Source: Chitinophagales bacterium (GTDB lineage: Bacteria > Bacteroidota > Bacteroidia > Chitinophagales > Chitinophagaceae). Taken from it: DNA of 57,634 nucleotides. A model generated the notes under the pieces. The model was given only the letters and a program-made list of their open reading frames with translations, was not told the origin of the DNA and ran no database searches. The stretch spans positions 1 through 57,634 of the forward strand of contig JAFLBN010000021.1 in assembly GCA_017303395.1 (NCBI GenBank). Direction: 5' to 3'. This document shows, in pieces, positions 1 through 57,634 of the stretch (within the stretch, counting starts at the first letter, position 1; each line of letters opens with the position of its first letter). Both the position numbers and the translations under genes were made by a program.

Positions 1-2
1 TT

Positions 3-788
3 GCGAGTCCTGACAGCAATATGTGTGTGCCATCAACAGGTCTTACATTCTACAGCAACTATACGAATGGTGGCAGCACACCTGCATTCCAGTGGATAGT
101 TAACGGTACAGACGTACCTGGTGCTAACAATGCTACATTCTTTACAACTGCATTGAATAATCTGGATGTAGTAACGTGCAGATTCAGCAGTAGTGCATTG
201 TGTGTGTTCCCTGAAGTAAGCAGCCCTGTTACAATACATCAGTATCCGGTGTTGAAACACTCAGTGAATATCACAATGACAAGTGTTGGTCCTAATACAA
301 CCCAGTTTACAGCTAACATCATCAACGGAGGCACATCTCCGATGATTCAGTGGTATAAGAACGACAAAGCAGTACCTGGTGAAACAAACCTGACCTATAC
401 GGCAAGTGGCCTGACATCAAGCGATCGCATCAGCGTAGAGGTAACGAGCAATGCAATATGCGCTACGCCTAAATCGTTGATGAGCAATTATGCAAGTGTT
501 AGTACCGGTATCCACAATGTGGAAAATGCAGGTCTGAAATTCGGACTGTATCCTAACCCTGTATCAACTGACAGAGTGAACCTGATAGCAGACAGAAGTC
601 TGCAGGGCGAAACAGTAGTAAGGTTGATCAACAAACTGGGCCAGTTGGTGTCTGAGTACAAAGTAACGATTGTGACAGGTGCGCCAACAGAGATTGTAAT
701 CGGTGACATAGCAGCAGGTACATACTATCTGCAGGTTATCAACACAACCGAAAACATCAAAACAAACATCAAGTTTGACAAGAATTAA
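3..788 (+). CDS. T9SS-sorted surface protein, C-terminal part (5' truncated by window edge)
   Basis: The reading frame is open from the first bases of the window, so this is the 3' end of a longer gene; the first ATG at 21 is not a true start. It reads as consecutive Ig/PKD-like beta-sandwich repeats (motifs such as NGGSTPAFQW and NGGTSPMIQWYKND about 80 residues apart), then a linker and a T9SS type A sorting domain over the last ~85 residues, starting at FGLYPNPVSTDRVNL and ending in a lysine-rich strand. Such proteins are exported by Sec, cross the outer membrane through the type IX machinery and are anchored or released at the surface. The repeats suggest an adhesin or structural surface protein; the catalytic part, if any, is outside the window. 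A strong hairpin terminator follows the stop codon. Confidence 0.85.
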   Translation, partial: ASPDSNMCVPSTGLTFYSNYTNGGSTPAFQWIVNGTDVPGANNATFFTTALNNLDVVTCRFSSSALCVFPEVSSPVTIHQYPVLKHSVNITMTSVGPNTTQFTANIINGGTSPMIQWYKNDKAVPGETNLTYTASGLTSSDRISVEVTSNAICATPKSLMSNYASVSTGIHNVENAGLKFGLYPNPVSTDRVNLIADRSLQGETVVRLINKLGQLVSEYKVTIVTGAPTEIVIGDIAAGTYYLQVINTTENIKTNIKFDKN

Positions 789-810
789 TCTTGTCAGTCT
801 TTAAATAGAA

Positions 811-840
811 AAAAGCGTCGGCATTTGCCGACGCTTTTTG
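811..840 (+). terminator. Rho-independent terminator
   Basis: A 12-bp perfect stem (AAAAGCGTCGGC with its complement), a 4-nt ATTT loop and a T-rich run lie 23 bp after the stop of the T9SS gene. Confidence 0.9.
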
Positions 841-929
841 TTTGTTATAAATCACAATTTGAAAATATCTTTTAACATGATTATATAATATTAACAAAGC
901 TGTAATAAGGATATTCAACAGTCTTGAAT

Positions 930-937
930 TACTTTTG
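930..937 (+). promoter_or_regulatory. Bacteroidota -7 element TACTTTTG
   Basis: TACTTTTG matches the Bacteroidota TAnnTTTG consensus. Its last base is only 3 bp from the GTG at 940 and 9 bp from the ATG at 946, so a transcript starting about 5-7 nt downstream would be leaderless or begin inside codon 1. No TTG sits at a good -33 spacing. Confidence 0.45.
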
Positions 938-939
938 AC

Positions 940-1374
940 GTGAAAATGAAACTCTTCGTCCGTTTTTTTCTGGCTATCTGCTTCCTGCAATTGGGCTTTC
1001 TGGGCTCGGTGCAGGGGTATGTGCAGGCAGATAAACAGGTATCACGGACAGTACATTTTTCATTCAATCATCAATTTACACAAAGTTTTACAGACGTATT
1101 TGATGGGCATCTGGAATACAATATTACTCCTGACACCAAAGCAGCAGTAATAGATGTAGAGGTTTTGGAAAGTGAGCATGAGGAAGATGACGAGCGTGAA
1201 CACATAACTCATGTATCCAAAATTGCATCAGCCGAAAACTATTTTCTCGCATTATTTAATGTCTTATTAAGAGACCCTTCAACGGGTTTTTCAAACAAAC
1301 ATCTGCCCGACAACGGGGTTGTTTTGTTTACTGCTCTACGCAAGCATGTAAGGCTTTGCGTATTCAGAGTCTGA
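940..1374 (+). CDS. Small exported protein of unknown function upstream of an RND operon
   Basis: 144 residues. The N-terminus (basic start, FVRFFLAICFLQLGFLGSVQG) is a good Sec signal peptide; the rest is soluble, with an acidic patch (EHEEDDEREH) near residue 88 and a C-terminus ending RLCVFRV. I do not recognise a named family. My impression is that short exported proteins with a similar terminal hydrophobic/FRI-like tail occur beside RND efflux operons in Bacteroidota, but this is memory, not a search result. The start may be GTG 940 or ATG 946. The gene ends about 140 bp before the efflux operon on the same strand, with two palindromes between, so it may be transcribed separately. Confidence 0.6.
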   Translation: MKMKLFVRFFLAICFLQLGFLGSVQGYVQADKQVSRTVHFSFNHQFTQSFTDVFDGHLEYNITPDTKAAVIDVEVLESEHEEDDEREHITHVSKIASAENYFLALFNVLLRDPSTGFSNKHLPDNGVVLFTALRKHVRLCVFRV

Positions 1375-1430
1375 TTTCTTTTCAGGATGCAATAGTCATC
1401 CCTTTCCTACATTTTACTGCTGCACAATAA

Positions 1431-1447
1431 TCACATCGTGGATGTGA
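1431..1447. promoter_or_regulatory. Inverted repeat TCACATC-GTG-GATGTGA
   Basis: A perfect 7-bp inverted repeat with a 3-nt centre lies 68 bp upstream of the RND adaptor start. It could be an operator or a small hairpin; no T-run follows, so a terminator is unlikely. Confidence 0.35.
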
Positions 1448-1459
1448 ATGCAGCTTATG

Positions 1460-1475
1460 GGTTACGTACGTATCC
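1460..1475. promoter_or_regulatory. Palindrome around TACGTACGTA, candidate operator of the RND operon
   Basis: The perfect 10-bp palindrome TACGTACGTA (1463-1472) extends to 16 bp with one mismatched pair (GG...CC ends). It lies 40 bp before the first efflux gene, where a repressor of a dimeric HTH type would bind. No TetR-like gene is adjacent, so the regulator is unknown. Confidence 0.4.
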
Positions 1476-1514
1476 ATTTATTCAAAAATATCATATTGCA
1501 CTAACGCAAAGTTT

Positions 1515-2597
1515 ATGAAGAAAATTCTCATTGGCATGAGCGTATGCTCCGTGCTGTTTTATGCAAGTTGCTCATCAGACAAAAAAGAAAAAGAACCGGA
1601 AACTAAATTCCTTGTTACAAACCCTGTAAAAGCAGACACGTCCATCACGCAGGACTATGTGTGCCAAATACATGCTATCAGCCACATTGAGGTGAGGGCA
1701 CAGGAACGTGGTTATCTGCAAAAGATATATGTAGACGAAGGCCAGTTTGTAAAACAAGGTCAGCTACTCTTTCAAATCATGCCAAATCTTTATCAGGCAG
1801 AGATGCAAAAAGCAGAAGCTGAAACCCGCTATGCAGAAATTGAATACCAGAATACCAAACGCCTTGCAGATGGTAATGTAGTGGCCCCAAACGAGCTGGC
1901 AATGGCTAAGGCTAAATATGATAAAGCAAAAGCAGAGCAAGCACTCGCAAAAGTGCACCTGCAGTTTACCGAAATCCGTGCGCCGTTCGATGGTATTATC
2001 GACCGTTTTCAGGTAAGGCTTGGTAGTCTTATTGACGAAGGCCAGTTGCTGACTACACTGTCTGATAACAGGCAGATGTGGGTGTACTTCAATGTACCGG
2101 AAGCTGAATACCTGACATACAAGACTAACATAAAGAAAGATAGCTTGATGAAAGTGAATCTGCTGATGGCTAATAATGAGCAGTATGAATATCCGGGTGT
2201 GGTAGAAACAATAGAAGCAGACTTCAACAATGAAACGGGAAACATCGCATTCAGGGCAACCTTCCCGAATCCTAAAAGCCTGCTAAGGCATGGTGAAACA
2301 GGTAATATTCTTATTCAGCAGGCACACAAAGGTGCCATCATCATCCCTCAGAAAGCTACGATGGAGATTATGGATAAGAAGTATGTGTATGTTGTTGACA
2401 AGAACAATAAAGTAAAGCTGACATTGATAGATATAGCAGCTGAAATGCCAGACTTGTACATTATTAAAGATGGCCTTACAGAAAATGACAAAATACTGCT
2501 GGAAGGTATGCGAAAGGTTAAGGATGGCGACCAGATAAAATTTGAGTACGAAGATCCAAAGACAGTAATGAACAACCTGAAGTTACCTTCAGAATAA
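1515..2597 (+). CDS. RND efflux periplasmic adaptor (membrane fusion lipoprotein)
   Basis: 360 residues. The signal peptide ends in a lipobox with Cys19 (SVLFYASC), so the protein is a lipoprotein tethered in the periplasm. Family features in order: N-terminal beta-barrel strand (TSITQDYVCQIHAISHIEVRA), first lipoyl half (GYLQKIYVDEGQFVKQGQLLF, residues ~75-95), alpha-helical hairpin rich in Ala/Lys/Glu (~97-150), second lipoyl half (FTEIRAPFDGIIDRF), beta-barrel and membrane-proximal domain. It bridges the inner-membrane pump to the outer-membrane channel encoded by the next two genes; the gap to the pump gene is 26 bp, so this is one operon. It resembles AcrA/MexE-type adaptors of the HAE1 group; the substrate cannot be read from sequence. 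Confidence 0.93.
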   Translation: MKKILIGMSVCSVLFYASCSSDKKEKEPETKFLVTNPVKADTSITQDYVCQIHAISHIEVRAQERGYLQKIYVDEGQFVKQGQLLFQIMPNLYQAEMQKAEAETRYAEIEYQNTKRLADGNVVAPNELAMAKAKYDKAKAEQALAKVHLQFTEIRAPFDGIIDRFQVRLGSLIDEGQLLTTLSDNRQMWVYFNVPEAEYLTYKTNIKKDSLMKVNLLMANNEQYEYPGVVETIEADFNNETGNIAFRATFPNPKSLLRHGETGNILIQQAHKGAIIIPQKATMEIMDKKYVYVVDKNNKVKLTLIDIAAEMPDLYIIKDGLTENDKILLEGMRKVKDGDQIKFEYEDPKTVMNNLKLPSE

Positions 2598-2623
2598 GCT
2601 AAGCATTCAAAAAATAGAAATCA

Positions 2624-5600
2624 ATGTTCAACATATTCATCAAAAGGCCTGTCCTGGCGATAGTGATTTCACTTGTCATTATCTTCATGGGCGTACTGGC
2701 CATCAATACGCTGCCAACATCGCAGTTCCCGTCTATTGCCCCTCCAAGGGTGGTAGTAAGCGTTGCTTATCCGGGTGCAAGTGCCGATGTATTGGTGAAA
2801 TCTGTACTCATACCAATGGAAAAAGCCGTGAACGGTGTGCCGGGTATGAAGTACATGACCTCTGACGCAGTAAGTGCGGGCGAGGCAAATATTCAAGTGG
2901 TATTCGATTTGGGTACAGACCCCAATCAGGCGGTTGTAAATGTAAAGAACCGTATAGAACAGGTAACGAACAGGTTGCCTGTGCTGGTACAGCGCGAGGG
3001 TATCATCGTAAACATACTGCAGCCAAACATGCTGATGTATGTAAACGTATATAGTAAAGACCCGAAGACCGATCAGAATTTCCTTTACAACTTTGCGAGT
3101 GTAAACATTCTGCGAGAACTGAGCCGTGTAAAGGGTATAGGTAGCGCGCAGATACTTGGTAGCCGCCAGTACGCTATGCGTATATGGTTGAAGCCCGACA
3201 GGATGCGTGCCTATAATGTTTCTACCGACGAGGTAATGGAGGCACTCGCCAACCAGAGTGTTATCGGTTCTCCGGGTAGGATAGGCCGTAGCGATGGTAA
3301 GCGTTCCGAAGCATTGGAATATGTACTTACTTATCAGGGCCGATACAATCAGCCTGACCAGTACAAGAATGTTATTGTGCGTGCAACACCGAATGGTGAG
3401 ATATTGCACCTGAAAGACATTGCAGATGTAGAGTTGGGTAGTGAGTTTTACGATATCTATTCAGATTTGAATGGACACCCTTCTGCAGCCATCGTATTGA
3501 AGCAAACCTATGGTAGTAATGCTAACGAGGTAATCAAAAACATCAAATCAAAACTTGATGAGATTAAGTCAGAGTCTTTCCCTCCTGGTATGGACTATGA
3601 AATCAGCTACGACGTATCCAGCTTCCTCGATGCATCTATCGAAAAAGTTGTGCACACGCTGGGTGAGGCATTTATCCTAGTGGCAATCGTAGTATTCCTG
3701 TTCTTAGGAGACTGGCGTTCTACGTTGATTCCTACACTAGCCGTGCCGGTATCATTGATTGGTGCATTTTTCTTTATGCAGATGTTTGGTATCAATATCA
3801 ACCTTATCACACTCTTTGCCCTTGTATTAGCAATCGGTATCGTGGTGGATGATGCCATTGTGGTGGTAGAGGCCGTGCATGCCAAGATGGAAGAGGAACA
3901 TCTGTCGCCATACAAAGCGGTCAAGAAGGTGTTACGAGAAATCAGCGGTGCTGTAATAGCCATCACGCTCCTGATGACTGCCGTTTTTGTACCCGTTGCA
4001 TTTATGACGGGTCCTGTGGGTATCTTCTATAGGCAGTTCTCTATTACAATGGCATGTGCTATCGTGCTATCGGGTATTGTGGCATTGACACTGACGCCTG
4101 TGTTGTGTGCTATGATATTGAAGAACAATCATGGCAAGCCGAGGAAGAAAACACCAATCAATCGTTTCCTCGATGGGTTTAATAGTCTGTTCGAGAAACT
4201 TACCGGCAGATATACTTCTTTGTTGAAGCATATTGTTAATCGCCGCGTAGTTACGTTCGGTATACTCATCGTATTTGGTATTGGTATTATTGGTATCTCC
4301 AGAGATTTGCCTTCAGGCTTCATACCTAACGAAGATCAGGGTATGATATATGCCATCATTCAAACACCACCGGGTGCTACGCTCGAAAGGACAAATGATG
4401 TTGCGCGTCAATTGCAGAAGATTGCAGAGAAGGTAGAAGGCATCAAGTCTGTATCTGCATTGGCGGGTTATGAGGTGTTGACAGAAGGGCGCGGTTCTAA
4501 CGCTGGTACATGTCTTATTAACCTGAAAGACTGGAACGAGCGCGACCATACAGTAAACGAAATCATTCACGAACTGGAAGAAAAAGCGAAGGAGATTCCC
4601 GGTGCAACGATTGAATTCTTCGGCCCGCCGGCAGTACCGGGTTACGGTGTAGCAGGTGGTTTCGCACTGCGCTTGCTCGATAAAACAAATAGTGATGACT
4701 ATCGCGATCTTGAAAAAGTGAACGACCAGTTTATGGCAGCACTGCACAAACGCAAAGAACTGACAGGCCTTTTCACCTTCTTCAGTGCCAATTATCCCCA
4801 GTACGATCTGGAAATAGATAATCAGGCAGCTATGCAGAAAGGTGTATCTATAGGCAAGGCAATGGACAATCTTTCAATACTTATTGGTAGTACCTACGAG
4901 CTTGGTTTCATCAGGTTTGGTAACTTCTTTAAAGTATATGTGCAGGCATCTCCAGAATACAGACGCTTGCCTGAAGACATCCTGCAATTGTATGTGAAGA
5001 ACAATCGTGATGAGATGGTGCCTTATTCAGCCTTCATGAAGATTAAGAAATCGCATGGCTTGAATGAGATAACACGTTACAACATGTATACCTCTTCGGC
5101 TATTCGTGGCGAGCCTGCTCCGGGTTATAGTAGTGGTGAGGCCATTGCTGCTATACAGGAAGTGGCTAAGACATTGCCACGTGGTTACGATATAGATTGG
5201 GAAGGTCTTTCGAAAGATGAGGTGGGACGCGGTAACGAGGCGCTCTATATCTTCCTCATAGTATTAGCCTTTGTATATCTGGTATTGGCAGCGCAGTACG
5301 AAAGTTTCATTCTGCCATTGTCGGTAATATGTTCTTTGCCTGCTGGTATATTCGGTGCCTTCCTGCTCATTAAGATGTTGGGGCTTGCCAACGATATCTA
5401 TGCACAGGTAGGCCTTGTAATGCTTGTAGGGCTATTGGGTAAGAACGCGGTACTGATAGTAGAGTTTGCAGCGCAGAAGCATTTACAAGGCATGAGTGTC
5501 TTGGAAGCTGCTATAGAAGGTGCTAAAGTGCGTTTCCGTCCTATCCTTATGACATCGTTCGCCTTCATCGCAGGTCTTATTCCGTTAGTGTTTGCGCATG

Positions 5601-5830
5601 GTCCGGGTGCTATTGGTAACCGTACTATTGGTTCATCTGCATTGGGTGGTATGTTGTTTGGTACCATCTTCGGTGTGATAGTTGTGCCTGGGTTGTACTA
5701 CATCTTCGGTACCATAGCATCCAAACGCAAACTGATAAGAGACGAAGACGAAAATCCGTTGTCAGAACGCAAGATACTGGATGAAGAAACAGACAATGAT
5801 AACGAACAGGGAAACAATCAACACCATTAA
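2624..5830 (+). CDS. RND multidrug efflux permease, HAE1/AcrB type
   Basis: 1068 residues, the usual size for hydrophobe/amphiphile RND pumps. TM1 is at residues ~9-29 (VLAIVISLVIIFMGVLAI), followed by the large periplasmic porter loop, the TM2-TM7 block and a second mirror half. The proton-relay acidic pair is present in TM4 (LVLAIGIVVDDAIVVVE, about residue 407), as expected for a proton antiporter that expels drugs, bile-like compounds or other amphiphiles. The signature GPVGIFYRQFSITMA follows. The tail is hydrophilic and acidic, ending in Gln/Asn/His. It assembles as a trimer with the adaptor upstream and the channel 18 bp downstream. The DD pair and absence of heavy-metal motifs favour HAE1 over CusA-like HME. 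Confidence 0.95.
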   Translation: MFNIFIKRPVLAIVISLVIIFMGVLAINTLPTSQFPSIAPPRVVVSVAYPGASADVLVKSVLIPMEKAVNGVPGMKYMTSDAVSAGEANIQVVFDLGTDPNQAVVNVKNRIEQVTNRLPVLVQREGIIVNILQPNMLMYVNVYSKDPKTDQNFLYNFASVNILRELSRVKGIGSAQILGSRQYAMRIWLKPDRMRAYNVSTDEVMEALANQSVIGSPGRIGRSDGKRSEALEYVLTYQGRYNQPDQYKNVIVRATPNGEILHLKDIADVELGSEFYDIYSDLNGHPSAAIVLKQTYGSNANEVIKNIKSKLDEIKSESFPPGMDYEISYDVSSFLDASIEKVVHTLGEAFILVAIVVFLFLGDWRSTLIPTLAVPVSLIGAFFFMQMFGININLITLFALVLAIGIVVDDAIVVVEAVHAKMEEEHLSPYKAVKKVLREISGAVIAITLLMTAVFVPVAFMTGPVGIFYRQFSITMACAIVLSGIVALTLTPVLCAMILKNNHGKPRKKTPINRFLDGFNSLFEKLTGRYTSLLKHIVNRRVVTFGILIVFGIGIIGISRDLPSGFIPNEDQGMIYAIIQTPPGATLERTNDVARQLQKIAEKVEGIKSVSALAGYEVLTEGRGSNAGTCLINLKDWNERDHTVNEIIHELEEKAKEIPGATIEFFGPPAVPGYGVAGGFALRLLDKTNSDDYRDLEKVNDQFMAALHKRKELTGLFTFFSANYPQYDLEIDNQAAMQKGVSIGKAMDNLSILIGSTYELGFIRFGNFFKVYVQASPEYRRLPEDILQLYVKNNRDEMVPYSAFMKIKKSHGLNEITRYNMYTSSAIRGEPAPGYSSGEAIAAIQEVAKTLPRGYDIDWEGLSKDEVGRGNEALYIFLIVLAFVYLVLAAQYESFILPLSVICSLPAGIFGAFLLIKMLGLANDIYAQVGLVMLVGLLGKNAVLIVEFAAQKHLQGMSVLEAAIEGAKVRFRPILMTSFAFIAGLIPLVFAHGPGAIGNRTIGSSALGGMLFGTIFGVIVVPGLYYIFGTIASKRKLIRDEDENPLSERKILDEETDNDNEQGNNQHH

Positions 5831-5848
5831 CAGTTCAAATTCATTAAC

Positions 5849-7282
5849 ATGCTAAGAATAAAGAGATATCAATATATAGGGCTTGTTTGTTTGTCGTTGG
5901 GGTATGCTGCATGCAACACACCCAAGTTGGCCAAGAAAACAGAAAATAAAAACGTACCTGCCAGTTATAACGACTCGCAGGATACTGCTAACACAGCTGC
6001 ACTTAAGTGGCAGGACTATTTTACGGATCCTTTCCTTCACGATTTGATAGATACGGCTCTAAAGAATAATCAGGAGCTGAACATTACCATGCAGGAAATA
6101 GAAATATCGCGCAACGAAGTACGTGTCCGTAAAGGGGAGTACTTGCCATTTGTTGGTATAAAGGCTGGTGCAGGGGTAGATAAAGCAGCTCGGTACACCA
6201 ATAAAGGTGCGCTGGAAGCCAATACGCAAATAGTGCCTGGTGAAGAAAGGTCTGAGCCGTTGCAAGACTATCTGATTGGTGCCTATGCCAATTGGGAACT
6301 GGATATATGGAAGAAACTGCGCAATGCTAAGAAAGCAGCCGTAGCAAGATATCTGGGCAGTATAGAGGGCAAGAATTTCATGGTAACGAATCTGGTTGCA
6401 GAAATTGCAAACTCGTATTATGAATTGCTGGCATTGGATAATCAGTTGGATATTGTAAAGAAGAATATCGAAATTCAGACCAATGCATTCGAGATTGTGA
6501 AGCTGCAGAAAGAAGCAGCACGTGTCAATGAACTGGCAGTACGCAGGTTCGAGGCGCAGGTGCTCAATACAAAGAGCCTGCAATACACCATTCAGCAAAA
6601 GATAACGGAAACAGAAAATCACATCAACTATCTGTTGGGTAGATTCCCGCAACATGTGGCGCGTACCGATAACGGGTTTATTGATTTGGTGCCACCTGTT
6701 ATACAGGCTGGTATACCATCGCAATTGCTGGCAAACAGGCCCGATATCATGAAGGCAGAACAAGAGCTTGCTGCTGCAAAGCTGGATGTGAAAGTAGCAC
6801 GTGCAAGATTCTATCCTTCTGTTGGTATTTCTGCATCGGTAGGGTACAACGCTTTCAATCCTACATATTTCTTCAAGTCGCCAGAATCAATGTTGTATTC
6901 GCTTGCGGGCGATCTTGCTGCACCGCTTATTAACAGGAATGCAATCAAGGCAACTTATTATAGTGCCAATGCAAAACAGATACAGGCAGTGTACAACTAC
7001 GAGCGTACTATTCTGAATGCATATGTAGAAGTGATGAACCAACTGGCGAAAATCAATAACATGCAGCAGAGCTACAGCCTGAAAACAAAACAGGTAGAGG
7101 CACTTACCAAGTCTGTTGATATATCAAACGACCTTTTCAAATCTGCCCGTGCAGACTATATGGAAGTATTGCTGACACAACGCGATGCCTTGGAGGCAAA
7201 ATTTGAACTGATAGAAACACAAAAACAAAAAATGAATGCTACTGTAAATATCTATCAGGCACTTGGTGGTGGCTGGAGATAA
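5849..7282 (+). CDS. Outer membrane efflux channel lipoprotein (TolC/OprM/NodT family)
   Basis: 477 residues with a lipobox at Cys22 (LGYAAC). Two repeated OEP domains form long coiled coils (for example NQLDIVKKNIEIQTNAFEIVKL and the C-terminal EALTKSVDISNDLFKSARADYMEVLLTQRDALEAK stretch); LLANRPDIMKAEQELAAAK is the typical family signature (RPDI). It provides the outer-membrane duct for the tripartite pump. It is the last gene of the operon; downstream is a 30-bp interrupted inverted repeat followed by GGGGGCTTTTCTTTT, which may end transcription. Confidence 0.94.
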   Translation: MLRIKRYQYIGLVCLSLGYAACNTPKLAKKTENKNVPASYNDSQDTANTAALKWQDYFTDPFLHDLIDTALKNNQELNITMQEIEISRNEVRVRKGEYLPFVGIKAGAGVDKAARYTNKGALEANTQIVPGEERSEPLQDYLIGAYANWELDIWKKLRNAKKAAVARYLGSIEGKNFMVTNLVAEIANSYYELLALDNQLDIVKKNIEIQTNAFEIVKLQKEAARVNELAVRRFEAQVLNTKSLQYTIQQKITETENHINYLLGRFPQHVARTDNGFIDLVPPVIQAGIPSQLLANRPDIMKAEQELAAAKLDVKVARARFYPSVGISASVGYNAFNPTYFFKSPESMLYSLAGDLAAPLINRNAIKATYYSANAKQIQAVYNYERTILNAYVEVMNQLAKINNMQQSYSLKTKQVEALTKSVDISNDLFKSARADYMEVLLTQRDALEAKFELIETQKQKMNATVNIYQALGGGWR

Positions 7283-7317
7283 TACGCGTATATTTTTTCT
7301 TGTGATAGTACAGCTCT

Positions 7318-7347
7318 CTGATATTCCATTTTAATGGAAATAATCAG
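7318..7347. terminator. Interrupted inverted repeat after the RND operon (terminator or operator)
   Basis: CTGAT-A-TTCCATT, a TT centre, then AATGGAA-ATA-ATCAG pairs over 12 bp. A G-run and TTTTCTTTT follow on the plus strand, which suits a weak terminator, but the site also sits ~80 bp before a Crp/Fnr-type regulator gene and could be its operator. Confidence 0.4.
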
Positions 7348-7423
7348 GGGGCTTTTCTTTTGTGGCATATCCTGTTGCGTAGATTTTGTAATTTGCTTAA
7401 TGTATAACACCACCGCTGTTGTA

Positions 7424-7999
7424 ATGGACGATTTTATAATAAAATATATATCTGCATATATAGAGCTCACTCCTGAAGAGGAGGATATTATCAGGAACCA
7501 AAACCTGATAAAACCTTTTCCTAAAGACACTGTTTTGCTGGCAGAAGGAGAGCATGCCAGAGAATGTTATTTTGTATTGAAGGGTTGTGTGCGCAGATAC
7601 CATATTATAAACGGTGAAGAACGTACAACAGATTTTTATACAGAAAATCAAAGTATCATCCCTGTTAGCTATAGCACAAAAAAGCCTTCAGAGTATTTTC
7701 TGTCTTGTGTAGAGGATACTGTCATTGCTTTAGGTTCTAATGAAAGAAATGAAGAACTCATAAAACAAATACCCAAACTGGAAACAATGCTGGTACAGAT
7801 GGCATCTGAAATGCAGGCGCAGAACCAGATAGAGATGGATAATTTTAAAAATCTGAGCCCTGAAGAAAGATATCGTAACCTAACAGAAACAAGGCCAGAT
7901 TTGCTGAACCGTGTTCCACTCAATTACATAGCCACGTATTTAGGTATCACTCCCGAGTCGCTAAGCAGAATAAGGAAGAGGATATCTCGCAATCGCTAA
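7424..7999 (+). CDS. Crp/Fnr-family transcriptional regulator
   Basis: 191 residues from ATG 7424 (MDDFIIKYISAYIELTPEEE). The frame is open back to an ATG at 7334, but the extra 30 residues are hydrophobic and unlike the family, whose Bacteroidota members start a few residues before an ELTPEEE-like segment. The N-terminal two thirds is a cyclic-nucleotide-binding-like beta roll (KDTVLLAEGEHARECYFVLKGCVRRY); the effector is unknown because residues contacting cAMP are not obvious. The C-terminal winged helix is short (LNYIATYLGITPESLSRIRKRI), with the recognition helix PESLSRIR. In Bacteroidota such regulators often sit beside the one gene they control; the DUF4386 membrane protein 74 bp downstream is the natural candidate. 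Confidence 0.85.
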   Translation: MDDFIIKYISAYIELTPEEEDIIRNQNLIKPFPKDTVLLAEGEHARECYFVLKGCVRRYHIINGEERTTDFYTENQSIIPVSYSTKKPSEYFLSCVEDTVIALGSNERNEELIKQIPKLETMLVQMASEMQAQNQIEMDNFKNLSPEERYRNLTETRPDLLNRVPLNYIATYLGITPESLSRIRKRISRNR

Positions 8000-8073
8000 A
8001 TAACAATTAGCTTAAGTTAATTTCTAATGCATAGCATGGGTGTAGGTTTGCCTTTCAAATAAGGTAAATCAAC

Positions 8074-8781
8074 ATGATAAATTTTTCAGAAAGAAGACAC
8101 AGAGTAGATGCTATAATTACAGGTGTGTTTTTCATAGCAGCAGCAGTTACATCCATCATTGGATTAAAGCTATACCAGCCTGCAATTACAGGCGATGATT
8201 ATCTTACACAAGCTTCTCTGCATACACAGCCTGTTATTATTGGTGCTTTGAATGAGCTGTTTTTAGTAGCCACTGCATCTGGTACAGGTATTATGCTATA
8301 TCCATACCTCAGAAGGTATAACGAGCAAATGGGCTTGGCATATTTCTGTTTCAGGTTGCTGGAAGCTATCCTGATACTTATCGGCACCTTATCGGTATTA
8401 GCTATTGTATCGCTTAGCAAAGCGTATGCTGCTAATCCTGCTGCCGATGTGGGTGCTTATAAGGCAGTTGGCACAGCGCTCATCGCAATACACGATTGGA
8501 CTTTTATGCTAGGTCCTAATTTCATGTTGGGCATCAATACGTTTATATATAGTTATGTATTCTTCAAAAGCAGGCTGATACCACGCGCATTATCTGTAAT
8601 AGGTATAGTAGGTGCTATCATGATATTCATAGCAGCACATTTAGAAATGTTCGGGGTAATGAAGCAGTTGTCTGTCGGTGGAATGGTGATGGCTATCCCT
8701 ATTTTTATTTATGAGATGTCTTTAGCAGTCTATTTAATTGTAAAGGGATTTAATATTAATGCGATAAAATCGTTGCAATAA
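8074..8781 (+). CDS. DUF4386 family multi-pass membrane protein
   Basis: 235 residues. The start MINFSERRHRVDAIITGVFFIAAAVTSIIG is typical of DUF4386, and six to seven hydrophobic helices follow (about residues 16-33, 50-70, 83-108, 125-150, 160-182, 186-203, 210-230). The conserved MLGPNFMLGINTF segment lies in the middle. The function of the family is not established. It follows a Crp/Fnr-type regulator on the same strand and is plausibly its target, a common pairing for this family. Base composition is a little more AT-rich than the housekeeping genes nearby. Confidence 0.8.
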   Translation: MINFSERRHRVDAIITGVFFIAAAVTSIIGLKLYQPAITGDDYLTQASLHTQPVIIGALNELFLVATASGTGIMLYPYLRRYNEQMGLAYFCFRLLEAILILIGTLSVLAIVSLSKAYAANPAADVGAYKAVGTALIAIHDWTFMLGPNFMLGINTFIYSYVFFKSRLIPRALSVIGIVGAIMIFIAAHLEMFGVMKQLSVGGMVMAIPIFIYEMSLAVYLIVKGFNINAIKSLQ

Positions 8782-8843
8782 TCCTCCCACATGTTATTAT
8801 TTATCAAAAAATTGTAAGTTGAGTATGTTTCAATACTTCTTCT

Positions 8844-9233
8844 ATGAATAAAGATGTTGAAGCTTATCACAATGCACTGACCGAAACAGATAAACAGATT
8901 TGTGAATTGCTGTATAAGGAAATAACTAAAGCATTGCCCGATGCTGAAAATAAGGTTTGGCACAGACATCCGGTTTGGTTTATTGAGGGGAATCCGATAG
9001 TAGGGTATAGTAAGCTGAAAGACTGTGTCAGATTATTGTTCTGGAGCGGTCAGTCTTTTGATGTGCAGGGTCTTGAACCTGAAGGAAGTTTTAAAGCAGC
9101 CGAAGCCAGGTACACTACAGTGAAAGAGGTGAAGCTAAAAGATTTAAGAATTTGGCTGAAAGTAGCACCTACTGTTCAGTGGGATTATAAAAATATCGTG
9201 AAGCGCAGAGGCAGATTAGAGCGATTGGTATAA
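8844..9233 (+). CDS. DUF1801 domain protein (YdhG-like)
   Basis: 129 residues. It fits the DUF1801 pattern: an N-terminal helix (YHNALTETDKQICELLYKEITKALPDAENKVWHRHPVWFI), then a short beta sheet (GNPIVGYSKLKDCVRLLFWSG) and a C-terminal Lys-rich segment. The fold is related to frataxin-like/YdhG proteins; the biochemical role is unknown. It is soluble and has no signal peptide. It follows the DUF4386 gene by 62 bp on the same strand and is ended by a hairpin shared with the tRNA region. Confidence 0.75.
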   Translation: MNKDVEAYHNALTETDKQICELLYKEITKALPDAENKVWHRHPVWFIEGNPIVGYSKLKDCVRLLFWSGQSFDVQGLEPEGSFKAAEARYTTVKEVKLKDLRIWLKVAPTVQWDYKNIVKRRGRLERLV

Positions 9234-9250
9234 TAGGAATTGATATAAAC

Positions 9251-9282
9251 AAAGCAGCCACTTTATAAGAGTGGCTGCTTTG
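9251..9282. terminator. Bidirectional terminator
   Basis: AAAGCAGCCACT pairs with AGTGGCTGCTTT around a 7-nt loop; T-rich sequence follows on both strands. It separates the DUF1801 gene (+) from tRNA-Arg (-). Confidence 0.85.
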
Positions 9283-9287
9283 TTTTG

Positions 9288-9359
9288 TGGCCTCGTCAGG
9301 AATCGAACCTGAATCTGGAGCTTCGGAAACTCTTGTACTATCCATTGTACTACGAGGCC
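9288..9359 (-). tRNA. tRNA-Arg (anticodon CCG)
   Basis: On the minus strand a 72-nt cloverleaf folds: acceptor GGCCTCG/CGAGGCC, D stem GTAC/GTAC, anticodon loop TTCCGAA giving CCG at 34-36 with T33 and A37, T arm TCAGG-TTCGATT-CCTGA, discriminator A. CCA is not encoded. It reads CGG codons. Confidence 0.95.
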
Positions 9360-9411
9360 ATTATTGTTCCGAATTATGCTGAGCAAAAATAAGTTAACCG
9401 CAACAAAAAAA

Positions 9412-9435
9412 GGCAACCATTATAGTTGCCTTTTT
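9412..9435 (-). terminator. Hairpin terminator downstream of tRNA-Glu
   Basis: GGCAAC pairs with GTTGCC around a 7-nt loop, flanked by A-rich and T-rich runs on both sides, so it can work on either strand; it lies just after the tRNA-Glu 3' end. Confidence 0.75.
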
Positions 9436-9439
9436 CTTG

Positions 9440-9511
9440 TACCACGTACGGGAGTCGAACCCGTCATTCCTCCGTGAAAGGGAGGCGTCTTAGCCGATTG
9501 ACCAACGCGGC
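9440..9511 (-). tRNA. tRNA-Glu (anticodon TTC)
   Basis: A 72-nt cloverleaf on the minus strand: acceptor GCCGCGT with ACGTGGT (two G-T pairs), anticodon stem CCTCC/GGAGG with loop CTTTCAC giving TTC, T arm ACGGG-TTCGACT-CCCGT. CCA is not encoded. It is 80 nt upstream of tRNA-Arg on the same strand, with a hairpin between. Confidence 0.94.
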
Positions 9512-9590
9512 GTCCCTGTTTGGGATTGCAAAGATAGAAAGGTTTTTCTTTTCTGCAAAAACTTTTTTCGAAATTTTTTCAGTGCGAAAA

Positions 9591-10358
9591 TTAAGCTCCC
9601 ATCATTGCATTGATGATACCCAAAAACTCTTCAGCTTTCAGCGATGCACCTCCTATCAGACCACCATCTACATCTGCACATGCAAACAGCTCTGCAGCAT
9701 TCGATGGCTTGCAGCTACCACCATACAGTATAGTCAGGTTGTCAGCAGCAGCTTGTCCGTATTGTGCAGCAAATACACTACGTATATGCGCATGCATATC
9801 CTGTGCTTGTTGGCTGCTTGCAGTACGTCCTGTGCCTATAGCCCAGATAGGTTCGTATGCTACAACAACGTTTGCCAGCTGATGTTTGTGTAAGTGAAAC
9901 AGCCCTGCTTTCAGTTGTGCTTCAACATAATCGTTTTGCGTACCTGCATCGCGAACAGATAGCGGTTCGCCACAGCAGAAAATAACTTTCAAACCATTGT
10001 CCAGTGCAGTGTCTGTCTTCTTAGCCAGCATTGCATCTGTTTCGTTAAAATACTCACGGCGCTCAGAGTGGCCAATGATTACATAAGCAGCACCTGCATT
10101 TTTTATCATGCTTGCTGCTACTTCGCCTGTGTACGCACCTGCATTTTCTGTGCTGCAGTTTTGTGCTGCTACATGCACGTGGTCTACATCTTCTATCTGA
10201 TAGAATGTGTGCTGAATGTTGATGAATGGCGGTGCAATCACTACTTCTTTGTCAGCATTCAATGCAGGCAATCCTTTCAGAACACCCGATACCAGTTCGT
10301 GTCCTTCTTCAAGGTTCATATTCATTTTCCAGTTGCCTGCTACAATTTTCTTACGCAT
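9591..10358 (-). CDS. tpiA: Triosephosphate isomerase
   Basis: 255 residues, the normal length. It interconverts dihydroxyacetone phosphate and glyceraldehyde 3-phosphate in glycolysis in the cytosol. The diagnostic residues are visible: NWKMN with Lys near the N-terminus, electrophilic His in IIGHSERRE, the catalytic Glu in AYEPIWAIGTG followed by flexible loop 6, and the phosphate-binding YGGSCKPSN and GGLIGGASL. It starts 25 bp after the stop of the GlmU-like gene on the same strand, so the two are probably co-transcribed. Confidence 0.97.
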   Translation of the reverse strand: MRKKIVAGNWKMNMNLEEGHELVSGVLKGLPALNADKEVVIAPPFINIQHTFYQIEDVDHVHVAAQNCSTENAGAYTGEVAASMIKNAGAAYVIIGHSERREYFNETDAMLAKKTDTALDNGLKVIFCCGEPLSVRDAGTQNDYVEAQLKAGLFHLHKHQLANVVVAYEPIWAIGTGRTASSQQAQDMHAHIRSVFAAQYGQAAADNLTILYGGSCKPSNAAELFACADVDGGLIGGASLKAEEFLGIINAMMGA

Positions 10359-10383
10359 TGTTATATATTATTATGTATGGTTT

Positions 10384-11577
10384 TTATTTAGCAAATAAAT
10401 CTCTTTGCGATGTTGTTTTGTTGAATATGTATTGATACATATTTCTTTCGGCAGGGCTTAGTTCTTTATTACGTCTTGCCATCATACGTCCGGCAGTTTC
10501 CATTGCACGGTCAAAGCTGTATGTCGTCATACCCTCGGCGCCGCCCCAACAAAATGATGGAATAAATTTTTCAGGAAAGCCTGCACCAAATATATTGGCA
10601 GATACACCAACCACAGTACCTGTATTAAACATGGTATTGATACCACATTTAGAATGGTCGCCCATAATGAGCCCGCAGAAGGTAAGCCCTGTTTTTACAG
10701 ATTTGTTGATGTGTTCATCCCAAATCTTCACCTCATCATAGTTGTTTTTCAGGTTGCTGCAATTGGTATCTGCACCCAGGTTGCACCATTCGCCTATAAT
10801 CGCATTGCCCAGATAACCATCGTGTCCTTTATTGCTGTTGGCAAAATATACCACATTGCTCATTTCGCCGCCTACTTTACAGCCCGGGCCAATGGTAGTA
10901 TCTGCATATACTTTTGCGCCCATCTTTATCACAGCATGTTCGCACAGTGCTATAGGGCCTCGCAGCATACAACCTTCCAGTATCTCTGCATCCTTGGCAA
11001 TATATACCGGCCCGGTAGATGCATTGATGATGCATCCTGCATTTATGATTGCACCTACTTCTATAAATAGGTTTTCAGCACCCGTTACGGTTACACCCGC
11101 AGGTATTGGGGCAGATGTTTTATTGTATGTCAGTAGTTTGTAGTCACCACGTATAGCCTTGCCGTTGTTGGCAAATATGTCCCACACATTTTGCAATGCG
11201 TATGCATCGCCATCGTATTGTATTGTGCCTGTAGTAGGCAGTTCTTCAATACTGTTTAGCGCACTGGCAGTTCTGAAGGCAATAATCAATTCGCCTTTAG
11301 CCAGTACGTCGCCCGTGTTCAGTGCCGATACTGCACCTGCTATTGTCGGGTTGCCGAACACAGCCCCGTTTATATACAGATTGTCGTTGGTAGTGTTTTG
11401 CAGAAAAACTTCCTGCAGGTAGGGTAGAGTAAGTGTACTGCTCGTGGTAGCTTGCAGCAATTGCTCCCATCGCTCGCGCATTGTCAGTATGCCGCAACGT
11501 ATGTCGGCTACCGGGCGGGTATGGGTAAAGGGCAACAACCTATTTCTTACTTCCGTGTCGAACAGTATGATATTCAC
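10384..11577 (-). CDS. GlmU-like putative sugar nucleotidyltransferase/acetyltransferase
   Basis: 397 residues. The start MNIILFDTEVRNRLLPFTHTRPVADIRCGI is characteristic of the Bacteroidota 'alternative GlmU' group (TIGR03991). The N-terminal half is a shortened nucleotidyltransferase-like domain that lacks the classic GlmU pyrophosphorylase loop; the C-terminal half is a left-handed beta helix of hexapeptide repeats (for example GAIINAGCIINASTGPVYIAKDAEILEGCMLRG in pieces) ending in a Trp/Gly-rich cap. It may supply UDP-GlcNAc steps for peptidoglycan and LPS, which fits the presence of glmM elsewhere in the window, but the exact activity is inferred. It is upstream of tpiA by 25 bp. Confidence 0.8.
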   Translation of the reverse strand: MNIILFDTEVRNRLLPFTHTRPVADIRCGILTMRERWEQLLQATTSSTLTLPYLQEVFLQNTTNDNLYINGAVFGNPTIAGAVSALNTGDVLAKGELIIAFRTASALNSIEELPTTGTIQYDGDAYALQNVWDIFANNGKAIRGDYKLLTYNKTSAPIPAGVTVTGAENLFIEVGAIINAGCIINASTGPVYIAKDAEILEGCMLRGPIALCEHAVIKMGAKVYADTTIGPGCKVGGEMSNVVYFANSNKGHDGYLGNAIIGEWCNLGADTNCSNLKNNYDEVKIWDEHINKSVKTGLTFCGLIMGDHSKCGINTMFNTGTVVGVSANIFGAGFPEKFIPSFCWGGAEGMTTYSFDRAMETAGRMMARRNKELSPAERNMYQYIFNKTTSQRDLFAK

Positions 11578-11642
11578 CGATTGATGTTTGCCACTCTTCG
11601 TACTACCGCCACAGGGCGGGATAGAGTGAAGTATAAATCAAA

Positions 11643-11670
11643 AAAAATCCCGACAAAAGTCGGGATTTTT
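11643..11670 (-). terminator. Terminator of the L31 gene
   Basis: ATCCCGAC-AAAA-GTCGGGAT, extended by A-T pairs and flanked by A and T runs; it lies 31 bp after the L31 stop on the minus strand and before the GlmU-like gene. Confidence 0.85.
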
Positions 11671-11700
11671 CGTGCGTAATGCAAATATGATAAGACGTTA

Positions 11701-11952
11701 TTACTTTTTCTTTTCGTAACGTTTTTTGAATTTGTCGATACGACCTGCTGTATCCACAAACATAGATTTACCAGTGTAGAAAGGGTGTGAAGTGTTAGAA
11801 ATCTCCACTTTTACCAGTGGATATTCGTTACCATCTTCCCAAACGATTGTTTCTTTCGTAGCTGCTGTAGAGCGTGTCAGGAATGTGTACTCGTTTGTCA
11901 TGTCTTTGAAAACAACTAAACGGTAGCTTTCCGGATGTATTCCTTTTTTCAT
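11701..11952 (-). CDS. rpmE2: 50S ribosomal protein L31, type B
   Basis: 83 residues from ATG 11952 ([18 protein letters not shown]). The frame extends upstream, but the extra residues include the promoter and leader hairpin, so the shorter start is correct. It is the type B form: the zinc-binding Cys residues of type A L31 are absent, and the C-terminal [26 protein letters not shown] is typical. It sits at the 50S central protuberance and bridges to 30S. Zinc-free forms usually replace or substitute the zinc form; no type A copy is seen in the window. It stands alone with its own promoter, leader hairpin and terminator. Confidence 0.96.
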
Positions 11953-11968
11953 TGCCTTATTTTTTAGT

Positions 11969-11986
11969 GCATGGATTTTGCCATGC
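11969..11986 (-). promoter_or_regulatory. Hairpin in the L31 5' leader
   Basis: On the minus strand GCATGG-CAAAAT-CCATGC forms a hairpin between the promoter and the L31 start codon, 17 bp before the ATG, in an A/T-rich leader of about 55 nt. It could be a site for autogenous control by L31, or a weak terminator; this is inference. Confidence 0.4.
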
Positions 11987-12009
11987 GGTTTTTTAATTAT
12001 TAGAGTGTG

Positions 12010-12042
12010 CAAAGGTAGGTAAAATATTCTATTACTAAGCAA
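12010..12042 (-). promoter_or_regulatory. Promoter of the L31 gene
   Basis: On the minus strand TTG (12042-12040), 22 bp, then TACCTTTG (12017-12010), a full match to the Bacteroidota -33/-7 consensus. Confidence 0.7.
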
Positions 12043-12085
12043 AATATTTACATGCTTGGTCAAATATTTCCCTCACCATCGCATT

Positions 12086-12634
12086 TTAGTTATCTTTTTT
12101 AGCCTTGTAGCCGTTTTTAATCAGCTTATCAAGGTCTTCTGCAGCCTGTTCGGCAAAGTTATATACACCTATAATTTTGCCATCCGGACCTATCAGGCAG
12201 GCTTGTGGTACAAAGTTAATACCATATGTTTTTGATACTATTGAACCCCAGCCCTTCAAATCGCTCATATGAAACTTCCAGTACAGGCTGTCTTTAGCTA
12301 CAGCCGCCAGCCATGGGTCTTTTTCCTGATCCAGCGATACACTCACTATCTCAAAGCCTTTTTTAGCACCTTTTATCTTTTCCTGGCTGTATTTCTTGTA
12401 CAATGCTACCAGTCTTGGGTTTGCCCTGCGGCATGGACCGCACCAGGATGCCCAAAAATCTACCAGCACAACACGTTTTTTGTACATGTCAGATAGTTTT
12501 ACAGGTTGGTCGTCCACGCCTTTCATCTCAATCTCAGGTGCCTGCACACCTACTTTTATGGTGGTGTTGCCGTATTGTGCATTGGCAGTCAGGGTGGTAA
12601 ATGCTAATAATAAGCCTGCTAATATCTTCTTCAT
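12086..12634 (-). CDS. TlpA/ResA-type thiol-disulfide oxidoreductase
   Basis: 182 residues with a Sec signal peptide (KKILAGLLLAFTTLTANAQ). The thioredoxin fold carries the redox motif WASWCGPCRRANP at residues ~62-74 and the cis-proline segment NFVPQACLIGPDGKIIG near residue 145. It acts in the periplasm or at the outer face of the inner membrane to reduce disulfides, for example during cytochrome maturation or stress. It is the last gene of a minus-strand run after the metallo-hydrolase (41 bp gap). Confidence 0.9.
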   Translation of the reverse strand: MKKILAGLLLAFTTLTANAQYGNTTIKVGVQAPEIEMKGVDDQPVKLSDMYKKRVVLVDFWASWCGPCRRANPRLVALYKKYSQEKIKGAKKGFEIVSVSLDQEKDPWLAAVAKDSLYWKFHMSDLKGWGSIVSKTYGINFVPQACLIGPDGKIIGVYNFAEQAAEDLDKLIKNGYKAKKDN

Positions 12635-12675
12635 TTTAATAAATACTATAGTTAAAGTTAAGGGTTAAGTACCAA

Positions 12676-13440
12676 TTACAGATACAGTGTCAGCCCGTCA
12701 TATGCAAGGTGCATGCCTTGGGGCAGGGTAGCCTCTACCTCATCATGTAGCCCCAGTTGATGGCTGATGTGTGTAAAATAAGTGTTCTCTGCCCCCACTG
12801 CAGTAGCGACGTCAATAGCCTCTTTCAGGGTAAAATGAGACGGATGCGCTTCATGTCTCAAAGCATTCAAAACCAATACTTTGCTACCCTTTGCTTTATC
12901 TAATTGTTCAGGGCTGATGTAGTTGGCGTCGGTAATATATGTAAAGTCGCCTATTCTGAAGCCAAGTACTTCCATTTTGTAGTGCAGTACTTTTATCGGA
13001 TTAAATTTTAATCCATTGATTTTGAATGAAATGTCGCCGTTAATTGTATTTAAATCTACCTGAGGTATGCCAGGATAGTTAGGTTCCTGAAACACATACT
13101 GAAATTCACGTTTCAATACCTCTTGTGTATTCAGGTCGGCATATACGTTCATGGCCTTCTTGTCGTGAAAGTTATAAGCCCTTACATCGTCCATGCCTGC
13201 CACATGGTCTTTATGTCCGTGGGTAAAGACAATGGCATCCAACCTGCGTACATTGTATCGCAGCATCTGCTGGCGGAAGTCCGGGCCGCTGTCTATCACA
13301 ACGCTTGCCTCGGGGGTGTCTATCCATACAGAGGTACGCAGCCTGTCGTTCCGCTTGTCTTCAGATGTACAAACAGGGCAATCGCAACCTATAAAGGGAA
13401 CGCCTTGGGAAGTGCCGGTACCTAAAAATGTAATTTTCAC
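12676..13440 (-). CDS. MBL-fold metallo-hydrolase (PhnP-like)
   Basis: 254 residues. It is a beta-lactamase-fold hydrolase: N-terminal FLGTGTSQGVPFIGC, a zinc-ribbon-like pair CDCPVC near residue 20 as in PhnP, the HxHxDH metal motif in FTHGHKDHVAGMD, a downstream Asp (YITDANYI) and a terminal His (YFTHISHQLG). PhnP is a cyclic phosphodiesterase of phosphonate metabolism, but no other phn genes are here, so the substrate is open. It is soluble. The gene is 6 bp after the conserved small protein gene, so they are co-transcribed. Confidence 0.88.
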   Translation of the reverse strand: MKITFLGTGTSQGVPFIGCDCPVCTSEDKRNDRLRTSVWIDTPEASVVIDSGPDFRQQMLRYNVRRLDAIVFTHGHKDHVAGMDDVRAYNFHDKKAMNVYADLNTQEVLKREFQYVFQEPNYPGIPQVDLNTINGDISFKINGLKFNPIKVLHYKMEVLGFRIGDFTYITDANYISPEQLDKAKGSKVLVLNALRHEAHPSHFTLKEAIDVATAVGAENTYFTHISHQLGLHDEVEATLPQGMHLAYDGLTLYL

Positions 13441-13446
13441 GTCCTG

Positions 13447-13764
13447 TTATTCTGTTTCGCTTTGTGCCGTTCCTTCTTCCGTACTTGCCTCTTCTTTACT
13501 TGGGGCACTCTTCAATTGTTTGTACCATTTCTGCATTTCACCGCTCAGCTCGTCCTCGTTTATGTCAATTGTCGGTAAAATTTCTATCAGTGCGTTGATG
13601 CGTCCTTCTACACTCAGAAACTTATTAATCACGGCCACGCGCCTGTCTTCCAGTATACAGTAGCCCGAATTGAAAGTTCCTTTCTCGTAGCGTATGATGT
13701 ACCTGGCCTCTTCAAAAAGCTGTTCCAGTTTTTTAAGGGTGTTTGCCGTATATTTGAAGCTCAT
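13447..13764 (-). CDS. Conserved small cytoplasmic protein of unknown function
   Basis: 105 residues. No signal peptide or membrane helix. It is mostly helical with a central strand-like segment (FNSGYCILEDRRVAVINKFLSVEGRINALIEIL) and an acidic, low-complexity C-terminus rich in Glu/Ser/Ala. I do not recognise a characterised family; similar short proteins seem common in Bacteroidota. It is the first gene of the run with the metallo-hydrolase (6 bp) and TlpA-like genes, and it is divergent from the first PorT-like gene with only 19 bp between their starts. Confidence 0.7.
   Translation of the reverse strand: MSFKYTANTLKKLEQLFEEARYIIRYEKGTFNSGYCILEDRRVAVINKFLSVEGRINALIEILPTIDINEDELSGEMQKWYKQLKSAPSKEEASTEEGTAQSETE
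13749..13756 (+). promoter_or_regulatory. -7 element TATATTTG before the first PorT-like gene
   Basis: TATATTTG matches the consensus and lies 28 bp before ATG 13784, inside the 5' end of the divergent small protein gene. No well-spaced TTG was found. Confidence 0.45.
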
Positions 13765-13783
13765 TTTTGCAATGCTGGTTTCG

Positions 13784-14470
13784 ATGGCTAAAATTAGAAA
13801 ATTCGGGGGATTATTGTTGGCACAGCTTGTATTTCTCTGCTTTTCTCAAAGTACATATGCACAAAATTACTATGAGGAAAACGAACGTACCTTTTATGGC
13901 GGCCCTGTAATAGGTGCTAACTTTGCACAGGTGGACGGCGATAACTATGCAGGTTACTACAAATCTGGACTGAACGTAGGTGGTATTATATATGCCAAGT
14001 TCGGGCAGCGCTTTGCTGCCAGTATGGAAATTCTGTATTCTCAGAAGGGTAGCAGGGGGCACAAATCGCAAAAAGCAAATTTTACCAAAGAGGTTGTTAT
14101 TCAGAAATATGGTATTGCGCTCGACTATGCAGAGATACCCCTGATGGTGCATATACACGATAAGCGTAAAAGCCATTTCGGTGTAGGGCTTTCTTTCTCA
14201 CAACTGATAAGTGCAAACGAAACTTTAGAAACAAATAAACCTGTTTACAACGATACCATTAATGTAAGCAGATATCCGTTCAAACGCACAGACCTTAATT
14301 TCTTAGCAGGTTTCAATCTGCGTTTGTACAAAGGATTGTTTTTCAATGTCAGGTATCAATATTCATTGATGCCTATACGTACAGATGTGAACTATGATTA
14401 TTCTCGTGCCAAGCAGTATAATAATCTGTATGTAGTTAGACTGGCATACATCTTCGGCGAAAAGTATTGA
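13784..14470 (+). CDS. PorT-like outer membrane beta-barrel protein (paralog 1 of 3)
   Basis: 228 residues from ATG 13784 (MAKIRKFGGLLLAQLVFLCFSQSTYAQ, a clear signal peptide); ATG 13772 is also possible. Alternating aromatic/polar strands form an eight-stranded barrel of the PorT/OmpA-like 'porin family' type. The N-terminal signature NFAQVDGDNYAGYYKSG and the C-terminal pattern of strands (NVRYQYSL, LYVVRLAYIFGEKY) recur in the two paralogs at 14929 and 15589. It is an outer-membrane protein of unknown role; PorT proteins proper function in T9SS assembly, but a specific link is not proven here. The next gene is a thioesterase 23 bp downstream. Confidence 0.82.
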   Translation: MAKIRKFGGLLLAQLVFLCFSQSTYAQNYYEENERTFYGGPVIGANFAQVDGDNYAGYYKSGLNVGGIIYAKFGQRFAASMEILYSQKGSRGHKSQKANFTKEVVIQKYGIALDYAEIPLMVHIHDKRKSHFGVGLSFSQLISANETLETNKPVYNDTINVSRYPFKRTDLNFLAGFNLRLYKGLFFNVRYQYSLMPIRTDVNYDYSRAKQYNNLYVVRLAYIFGEKY

Positions 14471-14493
14471 TATTTCGTTAGTTTTATAAAGGT

Positions 14494-14919
14494 ATGAGCG
14501 AGCCACGGTTTCCTGTTAGTTTACCTCTCCGCCTCGATTGGAGCGAGATGGATATGTTCGGCCATATCAACAACGTCTCTTATTTCAAATACATACAGGC
14601 TTCACGTGTCAATTACTGGGAGGTTTGCGGTTTTCAGGAGTCTTTTGCGGCAACCAACGTAGGGCCTATGCTGTTATCTACAGGTTGCTGGTTTATACAG
14701 CCCTTATTTTATCCCGGCAATATAGTAGTGCAGGCGTCCGTTACTTTTATAAAGAATACCAGTTTCGGCATTCGTCATCGTGTATTGAATAATAAAGGCG
14801 AAATTTGTGCAGAGGCAGAAGATGTAATTGTAGTTTTTGATTTCAATAACAATACCAAAGTGCCTGTGACAGATGAGTTGAGGAATAGCATACAGCAATT
14901 GGAAGGCACCGTTTTTTAG
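14494..14919 (+). CDS. Acyl-CoA thioesterase, 4HBT hotdog fold
   Basis: 141 residues. The family core is visible: LPLRLDWSEMDMFGHINNVSYFKYIQASRVNYWE, with the catalytic Asp in WSEMDMFGHINN, followed by the long hotdog helix and the strand IVVQASVTFIKNTSFGIRHRVLN. It hydrolyses acyl-CoA or acyl-ACP thioesters in the cytosol; chain length unknown. It sits between two PorT-like paralogs with 23 bp and 9 bp gaps, so it is translated from the same transcript although no functional connection is obvious. Confidence 0.9.
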   Translation: MSEPRFPVSLPLRLDWSEMDMFGHINNVSYFKYIQASRVNYWEVCGFQESFAATNVGPMLLSTGCWFIQPLFYPGNIVVQASVTFIKNTSFGIRHRVLNNKGEICAEAEDVIVVFDFNNNTKVPVTDELRNSIQQLEGTVF

Positions 14920-14928
14920 AACAGAAGT

Positions 14929-15579
14929 ATGAAAAAAAGAATACTGGCATTATTGTTTGCACTGGCTCCCGTAGCATATGCATCTGCACAGAGCAATTAT
15001 TATGTGGAAGATCCGAACCTGTTTCGTGGTATGGTAACAGCAGGCATCAACCTGACACAGATTGATGGCGACAACTATGCAGGTTATTCCAAATCCGGCA
15101 TTAATGCAGGTGCGGGTGTTTATACCATGTTCGGCAGCGAGTTTGGTGCGGGCCTTGAAATGCTCTACAACCGCAAGGGTAGTGTGGGTAAATACAAACA
15201 GACGTCCAGCAATCAGGCATTTACCATACTGGGCTACAAAGCCATATTGAACTATGTTGACCTTCCCGTACAACTGTATTACTTCGATCAGCGTGGCGAC
15301 CACTTTGGCGCCGGTATATCTTACAGCAGGCTTATCGATCAGGCAGAAACATTTGATACCAACCCGCAACAAACACTGAAGTCAGAAGATTACCCCTTCC
15401 GTAAGAGTGACTATTGTATGGTGCTAAGCGCCAATGTGAAGATTGTCAGCAAGTTCTACATCACAGGACGCTTCCAATATTCTTTGCGCAGTGTGCGTGG
15501 CAATGTGCCTCCGGGCTTTGGCCGTACCGAGCAATACAATAATGTGGTTACTTTTCGGTTAATGTATTTATTCAACTAA
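14929..15579 (+). CDS. PorT-like outer membrane beta-barrel protein (paralog 2 of 3)
   Basis: 216 residues with signal peptide (KKRILALLFALAPVAYASAQ). It follows the same plan as the 13784 product: NLTQIDGDNYAGYSKSGIN, then EMLYNRKGSVGKYKQ, YVDLPVQLYYFD, a Tyr/Phe-rich late strand (GRFQYSLRSVRG) and the last strand VTFRLMYLFN with a terminal aromatic for outer-membrane insertion. It starts 9 bp after the thioesterase stop and is followed by the third paralog after 9 bp. Confidence 0.82.
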   Translation: MKKRILALLFALAPVAYASAQSNYYVEDPNLFRGMVTAGINLTQIDGDNYAGYSKSGINAGAGVYTMFGSEFGAGLEMLYNRKGSVGKYKQTSSNQAFTILGYKAILNYVDLPVQLYYFDQRGDHFGAGISYSRLIDQAETFDTNPQQTLKSEDYPFRKSDYCMVLSANVKIVSKFYITGRFQYSLRSVRGNVPPGFGRTEQYNNVVTFRLMYLFN

Positions 15580-15588
15580 TAGTATAGA

Positions 15589-16257
15589 ATGCGTAAAGTC
15601 CTCGCCATATTAGTACTTGTAGCCTGCAGTTTTGCTGCCGAGGCGCAGATAGGCAGAGGCTATTTTACCAACAATCCAGACCGTAAGTTTTATGGTGGTT
15701 TTGCTGCCGGGCTCAATTTCTCGTCATTGAGAGGCGATGCTTACGAAGGCTACCGCAAAGTGGGGCTCAATCTGGGGCCTACGGTCTATGTAAAGCTGCT
15801 ACCCAAACTGCTGGCAAGCCTCGATTTGCTCTATACCCAAAAGGGCTGCCGTGGTGTACGTGTACTGGAGTCTTACTACTCCGGGCAGTTTATAGAATCT
15901 TACAGTGTAAATCTTAACTATTATGAAGTGCCAGTGGTGCTGCACTATCTGCTGAATGATAAGTGGAACATAGGCGCAGGTGCGGCTTATGGTGGTCTTA
16001 TCAGTTCTAAAGAAGATGCCTATACAGACCAGCCTTTTACGTTCAATCCCTCATTAACAGCTTTTCGTACAGAAGATATCAGCTATGTACTGGATGCAAG
16101 TATGCAGTTCTACAAAGGTTGGTTTGTAAATATGCGCTATCAGCAGTCTATGGTTACCATTCGCGATGTGCAGAATATTCCTTACTACTTCAGCAACGGT
16201 GCAGGCAGGCAAGGGAATTCATTGTTTTCGCTCCGCCTCATCAGGCTGATACCTTAG
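15589..16257 (+). CDS. PorT-like outer membrane beta-barrel protein (paralog 3 of 3)
   Basis: 222 residues, signal peptide (RKVLAILVLVACSFAAEAQ). It is a more diverged copy: NFSSLRGDAYEGYRKVGLN replaces the DGDNYAGY block, DLLYTQKGCRGVRV replaces the KG motif, and the late NMRYQQSMVTIRDV strand matches the paralogs. A single Cys appears in the KGC segment. Its stop codon overlaps by 4 bp the stop of the convergent thioredoxin-like gene, and no terminator hairpin separates them. Confidence 0.82.
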   Translation: MRKVLAILVLVACSFAAEAQIGRGYFTNNPDRKFYGGFAAGLNFSSLRGDAYEGYRKVGLNLGPTVYVKLLPKLLASLDLLYTQKGCRGVRVLESYYSGQFIESYSVNLNYYEVPVVLHYLLNDKWNIGAGAAYGGLISSKEDAYTDQPFTFNPSLTAFRTEDISYVLDASMQFYKGWFVNMRYQQSMVTIRDVQNIPYYFSNGAGRQGNSLFSLRLIRLIP

Positions 16258-16757
16258 TTTTTCTCTTTCTCTTTATAGCTGGCAGCATCCAGTGCAGCAG
16301 GGCTCCAATGCTTGAAGAATTCTGCAATCTTTTCTTTGCTGTGCCCTTTGCCTTCTTCCAGATAGGCCGAGTTTTGTGTATGCAGCCTGTTGCCTTTGGC
16401 ATCCAGCACTACAAATACAGGATAGCCAAAACGCTGCGGATAGCCCAGCGAGGCTAGTACTTTTTCGTTCTTGTTTTCGGGACTGTAGTTCAGGTGTACC
16501 ACAACAAAATTATCGTCCATCTGCTTTTTCAGTACGCTGTCGCTTTTTACCGTATTATGAAAGCGAATGCACCAAACACACCAGTTTCCGCCTATCTGCA
16601 GCAGCACATGTTTCTTTTCTTTCGCAGCCTGTTTTACGGCATTGTTTATCTGCTGCTGGGCATCTGCCTGCGGATTGTATATTGTTGGCTTTTCTTCCTG
16701 TGCAGTTGCTTGCAGACTACAAAGTGTGAGTGCTAAAAGGACAATCAGTTGTTTCAT
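16254..16757 (-). CDS. Periplasmic thioredoxin-like protein with CVWC motif
   Basis: 167 residues with a signal peptide (KQLIVLLALTLCSLQATAQ). The fold is the Thioredoxin_7/DUF255-like type: a long helix (QQINNAVKQAAKEKKHVLLQIGG) leads into NWCVWCIRFHN, with two cysteines spaced as CxxC, then the cis-Pro in RFGYPVFVVLD. It probably handles disulfides or redox stress in the periplasm. Its ATG overlaps the TGA of the MCE gene (ATGA on the minus strand), showing translational coupling. Confidence 0.85.
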   Translation of the reverse strand: MKQLIVLLALTLCSLQATAQEEKPTIYNPQADAQQQINNAVKQAAKEKKHVLLQIGGNWCVWCIRFHNTVKSDSVLKKQMDDNFVVVHLNYSPENKNEKVLASLGYPQRFGYPVFVVLDAKGNRLHTQNSAYLEEGKGHSKEKIAEFFKHWSPAALDAASYKEKEKN

Positions 16758-17683
16758 TTCTTTTTCTTGCTTTTGCCAAATATGCTGAAGCCCGGTGGGT
16801 TTGCCTGCAGTTCCTTCATGCTTTGGTTGGCGGTGTCCAGTTGTTTGGTGGCATTGGTATAGGTGCTTTTGTCTGTAGCCATTTTATGCACACTCCCTGT
16901 TTCTTTGCTCAGATCATTTACAGATGTGCGTAGCTTCTTCACGTTGCTGCCTATATCTGTTAGCTGTTGCTGCATGTTTTTATCGGCCAACCCTTTGGTA
17001 GATTGTTGTATGTCTTGCAAGCTTTTCTTCCATTCTTTGCTGCTATTAGCCAGTTCTGCACTGCTTTTATTGGCAGATGCTATGCCGTTTACAATGCTGT
17101 TATCCTTATTCAGGTCTGCAGAAATACCCTCGTATTTTTTGATGCTTTTCTCAAAGCTTACCAGTGGTTTTATAAACTTGTTCAGCAGTCCGTTTTGTAT
17201 CAGTGCATTAATACCACGCAGGGTAGTGTCTGCACTGTACAGCAGATAGTGGGCGGTTTCTGCCAAAGGCTCTACTTGTGTATTAGCAGACACACCACTG
17301 TTATCTATATCAGATAGCAGCGTATCGCCGGGTTGCATATAGTTTTTGCTATTGCTATATACAAGTGCTATGCTTTTGTCTCCCAACAAGCCTGAAGAGG
17401 TAAGGTAGGCTTTTGTGCTATCGGGTATTTGCATGTCTTTTTTCAGCAGCAAGGTCACTTTTACAAGCCCGTCGGGTTGTATAGATACGTCTTTAATTTT
17501 GCCAACACGCACCCCCTTCACCATTACCGGCGACGACTGTTGCAAACCCTTTACAGTGCTATAAAAAGCAATGTATTCATTGGGTTTGCTACGTATGAAA
17601 TTGTTGTATATAAACACGCCGCCCACTACAACGGCTATTGTAGCGATGGTAGGTATTATACTTTTCTTTTTGTTTGGTTCCAT
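16754..17683 (-). CDS. MlaD/MCE-domain protein
   Basis: 309 residues. One N-terminal helix (residues ~10-28, IPTIATIAVVVGGVFIYNNFI) anchors it in the inner membrane; residues ~36-115 form one MCE domain (YIAFYSTVKGLQQSSPVMVKGVRVGKIKDVSI, later TSSGLLGDKSIALVY). The remainder is helical and Ser/Asn/Lys-rich (to residue 300), like the tails that oligomerise. MCE proteins carry phospholipids or other lipids between membranes, usually with an MlaE permease and MlaF ATPase; those partners are not adjacent here. It is coupled by ATGA overlap to the thioredoxin-like gene. Confidence 0.9.
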   Translation of the reverse strand: MEPNKKKSIIPTIATIAVVVGGVFIYNNFIRSKPNEYIAFYSTVKGLQQSSPVMVKGVRVGKIKDVSIQPDGLVKVTLLLKKDMQIPDSTKAYLTSSGLLGDKSIALVYSNSKNYMQPGDTLLSDIDNSGVSANTQVEPLAETAHYLLYSADTTLRGINALIQNGLLNKFIKPLVSFEKSIKKYEGISADLNKDNSIVNGIASANKSSAELANSSKEWKKSLQDIQQSTKGLADKNMQQQLTDIGSNVKKLRTSVNDLSKETGSVHKMATDKSTYTNATKQLDTANQSMKELQANPPGFSIFGKSKKKK

Positions 17684-17743
17684 TACTGCCGGCTAAAAAT
17701 AGGTTATTTTCAGGCAGTTGAGGGTAGCGAGGCTTCTTATTTA

Positions 17744-17875
17744 TTAACGTCCTCTTTTGCTGGCTCTGAAAGATTTATGGCCACTACTACGTGGTGGTTT
17801 ATTGGTACCGCCACAGCTTTCAGCAATCATAGCAACCAGAATTAAACCTGCTATCAAGGGAAATAACTTTTTCAT
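17744..17875 (-). CDS. 43-residue lipoprotein, unknown function
   Basis: A small reading frame on the minus strand encodes a basic start (KKLFPLIAGLILVAMIAES), a lipobox-like Cys21 (AESC) followed by GG, then a short basic tail rich in Lys/Arg/Ser/His. The signal-peptide/lipobox pattern, the stop codon and position 60 bp upstream of the MCE gene on the same strand argue for a real gene. Too short to assign a family. Confidence 0.6.
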   Translation of the reverse strand: MKKLFPLIAGLILVAMIAESCGGTNKPPRSSGHKSFRASKRGR

Positions 17876-17955
17876 ATAAAAACCAATTAGTTAAATATAG
17901 GATTTTAAAGCACAATTATCATGAAAAAATGCTGTATTCCTTAGCTTCAATACAT

Positions 17956-17963
17956 TATATTTG
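17956..17963 (+). promoter_or_regulatory. -7 element TATATTTG of the RNA-binding protein gene
   Basis: TATATTTG is a full consensus match, 18 bp before the start codon at 17981. The leader is short and AT-rich. Confidence 0.55.
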
Positions 17964-17980
17964 TAATCTCAATTGTTTTT

Positions 17981-18682
17981 ATGAATTTATTTATTGGTAA
18001 TCTAAGCCCTGAAACCACCGAGCCTACTTTAGAGAAAATGTTTTCTGAATTTGGCGAAATCATATCTGTAAAGATTGTAAGAGATAACGAAACCGGTTTG
18101 TCTAAAGGTTTCGGTTTTGTTGAAATGGCTGACAAATTTCACGCTTTCGATGCGATTGATAATATCGACATGACTTTCCTGGAAGGTCAGATAATATCTG
18201 TGAAAGAAGCTAAACCTAAAGCTGGTCCTGGCGGCGGCGGTGGCTACGGCAACCGTGGCGGTGGTGGCGGTTACGGTGGCAACCGTGGTGGTGGCGGTTA
18301 CGGTGGCAACCGTGGCGGCGGCGGTGGTTATGGCGGCAACCGCGGTGGCGGTGGTGGCTATGGTGGTAACCGTGGCGGTGGTGGTGGCTACGGCGGAGAC
18401 CGTGGTGGTTATGGTGGTAATCGCAGTGGCGGAGACCGTTATAACAACGATCGTGGTGGTTACAACAATGATCGTGGTGGCTACAACAACGACCGTGGCG
18501 GAGATCGCTACAATAATAATGACCGTGGTGGCGACCGTCCTACTCGTTATACCGGTGGTGGTAATCGTCCGCAAGGTGGCGGAGGCCATAGAGATCCGTT
18601 CAATAATGGTGGTGATCGTGGTGGCTACAATCGTCCGAACAATAATACAAACAACGACGACGATAAATTCAATCGCCTTTAG
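17981..18682 (+). CDS. RRM-domain RNA-binding protein with a glycine/arginine-rich tail
   Basis: 233 residues. Residues 1-75 are one RNA recognition motif: RNP2 is LFIGNLS (residues 3-9) and RNP1 is KGFGFVEM (~42-49), as in cyanobacterial Rbp and plant glycine-rich RNA-binding proteins. Residues ~80-230 are low-complexity: about six GGYGGNRGG-type repeats, then RYNNDRGG repeats and a polar Asn/Asp end. The tail resembles RGG domains that add RNA affinity and can drive condensation. It likely binds and remodels structured RNA, possibly in cold or growth transitions. The DNA of the tail is a tandem repeat and may vary in copy number. A 36-nt hairpin lies downstream. Confidence 0.9.
18239..18420 (+). 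repeat. In-frame tandem repeats encoding the GGYGGNRGG tail
   Basis: Roughly 27-30-bp units of the form GGCGGTTACGGTGGCAACCGT repeat with third-base variation. The protein repeat is strongly conserved while the DNA drifts, so selection acts on the peptide. Confidence 0.85.
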
Positions 18683-18757
18683 TAGTTTCCCGTCCGTTCA
18701 CCATTTTAGTTCAAACGGATGGAAATAATAACAAGTAAAGCAACTGTCAATAAACTG

Positions 18758-18793
18758 ATAGCCGATGCTGTGCAATCGCATAGTATCGGCTAT
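18758..18793 (+). ncRNA. Stable hairpin downstream of the RNA-binding protein gene
   Basis: ATAGCCGATGCTGTGC pairs with GCATAGTATCGGCTAT over 16 bp (two G-T pairs on the plus strand) around an AATC loop, with no T-run after it. It could be a 3'-UTR stem, a processed small RNA or a poor terminator; type is a guess. Confidence 0.35.
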
Positions 18794-18911
18794 TGTTGTG
18801 TAGTTACCATATCTCTATTTTACAATATCTCGGTTTAACACATTTTTGGCAACAGTTGCCAGTTACCTTTTGTGTGGTTAAGGTATCAATCTTTATAAAA
18901 CCTCAACCAAT

Positions 18912-19784
18912 ATGCGTTACAACAAACTTGTATGGCTGCTGTTGCCGGCAGCACTGATGGCTTCTTGTGCCAATAATGCAGAGTCTTATGTGAAATCTGC
19001 TGATTCTGTTGTAGTCTCCAACGACCTTTCTGATATCAATTCACCTTCGCGAAAGATTATTCATACTGCCGATATCCGTTGTCGTGTCAGCGATGTGTAC
19101 AAGTCTGTAGATACGCTGGAACGTATGGTGAATGAATTGGGCGGTATGATAGCCGAGAGCCATATGGAGAACACCACTACATCTGTACGTTCTGTGCGCT
19201 TCAGTGCAGATTCATTGAAGCAGGTGACTGGTTACACCACAACAGCACATCTTACACTACGCATCCCGAATTTCTTTCTCGATACAGTCATTCGCAAAGT
19301 GCCGGCACTTGCTACGTTTATAGATACGCGCACTATGCAGCGTCAGGATGTGACGCTGAAATACCTTGCCAATGCCATGAAAAACCAGGCGGCAGGTATA
19401 GCACCACCTGCTATTGCAGATAAGAAGAATGGTGGTGTAAAAGAGAATAAGGCTGTCTCATCTCCTGCAGCACTTGGTAACGATACTGTAATAAACCGCC
19501 GTATAGAAAACCTGCAGATACTTGACGATGTAAACTACGCCACACTGAAAGTAGATTTATATCAACCTGAAAAACTTGATGTGCAGATAGTGGCAGATAC
19601 AGACAGAGCGGCATCCATCCCTTTTGGTTCGCGTTTACTCCTTGCACTGGGCGATGGCTGGCAGATGATGAAGGGGTTGGTGATAGTACTGTTAACTGCT
19701 TGGCCTTTATGGTTGTTGGTAGGTATAGCGCTGTATGTATTTATTATTATGCGCAGGCGCAAACTCTTGTTTTTTGCTAAGTAA
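18912..19784 (+). CDS. DUF4349 lipoprotein
   Basis: 290 residues. The signal peptide ends in a lipobox at Cys19 (LMASC). The DUF4349 core runs from about residue 45 (SRKIIHTADIRCRVSDVYKSVDTLERMVNELGGMIAES) through LTLRIPNFFLDTVIRKV and the helical segment QDVTLKYLANAMKN. A hydrophobic helix at ~258-280 (GLVIVLLTAWPLWLLVGIALYVFIIM) and a basic end are typical of the family. The role is unknown; members are membrane-linked and often near stress genes. A terminator hairpin follows. Confidence 0.85.
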   Translation: MRYNKLVWLLLPAALMASCANNAESYVKSADSVVVSNDLSDINSPSRKIIHTADIRCRVSDVYKSVDTLERMVNELGGMIAESHMENTTTSVRSVRFSADSLKQVTGYTTTAHLTLRIPNFFLDTVIRKVPALATFIDTRTMQRQDVTLKYLANAMKNQAAGIAPPAIADKKNGGVKENKAVSSPAALGNDTVINRRIENLQILDDVNYATLKVDLYQPEKLDVQIVADTDRAASIPFGSRLLLALGDGWQMMKGLVIVLLTAWPLWLLVGIALYVFIIMRRRKLLFFAK

Positions 19785-19811
19785 TTGAGATTAATTATGT
19801 TATTTACATGA

Positions 19812-19838
19812 AAAACCAGTGTTTACACTGGTTTTTTT
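19812..19838 (+). terminator. Rho-independent terminator
   Basis: AAAACCAGTG-TTTA-CACTGGTTTT followed by more T residues, 28 bp after the DUF4349 gene. Confidence 0.88.
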
Positions 19839-19958
19839 GTTGAAATGAATTTTTACTTTCGTGCAATCCTTCTATCCTTTTGTTGTTGCGTCAACAAAAC
19901 TATATGTAACCCTGTGTATTTATTTCAATCACTATTCCATACTAAAACAACACAACCA

Positions 19959-21407
19959 ATGAAAAAACAAATCACATCTGCAATTGCTATGGCAGCAATG
20001 TTTGCTACACTCAGTAGCTGCGGCGATGCCGAAAAGCCAAAAGAAGGAGAGGAGATGAAGGCCGCCGCACCATCCGGTACAATAAAGCCTGTGCCATTGC
20101 CCGACCCTCAGATTCCGGGATATAAATATCCTGAAGATTCGCTGGTAATAAACAGTTGGATCAATAGTAATGATGAAAAGAGTATTGCCAACCACGGCTG
20201 GGGCATCTGGACATCACTCAATATGTCTTCAGGGCAACAGTACGAAGGACAGGATTTGAGGGTGTTCGAAACATGGCTTACCCCGCAAGACATGCAGGCA
20301 CTGATGCTGGCAAGCGAATCTAAAAACCTGAGGATGGAAAACGTAAAAACATCAAGGGGTACACTGAGTTCGCCCAATCAGTTTTTGCATGCTAAGAAGG
20401 CTCGTCTGAAGGCAGGAATGGTTAGCGATGCACAGGAAGACCAGCGTGTAGTAGGCTTTGTAAAATACGATCCTACGGCAGCACAGTTCGCTGTCAGCAA
20501 CAAACTGTTCGATTCTTTGGTGCTGCAGTCTATGCTCGACCAGGGTAAAACAGAAATACCTCAGTTTCCTAACACGGGTATGACATTGAAGCCTGTGTTT
20601 GAAATCGTAACGGAAGATACACTACAGGCTTGTGGTGGCTACTACAAGCTGAATGTATGGACAGGTCTTCCGCCAAAACCTATCTCATATCCTGAAGGTA
20701 GCTGGCCGGGTTATGTATATGTAGATCCGAACAACGGCGGACAAGGTAATGGCAGTGTAGATATAGGTGGCAAGCATCGCACACCGCAAACTACCTACAA
20801 CCTGAACGACTTTGTTCACTTCAAGCTCGATAAACAAACGGCTGCCGAACTGAAAGCCAATTTCAACATGCAGGCAAAAGAAGGCGATATTGCCATACTG
20901 GTTGCCATGCACGTAACAAGTAAAGAAATCACCCGCTGGACATGGCAAACATATTGGTGGGCACCAAATGCCGATAATCCGCCTGCACCAAGCTCTGCTG
21001 CAATTGCAGCAATGCGTCCTTCACAATTGCAAGGGGCTCCTCGCCACTATGCTATGTCGCAGGCATATACCTTCATCAATCCCAATCAACCGCTTACAGG
21101 TGGCAACAACATAGGTACATCTATCTATGCATTCAATCCATACCTCGAGGCTGGTTTCGACCCGAGTGTGTTGGGTAATTCTGCCATCGTAATCACGAAC
21201 GGTAAGAAAGTGGTGAACAACTACGGTGTGCTTACCAACTGTATGTCTTGCCATGCTAATGCAAACTATGCACCTGCTTCGGTAACTACAGGTCCGGGTT
21301 ATCTGGGCGATACATACATAGATATGAACAACCCTACATTCAAGGGTACGCTTAAGTTAGATTTTGCATGGTCTATACAGGGCAACCTGATAGGCGTTAA
21401 ACGATAA
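19959..21407 (+). CDS. Large lipoprotein with a C-terminal CxxCH (possible haem) motif
   Basis: 482 residues from ATG 19959; the frame is open further upstream but only this start gives a lipoprotein signal (KKQITSAIAMAAMFATLSSC, Cys21). The body is soluble, rich in Trp/Asn/Pro, with no domain I can name. Near the C-terminus NCMSCHANA contains one CxxCH motif, the covalent attachment site of c-type haem; the distal ligand is not evident. In family terms it looks like a secreted 'cytochrome-like' protein of Bacteroidota with a role in electron transfer or oxidation, but this is inference from the single motif. Confidence 0.7.
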   Translation: MKKQITSAIAMAAMFATLSSCGDAEKPKEGEEMKAAAPSGTIKPVPLPDPQIPGYKYPEDSLVINSWINSNDEKSIANHGWGIWTSLNMSSGQQYEGQDLRVFETWLTPQDMQALMLASESKNLRMENVKTSRGTLSSPNQFLHAKKARLKAGMVSDAQEDQRVVGFVKYDPTAAQFAVSNKLFDSLVLQSMLDQGKTEIPQFPNTGMTLKPVFEIVTEDTLQACGGYYKLNVWTGLPPKPISYPEGSWPGYVYVDPNNGGQGNGSVDIGGKHRTPQTTYNLNDFVHFKLDKQTAAELKANFNMQAKEGDIAILVAMHVTSKEITRWTWQTYWWAPNADNPPAPSSAAIAAMRPSQLQGAPRHYAMSQAYTFINPNQPLTGGNNIGTSIYAFNPYLEAGFDPSVLGNSAIVITNGKKVVNNYGVLTNCMSCHANANYAPASVTTGPGYLGDTYIDMNNPTFKGTLKLDFAWSIQGNLIGVKR

Positions 21408-21432
21408 TGCATTTTACCATCGCTATGAAAAC

Positions 21433-21460
21433 AAACGGGACTCAATAAGAGTCCCGTTTT
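21433..21460. terminator. Bidirectional terminator
   Basis: AAACGGGACTC pairs with GAGTCCCGTTT around AATAA with T-rich flanks, between convergent genes ending at 21407 (+) and 21462 (-). Confidence 0.9.
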
Positions 21461-21461
21461 C

Positions 21462-23012
21462 TTATTTCTTTTCTTCCTGTTTCTTAGGCAGTGGTTTGCG
21501 TGGCAGCATTTCAGGTCGCATAGCAGTGTGGTACACTACCGATGCCATAATGATAGATGCCTGCATCATATCGTTCTCGTTTACACGGTCGTAGCTATCC
21601 ATATTGGTATGGTGTGTACGGCTGCCATATTCCAGCGGGTCTTGTATAAACTGGAATGCAGGTATGCCGATGGCATCAAATGGTATATGGTCTGTAGAAC
21701 CTGTATTACGGTTTGTTACCGTATGTGCCTCCAAGTCTTTGAAAGGTGCCAACCATGCACGGAAGATAGGCACTACGGCGTCGTTGCTCTGTGCGTAGAT
21801 GCCACGTATTTTACCCGCACCATTATCCAGATTATAGTAAGCTGCTATCTTACCATGTTCAGCTTTCAGTTTCATGGTTTTCCTGTCACCGATGTGTTTT
21901 TTTACATAGCCAGTAGAGCCAAGCAGTCCTTGTTCTTCACCACTCCATAATGCAATGCGTATGGTGCGGCGGGGCTTTACACCTGCTGCTTTCAGTATGC
22001 GTACGGCTTCCATACACACTGCAGTGCCTGCACCATTGTCTGTAGTGCCTGTGCTTGCATGCCAAGAGTCCATGTGTGCACCCAGCATCACCACCTCGTC
22101 TGCAAGGTCGGTACCCGGTATCTCTGCTATTACATTATACTCTGTGCTGTCATTCATCAGGAAGGTAGTCTGCACATTCAGCTCCAGCGATACTGTCTGC
22201 TTTGCCTTCAGTAATCTTTCTATTCTGTTCAGTTGTTCTATACCCATTTCTAGTTCGGGTACCACAGGCTTCGCATCCCATGCGCGGCTGGCACCATTGC
22301 TTGTAAAAACAGTCCCCATCGTACTGCGGCGCACACAGCTAAGTACTGCTGCTGCTTTTTCTGCATACAGAAAACTATCTATAGCATACCTCGATGCACG
22401 CACTGTTCGGTTGATGGTGGGTGCGGCTTTTTCATCTACACCCTTTGCCACGTGCGGGTCTTGTTCTATGTTGCAGAGGTCTTCGTCTGTGAGGCGTTTT
22501 GCATCTGCGTTGAAGTTGGGCATTGCCAGTTGGTTGCTGGCTTTTACCACAATCTTGCCCTGCAGCTTGCCGGCATACTGTGCCATATCGCTCATGGTTT
22601 CTATGTTTACCACAACGGCTTCACCTTTTATGGTGCCGTTGGTGCCCGGTGTCCATGCTTTGGGTACGGCTATCAGTTGCTGATAGTAGGGTGCCGTCAT
22701 GGCTACGTAGCAGTGCTGGTATTCCCATCCTTTACCGAATGTACCCCAACGCTCTATATGTGCATTTTGCAGCCCCCAGTCTTCCAGTTGCTGCCTTGCC
22801 CATGCCTCGGCATTCTTCATGCCTGTAGAGCCTGTCAGGCGTGGGCCTATCATATCTGTAAGATGCTGTAATGTGCCCATCACTTTCGAGTTATTGAAAC
22901 CTTCCTGCTTTATTTTGGTAATCGTTTTCAGATATACTTTCTCATCATCGCCCGTAAAGGAAACCAAAACGATAGATGCGAATACAAGTAGCGGAATAAA
23001 CCGTTTTTTCAT
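21462..23012 (-). CDS. M28-family zinc aminopeptidase, exported
   Basis: 516 residues from ATG 23012 (MKKRFIPLLVFASIVLVSFTG, signal peptide); an ATG 11 codons upstream gives a worse start. Zinc ligands typical of M28 appear: GAHMDSW (His and Asp), TDNGAGTAV (Asp), WSGEEQGLLG (Glu pair) and a late DHIPFDAIG (His). An apical PA-like insert sits at residues ~130-180. It cleaves N-terminal residues from peptides in the periplasm or outside the cell, consistent with peptide scavenging. The C-terminus is Lys/Glu-rich. Confidence 0.9.
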   Translation of the reverse strand: MKKRFIPLLVFASIVLVSFTGDDEKVYLKTITKIKQEGFNNSKVMGTLQHLTDMIGPRLTGSTGMKNAEAWARQQLEDWGLQNAHIERWGTFGKGWEYQHCYVAMTAPYYQQLIAVPKAWTPGTNGTIKGEAVVVNIETMSDMAQYAGKLQGKIVVKASNQLAMPNFNADAKRLTDEDLCNIEQDPHVAKGVDEKAAPTINRTVRASRYAIDSFLYAEKAAAVLSCVRRSTMGTVFTSNGASRAWDAKPVVPELEMGIEQLNRIERLLKAKQTVSLELNVQTTFLMNDSTEYNVIAEIPGTDLADEVVMLGAHMDSWHASTGTTDNGAGTAVCMEAVRILKAAGVKPRRTIRIALWSGEEQGLLGSTGYVKKHIGDRKTMKLKAEHGKIAAYYNLDNGAGKIRGIYAQSNDAVVPIFRAWLAPFKDLEAHTVTNRNTGSTDHIPFDAIGIPAFQFIQDPLEYGSRTHHTNMDSYDRVNENDMMQASIIMASVVYHTAMRPEMLPRKPLPKKQEEKK

Positions 23013-23198
23013 TGCCCTGATTTTAGTGGCAATAAGATAGTACAAGAAAAACGTAATGTGTAGTGTTGTTGAAACATATTGTACAAAATCCCCCTCCTTT
23101 TGCTAATACTTATAAATATCCCGCAGAGACTTATGTATTTGCCAATAGCTGCCAACAGTGGTATTTGAATTGCAGTCTGTTAGTAAAATGCAATGTTT

Positions 23199-24038
23199 AT
23201 GAAACAGATATTTCTAATCACACTCTTAGCACTTTCTTCATCTGCACAAGCGCAGTTAGTTAATTCCGGTTTCGAAAACTGGACAATGGTAGGTAGTACC
23301 AACAGGCTCGATGGCTGGATGCACATGGTTGGGTTCAGTCAAAATCCCGGTCCCAATTTCTTTGGCACATGGCGTGCCGATACCGCTGCTGTTGGTACAC
23401 ATGCGTTAAGGCTTTCCCGCTGGTACAACTATACCTGCGACTGGATAAGGCAGATAGCCCCTGTCAATGCCCGTCCTTATGGCATTAGCGGGCTGTATAA
23501 ATATGAGGAGACAGAACTGCATGGTGGCAATCAGGACTCTGCACTGGTAGAGATGGTACTTACAAAATGGAATGCTACAACATTAAAGCCCGATACTGTA
23601 GGCACAGGGGTAAAGATGCTGCTGGCGGCAAGCACATTTACACCTTTCAATTGCCCTGTTACATATACATCTGCAGATGTGCCTGATACAGCAATCATCA
23701 GTATGCGACCTATGCCATGGGGCTCTCCGCATATAAATATGACAGGCTGGGGTTCTTACCTGACAGTCGATGATATTTCTTTTCAGGAAAGAAGCACAGC
23801 GGTAAAAGAACTGACTGCTAATAACCTACAAGTATATCCAAACCCTGTTGCCAACAAATTGTATGTAAACACAGATACCAAAGCAACAGCATGTATTACA
23901 GATATGACTGGCAAAGTATTACAGACAACAATCGTAGATAACAACAGCGGAATAGATGTATCTCGTCTACAGCCTGGCAATTATTTGCTGACGATAGATG
24001 GCGCAGATAAACAGGTTGTGAAATTTGTAAAGGAATAA
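23199..24038 (+). CDS. T9SS type A sorted secreted protein
   Basis: 279 residues from ATG 23199 (KQIFLITLLALSSSAQAQ, signal peptide); ATG 23193 is also in frame. Residues ~20-195 form a beta-rich domain starting LVNSGFENWTMVG, with the N-terminal 'GFENW' pattern of PCMD/carbohydrate-binding-like modules; no catalytic residues are recognised. The last ~75 residues are a T9SS sorting domain (LQVYPNPVANKLYVNTD through VKFVKE). It would be released or attached at the surface through the type IX system, and the fold suggests glycan binding, which is inference. Confidence 0.82.
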   Translation: MKQIFLITLLALSSSAQAQLVNSGFENWTMVGSTNRLDGWMHMVGFSQNPGPNFFGTWRADTAAVGTHALRLSRWYNYTCDWIRQIAPVNARPYGISGLYKYEETELHGGNQDSALVEMVLTKWNATTLKPDTVGTGVKMLLAASTFTPFNCPVTYTSADVPDTAIISMRPMPWGSPHINMTGWGSYLTVDDISFQERSTAVKELTANNLQVYPNPVANKLYVNTDTKATACITDMTGKVLQTTIVDNNSGIDVSRLQPGNYLLTIDGADKQVVKFVKE

Positions 24039-24057
24039 GAGGTTTTCAGGGGTTGGT

Positions 24058-24083
24058 ACAGGTGGGCAGTATTGTCCACCTGT
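24058..24083 (+). terminator. Hairpin after the T9SS gene
   Basis: ACAGGTGG pairs with CCACCTGT around a 10-nt loop, 19 bp after the stop. The following T content is low, so termination strength is doubtful. Confidence 0.5.
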
Positions 24084-24164
24084 CTGTATTTAAAACGAGA
24101 ATAATCACCGTTTTTACGTAAATTTGTAATAGTAAACCATACCATGAACTACTATCAAAACACC

Positions 24165-24190
24165 CTTTGCGTCTCTGCGTCTTTGCTGTT
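24165..24190. repeat. CTTTGCGTCTCTGCGTCTTTG-type intergenic motif
   Basis: This motif of GCGTCT/CTTTGC triplets is one I have seen in intergenic DNA of many Bacteroidota and cyanobacteria; here it is a single copy and marks a dispersed repeat. Confidence 0.4.
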
Positions 24191-24233
24191 AAAAACACCC
24201 GGCAACAAAATACAAGCAGAGAAAAAATGGAAA

Positions 24234-24254
24234 CCTACCTGTCCGGTAGGCAGG
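24234..24254. repeat. Palindromic REP-like element
   Basis: CCTACCTGTCCGGTAGG plus CAGG forms a 6-bp stem; a related GCCTGC-CTACC-GCAGGC element occurs at 54224-54240, which suggests one dispersed family. Confidence 0.45.
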
Positions 24255-24494
24255 CAAATTGAAACAAAACACCTTTTTAGCAATGTGTTACAAAAGCATC
24301 GTCCCGAAAAACCGTAACCGTTTGTAACCATTTCCCCCAAAAACTAGCAAAACACTATCAAATACTATCAACAGATATGAAAACTTATCATGCACGCGCT
24401 TCGTTTTTCAACCCAAACCTTGGGTTATCAACATCCGAGACCTTTTGAGGTGGATAGGTAGTAAAACGCATTTTTCTTTCTTCTTTCTACTCGT

Positions 24495-24502
24495 TACTTT
24501 TG
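24495..24502 (+). promoter_or_regulatory. -7 element TACTTTTG of dnaX
   Basis: A full consensus match 12 bp before the dnaX ATG; the transcript would have a leader of only a few nucleotides. Confidence 0.5.
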
Positions 24503-24514
24503 ACTTAACAAGAG

Positions 24515-26386
24515 ATGTCAGACCAGTATATAGTATCGGCCCGTAAATACCGCCCCCAAACCTTTGATACGGTTGTGGGGCAGGAGCATATTACCACTAC
24601 GCTCAAAAATGCCATTCGCCACAATCATCTGGCGCATGCGTATCTGTTTTGCGGTCCGCGTGGTGTGGGTAAAACTACCTGCGCCCGTATATTGGCAAAG
24701 ACCATCAATTGCGAAAACCCGACGGCTGATATAGAAGCCTGCGGTACCTGCGCTACCTGTCAGAGCTTCAACAACAATACATCGTTCAATGTATTCGAGC
24801 TCGATGCTGCCAGCAACAACTCGGTAGATGATATCCGTAACCTTACAGACCAGGTACGTTTTGCTCCGCAACAGGGTAAGTACAAGATATACATCATAGA
24901 TGAGGTTCACATGCTGAGTGCTGCGGCCTTCAACGCCTTTCTGAAGACGCTGGAAGAACCGCCACCGTATGCCATCTTCATCCTTGCCACTACAGAAAAG
25001 CACAAGATACTGCCAACCATCCTCAGCCGTTGCCAGATATTCGACTTCAAGCGGATTACTACTACAGACATCGTGAACCACCTGCACAGCATTGCCACCA
25101 AAGAAGGGGTAGTAGCACAGGAGGCTGGCCTGCACGTAATAGCGCAAAAGAGCGAAGGCTGTATGCGCGATGCCCTGAGTATGCTCGACAGGATAGTAAG
25201 CTTTACCAATGGTATGCTTACCTACCAAAGCACGATGGAGCACCTCAACCTGCTGGATGCTGACTACTACTTCAAACTGACAGACCATATACTTTCTCAA
25301 GATGTAAGCGGTACGCTGCTGCAACTGGATAGCGCACTGGAACGTGGTTTTGAAGGAGATGTAATACTGGAAGGTATGGCAGAGCATCTGCGCAATCTCT
25401 TGCTGTGCAAAGACCCGCGTATGGCCAAGCTGCTGGATGTACCCGCAGACCATAAGCCTGTCTTTCACGAAAAAGCCAGTCAGACACCGCCGTCATTTAT
25501 CATTTCTGCATTGAATGTGGTAAACGATAGCGAGATTAATTATAAGAACGCTACCAACAAGCGCCTGCATGTAGAAATGTGCCTGATACGGCTTTGCTAC
25601 GTGCTGCAGGTAACATCGGCATCAGCCGGTGACGAAAAAAAAAACACTGATAGCATAGGTTTTGCTCCTACAAAGCCACAGCCTGCAGTAGCCGCACCGG
25701 TTCAACTCCCGTCTTCACTACCACAAGCACCGCCACCTGTTCCGCAGCCGGCACCTGCAAAGGTTATAGATTTGGCACCGCCTCCGCACGATGTGCTGCC
25801 CGCAAGCATTACTGCAGAGCCAGAACCTGTTATGCAGCCAAAGCCTGCACCGCAGCCTGCCATACCTGTGCAGCCACAGGCGCCGAGCGTCAATCCTTTT
25901 TTTACACCGCCGCCGCCCGAGGCTACAACTACCACACGCCGCATCAATAAGAGTTTTATAGACCTGGATGCTGTGATAGATGCAGAGTTGAAGAGCCAGC
26001 AGGCAGAACGTAAAGAGGTGACACTTGAACTGGTGCAAAGCATCTGGCAGATGTATAAAGACAGCATACCACCTACACGTAGCTCGCTCCGCAGCCAGTT
26101 GACGATGATGGATATGGAGTTTTACCCGCCCGATGAGGTGCGCATCATCTGCAAGGACGAGATGATAGAGTCTGCTGCCAACAATGAAAGGAATACACTC
26201 ATTGACCTCTTCCGCAAGGAGTCTGAAAACCCGCTGCGTGTTCGTGTAGAGCTTCGCAAGGATATGGTTATCAAAGAAGAAGGCCCCAAGGTGCTGAGCA
26301 AGCCCGAAGTGCTGGAAGAGATGAAGAAGAAGAACCCCTCATTGGCCAAACTTTGTGATGCATTGAATATGCAGATAGAGTGGTAA
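24515..26386 (+). CDS. dnaX: DNA polymerase III subunits gamma/tau
   Basis: 623 residues. The AAA+ clamp-loader core is complete: QTFDTVVGQEHI, Walker A GPRGVGKTTCARI (~46-58), four zinc-ligand cysteines (CENPTADIEACGTCATC), Walker B KIYIIDEVHML, sensor 1 and the SRC motif (TILSRCQIFDFKRI). After residue ~370 comes a Pro/Ala/Gln-rich linker, then a C-terminal domain (~470-620) in the position of the tau region that binds the polymerase. It loads the sliding clamp at the replication fork. No slippery sequence for a gamma form is obvious. Confidence 0.96.
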   Translation: MSDQYIVSARKYRPQTFDTVVGQEHITTTLKNAIRHNHLAHAYLFCGPRGVGKTTCARILAKTINCENPTADIEACGTCATCQSFNNNTSFNVFELDAASNNSVDDIRNLTDQVRFAPQQGKYKIYIIDEVHMLSAAAFNAFLKTLEEPPPYAIFILATTEKHKILPTILSRCQIFDFKRITTTDIVNHLHSIATKEGVVAQEAGLHVIAQKSEGCMRDALSMLDRIVSFTNGMLTYQSTMEHLNLLDADYYFKLTDHILSQDVSGTLLQLDSALERGFEGDVILEGMAEHLRNLLLCKDPRMAKLLDVPADHKPVFHEKASQTPPSFIISALNVVNDSEINYKNATNKRLHVEMCLIRLCYVLQVTSASAGDEKKNTDSIGFAPTKPQPAVAAPVQLPSSLPQAPPPVPQPAPAKVIDLAPPPHDVLPASITAEPEPVMQPKPAPQPAIPVQPQAPSVNPFFTPPPPEATTTTRRINKSFIDLDAVIDAELKSQQAERKEVTLELVQSIWQMYKDSIPPTRSSLRSQLTMMDMEFYPPDEVRIICKDEMIESAANNERNTLIDLFRKESENPLRVRVELRKDMVIKEEGPKVLSKPEVLEEMKKKNPSLAKLCDALNMQIEW

Positions 26387-26459
26387 GCAGGGCAGTTTTT
26401 CGATAAATAGACTATTTGATAATGTGTGCAGCCAATTTGCCAATAATTAAGGCATCGGG

Positions 26460-26493
26460 TTGCTGAAAGAAACCAACATTTGTGTTACTTTTG
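26460..26493 (+). promoter_or_regulatory. Promoter of the pyruvate dehydrogenase E2 gene
   Basis: TTG (26460-26462), 23 bp, TACTTTTG (26486-26493). Transcription would begin about 28 nt before the ATG at 26526, which supports that start over the open frame upstream. Confidence 0.65.
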
Positions 26494-26525
26494 ACACTCA
26501 AAAACCAATAACTAAGACACGACTT

Positions 26526-28133
26526 ATGGCCGAAGCGATACGAATGCCGTTGCTGAGCGATACGATGAAAGAAGGGGTGATAGCTGAATGGCACAAAAAA
26601 GTAGGGGATAAGGTAAAAAGTGATGATATATTAGCCGAAGTGGAAACGGACAAAGCTACTATGGAAGTAATGCCATATGTAGACGGTACTTTGCTGTATG
26701 TAGGTGTAGAGAAAGGGAAGGCTGCTAAAGTAAATGATATTATTGCCATCGTAGGTAAAGAGGGTGAAGACTTCAGCGCATTGCTGAGTGCTGCACCTGC
26801 TGCATCTGCACCTGTTGCTGAAGCACCTGCACAAGCCGCTACTGCTGCTCCCGCAGCGGCTGCACCTGCACCAAAGCCGGGCGATGCAACTGTTATCCGC
26901 ATGCCGCTGCTGAGCGATACCATGAAAGAAGGTAAGATAGTAGCATGGCACAAGAAAGTAGGCGATAAAATCAAGAGCGATGATATAATGGCCGAAGTGG
27001 AAACAGACAAAGCCACTATGGAAGTAATGCCTTATGTAGATGGCACCCTGCTGTATATTGGTGTACAGGAAGGTAACGCTGCTAAGGTGAATGAAATTAT
27101 AGCTATCGTGGGTAAAGCGGGCACAGATGTAGCTCCTTACCTTACAGATGCTCCTGCTGCTCCGGAGGCAAGTGCGCCTAGTGCTGCGCCTGCACAGGCT
27201 GCTGCTTCTGCAACTGCTACTGCTGCACCTGTTGCTGCAAGCACTAACAGCGATGAAAGGGTAAAGATATCTCCACTGGCTAAGAAGCTGGCTGAAGAGA
27301 AAGGTATCAACCTGAGTACCGTAAGTGGTACCGGCGATAATGGTCGCATCATCAAACGCGATATAGATAACTACAAACCATCTGCTGCACCTGCTGCTGC
27401 AAGCGCACCTGCAAAAGCTGCAAGCTTTGTACAGGCTGCACCTGTAGGTCAGGAAGCATATACAGACAAGCCACTGTCGCAAATGCGCAAAGTGATAGCG
27501 CAGCGCCTGAGTGACAGTATGTTTACTGCACCGCACTTCTACCTGCGTATTACGGTAACGATGGACAAGGCGATGGAAGCCCGCAAAGCTATCAACGATG
27601 TATCGCCTGTTAAAGTATCTTTCAACGACCTGATAATAAAAGCATGTGCTATGGCGCTGCGCCAGCATCCTGATGTTAACAGCAGTTGGATGGGCGATTT
27701 CATCCGCCACAATCAGCACATACACGTAGGTACTGCTGTGGCTATAGAAGATGGCCTGATAGTACCTGTTGTTAAGTTTGCAGACCAGAAGTCGCTATCG
27801 CAGATAGCTGCAGAGGCTAAAGAACTGGCAGATAAGGCTAAGACCAAGAAGCTGCAACCACAGGAGTTTACAGGCAATACATTCACTATATCTAATCTGG
27901 GTATGATGGGTATAGATGAGTTTACAGCCATCATCAATCCGCCGGATAGCTGCATACTGGCAGTGGGCAATATAGTACCAACACCTGTTGTAGAGAACAA
28001 CCAGGTAGTAGTACGCAACCTGCTGAAACTGACACTGAGCTGTGACCATAGGGTAGTAGATGGTGCTGTTGGTGCGCGCTTCCTGCAAACACTGAAAACA
28101 CATCTGGAAAACCCGGTGACAATGCTGGTGTGA
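26526..28133 (+). CDS. Dihydrolipoamide acetyltransferase (E2) of pyruvate dehydrogenase
   Basis: 535 residues from ATG 26526 (MAEAIRMPLLSDTMKEG). Two lipoyl domains (residues ~1-80 and ~125-205) are near duplicates, each with lipoylated Lys in ETDKATMEV; Ala/Pro-rich linkers separate them from the E1/E3-binding domain (ISPLAKKLAEEKGINLSTVSGTGDNGRIIKRD) and a catalytic domain ending SCDHRVVDGAVGARFL (His and Asp of the active site). It moves acetyl groups to CoA inside the pyruvate dehydrogenase complex. E1-alpha is encoded separately at 36351; E1-beta and E3 are not in the window. Usual symbol pdhC/aceF. Confidence 0.93.
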   Translation: MAEAIRMPLLSDTMKEGVIAEWHKKVGDKVKSDDILAEVETDKATMEVMPYVDGTLLYVGVEKGKAAKVNDIIAIVGKEGEDFSALLSAAPAASAPVAEAPAQAATAAPAAAAPAPKPGDATVIRMPLLSDTMKEGKIVAWHKKVGDKIKSDDIMAEVETDKATMEVMPYVDGTLLYIGVQEGNAAKVNEIIAIVGKAGTDVAPYLTDAPAAPEASAPSAAPAQAAASATATAAPVAASTNSDERVKISPLAKKLAEEKGINLSTVSGTGDNGRIIKRDIDNYKPSAAPAAASAPAKAASFVQAAPVGQEAYTDKPLSQMRKVIAQRLSDSMFTAPHFYLRITVTMDKAMEARKAINDVSPVKVSFNDLIIKACAMALRQHPDVNSSWMGDFIRHNQHIHVGTAVAIEDGLIVPVVKFADQKSLSQIAAEAKELADKAKTKKLQPQEFTGNTFTISNLGMMGIDEFTAIINPPDSCILAVGNIVPTPVVENNQVVVRNLLKLTLSCDHRVVDGAVGARFLQTLKTHLENPVTMLV

Positions 28134-28167
28134 TAGTCAATACAAGACGTTAGTAAGTATAATTATA

Positions 28168-28197
28168 AAAGGTGCCTTAAACGGGCACCTTTATTTT
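28168..28197 (+). terminator. Terminator of the E2 gene
   Basis: AAAGGTGCC-TTAAACG-GGCACCTTT then ATTTTTG. Confidence 0.88.
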
Positions 28198-28221
28198 TGT
28201 GGTTTGTAAAACCCTCAATGA

Positions 28222-28251
28222 AAAAGCCCTTGCTGTGTAGCAAGGGCTTTT
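28222..28251. terminator. Bidirectional terminator, mainly for the L25 gene
   Basis: AAAAGCCCTTGCT-GTGT-AGCAAGGGCTTTT, a 13-bp perfect stem between convergent genes. Confidence 0.9.
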
Positions 28252-28272
28252 ATATGTTCTAAGCGGTTAGGC

Positions 28273-28866
28273 TTATTTTTTACCTTTACCTGCAGTAGCT
28301 TCAGCGCTTTCTGCTTGTTTCAGCGCACGTGTCATTACTACAGATGCTACCGGGATACGTGGAGAGTTCATGATTTCGATGTTCTCAACATTTACATCCT
28401 GAACACGAACGTTACCGTTCAGTTCCAGATTTTCGATGTTCAGTTCCAGGTTCTCACGCAGGAATTTAGGATAAGTGCGCACTTTCAGGCTCTTAACTTT
28501 TACTTCCAGACGACCACCCGCTTTTACACCCACCGGCTGACCAACGAATTTCAAAGGCAGGTTAGCTATTACTTTCTTGTCATCAACCAGTTCCAGCAAG
28601 TCAACGTGGTTCAGTTCATCTGTCAGAACGTCGAACTGCAGGTCTTTCATGATACAAGTGTAAGATTTACCATCTACAGTGATTTCTGCCAACTGGAAGT
28701 CAGGCGTGTAAACCAATGGACGGAAAGACAATTGGTCTGCACTGAAATGGATTGTTTCTTTACCGCCGTAGATTACAGCCGGTACTTGACCTTCAGAACG
28801 AAGACGGCGAGTTGCAGTTTTACCGTGTTCGCTTCTGCTTTTACCTTCAATTTTTACAACTTTCAT
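28273..28866 (-). CDS. rplY: 50S ribosomal protein L25 / general stress protein Ctc
   Basis: 197 residues from ATG 28866 (MKVVKIEGKSRSEHGKTATRRLRSEGQVPAVIYGG); an upstream ATG at 28908 overlaps the promoter, so it is rejected. It is the long, two-domain Ctc form: an N-terminal L25 domain that binds 5S rRNA (GKTATRRLR, VPAVIYGG) and a C-terminal TL5-like domain (NLPLKFVGQPVGVKAGGRLEV). The C-terminus is Ala/Glu/Lys-rich. It is a single gene with its own promoter at 28906-28913 and terminator. Confidence 0.95.
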   Translation of the reverse strand: MKVVKIEGKSRSEHGKTATRRLRSEGQVPAVIYGGKETIHFSADQLSFRPLVYTPDFQLAEITVDGKSYTCIMKDLQFDVLTDELNHVDLLELVDDKKVIANLPLKFVGQPVGVKAGGRLEVKVKSLKVRTYPKFLRENLELNIENLELNGNVRVQDVNVENIEIMNSPRIPVASVVMTRALKQAESAEATAGKGKK

Positions 28867-28905
28867 TTTAAAAGTTTTGTATTTCAACACCGTGCGAATA
28901 CCCGT

Positions 28906-28913
28906 CAAACATA
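28906..28913 (-). promoter_or_regulatory. -7 element TATGTTTG of the L25 gene
   Basis: On the minus strand TATGTTTG fits TAnnTTTG and lies 40 bp before ATG 28866. Confidence 0.45.
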
Positions 28914-28997
28914 CGGACGTTGAAATGGTAGTTAACTAATAATGTACGCTATTGATGAGCGGACAGGTTTTTTTGTTTAAACAGTCTTTATGATTTA

Positions 28998-29072
28998 GTT
29001 GATTGGTTGATTTGCTGCCTTGTTAATCGGTATTAGTAACCAATCAACAGATAAACTAGTCAACTACTCAAC
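28998..29072. repeat. GTTGA-word hairpin array
   Basis: A left arm AGTTGATTGGTTGATTTG pairs with a right arm containing AACCAATCAAC and then two further TCAACTA words. Similar word arrays, without the gene islands, lie at 39998-40022 and 48577-48600. Architecture (short words, 1-3-nt gaps, inverted arm) matches the arrays at 41.2-42.5 and 52.2-54.2 kb. Confidence 0.55.
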
Positions 29073-30013
29073 TATTTTTTACCATGTACAAATAAAGAAC
29101 TAATCGACTTGTTCTCGAAAGTATTGCGGATAGCCACTGCAAACAGTTCTGCCGTAGACAATACTTTAATCTTAGAACATTCCCCTTTCAGTGGTATGGT
29201 ATCGCAAACAACCAGTTCTTCCAGTTCAGAATTCTGTATGTTTTCGTATGCTTTACCACTCAGCACCGGGTGTGTACAGAAAGCGCGTACAGACAATGCA
29301 CCGCGTTCTTTCAGTATAGCAGCAGACTTGCTCAGTGTGCCCGCAGTATCGCAGATATCATCTATCAATACTACGTGTTTGCCGCTTACATCACCTATTA
29401 CCGTCATTGCAGCTACCTCGTTGGCGCGTTTGCGTTGCTTGTCACAGATTACCATGTCAAGGCCAAAATACTTGGCTACTTCGCGCACCCTGTTGGTACT
29501 ACCCACGTCGGGGGACGCAAAGATAAGGTTTTCCATGTTAAGATTTTCAATATATGGTATGAAAATCGCAGAGCTATCCAGGTGATCCACCGGAATATCA
29601 AAGAACCCTTGTATCTGCGGTGCGTGCAGGTCCATCGTCATTACCCTGTTTGCGCCTGCTGTTGTCAGCAGATTTGCCACCAGTTTTGATGCGATTGCCA
29701 CACGTGGCTTGTCTTTCCTGTCCTGACGGGCAAAGCCGAAGTAAGGTATAACCGCTGTGATATAACCGGCAGAAGCACGGCGCGCAGCGTCAATCATCAT
29801 CAGCAGTTCCATCAGGTTGTCTGATGGGGCAGATGTAGATTGTACCAGGAAAACATAGTCACCACGGATTGATTCATTGAATACCGGCTGAAACTCACCA
29901 TCACTGAACTTCTGGATTGTGAGGTTGCCTAATTGCTTACCAAAAGATTTGGCAATCTGCTCCGCCAGGTATGTAGAACTTGTGCCGGAGAATATCTTAA
30001 CAGATGACTGCAT
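29072..30013 (-). CDS. prs: Ribose-phosphate pyrophosphokinase (PRPP synthetase)
   Basis: 313 residues from ATG 30013 (MQSSVKIFSGTSSTYLAEQIAKSFG); ATG 30019 is two codons earlier, and further extension overlaps the promoter. It makes PRPP from ribose 5-phosphate and ATP for nucleotides, His and Trp. Signatures: FSDGEFQPVFNESIRGDYVFLVQST (ATP/ribose region), YFGFARQDRK (flexible loop), MDLHAPQIQGFF, and the PRPP loop VVLIDDICDTAGT. The type is class I. The -7 element TACTTTTG lies at 30037-30044. Confidence 0.95.
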   Translation of the reverse strand: MQSSVKIFSGTSSTYLAEQIAKSFGKQLGNLTIQKFSDGEFQPVFNESIRGDYVFLVQSTSAPSDNLMELLMMIDAARRASAGYITAVIPYFGFARQDRKDKPRVAIASKLVANLLTTAGANRVMTMDLHAPQIQGFFDIPVDHLDSSAIFIPYIENLNMENLIFASPDVGSTNRVREVAKYFGLDMVICDKQRKRANEVAAMTVIGDVSGKHVVLIDDICDTAGTLSKSAAILKERGALSVRAFCTHPVLSGKAYENIQNSELEELVVCDTIPLKGECSKIKVLSTAELFAVAIRNTFENKSISSLFVHGKK

Positions 30014-30036
30014 GAACATTGTATCAGAATGGAGTG

Positions 30037-30044
30037 CAAAAGTA
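30037..30044 (-). promoter_or_regulatory. -7 element TACTTTTG of prs
   Basis: Consensus match on the minus strand, 23-29 bp before the two possible start codons; no clear -33 TTG. Confidence 0.45.
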
Positions 30045-30109
30045 AACAAAGCATGTGGTACTATAAAGAGATATTTACGCTGAATTAATGATTTTATTTT
30101 CAGAATATT

Positions 30110-30140
30110 TTGAAAATTCAAAAAGGTGTATTTATCTTTA
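30110..30140 (+). promoter_or_regulatory. Promoter of the GbsR-regulator operon
   Basis: TTG (30110-30112), 20 bp, TATCTTTA (30133-30140). The start codon at 30145 is only 4 bp past the -7 element, so the mRNA is probably leaderless. Confidence 0.55.
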
Positions 30141-30144
30141 CATT

Positions 30145-30651
30145 ATGAAACTGGAAGAGGCAAAACAGCAGTTTATAAATAGCTGGGGAGTGATAGGCAC
30201 ACAGTGGGGTATTAACCGCACCATGGCGCAGATACATGCGTTGCTGATGGTGAGCGCAGAGCCGCTGAGTGCAGATGATGTGATGGAGCAACTACAGATA
30301 AGCCGTGGTAATGCCAACATGAATATACGCGAGTTGATAGACTGGAAGCTGGTAGACAAAGTATTGAAACCGGGTGAGCGTAAGGAGTTCTTTACCGCAG
30401 AGAAAGACATCTGGAAAGTGGCCATGCGCATTACCAATGAAAGGAAGCGCAGAGAATTAGACCCGATAATTAAAGTATTGGAAGAAATAGGTGAGGTAGA
30501 AGGAGATAAGAAAGATAAAGATGTGAAAGCATTTACAGACACAGTAACCCAATTGCAAAAATTTGCCAAGCAGGCAGACAAAGCACTCAGTAGCCTTACA
30601 AAGGCTGACGAGAATTGGTTTACAGGAACGATACTAAAGTTGTTTAAATAG
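30145..30651 (+). CDS. GbsR/MarR-family transcriptional regulator
   Basis: 168 residues from ATG 30145 (MKLEEAKQQFINSWGVIGTQWGINRTMAQIHALLMVSAEPLSADDV). The winged-helix core includes the recognition helix SRGNANMNIRELIDW, typical of GbsR-like regulators. C-terminal residues ~100-165 are helical and Lys-rich and could bind a ligand. It probably acts on its own operon: three small membrane proteins and an epimerase lie downstream (170 bp gap with a hairpin at 30677-30694). GbsR regulators repress glycine-betaine genes in Bacillus, but the ligand here is unknown. Confidence 0.85.
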   Translation: MKLEEAKQQFINSWGVIGTQWGINRTMAQIHALLMVSAEPLSADDVMEQLQISRGNANMNIRELIDWKLVDKVLKPGERKEFFTAEKDIWKVAMRITNERKRRELDPIIKVLEEIGEVEGDKKDKDVKAFTDTVTQLQKFAKQADKALSSLTKADENWFTGTILKLFK

Positions 30652-30676
30652 TTACTTTAAACGTTTGCAAAAACAA

Positions 30677-30698
30677 AGCCGGAGCAATCCGGTTTTAT
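30677..30698 (+). terminator. Weak terminator/attenuator after the regulator gene
   Basis: AGCCGGA-GCAA-TCCGGTT followed by TTATTT, 25 bp after the regulator stop; it may limit read-through to the membrane protein genes. Confidence 0.6.
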
Positions 30699-30821
30699 TT
30701 AGCGAAACATCTTTCAATAAATTCTGAAAATTCAATAACAATGACAAAGAGCAGCCATCCTCCCTAAGTGAATAAAGCCATCAATAATTAAATATCCAAT
30801 TCACTTTTTAAAATCTGTTTT

Positions 30822-31196
30822 ATGAACAACATCATAGTATTATACGCAGCCTACTTGCTGATAACCATCACAGTAACCATATGGGTAGCCCGTACTTTGT
30901 TCCGCAACGGTAAATTGTTTCTGGTAGATATTTTTCATGGTAATAAAGAACTGGCAGAGGCTGTAAACAATCTGCTGTTGGTTGGCTTTTATCTCATCAA
31001 CATAGGGTATGCGGTATATACCCTGCAAGTGGTAGCCGACGTAAACAGTGCCCGTGCAGTGATAGAAATATTGAGTCTGAAAATTGGTGCCATCATCTTG
31101 ATACTTGGTTGTATGCACTTCCTGAATATGTTCATCTTCTTCCGCCTGCGCAAAAGGGCGCTGATAGAAAAACGTAACCATGAACTGGGTTATTAA
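30822..31196 (+). CDS. Small membrane protein of unknown function (three helices)
   Basis: 124 residues with hydrophobic helices at about 4-24 (IVLYAAYLLITITVTIWVA), 48-72 (NLLLVGFYLINIGYAVYTLQVV) and 85-110 (SLKIGAIILILGCMHFLNMFIFFRLR), then a basic tail. No family is recognised. It is the first structural gene after the GbsR-type regulator, 22 bp before the next membrane gene, so the set is a probable operon. Confidence 0.75.
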   Translation: MNNIIVLYAAYLLITITVTIWVARTLFRNGKLFLVDIFHGNKELAEAVNNLLLVGFYLINIGYAVYTLQVVADVNSARAVIEILSLKIGAIILILGCMHFLNMFIFFRLRKRALIEKRNHELGY

Positions 31197-31218
31197 TTGC
31201 TAAACAGAATAGTCAATT

Positions 31219-31653
31219 ATGAAAGAGCTATTAATATTGAAACGTATAGATTTCTGGTTGCAGCCTATAGCGGTTGTAGCACCGATGATTATAGGTGCCA
31301 TTATTAACGAACCATGGCTTGCAATGTGTATTCATTTTTCGCTGGGAAGTGTGCAGGTAATAAGCTGTTTGCTGAACAGGTTTTTTCTGAAATGCGAATA
31401 CAGAGCAGGAAGCAGAGGATTGTATGAGTTGGTGTTACTGATTTTAGCCATCGTAGGTGTACTTGCCCTGATAGCAGCAAATGGAAACAGTTCGGATGGT
31501 GAAGGTTTTGCGATTCTATACCTGCTTGTAATACTGATAGCCGGTATTGTAATGGGTATATGGTATATGATACTCAGCTTTAATGAAGCAGACAATATTG
31601 AAAGGCTGATAAAACAAAAAGAAACTGCGAACGAAAATAATCTGATTGTTTAA
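31219..31653 (+). CDS. Small membrane protein (paralog A of a tandem pair)
   Basis: 144 residues with four hydrophobic helices (about 10-32, 37-54, 70-90, 98-126). The N-terminal MKELLILKRIDFWLQPIAVV and FSLGSVQVISCLLNRF recur in the next gene (MKELLLLKRIDFVAQLLAIA; FSLGGVQVLSCLINKA), so the two are tandem duplicates. No function assigned. Confidence 0.75.
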   Translation: MKELLILKRIDFWLQPIAVVAPMIIGAIINEPWLAMCIHFSLGSVQVISCLLNRFFLKCEYRAGSRGLYELVLLILAIVGVLALIAANGNSSDGEGFAILYLLVILIAGIVMGIWYMILSFNEADNIERLIKQKETANENNLIV

Positions 31654-31670
31654 CGCATCAATTTACTAAT

Positions 31671-32087
31671 ATGAAAGAGTTATTGTTATTGAAACGTATT
31701 GACTTTGTGGCACAGCTACTGGCAATTGCAATTCCTATACTGCTGGCAATTACCACAAAAAATGATGAGATTTTTTTTATGATATACTTTAGCCTTGGAG
31801 GTGTGCAGGTGCTGAGTTGTCTTATAAACAAAGCAGGCCTAGACAAAGAATACAGAGACGGTGCAAGAACAGGCTATGAAATAGCACTATTGATAATAAC
31901 TGTACTTGGGTTAATAGCGTTATTTGATGCATACAACCCAAGCCATAGAGGTGGAAACTTTGCTATGATGTATTTATTCGTAATGCTACTAGCGGGTTTT
32001 ATTATGGGTATGTTGTATCTGATAATAAGTGCAAACGAAATGATATTCATAGCTAAGCTGGTAAAACGCCACGAACTGATAAAATAA
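31671..32087 (+). CDS. Small membrane protein (paralog B of a tandem pair)
   Basis: 138 residues, four helices, paralog of the preceding gene with 17 bp between stop and start. Shared motifs are MKEL-LLKRIDF at the start and EYR-GAR--YE-ALLI in the middle; a His-Glu-rich C-terminus differs. It precedes the TIGR01777 gene by 5 bp, so all are on one transcript. Confidence 0.75.
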   Translation: MKELLLLKRIDFVAQLLAIAIPILLAITTKNDEIFFMIYFSLGGVQVLSCLINKAGLDKEYRDGARTGYEIALLIITVLGLIALFDAYNPSHRGGNFAMMYLFVMLLAGFIMGMLYLIISANEMIFIAKLVKRHELIK

Positions 32088-32092
32088 CCGTT

Positions 32093-33034
32093 ATGCTGAA
32101 AGGTCTGAAAATAGTAATAGCCGGCGGTACAGGGTTTATGGGCAATGCCATGGCCAATGCATGGGCGGCAGATAATGAAGTCATCATTCTGACAAGACAA
32201 AGTCGCAAGGCTGTAAACAATAGTTATGGCAAGGCATATTTCAATTCATCTATCCGCTTTGTGGTATGGGGAGAAGGTAAGTCGGCCAACTGGATACAAG
32301 ATCTGGAAGGAACGGATATACTCATCAACCTGGCAGGACGCTCTGTAAACTGCAGCTATACTAAAGCAAACAGAGAAGAGATAATGAACAGCAGGGTTAG
32401 CGCTACGAAAGTGCTTGGTAATGCAGTGAAGAAACTGCAACGCCCACCAGCATTGTGGCTCAATGCATCATCTGCCACCATATACAGGCACGCAACTGAC
32501 AGACCACAGGACGAGGAGATGGGCGAGATACAAAACGATTTTTCTGTGCAGGTCTGTAAAGAATGGGAGAAGGCTTTTAATGAAATAGAATTGGCTAATA
32601 CGAGAAAGATAATCATGCGCACAGCAATAACGCTGGGCAATGGCGGTGTATTGGTGCCTTATAAGAACTTAGTGAAGTACGGATTGGGTGGAAGGCAGGG
32701 TAGCGGCAGACAGATGTTTAGCTGGGTGCATATAGATGATGTATGCAGGATAGTAGAATGGTTTTATGAAAACAAAGAAGCATCGGGCGTGTACAATCTC
32801 TCTGCCCCACACCCTGTAAGCAACGAAGTGTTTATGCAAACTCTGCGCAGCAAAATGCATGTTGGTTATGGCTTGCCATCACCTGCATGGTTGCTGAAAC
32901 TGGGGGCAATGTTTATTGCAACCGAAACAGAGTTGGTGCTGAAGAGCAGATGGGTATTGCCAACACGATTGCAGCAAGAAGGGTATGTTTTTAAGTATCA
33001 GGATATTGATGCAGCGTTGGGTAGCCTGGTATAA
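32093..33034 (+). CDS. TIGR01777-family NAD(P)-dependent epimerase/oxidoreductase
   Basis: 313 residues. The Rossmann motif GGTGFMGNAMA is at residues ~11-21; FVVWGEGKSANWIQDLEGTDILINLAGRSVNCSYTKANREEI and SRVSATKVLG are typical of the TIGR01777 group, and the C-terminal DUF1731 domain (PSPAWLLKLGAMFIATETELVLKSRWVLPTRLQQEGYVFKY) confirms it. It is an atypical short-chain dehydrogenase; some relatives affect cell division or colour, but no substrate is established. It is the last gene of the GbsR-type operon. Confidence 0.92.
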   Translation: MLKGLKIVIAGGTGFMGNAMANAWAADNEVIILTRQSRKAVNNSYGKAYFNSSIRFVVWGEGKSANWIQDLEGTDILINLAGRSVNCSYTKANREEIMNSRVSATKVLGNAVKKLQRPPALWLNASSATIYRHATDRPQDEEMGEIQNDFSVQVCKEWEKAFNEIELANTRKIIMRTAITLGNGGVLVPYKNLVKYGLGGRQGSGRQMFSWVHIDDVCRIVEWFYENKEASGVYNLSAPHPVSNEVFMQTLRSKMHVGYGLPSPAWLLKLGAMFIATETELVLKSRWVLPTRLQQEGYVFKYQDIDAALGSLV

Positions 33035-33085
33035 GTCTTAATAAAATGATTATAGCCCTATAAGACGCTACGGTTTATTATTGTA

Positions 33086-33093
33086 TAATTTTG
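33086..33093 (+). promoter_or_regulatory. -7 element TAATTTTG of the OsmC gene
   Basis: Consensus match 22 bp before ATG 33116; no well-spaced TTG. Confidence 0.45.
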
Positions 33094-33115
33094 CCTTCTA
33101 AATAATAAAACCATT

Positions 33116-33526
33116 ATGAGACGCACTGCAACTGCCGTATGGAACGGCTCCGGTAAAGATGGCAACGGAACTATGACTACTGCCAGCACAGTATTGACAA
33201 ACGCACAATACTCTTACAAAACAAGGTTTGAAGATGGGGTAGGTACAAACCCTGAAGAACTGATGGCTGCTGCGCATGCAGGCTGCTTCAGCATGAAGCT
33301 TTCTTTTGTATTGGGAGCAGCAGGTTTCACTCCTGATGAAATACATACAGACTGCGCTATCTCTCTGGAAGGTGGTGTGATAACTAAAAGCGAACTGACT
33401 GTAAAAGCTAAAATACCTGGTATTAGTGCAGAGCAGTTTCAGGAATGTGCAGCTGATGCAAAGGCAAACTGCCCGGTATCAAAAGCATATAATTGCGAGA
33501 TAACATTAGATGCATCTCTGATTTAA
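33116..33526 (+). CDS. OsmC-family peroxide-reducing protein
   Basis: 136 residues. Two catalytic cysteines appear in the family positions: HAGCFSMKLSFVLG (about residue 60) and NCPVSKAYN (about residue 121), with TNPEELMAAAHAGC the usual motif and Arg/Glu in the N-terminal half. It reduces organic hydroperoxides in the cytosol and is often osmotically induced. It is monocistronic with its own promoter and terminator. Confidence 0.92.
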   Translation: MRRTATAVWNGSGKDGNGTMTTASTVLTNAQYSYKTRFEDGVGTNPEELMAAAHAGCFSMKLSFVLGAAGFTPDEIHTDCAISLEGGVITKSELTVKAKIPGISAEQFQECAADAKANCPVSKAYNCEITLDASLI

Positions 33527-33560
33527 TTAACTATTAATTAAACTTTAAATTTTCTTTAAC

Positions 33561-33587
33561 AAAACCGGCAAAATGTGCTGGTTTTTT
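33561..33587 (+). terminator. Terminator of the OsmC gene
   Basis: AAAACCGGCA pairs with TGCTGGTTTT (one G-T) around AAATG, then TTATTT. Confidence 0.8.
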
Positions 33588-33680
33588 ATTTAATTCGTAA
33601 TAGAAATCATATTGATTACTCGCTAATGTCATCGTGGGGGCTTTGATGTTAGTGTAGATTACATTCAAAACGAAATAACA

Positions 33681-34253
33681 ATGGGGGGCATTATTTCTAA
33701 GGGAATAACCATTGCTGTATTGGGACAAACAAGGCTTAGCGAATTGCTTGCATTTTCGCTGGCAGATGTTGGCTATACAGTGCATTATGGTGTGAGTGAA
33801 GAATTACCTAAAAGCTCACTTTTTACAATTTTCGACCACGTAGTACAGGAGTCGGTAACAGATGCATCTGCTGCTGCAGACATCATTTTATTGGCATGCA
33901 AACCCGAGCAGGTTTCGGAGCTGGCATACTATATGGATGATGTGACAAACAAAGTAGTGATAGACCTTAGCAGTTTCCTCAGCGACAGTGTAACATGCGC
34001 AGGACATTTGCAGAAGATAAGAAACATCACAGGTTCGTCGCAGATAGTATCTTGCTACAGCGTTATCAACAATTTCGACTTTGTGTGCTATTTCTCTAAA
34101 CGCAATAAAGAGCCTATGTGGCTGATGGGCGACAGCAAGAAAAGCAAGATTGCTGCCGACTTCATCTTTCAGGATATAGGTATTGGTATGTGCAGAGATG
34201 CGGCTACAATAATAAAGCCACAGACTGTTGGGGCTGCGGCTTTAGCTTCGTAA
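33681..34253 (+). CDS. NAD(P)-binding Rossmann protein, P5C/F420-reductase-like, one domain
   Basis: 190 residues. ITIAVLGQTRLSELLAFSLADVGYTVHYGVS is the nucleotide-binding beta-alpha-beta unit, though the GxGxxG motif is degraded (GQTRLS), and DIILLACKPEQVSELAYYM is the typical ProC/F420-oxidoreductase middle. The usual helical C-terminal substrate/dimer domain is missing, so the protein is short; whether it is active is unclear. The C-terminal region ends QTVGAAALAS. It converges with the LutA-like gene (20 bp between stops), with no terminator between. Confidence 0.65.
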   Translation: MGGIISKGITIAVLGQTRLSELLAFSLADVGYTVHYGVSEELPKSSLFTIFDHVVQESVTDASAAADIILLACKPEQVSELAYYMDDVTNKVVIDLSSFLSDSVTCAGHLQKIRNITGSSQIVSCYSVINNFDFVCYFSKRNKEPMWLMGDSKKSKIAADFIFQDIGIGMCRDAATIIKPQTVGAAALAS

Positions 34254-34272
34254 GATATTTGTTGCAGTGGCA

Positions 34273-34995
34273 TTACCAGCCACTTGCCAGTACATCGGCA
34301 ATGTGCATGGTTTGTATCGGAAGGTTGTTCTTTTCGATATAGCCCTGTACGTGCATCATACAAGACACATCTGTAGTTATCATGTACTTAGCGCCTGTTT
34401 CCAGTGCGCTTTGCACTTTGGTTTGTGCCATACCAAGTGATATAGCTTCGTATTTAACAGCAAACGTACCACCAAAGCCACAGCAGGTTTCACATTCCTT
34501 CATCTCTACCATTTCCAGCCCACGTACATTGCGTAGCAATTGGCGAGGGCCTTGCTTGATGCCGCATTCGCGCAGGGCACCGCATGCATCGTGGTAGGTA
34601 GCTTTGCCTTCCAGTATAGCGCCTACGTCTTCTATCTTCAATACCTGTGTCAGGAATTCTGTAAACTCGAACATATTGCTACGCACTTTATTGCTCAGCA
34701 GGTGCTCTGCACTGTTCTCCAGCATCTTGTCGTAATAGTTGCGCACAAAACCTGTACAAGAACCACTAGGACCAACGATATAGCCATCACCTTCAAAATC
34801 GTGCAGAAACTTCTTGGCAACAGCTTTGGTGTCATCCCAATAGCCTGCGTTGAATGCGGGCTGTCCGCAGCATGTTTGTTTGGTATTATAAGAAACTTCG
34901 CAGCCTAGCTTTTCCAATACTTTCACCATATTCATACCCGTTTGCGGATATAACTGGTCTACAAAGCAAGGTATGAAGAGTTGTACTTTAGTCAT
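34273..34995 (-). CDS. LutA/YkgE-type (Fe-S) oxidoreductase
   Basis: 240 residues. It has two CCG (heterodisulfide-reductase-like) domains: QTCCGQPAFNAGYWDD (about residue 42) and CETCCGFGGTFAVKYE (about residue 185), with other cysteines (SGSCTGF, HDACGALREC, TDVSCMMH) in between. This is the LutA component of lactate oxidation complexes (LutABC) with glycolate/GSH-like electron transfer. LutB and LutC are not in the window. It starts 35 bp after the ribH stop on the same strand. Confidence 0.9.
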   Translation of the reverse strand: MTKVQLFIPCFVDQLYPQTGMNMVKVLEKLGCEVSYNTKQTCCGQPAFNAGYWDDTKAVAKKFLHDFEGDGYIVGPSGSCTGFVRNYYDKMLENSAEHLLSNKVRSNMFEFTEFLTQVLKIEDVGAILEGKATYHDACGALRECGIKQGPRQLLRNVRGLEMVEMKECETCCGFGGTFAVKYEAISLGMAQTKVQSALETGAKYMITTDVSCMMHVQGYIEKNNLPIQTMHIADVLASGW

Positions 34996-35030
34996 TAGTT
35001 GAGCTTTTCGAAAGAATGGTAAAATTATAA

Positions 35031-35543
35031 TCAGTTGTCAGCGCCTGCAAGCATGCGGCTGTTCTTAATCATCTTCAGTGCTGTAATGGCTGCTTCTTCG
35101 CCTTTGTGGCCATGAGGCCCACCAAGCCTTTCCCATGCCTGTTGCTCATTATCAAGCGTCAGTACACCAAATATAGTAGGGATGGGCAATTCCAGATTCA
35201 GTTGCGTAAGCCCTTCTGTTACTGCTTTGCATACATAGTCGAAATGGGGTGTACCACCACGTATCACTGTGCCGAAAGCAATGATAGCTTCGGGGTAGTT
35301 TGGATTCAGTACGCTTGTTTCCCAAATTTGCTTGCAGACAAAAGGTAGTTCAAATGCACCGGGCACAGCTATTTCGTGTGTTATGATGGCATTATTCTCT
35401 GCCAATACCTTGTTACAGCCGTTCCGTAGTTCTGTAATTATCTTTTCGTTCCACTCTGTATATACTACAGCTACTTTGGCGCCTGTCAAAGATTGCAGTG
35501 CCGAAGTATCGAGTAATGATGTGCTATGTGCCGATTGTGCCAT
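35031..35543 (-). CDS. ribH: 6,7-dimethyl-8-ribityllumazine synthase
   Basis: 170 residues from ATG 35543 (MAQSAHSTSLLDTSALQSLTG). A longer frame to 35570 exists but its extra codons lie inside the preceding terminator hairpin. It condenses 5-amino-6-ribitylaminouracil with dihydroxybutanone phosphate in riboflavin synthesis, usually as a 60-subunit or pentameric particle. Conserved elements: PGAFELPFVCKQ, AFGTVIRGGTPHFDYVC (catalytic His) and GVLTLDNEQQAWERLGG, followed by GHKGEEAA. Its promoter TACCTTTG at 35568-35575 lies within the terminator loop of the upstream gene. Confidence 0.96.
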   Translation of the reverse strand: MAQSAHSTSLLDTSALQSLTGAKVAVVYTEWNEKIITELRNGCNKVLAENNAIITHEIAVPGAFELPFVCKQIWETSVLNPNYPEAIIAFGTVIRGGTPHFDYVCKAVTEGLTQLNLELPIPTIFGVLTLDNEQQAWERLGGPHGHKGEEAAITALKMIKNSRMLAGADN

Positions 35544-35548
35544 AAAAG

Positions 35549-35588
35549 AAAATCCCCTTTTCGCCGTCAAAGGTAAAAAGGGGATTTT
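35549..35588 (-). terminator. Terminator of the TPR gene, with the ribH promoter in its loop
   Basis: AAAATCCCCTTTT pairs with AAAAGGGGATTTT over 13 bp; the 14-nt loop contains most of TACCTTTG (35568-35575, minus strand), the -7 element of ribH. Confidence 0.75.
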
Positions 35589-35606
35589 AAATAAACTGAT
35601 GAAATA

Positions 35607-36302
35607 TTAATTCAGTTCACCCATCATGCCGAGGTATTTCTCAACATCGCGCGCTTGTTCGCTTTGCGGGTACTCGTCTTTAATAGTCTGATAGTATTTT
35701 TTTGCTTCGTCTTTCTTGTTGTTCAGTTCGCAAACTGTAGCAAGGCGGTACAGATAAAGCGGTGTAAGCATGTTATCGTCTTTGTTGCCGATAGCTTCTT
35801 TGTATGCATCCATAGCTTTGCTTGCATTGTTGTTTTCCATGTAAGCATCGCCCAGTGCACCTGCAGCAGCATATTTTACCATTGTGCCTTTAGCATCAAA
35901 ATCTTCCAGATATTTGATGGCGTTTTTGAAATCGCCTTTCTGCAAATAGCATACACCTGCGTAGTAATTGCAAAGATTAGCAGCTTTGGTACCACTGTAT
36001 TTTTTCATCACTTTCAGGAAACCCTGATGTTGGCCATCACCATTCAGTGCTTTATCTACAGAGTCGGCCTCGAAGTAGCGCTGTGCAAATGACATTGCAG
36101 TAGCAGCTTTTTCTTCGCGAGGACCAGCGTACAGTTGGCTATATGCAAAATAACCTACAACAGCAGCCAGTACTACTGTTACGATTGTATTGATGCGCTT
36201 TTTGTTGTTTTCATATTTTACCATCAGGTTGTCAAGCACCTTCACTTCTTCAAAGTCAGTTACTTGTTCTGTACCCGGAGTATTTCTAGCTGAGTTTGCC
36301 AT
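35607..36302 (-). CDS. Membrane-anchored tetratricopeptide repeat protein (YfgM-like)
   Basis: 231 residues. One N-terminal transmembrane helix (residues ~37-56, RINTIVTVVLAAVVGYFAYSQLY) with the N-terminus in the cytosol; the rest is periplasmic TPR-like helices (KAANLCNYYAGVCYLQKGDFKNAIKYLEDF, YAAAGALGDAYMENNNASKAMDAYKEAI, and EAKKYYQTIKDEYPQSEQA). Members of this TPR_21 type act with SecYEG-linked chaperones or division proteins. It follows pdhA by 48 bp on the same strand. Confidence 0.88.
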   Translation of the reverse strand: MANSARNTPGTEQVTDFEEVKVLDNLMVKYENNKKRINTIVTVVLAAVVGYFAYSQLYAGPREEKAATAMSFAQRYFEADSVDKALNGDGQHQGFLKVMKKYSGTKAANLCNYYAGVCYLQKGDFKNAIKYLEDFDAKGTMVKYAAAGALGDAYMENNNASKAMDAYKEAIGNKDDNMLTPLYLYRLATVCELNNKKDEAKKYYQTIKDEYPQSEQARDVEKYLGMMGELN

Positions 36303-36350
36303 TTAATTATTGAAAATTTATAAAATTCTGTAAGTGGTTTTAGTAAGATA

Positions 36351-37343
36351 TTAGTCTGTAATATAAGGATAGTTTTCGTCTACGTAAATATCCTTGTACA
36401 GTTCGCTGTCATCAGGCCATGGGCTTTCTTCCGCAAAACGTACGCTTTCATCTACCTGTTCTTTTATTTTCTCGTTTATCTGCTCAATCTCTTCCTCTGT
36501 AGCCCATTTATTGTCCATAATGGTTTTCAGTACCTGATTGATAGGATCTTTTTCTTTGTACTCTTCCAGTTCTTCTTTGGTACGATACTTGGCAGGATCG
36601 CTCATAGAGTGACCACGGTAGCGGTAAGTTTTGATTTCGAGGAAAGTAGGGCCACCTTTTTCGCGAGCGCGCCTTACAGCACGTTCCATAGCCTTGTGTA
36701 CTTCTTCGCAGCTCATACCATCTACGCTGTCGCCAGGCATATCGTATGCATCGGCAAGGCGATAGATGTCGAGTGTTTTAGATGTACGCTCTACCGAAGT
36801 ACCCATTGCATAGTAGTTGTTTTCGCAAACAAATACCACCGGCAGGTTCCACAGCATAGCCATGTTAAAGGTTTCGTGCAGCAAACCCTGACGTGCAGCA
36901 CCATCGCCGAAGTAGCAGATAGTAACCCTGTCATTGTTGTTGTACATATCAGCAAATGCAATACCTGCACCTAGGCCTATCTGGCCGCCAACGATACCGT
37001 GGCCTCCAAAGAAGCGCTTTTCTTTGCTGAAGAAGTGCATACTGCCACCTTTACCTTTTGTACAGCCTGTAGCCTTACCGTAAAGCTCTGCCATACATTC
37101 GTTGGGTGTCATGCCCTTTGCTATAGCCAAACCGTGGTCGCGGTAGGCAGTAATCATATTATCGTCGTCGCGAATTGCAGTCATGGTACCTGCAGCTACA
37201 GCTTCCTGACCTATGTACAGGTGGCAGAAGCCGCGTATTTTCTGCATACCGTATAGCTGGCCGGTCTTTTCTTCAAAGCGGCGGAGCAACAGCATGATCT
37301 CGTACCAGTATAGATATGTTTCTTTTCCGAAAGTAGTCTGCAC
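36351..37343 (-). CDS. pdhA: Pyruvate dehydrogenase E1 component, alpha subunit
   Basis: 330 residues. Thiamin diphosphate-binding motif GDGAARQGLLHETFNMAMLWNLPVVFVCENN contains the GDG...NN signature at residues ~148-178; GSMHFF and the phosphorylatable-loop region YRGHSMSDPAKYRTKEE are typical of the alpha2beta2 E1 group (PDHA1-like). With E1-beta it decarboxylates pyruvate; the E2 gene is 9 kb away at 26526. The upstream intergenic is shared with recF (divergent). Confidence 0.95.
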   Translation of the reverse strand: MQTTFGKETYLYWYEIMLLLRRFEEKTGQLYGMQKIRGFCHLYIGQEAVAAGTMTAIRDDDNMITAYRDHGLAIAKGMTPNECMAELYGKATGCTKGKGGSMHFFSKEKRFFGGHGIVGGQIGLGAGIAFADMYNNNDRVTICYFGDGAARQGLLHETFNMAMLWNLPVVFVCENNYYAMGTSVERTSKTLDIYRLADAYDMPGDSVDGMSCEEVHKAMERAVRRAREKGGPTFLEIKTYRYRGHSMSDPAKYRTKEELEEYKEKDPINQVLKTIMDNKWATEEEIEQINEKIKEQVDESVRFAEESPWPDDSELYKDIYVDENYPYITD

Positions 37344-37394
37344 TGTTTTTTTAAATTTGTGCGAAAATATAAAAACTTTCGCTGCTTTTTTCGC

Positions 37395-38459
37395 TTGGCC
37401 ACAATTAAGAAGATAACATTAGTACAATTTCGCAACTATTCGTCCCGAACCTTCGAGTTTGATGCGGGCGTAACCTGCATTACAGGGCCTAACGGCAGCG
37501 GAAAAACCAATCTTTTGGACGGGGTGTACTACCTGTGCTATACCAAAAGCTATTTTACCGCCTACCAGCAACAATGCGTGAAGCTGGGCCTGGATGGCTT
37601 CAGGGTAGAAGGGGCTTTTGATAACGAGGTGATAGCCTGCAAATGGCAATTGGGCAAAAAAGAGCTGAAAGCCAATGGGGTAGAGTATGAAAAGCCTACC
37701 GACCACATAGGTAAATATGCTGCTGTGATGGTAGCTCCTGATGATCTGGAGCTGATAAACGATGGCAGTGAACCTCGTCGCAAATGGGTAGATGGCATAC
37801 TTAGCCAGACGGACAGGGGCTATCTGGAATGCCTGATGCGCTATCAAAGAGTATTGCAACAGCGCAATGCATGGCTGAAGCTGCATGGCAATAGTGCCAA
37901 CCCGAATTATGTAGAACTGGAATACTACGATGCTCAGTTAGCGGCTGACGGTACTTATATATATAATAAACGAAATGCGTTTGTGTTGGAATTTCTTCCC
38001 TACCTGCAAACCTACTACCAGCAACTGACCGAAGGGAAAGAAGTAGTGCGTATCGACTACCAAAGCGATATGCATCAGCAACCGCTGGCTACCTGGTTGC
38101 AACAAAGCCTGCAGCACGATATGCGCTTGCAACGTACACTGCGCGGCATACACAAGGACGATTTGCTCTTTGTGCTGAACGGTACGCCTGTAAAGGGTTT
38201 CGGGTCGCAGGGGCAGAAGAAGAGTTTTTTGTTTGCACTGAAGCTGGCGCAATACAAATACCTGAGTGGTATACTTGGTTTTAAACCCATACTGCTGTTG
38301 GATGATGTTTTTGAAAAGCTGGACCAGCAACGGATGGAAGCCCTGCTGCGCATCATTCGCGGAGCAGATTTCGGGCAGGTGATACTGACAGACACACACG
38401 AAGAGAGGGTGAAAAATGCCTTTGGAGATGATGCTGTAATAAGCGTAATCCAATTATAA
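37395..38459 (+). CDS. recF: DNA replication/repair protein RecF
   Basis: 354 residues from TTG 37395, giving LATIKKITLVQFRNY, the usual RecF N-terminus; a GTG at 37359 would add 12 residues and coincides with TAAATTTG, a promoter-like sequence, so the shorter start is preferred but not certain. Walker A is ITGPNGSGKTNLLD, the ABC signature region is FGSQGQKKSFLFALKLAQ, and Walker B is PILLLDDVFEKLD. It loads RecA on gapped DNA with RecOR. It is divergent from pdhA. Confidence 0.95.
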   Translation: MATIKKITLVQFRNYSSRTFEFDAGVTCITGPNGSGKTNLLDGVYYLCYTKSYFTAYQQQCVKLGLDGFRVEGAFDNEVIACKWQLGKKELKANGVEYEKPTDHIGKYAAVMVAPDDLELINDGSEPRRKWVDGILSQTDRGYLECLMRYQRVLQQRNAWLKLHGNSANPNYVELEYYDAQLAADGTYIYNKRNAFVLEFLPYLQTYYQQLTEGKEVVRIDYQSDMHQQPLATWLQQSLQHDMRLQRTLRGIHKDDLLFVLNGTPVKGFGSQGQKKSFLFALKLAQYKYLSGILGFKPILLLDDVFEKLDQQRMEALLRIIRGADFGQVILTDTHEERVKNAFGDDAVISVIQL

Positions 38460-38592
38460 TGAGCCTTGTATGGCTCTGCTGCAAAGGGAAAACGAAAGTT
38501 TTAGCATTATAACAAAACCTTAATACCCGCTTATTTGTTGTATTTCAGTTATATACATTTTGCCACTACAGGGTATGGTATAATTTATTTAT

Positions 38593-38629
38593 TTGTTGCA
38601 CGAAAAATAATCTGCATTCATTACCTTTG
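38593..38629 (+). promoter_or_regulatory. Promoter of the citrate synthase gene
   Basis: TTG (38596-38598, or 38593-38595), 23 bp, TACCTTTG (38622-38629). The leader is about 33 nt. Confidence 0.65.
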
Positions 38630-38666
38630 GTGGCGTTAAAAAAACAGGACATACAGCTTACATAAT

Positions 38667-39986
38667 ATGGGTTACGTAAAAGATAAGTTCAAAGCGGTTG
38701 CCGACGAACAAGCGAAAGAAATCAAGAATATCATTGCAGAGCATGGCGAAATGGTATTGGATAAGGTTACAATAGCACAGGCATATCAAGGTATGCGTGG
38801 TATTCCGGGCCTTATTACCGAAACTTCATTGCTCGACTCTAACGAAGGTATCCGTTTCCGTGGTTATTCTATTCCTGAACTGAGGGAGAAACTTCCGCAT
38901 GCAGAAGGTGGTAGTGAGCCACTGCCTGAAGGTTTGTTTTACCTGATGCTGACAGGTGAAGTGCCAACGCAGGAAAATGTAGAACACATCTCTGCTACTT
39001 GGGCTCGCCGTTCTCACGTGCCGAACCACGTTTTCGCAACTATCGAAGCGTTGCCTGTATCTACGCACCCGATGACGCAATTCTCTATTGCGGTACTGGC
39101 ACTGCAAACAGAATCTAAATTTGCCAAAGCATACGAAGAAGGCATCAGCAAGAAAGAATACTGGGACTATGTGTATGAAGATACAATGACCCTGATAGCT
39201 CGCCTGCCTCGCATTGCTGCATATATCTATCGCCGCAAATACAAAAACGGTGAACACATTCAGCCTGATGGTATGCTGGACTGGAGTGCAAACTTTGCAC
39301 ACATGTTGGGCTTCGACAATCACAGCTTTGCTGAACTGATGCGTTTGTACCTGACAATCCACAGCGACCACGAAGGTGGTAACGTATCTGCACATGCTAC
39401 ACACCTGGTAGGTAGCGCACTGAGCGATCCTTACCTTTCTTTCGCAGCTGGTATGACAGGTCTTGCAGGTCCGCTGCATGGTCTGGCAAATCAGGAAGTT
39501 ATCCGTTGGATAGAAGAACTGCAGGAAAATCTGGGTACGTTGGAACCATCTAAAGAACAAATTGCACAATACATAAAAGATACACTGGCTGCAGGTAAAG
39601 TAGTGCCGGGTTATGGCCACGCAGTATTGCGTAAAACAGACCCTCGCTTCACAGCGCAGATGGAGTTTGCAAAAACACACTGCCCTGAAAACCCTACAGT
39701 AAAAACTGTATGGAATGTGTATGAAGTAGCACCTGCAATACTGGAAAGCACAGGTAAAATCAAAAACCCATGGCCTAACGTAGATGCGCATTCAGGTGCA
39801 TTGCTGAAGCACTACGGCCTTGTTGAAGAAGATTTCTACACTGTACTGTTCGGCGTTAGCCGTGCACTTGGTGTACTGGCAAGCCTTTGTTGGGACAGGG
39901 CATTGGGCTTCCCGATAGAACGTCCGAAGTCTATGACTACTGAGTGGGTGCAGAAATTCATCGCTAAGAGTCAGGCAACGGCGTAA
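38667..39986 (+). CDS. gltA: Citrate synthase, eukaryotic type
   Basis: 439 residues. It condenses acetyl-CoA and oxaloacetate in the TCA cycle. The sequence is closer to the mitochondrial group (TIGR01793-like): [40 protein letters not shown] and the late [34 protein letters not shown]. Catalytic residues: His in GPLHGLANQ, His in [14 protein letters not shown] and Asp in [10 protein letters not shown]. It lacks the NADH-binding features of Gram-negative hexameric enzymes, so regulation by NADH is not expected. Ended by a strong terminator. Confidence 0.95.
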
Positions 39987-39997
39987 TTAGTAGATAA

Positions 39998-40022
39998 GTT
40001 GACTGGTTGATTTGTTGACCGG
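39998..40022. repeat. GTTGA-word array
   Basis: GTTGACTGGTTGATTTGTTGACCGGTT: three GTTGA words at 9-bp spacing downstream of the citrate synthase stop. Compare 28998-29072 and 48577-48600. Confidence 0.5.
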
Positions 40023-40035
40023 TTATATATAATTC

Positions 40036-40067
40036 AAAGCAGACAGTATAACGCTGTCTGCTTTTTT
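40036..40067 (+). terminator. Terminator of the citrate synthase gene
   Basis: AAAGCAGACAG-TATAACG-CTGTCTGCTTT followed by T residues. Confidence 0.9.
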
Positions 40068-40118
40068 GTTTATAGTATTTTAATAGCTGTGGCGCGGGGA
40101 TAGTTGCCATTAATAAAT

Positions 40119-40126
40119 TATCTTTG
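40119..40126 (+). promoter_or_regulatory. -7 element TATCTTTG of the deoxyhypusine-synthase-like gene
   Basis: Full consensus, 45 bp before the start codon; the candidate TTG upstream is at an unusual spacing of 12 bp. Confidence 0.45.
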
Positions 40127-40171
40127 CGCTCCATTATACTAATATCAAATCATAATTAATTTAAATCGGTA

Positions 40172-41149
40172 ATGAGCAATAAGGGTCCTATTTCACAGTT
40201 TATACAACACCACTACCGCCACTTCAACGCGGCTGCGCTGGTAGATGCTGCAAAAGGTTACGAAACACATTTGCTGGAAGGTGGTAAAATGCTGGTATCG
40301 CTGGCAGGTGCAATGAGTACTGCAGAGCTGGGTATATCATTGGCAGAAATGATTCGCCAGGATAAGATAGCTATCATCAGCTGTACGGGTGCCAACCTTG
40401 AAGAGGATATCATGAACCTTGTTGCACATACACACTATAAGCGTGTGCCTAACTACCGCGACCTGAGCCCGCAAGATGAGTGGGAACTGCTGGAAGGTGG
40501 TTTCAACCGTGTTACAGATACTTGTATTCCTGAAGAAGAAGCATTCCGCCGCATACAGCGCCACATCGTTAAGATATGGAAAGATGCAGAGGCGAAAGGT
40601 GAGCGTTACTTCCCGCACGAGTTTATGTACAAACTGTTGCTGAGCGAGGTAATGAAGCCTGACTATGAAATAGATCCTAAACACAGCTGGATGATTGCTG
40701 CTGCTGAAAAGAACCTGCCTATTATAGTGCCGGGTTGGGAAGACAGCACCATGGGCAACATCTTTGCATCTTACTGCATCAAAGGTGAGCTGAAAGCAAG
40801 CACTATGAAGAGCGGTATTGAATACATGATGTGGCTGACAGACTGGTACCGTGCAAACTCTGGTGGTAAAGGAGTCGGCTTCTTCCAGATAGGTGGTGGT
40901 ATAGCGGGCGACTTCCCGATATGTGTAGTGCCTATGATGTACCAAGACCTTGAATGGCACGATGTACCGTTCTGGAGCTATTTCTGTCAGATTAGTGACA
41001 GTACTACGTCTTACGGTTCTTACAGTGGTGCAGTACCTAATGAAAAAATCACTTGGGGTAAGCTGGACATCCACACACCTAAATACATTGTAGAGAGCGA
41101 TGCTACCATTGTAGCTCCGCTGATATTTGCGTATCTGCTGGGTTGGTAG
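40172..41149 (+). CDS. Deoxyhypusine-synthase-like protein
   Basis: 325 residues. In eukaryotes and archaea deoxyhypusine synthase uses spermidine and NAD to modify a lysine of eIF5A. Here SLAGAMSTAELG, ISCTGANLEEDI, VPGWEDSTMGN, FQIGGGIAGDFP and ITWGKLD are visible; the Lys of the WGK motif is the catalytic lysine position. Bacteria lack eIF5A, and bacterial relatives are thought to make homospermidine or other polyamines (or have unknown roles). No polyamine genes are adjacent. The protein is soluble and monocistronic. Confidence 0.9.
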   Translation: MSNKGPISQFIQHHYRHFNAAALVDAAKGYETHLLEGGKMLVSLAGAMSTAELGISLAEMIRQDKIAIISCTGANLEEDIMNLVAHTHYKRVPNYRDLSPQDEWELLEGGFNRVTDTCIPEEEAFRRIQRHIVKIWKDAEAKGERYFPHEFMYKLLLSEVMKPDYEIDPKHSWMIAAAEKNLPIIVPGWEDSTMGNIFASYCIKGELKASTMKSGIEYMMWLTDWYRANSGGKGVGFFQIGGGIAGDFPICVVPMMYQDLEWHDVPFWSYFCQISDSTTSYGSYSGAVPNEKITWGKLDIHTPKYIVESDATIVAPLIFAYLLGW

Positions 41150-41171
41150 TTTTGTTGACAATAGATATTAC

Positions 41172-41202
41172 AAAGCGGTGGCTGAGGCTGCCGCTTTTTT
41201 TG
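41172..41202 (+). terminator. Terminator of the deoxyhypusine-synthase-like gene
   Basis: AAAGCGGTGGC pairs with GCTGCCGCTTT (two G-T) around TGAG, then a long T-run. Confidence 0.8.
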
Positions 41203-41206
41203 TATT

Positions 41207-41257
41207 TGCTCCAGTGCTCCATATATTAACAGTTGGAGGATTGGAGCAAGTGGAGCA
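41207..41257. repeat. Island 1 array A1: TGCTCCA-word hairpin
   Basis: Words TGCTCCA at 41207 and 41215 (1-nt gap); inverted words TGGAGGA 41234, TGGAGCA 41242 and 41251. Loop 12 nt. The left arm TGCTCCAGTGCTCCA folds back on the right. Confidence 0.8.
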
Positions 41258-41294
41258 GAGAATAAACCTACTTATGTCATTGCCCCATCAAGGT

Positions 41295-41322
41295 CGTCAT
41301 TCCGACGGTAGGAGGAATCTGC
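41295..41322 (+). repeat. CGTCATTCC-type element, left copy of island 1
   Basis: Begins CGTCATTCCGACGG and ends GGAGGAATCTGC, pointing toward the gene at 41411. It belongs to a dispersed family also present at 42399-42426 (inverted), 52512-52537 and 53882-53903 (inverted). Confidence 0.6.
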
Positions 41323-41340
41323 AGAGCATTAATATTGTTA

Positions 41341-41400
41341 GCTCCATTTTGCTCCAGTGCTCCAAGTACTGGTAGTTGGATTTGTGGAGCAAGTGGAGCA
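41341..41400. repeat. Island 1 array A2: TGCTCCA-word hairpin
   Basis: Words GCTCCA 41341, TGCTCCA 41350 and 41358, then inverted TGGAGCA at 41385 and 41394. The array A4 at 42443-42493 is its inverted copy (shared CACAAATCCA next to the words). Confidence 0.8.
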
Positions 41401-41410
41401 GAGGGTAATA

Positions 41411-42289
41411 CTATAAAGTAACATCATCGATAACCTGTATGCCTCTGGCTCGAAGTACAATTGCAAGTTCTCTCAATGTTCTGTTAGATAGTGTGAAAAA
41501 GTAATATCGTTTCCACTCATTGTTTCTTCTCCATACCCTTATGCGTGTTAGCTTTCCAATTCTTTCATAGCGAACATTTATCAAGTCATCAAGCTGAAAG
41601 CGATTGGGAAAAAATATGGTTTGATAGTTTTTTATGTAGAATTTATCCTTTGATATGCTGATAATAAACGTGTTGACAGATAGTATAAGTAAAGTAATTA
41701 TGATTAAGAATATTATAAAAGATATATCAGTATCATTTTGAAGGATACATCTATCAAGTACTTGTAGTAAGATGAGTACGAGTGGAATAGAGAGAATTCC
41801 CAGCACAGAAAATATAAAGGAACCTTTGAAATAACGCATTATGTTCTCGTCAGGCCTTGGGCTTTCTGAAATGACAATAGTTCTCAGGTGTTGTTCTATT
41901 GCAGTATAATTTTTACAATAGTTCTGGTGAATAAATACAAAGTCGCCGTTCTTAAATATTACACATGCGCTATAAACTTTACGAAGCAAGTGAAACCAAT
42001 GTTCTCGTTCAGTATACACTATTTTTTCAATGTCGGTATTCAGATATGTTTTTTTACTGATGAGATTTTTGATTACAATTTTATTGTCATAGAACTTGAT
42101 GTTAGGGATAGGATTGAATATTTCGTAGAAGAAGCCAGTGATTAGTATGATTGTGAAGGCGATATGTAAGATGTGTAAAGTTGGATTATGATATTGCAAA
42201 CGAGTAAAGAAAAGTAAGGTTATTGTAATAGTCAAGAACAAGAGTATTCTCACCATTAGCTTAAGGGGATATTTTTTGGTTCTAATCAT
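41411..42289 (-). CDS. AT-rich membrane protein with two repeated 2TM+PH-like units (island 1 cargo)
   Basis: 292 residues, clearly more AT-rich than its neighbours. Helices lie at about 12-30, 36-55, 157-178 and 190-209. After each helix pair comes a beta-rich domain: residues ~62-140 (IKFYDNKIVIKNLISKKTYL, then IEKIVYTEREHWFHLL) and ~212-290 (FYIKNYQTIFFPNRFQLDDLINVRYERI), which look like a duplicated bacterial PH-like module. No close family is recognised. It is the only gene between the TGCTCCA arrays and reads away from the downstream oxidoreductase gene only by strand order. Function unknown; foreign origin is inferred from composition and flanks. Confidence 0.6.
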   Translation of the reverse strand: MIRTKKYPLKLMVRILLFLTITITLLFFTRLQYHNPTLHILHIAFTIILITGFFYEIFNPIPNIKFYDNKIVIKNLISKKTYLNTDIEKIVYTEREHWFHLLRKVYSACVIFKNGDFVFIHQNYCKNYTAIEQHLRTIVISESPRPDENIMRYFKGSFIFSVLGILSIPLVLILLQVLDRCILQNDTDISFIIFLIIITLLILSVNTFIISISKDKFYIKNYQTIFFPNRFQLDDLINVRYERIGKLTRIRVWRRNNEWKRYYFFTLSNRTLRELAIVLRARGIQVIDDVTL

Positions 42290-42330
42290 ACTTTAAATTA
42301 ATGATACTAATTAAGGTCTGGTTATTCGTC

Positions 42331-42381
42331 TGCTCCAATGCTCCAATCCTCCAGGCTACTATAGTTGGAGCAAGTGGAGCA
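42331..42381. repeat. Island 1 array A3: TGCTCCA-word hairpin
   Basis: Words TGCTCCA 42331, 42339, TCCTCCA 42347, then TGGAGCA 42366 and 42375. The TCCTCCA word is the complement of TGGAGGA in A1, so A3 resembles an inverted A1. Confidence 0.8.
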
Positions 42382-42398
42382 ACAGTGCTAATGCTCAG

Positions 42399-42426
42399 GA
42401 GATTTCTCGTTACACTCGAAATGACG
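42399..42426 (-). repeat. CGTCATTTCG-type element, right copy of island 1
   Basis: On the minus strand it starts CGTCATTTCGAGTG and ends AATCTC, pointing inward toward the gene, opposite to the left copy at 41295. Confidence 0.6.
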
Positions 42427-42442
42427 CGAGTGGGTTTGTCCC

Positions 42443-42493
42443 TGCTCCATTTGCTCCACAAATCCAGTTACTATAAATTGGAGCACTGGAGCA
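42443..42493. repeat. Island 1 array A4: TGCTCCA-word hairpin
   Basis: Words TGCTCCA 42443 and 42452, then TGGAGCA 42479 and 42487. It reads as A2 inverted. The oxidoreductase gene ends 19 bp downstream. Confidence 0.8.
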
Positions 42494-42511
42494 AGGTCGA
42501 GCAAAATTGGT

Positions 42512-44026
42512 TTACCCTTTCACCCTTCCCAACAAATACTCCATACCTACCAACTCTGCACAGGTAGCTATGGATGTAATGCTGACACCGAGTACGCCGT
42601 GGAGATTTACGTTTTGGCCTGTCAATAGCAGGTTGGGTATTTTTGTGCGGGTGGCTATGCTTGTTTCTGCAGGTTTGTTGATGTCTTTGAGGATGCCATA
42701 GAGCGAGCCTTTGGGTGAGGCCGTATAGTCGCGATAGGTGAGGGGAGTGGCTGTGCTTTGTGCAATGATATTCCCTTTTAGTTGGGGTATGCGTTGGTAT
42801 AGTTTATCCAGCAACAGTTCGGCACGTATTTCTTTAAATGCTGCGTAGGCATCGCCCCTGTCTTGTTCGTGTCCTGTACGGTTGATGATGTGTTCAAAAG
42901 GTGCTACCTCGCTATAGTGCATATAGCTGAGGACAGATATGCTTTCGGCATAGCCGGGGTGCTGTGCATCTTCCGTAAAGAAAGCCGCATAGTTGGCAGG
43001 CCATTGCTGTGGTTGGTATTGTGCTGCATCCCAAGCGTTGTTGCTTGCATTCCAGTAGATGTTGTAATGGCGCATCGGCACCGTGCCGGGTTTCAATACC
43101 ACATTCAGCATAAAAGTAGATGTGGTTTGTTCCAGCCCTTTAATGCGCTTGCGGTATGCGGTACGAAACAGCGGACTATCTACCCAATCCAGCAATACCT
43201 CAGGAGCTACATTGGCTATGAATTGCTTGCCATAGTAGCGTTGCCCGTTTGCGTCTTCTGCATAGGTAATGCTGCCATTTTCTTCTGCTAACTTTACTAC
43301 TTCCGTATTGCGAAATACATCGCCGCCATGGGCCTGCAATTGCTGCCACAGGTATTTAGATATTTGGCTACTGCCCGGCATCACTTTGTGACTGCTGTGT
43401 ATATAGCTCTCTGTTACCAATGCATGCAGAAAGAACGGTGTTCGCTCTGCCACGCCTGCATACAATAGGTTGTTGCCCGCCAGTACGTTTTGCAGTTTGG
43501 TATTGTTGGTAATGTCACGCAGTGTTTGGGTAACGCCCCAATTGCTCACCGCTGCTTTCTCATCTGCACTGCCATGCCTTAAGCGATAGAGCGGAAAATG
43601 ATCGCCGACTGTGGTAACGGTCTTTATATATTTCTCTAATGCCTCATGCTCGCTAGGGAAGTAGGGTAGCAGTTGTTCTACAAAATTATCAAGCCCTTGT
43701 GCGTGCGGGTACATCACCTCTTCATCGCCAAAAGCTATTTTGTCAAACGCATTAGCATCATAAGCCTTAAGCGAAAGCTTGTCCATCACGCCTGCATACT
43801 GCAGTATGGTGTGCAGGGTATGCCCTTCGCCAAGCCCGCCTATGTAATGTACACAACTGTCAAACACTTTTTTGTTGAAGGAAAAGGTTTGGAGGCAACC
43901 GCCTATCTGCTTATCGCGCTCCAGCACACATACTTTCATGCCTTCTTTGGCAAGGATAACAGCGCATAGCATACCGCCGAGGCCGCCGCCTGCTATCACT
44001 ACATCGTATGTCTGGTTGTTTGTCAA
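42512..44026 (-). CDS. FAD-dependent oxidoreductase, carotenoid isomerase/retinol saturase-like
   Basis: 504 residues. The N-terminal FAD-binding motif is VVIAGGGLGGMLCAVILAKEGMKVCVLERDKQIGGCLQTF (GxGxxG plus the Glu that binds ribose). The middle and C-terminal segments (GSSQISKYLWQQLQAHGGDVF, PNLLLTGQNVNLHGVLGVSIT) match the CrtI/CrtISO/RetSat superfamily, which isomerises or saturates polyene chains. The substrate may be a carotenoid or lipid polyene; no other carotenoid genes are here. It follows glmM on the same strand after a hairpin. Confidence 0.88.
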   Translation of the reverse strand: MTNNQTYDVVIAGGGLGGMLCAVILAKEGMKVCVLERDKQIGGCLQTFSFNKKVFDSCVHYIGGLGEGHTLHTILQYAGVMDKLSLKAYDANAFDKIAFGDEEVMYPHAQGLDNFVEQLLPYFPSEHEALEKYIKTVTTVGDHFPLYRLRHGSADEKAAVSNWGVTQTLRDITNNTKLQNVLAGNNLLYAGVAERTPFFLHALVTESYIHSSHKVMPGSSQISKYLWQQLQAHGGDVFRNTEVVKLAEENGSITYAEDANGQRYYGKQFIANVAPEVLLDWVDSPLFRTAYRKRIKGLEQTTSTFMLNVVLKPGTVPMRHYNIYWNASNNAWDAAQYQPQQWPANYAAFFTEDAQHPGYAESISVLSYMHYSEVAPFEHIINRTGHEQDRGDAYAAFKEIRAELLLDKLYQRIPQLKGNIIAQSTATPLTYRDYTASPKGSLYGILKDINKPAETSIATRTKIPNLLLTGQNVNLHGVLGVSITSIATCAELVGMEYLLGRVKG

Positions 44027-44041
44027 TTGTCTTTATTAAGA

Positions 44042-44066
44042 AAGTCAGGACACTAAGCCCTGACTT
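44042..44066 (-). terminator. Hairpin after glmM
   Basis: AAGTCAGG pairs with CCTGACTT around 9 nt; on the minus strand it is followed by TTCTTAAT. It separates glmM from the oxidoreductase gene. Confidence 0.7.
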
Positions 44067-44091
44067 CAAATATATTGGTTTGTACGAGTTC

Positions 44092-45480
44092 TTATTTAGC
44101 AAACATCATTTCGCCTATATCTGCCATGATGCGTTTAGCAACATTGTTGGCAGTTGTCTCGTTAGCACTCTCTGCATAGATGCGGATGATAGGTTCTGTG
44201 TTGGATGTACGCAGGTGTACCCAGTCATTATCGAAATCTATGCGCAGGCCATCTTCTGTATTGATAGGCTGCTTGCTATATTTTTCTTTTATCTGCGCGA
44301 AAATGTGTTTTACATCCACGCCTTCATTCAGCTCTATTTTGTTTTTAGAAATGAAGTAATCGGGGTATGTGCCGCGTAATGTCTTCATGCTCTTACCGAA
44401 TTTTGCCAGATGCGTCAGGAACAGCGCAATGCCTATCAGTGCATCGCGGCCGTAGTGTAGTTCGGGTACTATCACACCACCGTTACCTTCACCACCTATC
44501 ACGGCATTTACTTCTTTCATTTTCTTTACCACATTCACCTCACCCACCGCACTCGGGAAGTATTGTCCGCCATGTTTCTCCGTTACATCTTTCAATGCGC
44601 GGGTAGATGACAGGTTGGATACTGTATTACCTTTTTTATGACCGAGGATATAATCTGCTATTGCTACCAGTGTATATTCTTCACCAAACAGGCTGCCATC
44701 ATCGCAAACAAAACACAGACGGTCAACGTCCGGGTCAACTGCAATGCCCAGATGCGCATTAGATTTTGCTACAGTATTACAAAGCTCCGTCAGGTTCTCC
44801 GGCAGTGGCTCAGGGTTGTGTGCAAAGCGTCCTGTTACTTCTTCATTTATTATTGTGATGTTCTCTACACCCAATGCACGCAGCAGTTGTGGTACAGACA
44901 GCGAACCTGTAGAGTTTACAGGATCTACCACCACGCTGAAGTTTTTAGCCTTGATGGCTTCTACATCTACCAATGGGTGTTCGAGTATAATGTCTATATG
45001 TTTCTGTATGTAGCTGTCGTCGTGTTTCAGGCTGCCCAGATGATTTACATCTGCATAGTTGGGTTCTGTAGTGTTTACATAGTCCAGTATCCATTGGCCT
45101 GCTTCTGCACTCAGAAATTCACCTTCATGATTCAGTAGTTTCAGTGCATTCCACTCTTTAGGGTTATGGCTTGCCGTCAGGATGATGCCACCTGCCGCTT
45201 CTTCCATCTTCACCGCCATCTCTACCGTTGGTGTAGTGCTCAGTCCCAGGTCTACCACATCTATGCCACAACCTTGCAGTGTTGCCGTTACCAGATTGCG
45301 AACCATCTCGCCCGATATACGTCCGTCACGTCCTATTACTACCTTCTTACCTTTGCCTTGTTCTGCTATCCATGCTGCATATGCAGTGCTGTATTTTACT
45401 ACGTCCAATGGTGAAAGGCCGTTGCCGGGTTTACCACCTATAGTACCCCTGATGCCTGAAATTGATTTGATGAGCGCCAT
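44092..45480 (-). CDS. glmM: Phosphoglucosamine mutase
   Basis: 462 residues. It converts glucosamine 6-phosphate to glucosamine 1-phosphate for UDP-GlcNAc. The phosphoserine loop is TASHNPKEWNALK (Ser ~102), the Mg site is DPDVDRLCFV, the sugar-binding loop is GGEGNGG, and the phosphate-binding loop near the end is RTSNTEPIIRIYAE. The N-terminus SISGIRGTIGG is typical. With the GlmU-like protein at 10384 it would form the amino-sugar pathway. An ATYCTTCG-like -7 variant (TATCTTCG) sits 22 bp upstream. Confidence 0.93.
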   Translation of the reverse strand: MALIKSISGIRGTIGGKPGNGLSPLDVVKYSTAYAAWIAEQGKGKKVVIGRDGRISGEMVRNLVTATLQGCGIDVVDLGLSTTPTVEMAVKMEEAAGGIILTASHNPKEWNALKLLNHEGEFLSAEAGQWILDYVNTTEPNYADVNHLGSLKHDDSYIQKHIDIILEHPLVDVEAIKAKNFSVVVDPVNSTGSLSVPQLLRALGVENITIINEEVTGRFAHNPEPLPENLTELCNTVAKSNAHLGIAVDPDVDRLCFVCDDGSLFGEEYTLVAIADYILGHKKGNTVSNLSSTRALKDVTEKHGGQYFPSAVGEVNVVKKMKEVNAVIGGEGNGGVIVPELHYGRDALIGIALFLTHLAKFGKSMKTLRGTYPDYFISKNKIELNEGVDVKHIFAQIKEKYSKQPINTEDGLRIDFDNDWVHLRTSNTEPIIRIYAESANETTANNVAKRIMADIGEMMFAK

Positions 45481-45659
45481 GTAATCTTAATGCTGTGTTT
45501 TGGTAGTGCGAAGATAAGCGTTTAGCTGTGCCTTGTAAATGGTGTGTGGAACTTATTTGCGTTTGTTAAATGTGTATTACGGATTTTTAACATTTATCTT
45601 TTACACATTACTGGACAATGACAGACTATTTTCTTTCTTTTGTCATCTAATCTCATACT

Positions 45660-48497
45660 ATGCAACCTTTATTAAGCAATTTCAAAACCCGATTGGTGGC
45701 ACTGGCCATACTGACGGGTGGGGCAACCGGTGCTTTTGCACAAGACCTGAAAGCAGTTATTCCTGTAGACTCCAAAGTGAAGAAAGGAAAATTTGCCAAC
45801 GGACTTACGTACTACATTCGCCCGAATGCCAAGCCTGAAAAGAAAGTAGAGCTGCGCCTTGTTATCAATGCAGGCTCTATACTGGAAGATGACGACCAGC
45901 AGGGCCTTGCTCACTTTATGGAGCACATGAACTTCAACGGTAGTAAAAACTTTCCCAAGAACGAGCTGGTAAGCTACCTGCAGTCTATAGGCGTAGAATT
46001 TGGTGCCGACCTGAATGCTTACACAAGCTTCGACGAAACCGTATATATACTGCCTGTACCTACAGACAAGCCTGGTAATCTTGACAAAGGCTTCCAGATA
46101 ATAGAAGACTGGGCACATAATGCTTTGCTGACAGATAAAGACATTGACGACGAGCGTGGTGTAGTACTGGAAGAAAGCCGTATGGGTAAAGGTGCCGATA
46201 TGCGCATGTTGGATAAATACCTGCCTACATTGATGAGTGGCTCTAAATATGCAAGCCGCCTGCCAATAGGTAAGGACGATATCCTGAAAAACTTCAAATA
46301 CGATGTTATCCGTCGTTTCTATAAAGAATGGTACCGCCCCGACCTGATGGCTGTAGCCATAGTGGGTGATATTGACGAGGCTACTGCGATGAAGTACCTC
46401 AAGAAACACTTTGAGGGTATGAAGAACCCTGCTAAAGAACGTAAGCGTGATGCATTTGCGATACCTGCACGTACTAAGCCGGAGGCGATGGTGCTGACAG
46501 ATAAGGAAGCTACTGGCAATCAGTTGCAAATCATCTTCCCTTCTGTAAAGAAAGAAGACGAAACTACACTGGGTGCTTACCGCAACAACATCAAACAACA
46601 ACTGGTAACACAAATGCTGAACCAACGCCTCAATGACTTGGCACGTAGTAGCAATCCTCCTTTCCCGTTTGCAGCAGCAGGCTTTGATGGCTGGGCTCGC
46701 GGATATGAGAGCTTTACCGCTTTTACCATGTTTGGTGCAGAAGGTCCAGAAAAAGCATTGATGGCACTGACTGCTGAATTGCTGAGGGCAAAGCAATATG
46801 GCTTTAACAAAAGCGAACTGGAGCTTGCTAAGAAAAGCAGCATGAACTTCATTGAAAAAGCATATAACGAACGCAATACCACAGAGAGTGGCAACTATGT
46901 AGGCGAGTATGTGCGCAACTTCCTTGAAAATGAACCAATACCGGGTATTGAGAAAGAATACGAGTATTACAAAGAACTGATGCCGGGCATTAGCATAGAA
47001 GAGTTGAACGCAGAAGTGAAGGAGTGGATGAGCAACATGAACACTTTCTCGCTGATAACAGGCCCTGAAGCTGCTGCTGACAAGCTGCCTAAAGATGCAC
47101 AACTGCTGACGATGGTACAGAAAGGTTTTGAACAAACTGTATCTGCCATGGAAGAAAAGAAAGTAGCAGAGTCGCTGCTGGATAAGAAACCAACACCGGG
47201 CAAGGTAACAGCGCAGGCAGAAGACAAAGAATTTGCCGCTACTACCTACACACTGAGCAATGGTGTGAAAGTAACACTGAAGAAAACAGACTTCAAGAGC
47301 GATGAAATACTGATGCGTGGTATTAAGAAAGGTGGTATGAGTAATTATACTGTTGCAGACAGGTTCAATGTACAGTATGCTACACAGGTAGTAGCTTCTA
47401 TGGGTTATGGTAACTTTACGCCTACAGACCTTGAAAAAACACTGTCTGGTAAAACCGCTAAGGCAGGCCTTTCTATTGGTGATATCTACAATTCAGTATC
47501 TGGTAATAGTAGTGTGAAGGATTTTGAAACTATGCTGCAATTGCTGTATCTGAAAATGACGCAACCACGCAAAGACGAAGCATTGTTTAAAGCATTTGTT
47601 GACAAATCTAAAATGCAGGTACAGTTTATCTCTGCCAATCCGCAGGCTGCATTCTTTGATACTATGTACCATGCTTTGTACAACAACAATCCGTTGGCAC
47701 CTATTGCCGTACCAAGAGCTGCATACTACGATGCCATCAACCTGAACAGGGCAATGGAAGTGTACAATGCAGAGTTGGGTAATGCAGATGGCCTGGAACT
47801 ATACCTGACAGGTAATATAGATGCAGCTAAAGCACTGCCACTGATTGAAACATACATCGGCAGCCTGCCTACCACTGGCAAAAAGCCATCATTCAAAGAC
47901 AATGGCCTGCGCCCTGTAGCGGGTGTTCATAAGTTTGAATTCAAGAAAGGTTCTGAACAACAAAGCCTGATATTTGGTCTGAACACAGGAGAGATAAAAT
48001 ACTCAGAAGACATGAACCTGAAAGCACAGGCACTTGCAGAACTGTTGAATATTAAAGTAGTAGAAGAGCTTCGCGAGAAACTGGGTGGTATCTACAGTGG
48101 TGGTTATGGTGCTAACGTAAGCCAATATCCTTACGAACGCTTCAGCGTGAATGTGTACCTGCCTTGTGGCCCTGAAAATGTAGAGAAACTGCTGACGGCT
48201 GCTAAAGAGGTAGTTGCTAACATTAAGAAAAACGGTCCTGATGCTAAAGACCTGGATAAGGTAAAAGCACAATGGCACGAACAACGCCGCGATAAGCTGA
48301 AAGAAAACGCCTTCTGGAATGAGAAGATGGAGTCTGTAATGTTCTGGGGCAGAAGCAGAAACAATCTGTTTAACTACGACAAATGGATTGATGGCCTGAC
48401 ACCTAACGACATTAAAGAAGCAGCAAATGTGCTCTTCAGCGGTAAGAACGAGTTTACAGCTATCCTGTATCCTGAAAAAATAGAAGAAAAGAAATAA
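45660..48497 (+). CDS. M16-family zinc metallopeptidase, exported
   Basis: 945 residues with a signal peptide (TRLVALAILTGGATGAFAQ). Two M16 halves. The inverted zinc motif HxxEH is in GLAHFMEHMNFNG (about residue 80), with the distal Glu in GVVLEESRMGKG; the C-terminal half is the inactive partner half that closes the chamber (LSNGVKVTLKKTDFKSDE ... VEELREKLGGIYSGGYG). It degrades peptides in the periplasm or outer envelope, as in other PqqL/insulinase-like secreted peptidases. It is monocistronic with a strong terminator. Confidence 0.93.
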   Translation: MQPLLSNFKTRLVALAILTGGATGAFAQDLKAVIPVDSKVKKGKFANGLTYYIRPNAKPEKKVELRLVINAGSILEDDDQQGLAHFMEHMNFNGSKNFPKNELVSYLQSIGVEFGADLNAYTSFDETVYILPVPTDKPGNLDKGFQIIEDWAHNALLTDKDIDDERGVVLEESRMGKGADMRMLDKYLPTLMSGSKYASRLPIGKDDILKNFKYDVIRRFYKEWYRPDLMAVAIVGDIDEATAMKYLKKHFEGMKNPAKERKRDAFAIPARTKPEAMVLTDKEATGNQLQIIFPSVKKEDETTLGAYRNNIKQQLVTQMLNQRLNDLARSSNPPFPFAAAGFDGWARGYESFTAFTMFGAEGPEKALMALTAELLRAKQYGFNKSELELAKKSSMNFIEKAYNERNTTESGNYVGEYVRNFLENEPIPGIEKEYEYYKELMPGISIEELNAEVKEWMSNMNTFSLITGPEAAADKLPKDAQLLTMVQKGFEQTVSAMEEKKVAESLLDKKPTPGKVTAQAEDKEFAATTYTLSNGVKVTLKKTDFKSDEILMRGIKKGGMSNYTVADRFNVQYATQVVASMGYGNFTPTDLEKTLSGKTAKAGLSIGDIYNSVSGNSSVKDFETMLQLLYLKMTQPRKDEALFKAFVDKSKMQVQFISANPQAAFFDTMYHALYNNNPLAPIAVPRAAYYDAINLNRAMEVYNAELGNADGLELYLTGNIDAAKALPLIETYIGSLPTTGKKPSFKDNGLRPVAGVHKFEFKKGSEQQSLIFGLNTGEIKYSEDMNLKAQALAELLNIKVVEELREKLGGIYSGGYGANVSQYPYERFSVNVYLPCGPENVEKLLTAAKEVVANIKKNGPDAKDLDKVKAQWHEQRRDKLKENAFWNEKMESVMFWGRSRNNLFNYDKWIDGLTPNDIKEAANVLFSGKNEFTAILYPEKIEEKK

Positions 48498-48520
48498 GGA
48501 TACTGATTGATATAAAGAAT

Positions 48521-48551
48521 AACGCCTCGTGTAATACGAGGCGTTTCTTTT
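48521..48551 (+). terminator. Terminator of the M16 gene
   Basis: AACGCCTCGT-GTAAT-ACGAGGCGTT, then TCTTTTT. Confidence 0.9.
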
Positions 48552-48576
48552 TGTATACTAACCCAAATATTGTTTA

Positions 48577-48600
48577 TCGGTTGATGTGTTGACTAGTTGG
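48577..48600. repeat. GTTGA-word array
   Basis: CGGTTGATGTGTTGACTAGTTGG contains three GTTG(A) words at 8-9-bp spacing; complementary TCAACTA is at 48673-48679, about 70 bp downstream, so the pair could fold. Confidence 0.45.
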
Positions 48601-48685
48601 CATTGTAACAACAGGTATATTCATCGTGATAAGGTTTGTTTTTTGTTTAACCCCCTATTGACAGTTTCACTAATCAACTAACTCA

Positions 48686-49681
48686 CTATTCCGCAGGTTG
48701 TAATGCGGCACGTATTTGTGCTTCTATATCGTCTGTCACTTCAGGATTATCGTGCAGGAATTGTTTCACCGCATCGCGGCCTTGTCCTATCTTACTTTCG
48801 CCATAGCTGAACCATGAACCGCTTTTTTGCAGTATGCCCAGTTCTACACCCATATCTATTATCTCGCCTATTTTGCTGATACCCTCACCAAAGATAATAT
48901 CGAACTCTACCTGACGGAACGGAGGTGCTACTTTGTTCTTCACCACTTTTACACGTGTACGGTTACCGCTTGCTACATCACCATCTTTAATCTGGCTGAT
49001 ACGGCGTATATCCAAACGAACAGATGCGTAGAATTTCAGTGCGTTACCACCCGTTGTAGTTTCAGGGTTGCCAAACATAACACCAATCTTTTCGCGCAGC
49101 TGGTTGATGAAGATGCAGCAACAGCCTGTACGATTGATGGTAGCCGTCAGCTTACGCAATGCCTGGCTCATCAAACGAGCCTGCAAGCCCATTTTGCTGT
49201 CGCCCATTTCGCCTTCCAGTTCGCCCTTAGGTACCAGTGCGGCTACAGAGTCAATAACTACTACATCTATAGCACCCGATGATATAAGACGGTCTGCAAT
49301 TTCCAGTGCCTGTTCGCCATAGTCGGGCTGAGAGATGATGAGGTTATCTATATCTACACCCAGTTTGCGTGCATAGCTGGCATCAAAAGCGTGTTCGGCA
49401 TCTATTATAGCACAGATACCACCTTTCTTTTGTGCCTCTGCAATGGTGTGTATTGCAATGGTTGTTTTACCCGAAGATTCAGGACCGTAGATTTCTATTA
49501 TACGGCCACGAGGAAAACCACCAACACCCAGCGCAACGTCCAAACCAAGTGAACCCGTACTGATGGTGTCAATATTGTCTTTTTGTTTATCGCCCAACAT
49601 CATCACGGAGCCTTTACCATAATCCTTCTCTATCTTGTCGAGGGCTAACTTTAATACTTTTAATTTGTCATCTGCTGCCAT
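48686..49681 (-). CDS. recA: Recombinase A
   Basis: 331 residues. Walker A is [13 protein letters not shown] (~67-79), Walker [11 protein letters not shown], loop 1 [24 protein letters not shown], loop 2 [34 protein letters not shown] and the usual C-terminal domain shortened relative to E. coli. It makes filaments on ssDNA, promotes strand exchange and activates LexA cleavage. The promoter region holds a TTGTACAA palindrome and a second TTGTACA, plus a DnaA-box-like TTATCCACA further up. Confidence 0.97.
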
Positions 49682-49717
49682 TGTGTTGTGATTTTAATCT
49701 GCTAAACTAATTTTTTT

Positions 49718-49725
49718 CAAAGATA
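49718..49725 (-). promoter_or_regulatory. -7 element TATCTTTG of recA
   Basis: Consensus match on the minus strand, 36 bp before the recA start codon. Confidence 0.55.
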
Positions 49726-49733
49726 TAAACGTT

Positions 49734-49757
49734 TTGTACAAGTTTAAACATTTGTAC
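49734..49757. promoter_or_regulatory. TTGTACAA palindrome and second TTGTACA, candidate recA operator
   Basis: TTGTACAA (49734-49741) is a perfect 8-bp palindrome and TTGTACA (49751-49757) is a direct copy 17 bp downstream on the plus strand. They overlap the -33 region of recA, where a LexA-type repressor would act. The SOS box of this lineage is not something I can state from memory, so this is inference. Confidence 0.4.
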
Positions 49758-49764
49758 AGAAAAG

Positions 49765-49773
49765 TTATCCACA
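49765..49773 (+). promoter_or_regulatory. DnaA box TTATCCACA
   Basis: A perfect match to the classic TTATNCACA box, 84 bp upstream of recA. It is a single copy, so an origin is unlikely. Confidence 0.5.
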
Positions 49774-50246
49774 TTTGTATGGAATTGTAAGTAATATTTA
49801 CTGATTACGTAACTTAAATTATTGTTTATCAATTAGTTACCATGTTATTATGTGATTATTGTACAACTGTGCATGTGTTGTATATAATACATAAATGGTG
49901 TGTATGAAGCTGATACTTAAGCTGTTTGATAGTAAAAATACCCCCTTCTTGCTGCAGATACAATAAATATTAATGCCCGTTATAAGACGGGTGTTCCCAA
50001 AACAAGCATGTCTGAAAAAACAGATGTAATCTAATACTGTTAAGGGTTTCGGGAAATTCTCTGTGCGATTTTGTTGCCAATCATCTACCCAAAAACGATG
50101 CAATAATGATACAAGCTGCCCTGAATGTGCCGGTAGTTTTGTTGCAGGATATCGGAGAAAAAACAGTCGCGACGTTTTACGGATACCACAAGCCGGAAGC
50201 CGAAAAGGAATATAGAGTAGGCACTCATCATTTAAACAGTACAACA

Positions 50247-52106
50247 ATGAAATACATTATCAAAGGCACACTGCGTGGTCTGCTTTGCTCAGATTGCTTT
50301 ATGCACCTTTCTCGGGTAAGGGTGAGGATATACAATGCATCTGACGATAATATAACAGCCGTAGCGGCAGCAGATGCTGCGCAAACTTTTCACCAACTGA
50401 CGGAAGACGAGGTGAAACGTAAAAGCAAAATGCTGATAGCTGAAACCGTAACAGACAGCGAAGGCAATTACAGCTTTGAACTGACGGAAAAACAATACAA
50501 AGGCGGGGCTTACGAAATAGATATAGTGCTTGATACCAATTTTGGTAAAGAACAACAAACCAAAGATGCGAAGGAATACCAGTTCCACATTACCACAAGG
50601 CAACCTGAATTCAGGGAAAGAGATATTGTACAACGTGCTATACTGATAGACTACTGGCGCTACGACATCATTGCTAAATGGTGGTGCCGTATTCTGCAAA
50701 TGCTGGATCTGTGGGTGATATGCGGACGTGTGGTGGATTGCGAAACCAAACAGCCGATACCGGGTGTAAAAGTTTCGGCATTTGACAGAGACTGGATACA
50801 AGACGACCCGCTGGGCAGTGCGTTTACCGATGCCAACGGCTATTTTAAAATATACTATACCTCTGCTGCATTCAAGCAGACACTGCTGAGCCCGTGGTTG
50901 AATATTGAATGGCAGGCAGGCCCCGATATTTACTTCAAAATAGAGTCGTCATCAGGTGCTGTATTGCTGGCTGAAGACCGTAACACAGGCCGCAGAGAAG
51001 ACCGTGCTAACAGAGGTAATTGTTTCTGCGTGACACTTTGTGTGAAGGATGGCCCTGTAGCCAATGAAACACCATGGTTTACACACATCGGCAACTACAG
51101 CATCACCAACGATATAAGCGCTGCAACAGGCCGCACCGTACAAAACCGCAGCTTTGCTACAGGCATTGATTTCGGCTTCTTTGGCAATGTGAAGTTGGTG
51201 GGCTATGCTACCAAGCGTGTGCCAACAGCACCGGGCAGTGCATTGCACTATCGCTTCCGCTACAGCACAGACGGCAGTACATGGCAAAACATTACTGCTA
51301 CACAAATGACACAGGCAAGGCTGAAAGTGGCAACGCGTATGGTGCCATGGGGTAGTGGTACTGCTTTTCAGGATGTGGTGATAGACCCGCTACAGGCAGC
51401 ATCTGCACCTGATGCACTACCTGTATTCGACCCGATGAACCCATCTACACCACCGGCAGACCATGTACTGCACCCTGATGCCAACGGCTGGGTACGTGTA
51501 GATCAGCCTGCATTGGATAACGGCTTCTACGGGCCGCTGATGTGGCTGAACACGAACACCATAGTACCGGGCGGTGCAGGTGCAAGTGCGGGCGATGCTG
51601 CAGGCAACCTGCCATCTGCACCACGAAACGGACATATTGTACACATTGCCTTCCAGACAACGGACAACCCTGCTACGCATACCAATCCGGGCGACCCTAA
51701 CTTTAACGAGCAGGTAATGCAGGCACACATTTATGTAAACAACTGGGGCGAAGTAAGCTTGCTGAAACTGGATGAACTCTTTGCAGGCAGTGGTGGTTGC
51801 ACACCAGTGAGTGCAAGTGCTACGGTACGCTATACTGCAGACCATGAATTGATTGCAGACTGGGGCTTGGGTGTTTCATCGGCAGCTGTGCCGGGCGGTA
51901 TCACCATCAATCACTCGCTGACGGCAGGTAGTACTGCACGTGGTAATGCGCAGGTGTTTAATATGGCTGCACCGGGCGAAACAACACCGCCGTTCAGCGC
52001 ATGGCCATCATGTGCATACAGCCTTGTACTATCTACAAGACGCAAACTGACAGATGGTGAAAACAACGACCATGCACGCAGCAACCAGGTAATATTCTGT
52101 AAATAA
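50247..52106 (+). CDS. Large protein with carboxypeptidase-regulatory-like domain, unknown function
   Basis: 619 residues from ATG 50247 (MKYIIKGTLRGLLCSDCFMHLSRVRVRIY). The frame stays open to 50106, but those 47 codons look unlike the rest and the MKYIIKGTLRG start is a better N-terminus. No signal peptide is evident. Residues ~1-110 and ~155-240 are beta-rich with the transthyretin/CarboxypepD_reg pattern (ICGRVVDCETKQPIPGVKVSAFDRDW ... FTDANGYFKIYYT); two Cys (LLCSDCF) open the first domain. The C-terminal half is rich in Gly/Asn/Thr and may be a beta-helical or lectin-like region. The gene precedes the island 2 repeats. Confidence 0.55.
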   Translation: MKYIIKGTLRGLLCSDCFMHLSRVRVRIYNASDDNITAVAAADAAQTFHQLTEDEVKRKSKMLIAETVTDSEGNYSFELTEKQYKGGAYEIDIVLDTNFGKEQQTKDAKEYQFHITTRQPEFRERDIVQRAILIDYWRYDIIAKWWCRILQMLDLWVICGRVVDCETKQPIPGVKVSAFDRDWIQDDPLGSAFTDANGYFKIYYTSAAFKQTLLSPWLNIEWQAGPDIYFKIESSSGAVLLAEDRNTGRREDRANRGNCFCVTLCVKDGPVANETPWFTHIGNYSITNDISAATGRTVQNRSFATGIDFGFFGNVKLVGYATKRVPTAPGSALHYRFRYSTDGSTWQNITATQMTQARLKVATRMVPWGSGTAFQDVVIDPLQAASAPDALPVFDPMNPSTPPADHVLHPDANGWVRVDQPALDNGFYGPLMWLNTNTIVPGGAGASAGDAAGNLPSAPRNGHIVHIAFQTTDNPATHTNPGDPNFNEQVMQAHIYVNNWGEVSLLKLDELFAGSGGCTPVSASATVRYTADHELIADWGLGVSSAAVPGGITINHSLTAGSTARGNAQVFNMAAPGETTPPFSAWPSCAYSLVLSTRRKLTDGENNDHARSNQVIFCK

Positions 52107-52167
52107 CAGTTTCTTATAAGGCACTGTTTAATTATGATGCGCCTCCTGTTATCAGGGGGCGTATTAT

Positions 52168-52220
52168 TTTTTCACGCTTTTTCACGGTTTCATGGTGTGT
52201 AGAGCGTGAAAACGTGAAAA
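52168..52220. repeat. Island 2 module B1: TTTCACG-word array
   Basis: TTTTTCACG at 52168 and 52178, TTTCATG 52188, then CGTGAAAA at 52205 and 52213. A near-identical copy (direct, not inverted) is C1 at 54117-54167. Confidence 0.8.
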
Positions 52221-52222
52221 TC

Positions 52223-52300
52223 TGTTCCACTCATTCCACACGTTCCACTCGTTCCATCTGTTGAGGAAATGGAATAATGGAATAATGGAATATCGGAACA
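52223..52300. repeat. Island 2 module B2: TGTTCCA/TGGAATA array
   Basis: Left words TGTTCCA 52223, ATTCCA 52233, CGTTCCA 52241 and 52250; right words TGGAATA 52270, 52278, 52286 and CGGAACA 52294. The inverted counterpart is C2 at 54054-54114; B4 is a second copy. Confidence 0.8.
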
Positions 52301-52313
52301 AAACACAGATGCT

Positions 52314-52355
52314 TGTTCCACTTGTTCTAATCCTGTATGTTGGAACACTGGAACA
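52314..52355. repeat. Island 2 module B3: TGTTCCA array
   Basis: TGTTCCA 52314, TGTTCTA 52323, TGGAACA 52341 and 52349. The inverted counterpart C3 (53991-54042) shares the variant word TGTTCTA/TAGAACA. Confidence 0.8.
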
Positions 52356-52367
52356 AAATGAACATTC

Positions 52368-52428
52368 TATTCCACACATTCCACACGTTCCACTTGTTGA
52401 GGAAATGGAATAATGGAATATTGGAATA
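52368..52428. repeat. Island 2 module B4: second copy of B2
   Basis: TATTCCA, CATTCCA, CGTTCCA words, then TTGAGGAAA and three TGGAATA words; repeats B2 with the same TTGAGGAAA link. Confidence 0.8.
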
Positions 52429-52431
52429 AAC

Positions 52432-52484
52432 TGTCCCAAGTGTCCCATTCGTCCCACAGTATTATATTTTGGGACAGTGGGACA
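52432..52484. repeat. Island 2 module B5: TGTCCCA array
   Basis: TGTCCCA 52432 and 52441, CGTCCCA 52450, then TGGGACA 52470 and 52478. The inverted counterpart is C5 at 53919-53981. Confidence 0.8.
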
Positions 52485-52511
52485 AGGTGAAACACGTATG
52501 ATATTATCCGT

Positions 52512-52537
52512 GTCATTGCGAGGAACGAAGCAATCTC
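52512..52537 (+). repeat. Island 2 module B6: CGTCATT-type element
   Basis: Starts GTCATTGCGAGG and ends AATCTC. Its first 21 bp occur as a perfect inverted copy at 53882-53902, so the gene lies between a 21-bp perfect inverted repeat. This motif is one I know from many unrelated bacterial genomes, often mis-translated as SLRGTKQ. Confidence 0.8.
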
Positions 52538-52590
52538 ACGATAATAATTGTACAGGTATTACTGTTACTTTATATAATTTACAATGAAGA

Positions 52591-53826
52591 ATGAAAGCCA
52601 TGAATAATAATATTGTAATGTTAATAGGTGCTGGTGGTATGATACCTTGGGGAGCACCTACAACAAATAAGCTAACAGAGATAATCAGAACAGATAGGAG
52701 CTTTAAGACTTATACAGGTCAACCAGCAGGAGACTGGTTTTACAATAAATTAGCTGGCCTTTATCATAAGGATACACAATCTATAAACTTTGAGACAATA
52801 CTTAATTCCATAGAGTATTTAACAACATTTACAAGCTCTAAGTACAGAGATAGTATTTCGATGTATAAGAATATTATGCCTGCATTTTTGGAAGAGAAAG
52901 AAAGCCTAATGGAGTTGTTGTTGTTTGATAGAATTTATGAAAAACGAAATGATTATTGGTATATAGAAAGGAATAAGTATAAGTCAGTTGGTATTTGGAA
53001 TGATTATGATTATTTCTTTGATAACTTATATAAGCATTATATAAACTGTATTGTTAATAACGTTGAAAAATATGCACTGAAAAGTTGCAATGATATTTTA
53101 GATAAACAATGGAATAGTTTTATTGGTTTTATTAATAGTATAACACGTATTTATACCACTAATTATGATGCTCTGATTCCTAAAATTTCAGATAAACATT
53201 TTTTCGAAGGTTTTTCAATGATAGATAATCAATTAAAGTTCGATAACAAAAAGGTTTTGAAAGAAAGTAACGTGGATTGTTATTATAATTTACATGGTTC
53301 TATTCATTTTGATTTTGATTTTCCTTATAGTGTTACCTATAATCCTGATAAAGCTGTGTATAACTTTGGTAATGGTAGTTCAGGTATTGATGATGTTGAC
53401 CAAGATAAAAGAAAGCTTATTAAGTCAAATTTAGTTTCTGGATATAATAAGTCGTCAAGAATTTTAAATACACCATACGCACAGTTTTATCATAGTTTTT
53501 ATACTGATTGCATTAATACAGATAAGATTATAATTATTGGTTACTCATTTGGAGATAATCATGTAAACAGTGCATTAAGAACTGCATTCGGTCTAAATGA
53601 TAATTTGAAAATCAATATAATAGATTGTATGGTTTATGATGAGGATGTTTCAATCAAAACTGAATATGATTGGATTACAATCGAAGGGAAGGGAGATGCG
53701 TTTATTAATGAAGATTTCGGAGTCCATAAAATTATTACTAAAAAAGAGCAGCGTGAGAGAATAAAGATATACCGAAAAGGGGTTGAACAGTTTTTAAAGC
53801 ATGAAGAGTGGTTTAATATGCTTTAG
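52591..53826 (+). CDS. SIR2-like domain protein, orphan (island 2 cargo)
   Basis: 411 residues, strongly AT-rich (about a third GC by eye) unlike the flanking genes. The SIR2-like fold is visible: nucleotide-binding MLIGAGGMIPWGAPTTNKLTEII at ~9-31, TTNYDALIP at ~190, NLHGSIHFDF (His) at ~232 and IIIIGYSFGDNHVNSAL at ~315. These motifs are those of defence-associated SIR2 NADases that deplete NAD on infection. No partner (SLOG sensor, HerA, Argonaute, STAND ATPase) is next to it; the middle and C-terminus are helical without a recognised domain. Start may be ATG 52591 or 52600. It is the only gene within the repeat flanks. Confidence 0.82.
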   Translation: MKAMNNNIVMLIGAGGMIPWGAPTTNKLTEIIRTDRSFKTYTGQPAGDWFYNKLAGLYHKDTQSINFETILNSIEYLTTFTSSKYRDSISMYKNIMPAFLEEKESLMELLLFDRIYEKRNDYWYIERNKYKSVGIWNDYDYFFDNLYKHYINCIVNNVEKYALKSCNDILDKQWNSFIGFINSITRIYTTNYDALIPKISDKHFFEGFSMIDNQLKFDNKKVLKESNVDCYYNLHGSIHFDFDFPYSVTYNPDKAVYNFGNGSSGIDDVDQDKRKLIKSNLVSGYNKSSRILNTPYAQFYHSFYTDCINTDKIIIIGYSFGDNHVNSALRTAFGLNDNLKINIIDCMVYDEDVSIKTEYDWITIEGKGDAFINEDFGVHKIITKKEQRERIKIYRKGVEQFLKHEEWFNML

Positions 53827-53881
53827 AGTATTGCATGACAGTAATACTTTTCACAATTATTGTCTTATATAATTACAAACC

Positions 53882-53903
53882 TGCTTCGTTCCTCGCAATG
53901 ACG
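53882..53903 (-). repeat. Island 2 module C6: inverted CGTCATT-type element
   Basis: On the minus strand CGTCATTGCGAGG and onward; identical over 21 bp to B6 and pointing inward. Confidence 0.8.
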
Positions 53904-53918
53904 CCAGTATTGGTATAG

Positions 53919-53981
53919 TGTCCCATTTGTCCCACTGTCCCATACTATAAAACCACGGGACACTTGGGACAGTGTGGGACA
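53919..53981. repeat. Island 2 module C5: TGTCCCA array (inverted B5)
   Basis: TGTCCCA at 53919, 53928, 53936; CGGGACA 53956; TGGGACA 53965 and 53975. Its complement shares TGTCCCAAGTGTCCC and GGGACAGTGGGACAA with B5. Confidence 0.8.
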
Positions 53982-53990
53982 AAGTTGTTT

Positions 53991-54042
53991 TGTTCCATTT
54001 GTTCCATGTTTCAAGTATTGAGTAATAGAACAAGGTGGAACA
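53991..54042. repeat. Island 2 module C3: TGTTCCA array (inverted B3)
   Basis: TGTTCCA 53991 and 54000, TAGAACA 54026, TGGAACA 54036; reversed it matches B3 with the same TGTTCTA variant. Confidence 0.8.
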
Positions 54043-54053
54043 GAAGGTGTGTT

Positions 54054-54114
54054 TGTTCCAATATTCCAATATTCCATTTCCAGAACAAGTGGAACGTGTG
54101 GAATGAGTGGAATA
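54054..54114. repeat. Island 2 module C2: TGTTCCA/TGGAATA array (inverted B2/B4)
   Basis: TGTTCCA 54054, TATTCCA 54062 and 54070; TGGAACG 54090, TGGAATG 54099, TGGAATA 54108. The complement reads as B2. Confidence 0.8.
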
Positions 54115-54116
54115 TA

Positions 54117-54167
54117 TTTTCACGTTTTTCACGATTTCATGACTATCACAGCGTGAAAACGTGAAAA
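54117..54167. repeat. Island 2 module C1: TTTCACG array
   Basis: TTTTCACG 54117, TTTTTCACG 54125, TTTCATG 54135, then GCGTGAAAACGTGAAAA 54151; almost the same as B1 and in the same orientation. Confidence 0.8.
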
Positions 54168-54207
54168 AAGATAAATCGTGAAAGTAAGTACTTGTTTAGA
54201 GTTAAGC

Positions 54208-54250
54208 TCCCCTCCTGTTTTTAGCCTGCCTACCGCAGGCAGGGAGGGGA
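54208..54250. repeat. Nested palindrome cluster outside island 2
   Basis: TCCCCTCC (54208) pairs with GGAGGGGA (54243) around the inner GCCTGC-CTACC-GCAGGC (54224-54240), related to the element at 24234. Confidence 0.6.
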
Positions 54251-54343
54251 TATTGGCGGAGATATTCGAAGCATATCGTTGACAATCGGGGAGGTTGGCT
54301 CGTTGCGAGTATCAGACCATCTCCCCCTCGTTTCACTCGGGTA

Positions 54344-54365
54344 CTCCTCCTTATCTAAGGAGGAG
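54344..54365. repeat. CTCCTCCTT hairpin near the cysteine desulfurase end
   Basis: CTCCTCCTT pairs with AAGGAGGAG around ATCT, then AGCTTTTTATTTT on the plus strand. On the minus strand it lies 15 bp after the desulfurase stop. It resembles dispersed 'AGATAAGGAGG' elements; termination on either strand is possible. Confidence 0.5.
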
Positions 54366-54379
54366 AGCTTTTTATTTTA

Positions 54380-55513
54380 TTACACCATACCCTGTAGCTT
54401 GGCAACTACGGTATCTACCTCTGCTTTGGTATTGTGCCTGCAGAAGGAGAAACGGATAGGTACAATATCGGCTGCGTTCTCGGGGTACAGTTCTTTTATT
54501 ACATGGCTGATGCTATTAGCACCGCTGCTGCATGCACTGCCACCACTTACGCAGATGCCTGCCATATCGAGGTTGAAGAGCAGCATGTCCGACTTTTCTG
54601 TCATCGGGAAGCCTACGTTCAGTACCGTATATAGGCTGTTACCTTCAGCATCGCCATTCAGCAGTATATGTGGGAATGTGCTACGCAGTTGCGCTATCAT
54701 GTATTGTTTCAGCTCCTGTATATATTGGCTGTCCTGCTCGTAGCGTTCTGTAGCCATTTCCAGTGCTTTGGCATAGCCCACAATACCATACAGGTTTTCT
54801 GTACCTGCACGCATATTGCGTTCTTGTGCGCCGCCGTTTAGCAATGGTTGTATTTTAATGTCTTCGTTTACGTAGAGTATGCCCACACCCTTTGGCCCGT
54901 GAAACTTGTGGCCTGCCGAGCTGGCAAAGTGTATATAAATATCGTGCAGGTTGATGGGGTAGTGCCCGATGGTCTGCACCATATCGCAATGGAAGATGGC
55001 ATTGTATTTACGACACAGTTCGCCCACGGCTTTTACATCCAGCAGGTTGCCTATCTCATTATTGGCATGCATCAGGGTTACGAGTGTTTTGTCGTCACTT
55101 TCTGCAAGCAGACTTTCAAGGCTTTGCAGGTCTATATGCCCGTTGGGTGTCAGCTTTACAAAGCTCAGTGCTGCCTGTCCTGTTTTGTGCAGGTATTCAA
55201 CTGTATGCAGCGTAGCATGGTGCTCTATGGGCGATGATATGATGCGTTTGCAACCAAGGTCGCGTACCGAAGCGTGTATAGACGTATTACTGCTTTCCGT
55301 ACCGCCCGATGTAAAGAATATCTCTCCCGGGTTGGCATGCAATATCCTTGCTACAGACTTTCGGGCATTTTCTATCGCCATTTTGGTTTCCCTGCCATAA
55401 GAGTAGATAGACGAAGGATTACCGAATTTCTCCGTCATATATGGCATCATTGCACTTAGTACGTCCTGGTCCATTGCAGTAGTAGCTGCATTGTCAAAAT
55501 ATATCCGCTGCAT
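54380..55513 (-). CDS. Cysteine desulfurase family protein (NifS/IscS-like)
   Basis: 377 residues from ATG 55513 (MQRIYFDNAATT); the ATG four codons upstream overlaps the -7 element and is rejected. PLP-dependent: Lys in SSAGHKFHGPKGVGILY, His in IEHHATLHTVEYL, catalytic Cys in GGSACSSGANSIS near residue 325, and RFSFCRHNTKAEVD near the end. It releases sulfur from cysteine for Fe-S clusters or thio-modified tRNA. No iscU or mnmA gene is adjacent, so pathway is open. Confidence 0.93.
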   Translation of the reverse strand: MQRIYFDNAATTAMDQDVLSAMMPYMTEKFGNPSSIYSYGRETKMAIENARKSVARILHANPGEIFFTSGGTESSNTSIHASVRDLGCKRIISSPIEHHATLHTVEYLHKTGQAALSFVKLTPNGHIDLQSLESLLAESDDKTLVTLMHANNEIGNLLDVKAVGELCRKYNAIFHCDMVQTIGHYPINLHDIYIHFASSAGHKFHGPKGVGILYVNEDIKIQPLLNGGAQERNMRAGTENLYGIVGYAKALEMATERYEQDSQYIQELKQYMIAQLRSTFPHILLNGDAEGNSLYTVLNVGFPMTEKSDMLLFNLDMAGICVSGGSACSSGANSISHVIKELYPENAADIVPIRFSFCRHNTKAEVDTVVAKLQGMV

Positions 55514-55522
55514 AATCGGCTG

Positions 55523-55530
55523 CAAATTTA
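55523..55530 (-). promoter_or_regulatory. -7 element TAAATTTG of the cysteine desulfurase gene
   Basis: Consensus match on the minus strand, 9 bp before ATG 55513; it decides against the upstream ATG. Confidence 0.5.
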
Positions 55531-55597
55531 CGTAAAACTGTATTGTCTGCTGTTAATATTCGCCGTAGCTTAGTTTGGTATTTAGCAGTAGGTATAG

Positions 55598-56665
55598 ATG
55601 AAAAGATTGTTATTTGTTTCCTGTTTATTATCAGTATTTAGCGCAGGTGCGCAGGATAAACCTGCCATACAGTTATCGGCATACGGAGAGGTTTATTATG
55701 GCTATGATTTTAACGAACCGCAAGACCATAACCGTCCAGACCATATTGTATCGTATGGCAGGCACAACGAGGTGAACCTGAACCTTGCCTACCTGAAAGC
55801 CGCCTACGAGAGTAAGCATGTAAGGGGGAATATAGCATTGATGACGGGTACCTACAGCAACGCCAATTATGCAGCAGAGCCGGGTGTACTGAAAAATATA
55901 CTGGAGGCAAATGCAGGGGTAAGGCTTAGCAAAAAGCAGGAACTGTGGGTAGATGCGGGCATCATGCCATCGCACATAGGGCTGGAGAGTGCAGTGGGCA
56001 AAGACAACCGTACCCTGACACGCAGCCTGATGGCTGATAATTCTCCATATTTTGAAACAGGTGTACGCCTGAGCTATAAGAGTAAAAATGAGAAGTGGTA
56101 TGCAGCATTGCTATACCTGAATGGCTGGCAGAACATACAACGCAAGCCCGCCAACAATACACCCGCATTTGGCTTGCAGCTTACCTATACGCTATCAGAC
56201 AAGCTGACCATCAACTACAGCAATATTGTATGCAATAACGAGCCCGACAGCCTGAGAAAATGGCGTTGGTATCACAACTTCTATGCAGTGTACAAACCAG
56301 CCAAACGATGGGAGGTAGCAGCAGCATACGATATAGGCGCAGAGCAACTAAGGAAGGGTGACAACACCTACGGACTGTGGTACAGCCCTGCGCTGATAAT
56401 AAGATATGCAGCAAGCAAGAAGGTAGCCATAGCTGCCCGTTGCGAGTATTATGACGATTACTATGGCTTAGTAGTGCGTGGTGCTACATCACGCCAATTC
56501 AGCACATGGGGCAATAGTCTGGGTTTAGACTACAGCATCAGCAAGCATGCTATGTTTCGTATAGAAGGTAAATACTATAGTAGTGGCCAATTTGTGTTTG
56601 CCAAATACGGTATGCCTATAAAGAACAATCTGGTAACTACTGCTGCGCTATGTGTTTGGTTCTAA
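55598..56665 (+). CDS. Outer membrane beta-barrel porin (BBP2/OmpL-like)
   Basis: 355 residues, signal peptide (KRLLFVSCLLSVFSAGAQ). Alternating strands with many Tyr and Trp (LSAYGEVYYGYDFNEPQDHNRP, AGIMPSHIGLESA, YSNIVCNNEPDSLRKWRWYHNFY, AIAARCEYYDDYYGLV) match the putative beta-barrel porin-2 group. The last residue is aromatic (CVWF), typical for BAM insertion. It transports small solutes across the outer membrane; substrate unknown. Its 3' end overlaps the convergent TrmH-family gene by 29 bp. Confidence 0.85.
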   Translation: MKRLLFVSCLLSVFSAGAQDKPAIQLSAYGEVYYGYDFNEPQDHNRPDHIVSYGRHNEVNLNLAYLKAAYESKHVRGNIALMTGTYSNANYAAEPGVLKNILEANAGVRLSKKQELWVDAGIMPSHIGLESAVGKDNRTLTRSLMADNSPYFETGVRLSYKSKNEKWYAALLYLNGWQNIQRKPANNTPAFGLQLTYTLSDKLTINYSNIVCNNEPDSLRKWRWYHNFYAVYKPAKRWEVAAAYDIGAEQLRKGDNTYGLWYSPALIIRYAASKKVAIAARCEYYDDYYGLVVRGATSRQFSTWGNSLGLDYSISKHAMFRIEGKYYSSGQFVFAKYGMPIKNNLVTTAALCVWF

Positions 56666-57176
56666 CCATTTCCCAAAGCACCACACCCATGCTTACAGAT
56701 ATATTGAGTGAGTGTTTGCTGCCAAATTGAGGTATCTCTATGCAGCCGTCTGCCATAGCCATCACTTCATCGTTCACGCCGCTTACCTCATTGCCAAATA
56801 CCAATGCTACAGGTTCGTTGTTCCATTGCAGCATATTAAGCATGGTGCTATTGTGCGCCTGCTCTACGGTATATATTTTATGGCCTAGTGCCTTAGCATG
56901 GTTTACGGCATCCATGGTGGTTTCAAAATGCTTCCAGCTTACCGTTTCTGTAGCTCCAAGCGCCGTTTTATGAATATCCCTATGGGGTGGCGTTGGGGTA
57001 TAACCACAGAGGTATAAGGCCTCTATGGCAAATGCATCGCCTGTGCGGAAGGCACTGCCCACGTTGTGCATACTGCGCACATCGTCCATTATCACTATTA
57101 CCGGATGCTTTTCGGCAGCTTTCATTTCATCTGCACTCAGGCGTTCCAGCTCTTCCATCGATTTTTTGGTAAACAT
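56637..57176 (-). CDS. TrmH/SpoU-family RNA methyltransferase
   Basis: 179 residues from ATG 57176 (MFTKKSMEELERL); an ATG at 57236 is inside the divergent promoter. SPOUT motifs: IMDDVRSMHNVGSAFRTGDAFAIEALYL (motif 1), ALVFGNEVSGVNDEVM (motif 2) and IPQFGSKHSLNISVSMGVVLWE (motif 3). It methylates 2'-O of a tRNA or rRNA ribose using SAM; the exact nucleotide is unknown because the N-terminal substrate domain is short. The promoter TATCTTTG (57181-57188) overlaps that of clpS. Confidence 0.9.
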   Translation of the reverse strand: MFTKKSMEELERLSADEMKAAEKHPVIVIMDDVRSMHNVGSAFRTGDAFAIEALYLCGYTPTPPHRDIHKTALGATETVSWKHFETTMDAVNHAKALGHKIYTVEQAHNSTMLNMLQWNNEPVALVFGNEVSGVNDEVMAMADGCIEIPQFGSKHSLNISVSMGVVLWEMVRTKHIAQQ

Positions 57177-57180
57177 GCCG

Positions 57181-57209
57181 CAAAGATATGATTGGTTGCA
57201 AATTCTCAA
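57181..57209 (-). promoter_or_regulatory. Promoter of the TrmH-family gene
   Basis: On the minus strand TTG (57209-57207), 18 bp, TATCTTTG (57188-57181). The divergent clpS promoter shares this DNA. Confidence 0.65.
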
Positions 57210-57223
57210 ATTCCTTATATTTG
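57192..57223 (+). promoter_or_regulatory. Promoter of clpS
   Basis: TTG at 57196-57198 (17 bp) or 57192-57194 (21 bp), then TATATTTG (57216-57223), 17 bp before the start codon. Confidence 0.6.
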
Positions 57224-57240
57224 CAAAAAATAACAAGTAA

Positions 57241-57543
57241 ATGAGTTCAAGAGAATATCAAATGGGTGGTATTCAGTGGCAAACACAAGAGGATGCTCAA
57301 GAGGATGTACTGGTAGAGGAGATGCACAACCTGATTGTGTGGAACGATGACGTAAACACGTTCGACCATGTCATCGAGTCGCTCATGGAAATCTGCGAAC
57401 ATTATCCTGAACAGGCAGAACAATGCGCACTTATTATTCATCACAAGGGAAAATGTGGTGTAAGAAAAGGCACTTTTGAGATGCTGCGCCCGCAAGCCGA
57501 AGCTCTTATAGACAGGGGCATTCAGGCAACTATCGATTATTGA
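57241..57543 (+). CDS. clpS: ATP-dependent Clp protease adaptor ClpS
   Basis: 100 residues. ClpS delivers N-degron substrates to ClpAP. Family features: the flexible N-terminus, NLIVWNDDVNTFDHVIESLM (core; the Asn-Asp-Asp of the N-degron pocket), HYPEQAEQCALIIHHKGKCGV with the helix pair and His, and an aromatic terminal Tyr. It is divergent from the TrmH-family gene and ends in a terminator. Confidence 0.95.
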   Translation: MSSREYQMGGIQWQTQEDAQEDVLVEEMHNLIVWNDDVNTFDHVIESLMEICEHYPEQAEQCALIIHHKGKCGVRKGTFEMLRPQAEALIDRGIQATIDY

Positions 57544-57565
57544 TTTATGAATTATAGCAAAACAG

Positions 57566-57596
57566 AAATCCCCTTGTAGAAACAAGGGGATTTTTT
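57566..57596 (+). terminator. Terminator of clpS
   Basis: AAATCCCCTTGT-AGAA-ACAAGGGGATTT and further T residues. Confidence 0.9.
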
Positions 57597-57634
57597 GTTA
57601 CCTCTCGCATTTATCCTTTTGCTTTAATGGATAT

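Follow-up and report, generated by a model that had tools for sequence, protein, structure and literature searches.

Near one end of the 57,634-nucleotide stretch of Chitinophagales DNA analysed here (hereafter, the window; source genome G000), a single SIR2-like gene stands between two nests of short, hairpin-forming words arranged in mirrored order. What are these nests, which protein reads their words, and what might they do for the gene that they enclose?

Mirrored word arrays around AT-rich genes

The gene (52591..53826, + strand; site A) encodes a 411-aa protein with a SIR2_2 domain (34.1 bits over a cut-off of 24.5; PADLOC Aga_SIR2, 1.6e-16), as the initial annotation had proposed for this orphan, and its stretch is as AT-rich as described there, with a GC content of 25-32% vs. 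46-54% in the adjoining genes. The left flank is composed of array 1 (TTTCACG, two words per arm, 52168..52220, kept in the sister-species genomes G004 and G005), array 2 (TGTTCCA/ATTCCA, 52222..52303), array 3 (TGTTCCA, 52313..52358), array 4, a duplicate of array 2 (60 nt, 92%; 52368..52431), array 5 (TGTCCCA, 52431..52486), and an inner CGTCATTGCGAGG element (52511..52540, + strand). The right flank harbors the mirror copy of this element (53874..53904, - strand), followed by array 5' (TGTCCCA, 53914..53975), array 3' (TGTTCCA, 53989..54041), array 2', an inverted match to array 4 (64 nt, 92%; 54051..54114), and array 1' (TTTCACG, 54118..54168).

The recount of the words agreed with the nested modules described initially. 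TTTCACG occurs at 52170 and 52180 (+) and at 52205 and 52213 (-) on the left, and at 54118 and 54127 (+) and 54152 and 54160 (-) on the right; TTCCA is found eight times on each strand in the left flank and six (+) and four (-) times in the right one, and GTCCCA three (+) and two (-) times in both flanks alike. The innermost component is, as claimed, a 21-bp perfect inverted repeat (52512-52532/53882-53902), to which the CGTCATTGCGAGG element belongs in part. Nine copies of TTCCANNNNTTCCA are present in the window vs. 0.17 expected, eight of the nine being in the site A flanks, and none of 100 shuffles reached at least nine. A word-hairpin detector returned six merged clusters from the window, five in the flanks of two cassettes (site A and site B, see below) and one single match elsewhere, vs. 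five single clusters from 20 order-2 Markov windows combined; moreover, all seven inverted-repeat pairs of at least 30 nt in the window fall at the same two cassettes. According to these data, the pattern at site A is real and far beyond chance. The alignment of the two flanks, suggested in the initial annotation, paired the arms as inverted repeats (64 nt at 92%, 46 nt at 93%, and 45 nt at 80%, among others), so that the mirrored order stands, with the qualification that the "direct" or "inverted" call for a given module is ambiguous, since the modules are themselves close to palindromic (for module 1, the pairing is 81% in direct and 77% in inverted orientation). A search of the region between 50 and 56 kb at the Rfam gathering threshold gave no match.

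The second cassette (site B, 41204-42505) follows the same grammar, with TGCTCCA hairpins and CGTCATT-type elements flanking an AT-rich ORF of 292 aa (41411..42289, - strand) that matched nothing in Pfam or PADLOC. Its four TGCTCCA arrays are the outer left (41204..41256), inner left (41338..41401), inner right (42328..42382), and outer right (42442..42505) ones. Using the CGTCATT element as a lead, we retrieved further G000 loci where AT-rich genes are framed by nested, mirrored word hairpins, so that the modules do not lie at random positions: on contig C10 (site C; cargo of 629 aa, SIR2_2/ThsA-like), C23 (site D; 488 aa, ApeA-type HEPN), C41 (site E; 235 aa, weak HEPN), C26 (261 aa), and C12 (323 aa). 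In the first 400 kb of C12, 12 of the 14 inverted-repeat pairs of at least 30 nt lie at 89-97 kb. The array words are repeated inside each locus and differ from locus to locus. A triple-word pattern built on TGYYC matched 53 times in the genus vs. 9 for a reversed control; across the phylum, it was found in 104 of 392 genomes, mostly with zero or one match each and with a few minisatellite-rich genomes, which implies that this word class is no general marker.

Two other repeat arrangements were noted in G000 and at locus L032. On C12 (177840-178336; L118), two TGTTCATG-type palindromes form an inverted pair spaced by ~400 bp, and the interval contains no large ORF; mirrored TTGATTGG-type words occur in L032 (9447-9503 and 15063-15101), the right copy being inside a DUF6371 gene.

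Exchange of cargo between kept flanks

The analysis of five syntenic sites (A to E) in sister species, a comparison for which the initial annotation had called, revealed that the arrays persist and that the cargo is nearly always different. At site A, the SIR2 gene of G000 is replaced by a 496-aa GldM-like protein in G004 and by proteins of 226 and 102 aa (GldL_N) in G005, while G007 retains the right-hand arrays only, with a 139-aa ORF; in G010, the o331 and aminotransferase genes of this region have between them a complete element whose words differ. The alignment of G000 with G004 stops at 52486 and resumes at 53914, that is, at the inner edges of the two TGTCCCA arrays. The non-autonomous cassette initially suggested fits these data, the flanks being kept in G004 and G005 around unrelated cargo. 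The SIR2 protein found no match among viral contigs, and none was reported in four other members of the genus listed, so that no flank-less relative with a syntenic SIR2 gene emerged; 13 loci of homologues in other genera are without modules.

At site B, the place of the 292-aa ORF of G000 is taken in G005 by a 183-aa gene, in G007 by a GIY-YIG gene (101 aa aligned at 56% with the copy on C12), and in G004 by a 498-aa gene without arrays; in G005 and G007 the outer modules persist, and the inner ones differ along with the cargo. Cargo lengths are 629, 524, and 258 + 365 aa at site C (FRG and GmrSD_N domains being among these), 488, 428, 203, and 420 aa at site D, and 235, 145, and 141 + 145 aa at site E, where G007 has one array and no cargo. 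An all-against-all comparison of 33, then 47, proteins yielded two related pairs only, the 145-aa genes of G004 and G005 at site E (75%) and the G004 site A cargo with a 492-aa protein from another locus of G009 (32%). The same repeats with different genes in sister species look like a plug-in slot for defence and other genes. A recombination hot spot, as first envisaged, fits these data; its restriction to defence genes does not, since the cargo belongs to defence only in part (10 of 31 proteins scanned with PADLOC matched below 1e-10). Gene turnover was also observed at module-free sites, among them locus B in G004 and several further indels in the window, which means that the modules are dispensable for some exchanges.

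At site C, a conserved 102-aa gene between the arrays of the DUF3987 gene (L113:8747-9052) is kept in five species despite the change of cargo.

Helicases and the words at their stop codons

The initial annotation had advised looking for an enzyme gene with the same flanks; genes with this kind of flank exist, and they code for initiator-type helicases rather than for a transposase. Genes for AAA_25 proteins with a C-terminal HTH (Pfam) adjoin cassettes on C12, with a DUF6371/zinc-ribbon gene nearby, in G010, and in G012, and a DUF3987 helicase gene lies at site C in five species. The genus harbors 20 AAA_25-HTH helicases in 10 of 15 genomes, 18 of them with an array found by script; the array of L457 came from the family scan and that of L634 was recognized by eye. 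The DUF3987 genes have an array in 8 of 18 cases, one being a weak single match. In a family sample, an array accompanied 21 of 30 AAA_25-HTH matches vs. 0 of 30 Markov copies, the control loci of aminotransferase (3/30) and 341-aa (6/15) genes being partly unclean, as they include the cassette sites A and E of the genus. Among the best 80 of 401 Bacteroidota relatives, 70 have the array directly after the stop codon, starting from -20 to +53 nt relative to it. Arrays are present in 13 of 27 phage-borne relatives and in none of 11 relatives judged by eye to be without such an HTH tail.

The predicted model of the helicase (mean pLDDT 84) has a helicase-like fold with three C-terminal helices; its top PDB matches are KaiC, T7 gp4 helicase, RadA, and DnaB, and those in a viral library are replicative helicases. 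A sequence search of solved structures gave one weak match, to a seemingly unrelated chain. Helicase relatives from large viral contigs (45-413 kb; L600-L610) have neither the HTH tail nor arrays.

The comparison of helicases with their arrays pointed to a correspondence between the HTH and the word. For 19 helicases with hand-read words, recognition-helix similarity tracks word similarity after removal of AAA similarity (partial r 0.55, p 5e-5), and with automatic 5-mer spectra of 68 non-redundant loci, drawn from the best 80 of 401 relatives, the partial Mantel r is 0.71 (p at most 2e-4, the floor of 5000 permutations). Two helicases with AAA domains 98% identical and helices 30% identical have the words TGTTTCA and TGTCCCA, and two others, with values of 44% and 90%, share TGTTCCA. 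Moreover, the same helix-word classes recur in distant hosts (ISLGAVNKYL with TGTTCAC, ISHMKVSRIL with TGTAACA, VSEGAIRKWI with TCGTAC, SKSTV with TGTCCCA, and IGTGTVSRY with TGCTCCA). In G013, the DNA of two helicase genes is 95% identical as far as residue ~326, where the HTH starts, and beyond it the HTH, the array, and the cargo all differ; both lie near contig ends in a MAG labelled Azovibrio, which makes chimerism possible. In a related observation, L511 and L514 come from a MAG titled Azovibrio restrictus with Bacteroidota-type helicases, and either its label or its bin looks wrong. Judging from these sequence comparisons, the array words are probably read by the C-terminal HTH of the matching helicase, the two forming initiator-iteron specificity pairs.

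Five initiator genes were found in G000 (two AAA_25-HTH and three DUF3987; VapE is absent). The site B word, TGCTCCA, is also the word of a helicase that G000 itself encodes on contig C28, the predicted word of the C12 helicase is TGCTCAC, and the words of site E and C26 (TTCACG, TTGTCCA, TTGCCCA, and TGTTCACG) match helicases of G004 and G005. For the words of site A, no cognate helicase is present among the five; TGTCCCA and TGTTCCA helicases are found in relatives.

Bracketed loci are ordered helicase, array, AT-rich gene, array, and a DUF6371 primase-like gene is often present. A second array with the same word, ~1-2 kb beyond the first, occurs at 17 of the best 80 of 401 helicase loci, most having one array. 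In all 17, the DNA between the arrays has a lower GC content than the helicase gene (mean difference 0.18, p 1.5e-5), and in the 15 of these with an ORF, the longest one is on the helicase strand. Among the bracketed proteins are SEFIR/TIR, Fic, AIPR/AbiU, DUF2971/PDC-S31, and OLD-like ones, along with several that matched nothing. In the TGTAACA group, a single array is present and no cargo is bracketed; in several cases, this array lies between the helicase and the DUF6371 gene. None of the ten neighbours tested around three elements is an integrase; they are housekeeping genes, one GIY-YIG gene, and one OmdA gene.

Small GIY-YIG nuclease genes were observed near DUF6371 genes or as bracketed cargo (L032:16649-16957 on C12 of G000, L095, L112, L188, and L492). 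The nuclease was considered as a candidate mover of the CGTCATT elements; only two of the five copies have these elements on both sides according to a loose pattern.

In viruses, an exact TGTCCCANNTGTCCCANNNGTCCCA search matched 110 stretches; 26 of the 80 opened form detector hairpins, and the set includes coding repeats, as judged by eye. Ten ORFs beside viral TGTCCCA arrays, picked by hand for scanning, gave nine replication proteins (five VapE, three DUF5906, and one AAA_25+PriCT_2) and one without a match. The viral-contig TGTCCCA arrays that adjoin VapE or DUF5906 genes (L192-L271), many of high GC content, are likely origins of other satellites and phages. VapE was rejected as the enzyme in G000, from which PF05272 is absent; in the genus, it exceeds the cut-off in two of 15 genomes, and no arrays accompany the VapE loci in three sister genomes.

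Probable origins, possible operators, and comparison with known systems

In phage satellites, the origin lies directly 3' of the initiator gene and is read by its C-terminal domain, and we therefore read the modules as such origins. Site A is, in our judgement, probably an exchangeable cargo gene set between duplicated origins of initiator helicases, the origins being orphaned. Each module would be an iteron array, with a 7-bp word in two sets of opposite orientation, as in phage-satellite origins, and an initiator-type helicase, either AAA_25 (RecA/DnaB-like) or DUF3987, would recognize the words through its C-terminal HTH. Site A would represent the orphan form, with the SIR2 gene inside nested arrays of three specificities (TTTCACG, TGTTCCA, and TGTCCCA). 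The arrays would fire as origins, a matching initiator supplied by a resident element, a prophage, or a phage would replicate or amplify the bracketed gene, and the arrays would serve as homology blocks for swapping, nesting, and losing cargo. The presence of two arrays around one gene suggests one of two processes: the gene would be copied upon action of the initiator, or the arrays, which resemble each other within a locus and are almost palindromic, would recombine to bring in, exchange, and remove cargo; the single-array, cargo-less site E of G007 fits the latter.

The closest known counterparts are the rep-ori regions of SaPIs and PICIs. According to passages of PMC7581432, the C-terminal domain of SaPI Rep reads iterons directly downstream of the rep gene, and passages of PMC6092414 place the PICI origin immediately 3' of rep. 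As far as these parts of the two papers describe them, the shared features are a helicase initiator that binds DNA with its C-terminal part, two sets of short iterons directly 3' of its gene, and cognate pairs, the pairing resting here on covariation. In contrast to these systems, here a second array repeats the word on the far side of a single cargo gene, several words are combined in orphan nests, the array middle is not AT-rich, and no integrase is found among the ten neighbours tested. Phage P4 shares arrays of TGTTCACC, which is how the "ori type 1 repeats" of its record read, in both orientations and at two separate sites (crr and ori); the P4 satellite, however, measures 11.6 kb and encodes a 777-aa alpha protein, whereas the initiators here are AAA_25-HTH or DUF3987-HTH proteins and VapE is absent from G000. 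The Cch2 helicase of SCCmec is likewise an initiator and, in excerpts of the published account, its C-terminal domain on its own binds direct repeats that lie downstream of the operon, but SCC is a recombinase-borne island with a different helicase family and different repeats. Finally, the P2/P4 satellite defence hotspots are, in the portion of PMC9122126 that concerns them, small loci, bordered by conserved genes, at which defence genes turn over at a high rate; there the frame consists of phage genes near cos, whereas here it is a chromosomal pair of word arrays.

Several results weigh against the origin reading. The middle 12 nt of the arrays are no AT-richer than the arms (GC 0.43 vs. 0.44, p 0.3), unlike published PICI origins; the detector flagged both crr repeats of P4 and not its ori; the second array is confined to 17 of the best 80 of 401 loci; cargo turns over at module-free sites too; the G013 pair carries its caveat of chimerism; and the site A words have no cognate in G000.

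The main rival, which we hold to be unlikely, is that the arrays are operators, bound by the helicase-HTH protein acting as a regulator that silences or induces the flanked cargo, for instance by looping. HTH-word covariation is compatible with any binding role, and the position of the longest ORF on the helicase strand in all 15 bracketed loci with an ORF looks as if the cargo were read on from the helicase. The single-array relatives without bracketed cargo, some with the array beside the DUF6371 gene, would need no cargo operator, though; furthermore, the layout equals that of SaPI, PICI, SCC, and P4 origins, and the predicted fold is of the replicative-helicase type. Also unlikely is a speculative scenario in which the orphan nests are bait origins carrying the words of incoming phage or satellite initiators: the helicase of the invader would load there, be diverted from its own origin, and copy or switch on the bracketed defence gene, so that the nest would document which initiators have been encountered and the cargo would be a weapon triggered by infection.

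Far less probable are non-autonomous transposon or MITE-like ends nested through successive insertions. The mirrored module order and the persistence of the outer modules at locus B in G005 and G007, with inner ones varying with the cargo, would be expected of them; the array partner, nevertheless, is a helicase, and the target-site duplication sought on the advice of the initial annotation was not seen by eye in the 28-32 nt outside the outer modules of locus A or the 25-26 nt outside locus B. In addition, left flanks are closer to the left flanks of sister species than to their own right flank (95% vs. 85% for G000/G004, under lenient scoring in which shuffled pairs gave 66-77%). Least probable of all, and already disfavoured by the covariation, is the idea that ordinary hairpins act as bidirectional terminators or insulators separating convergent genes at a hot spot of homologous recombination; it agrees with the convergent neighbours of loci A and B but not with the same-strand neighbours of locus D, and leaves the word specificity, the HTH covariation, and the arrays at helicase stop codons unexplained.

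The search of the open-access literature retrieved nothing on the CGTCATT sequence, nor any description of single-gene cassettes bracketed by origins, of orphan arrays in nests, or of a code linking HTH and word; the parts are known (3' iteron origins and satellite defence hotspots), and the arrangement and the code appear to be new.

With initiator-helicase origins as the probable identity of the arrays, a puzzling repeat pattern turns into a readable protein-DNA code, in which the last residues of a helicase allow a guess of its origin word and an orphan array allows a guess of its initiator. The arrays, in turn, provide a marker for Bacteroidota cargo slots, in which defence and unknown genes abound. 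The question that they raise is why a single AT-rich gene should have a copy of a replication origin on either side; should infection cause these origins to fire, defence would be coupled directly to the replication machinery of the invader.
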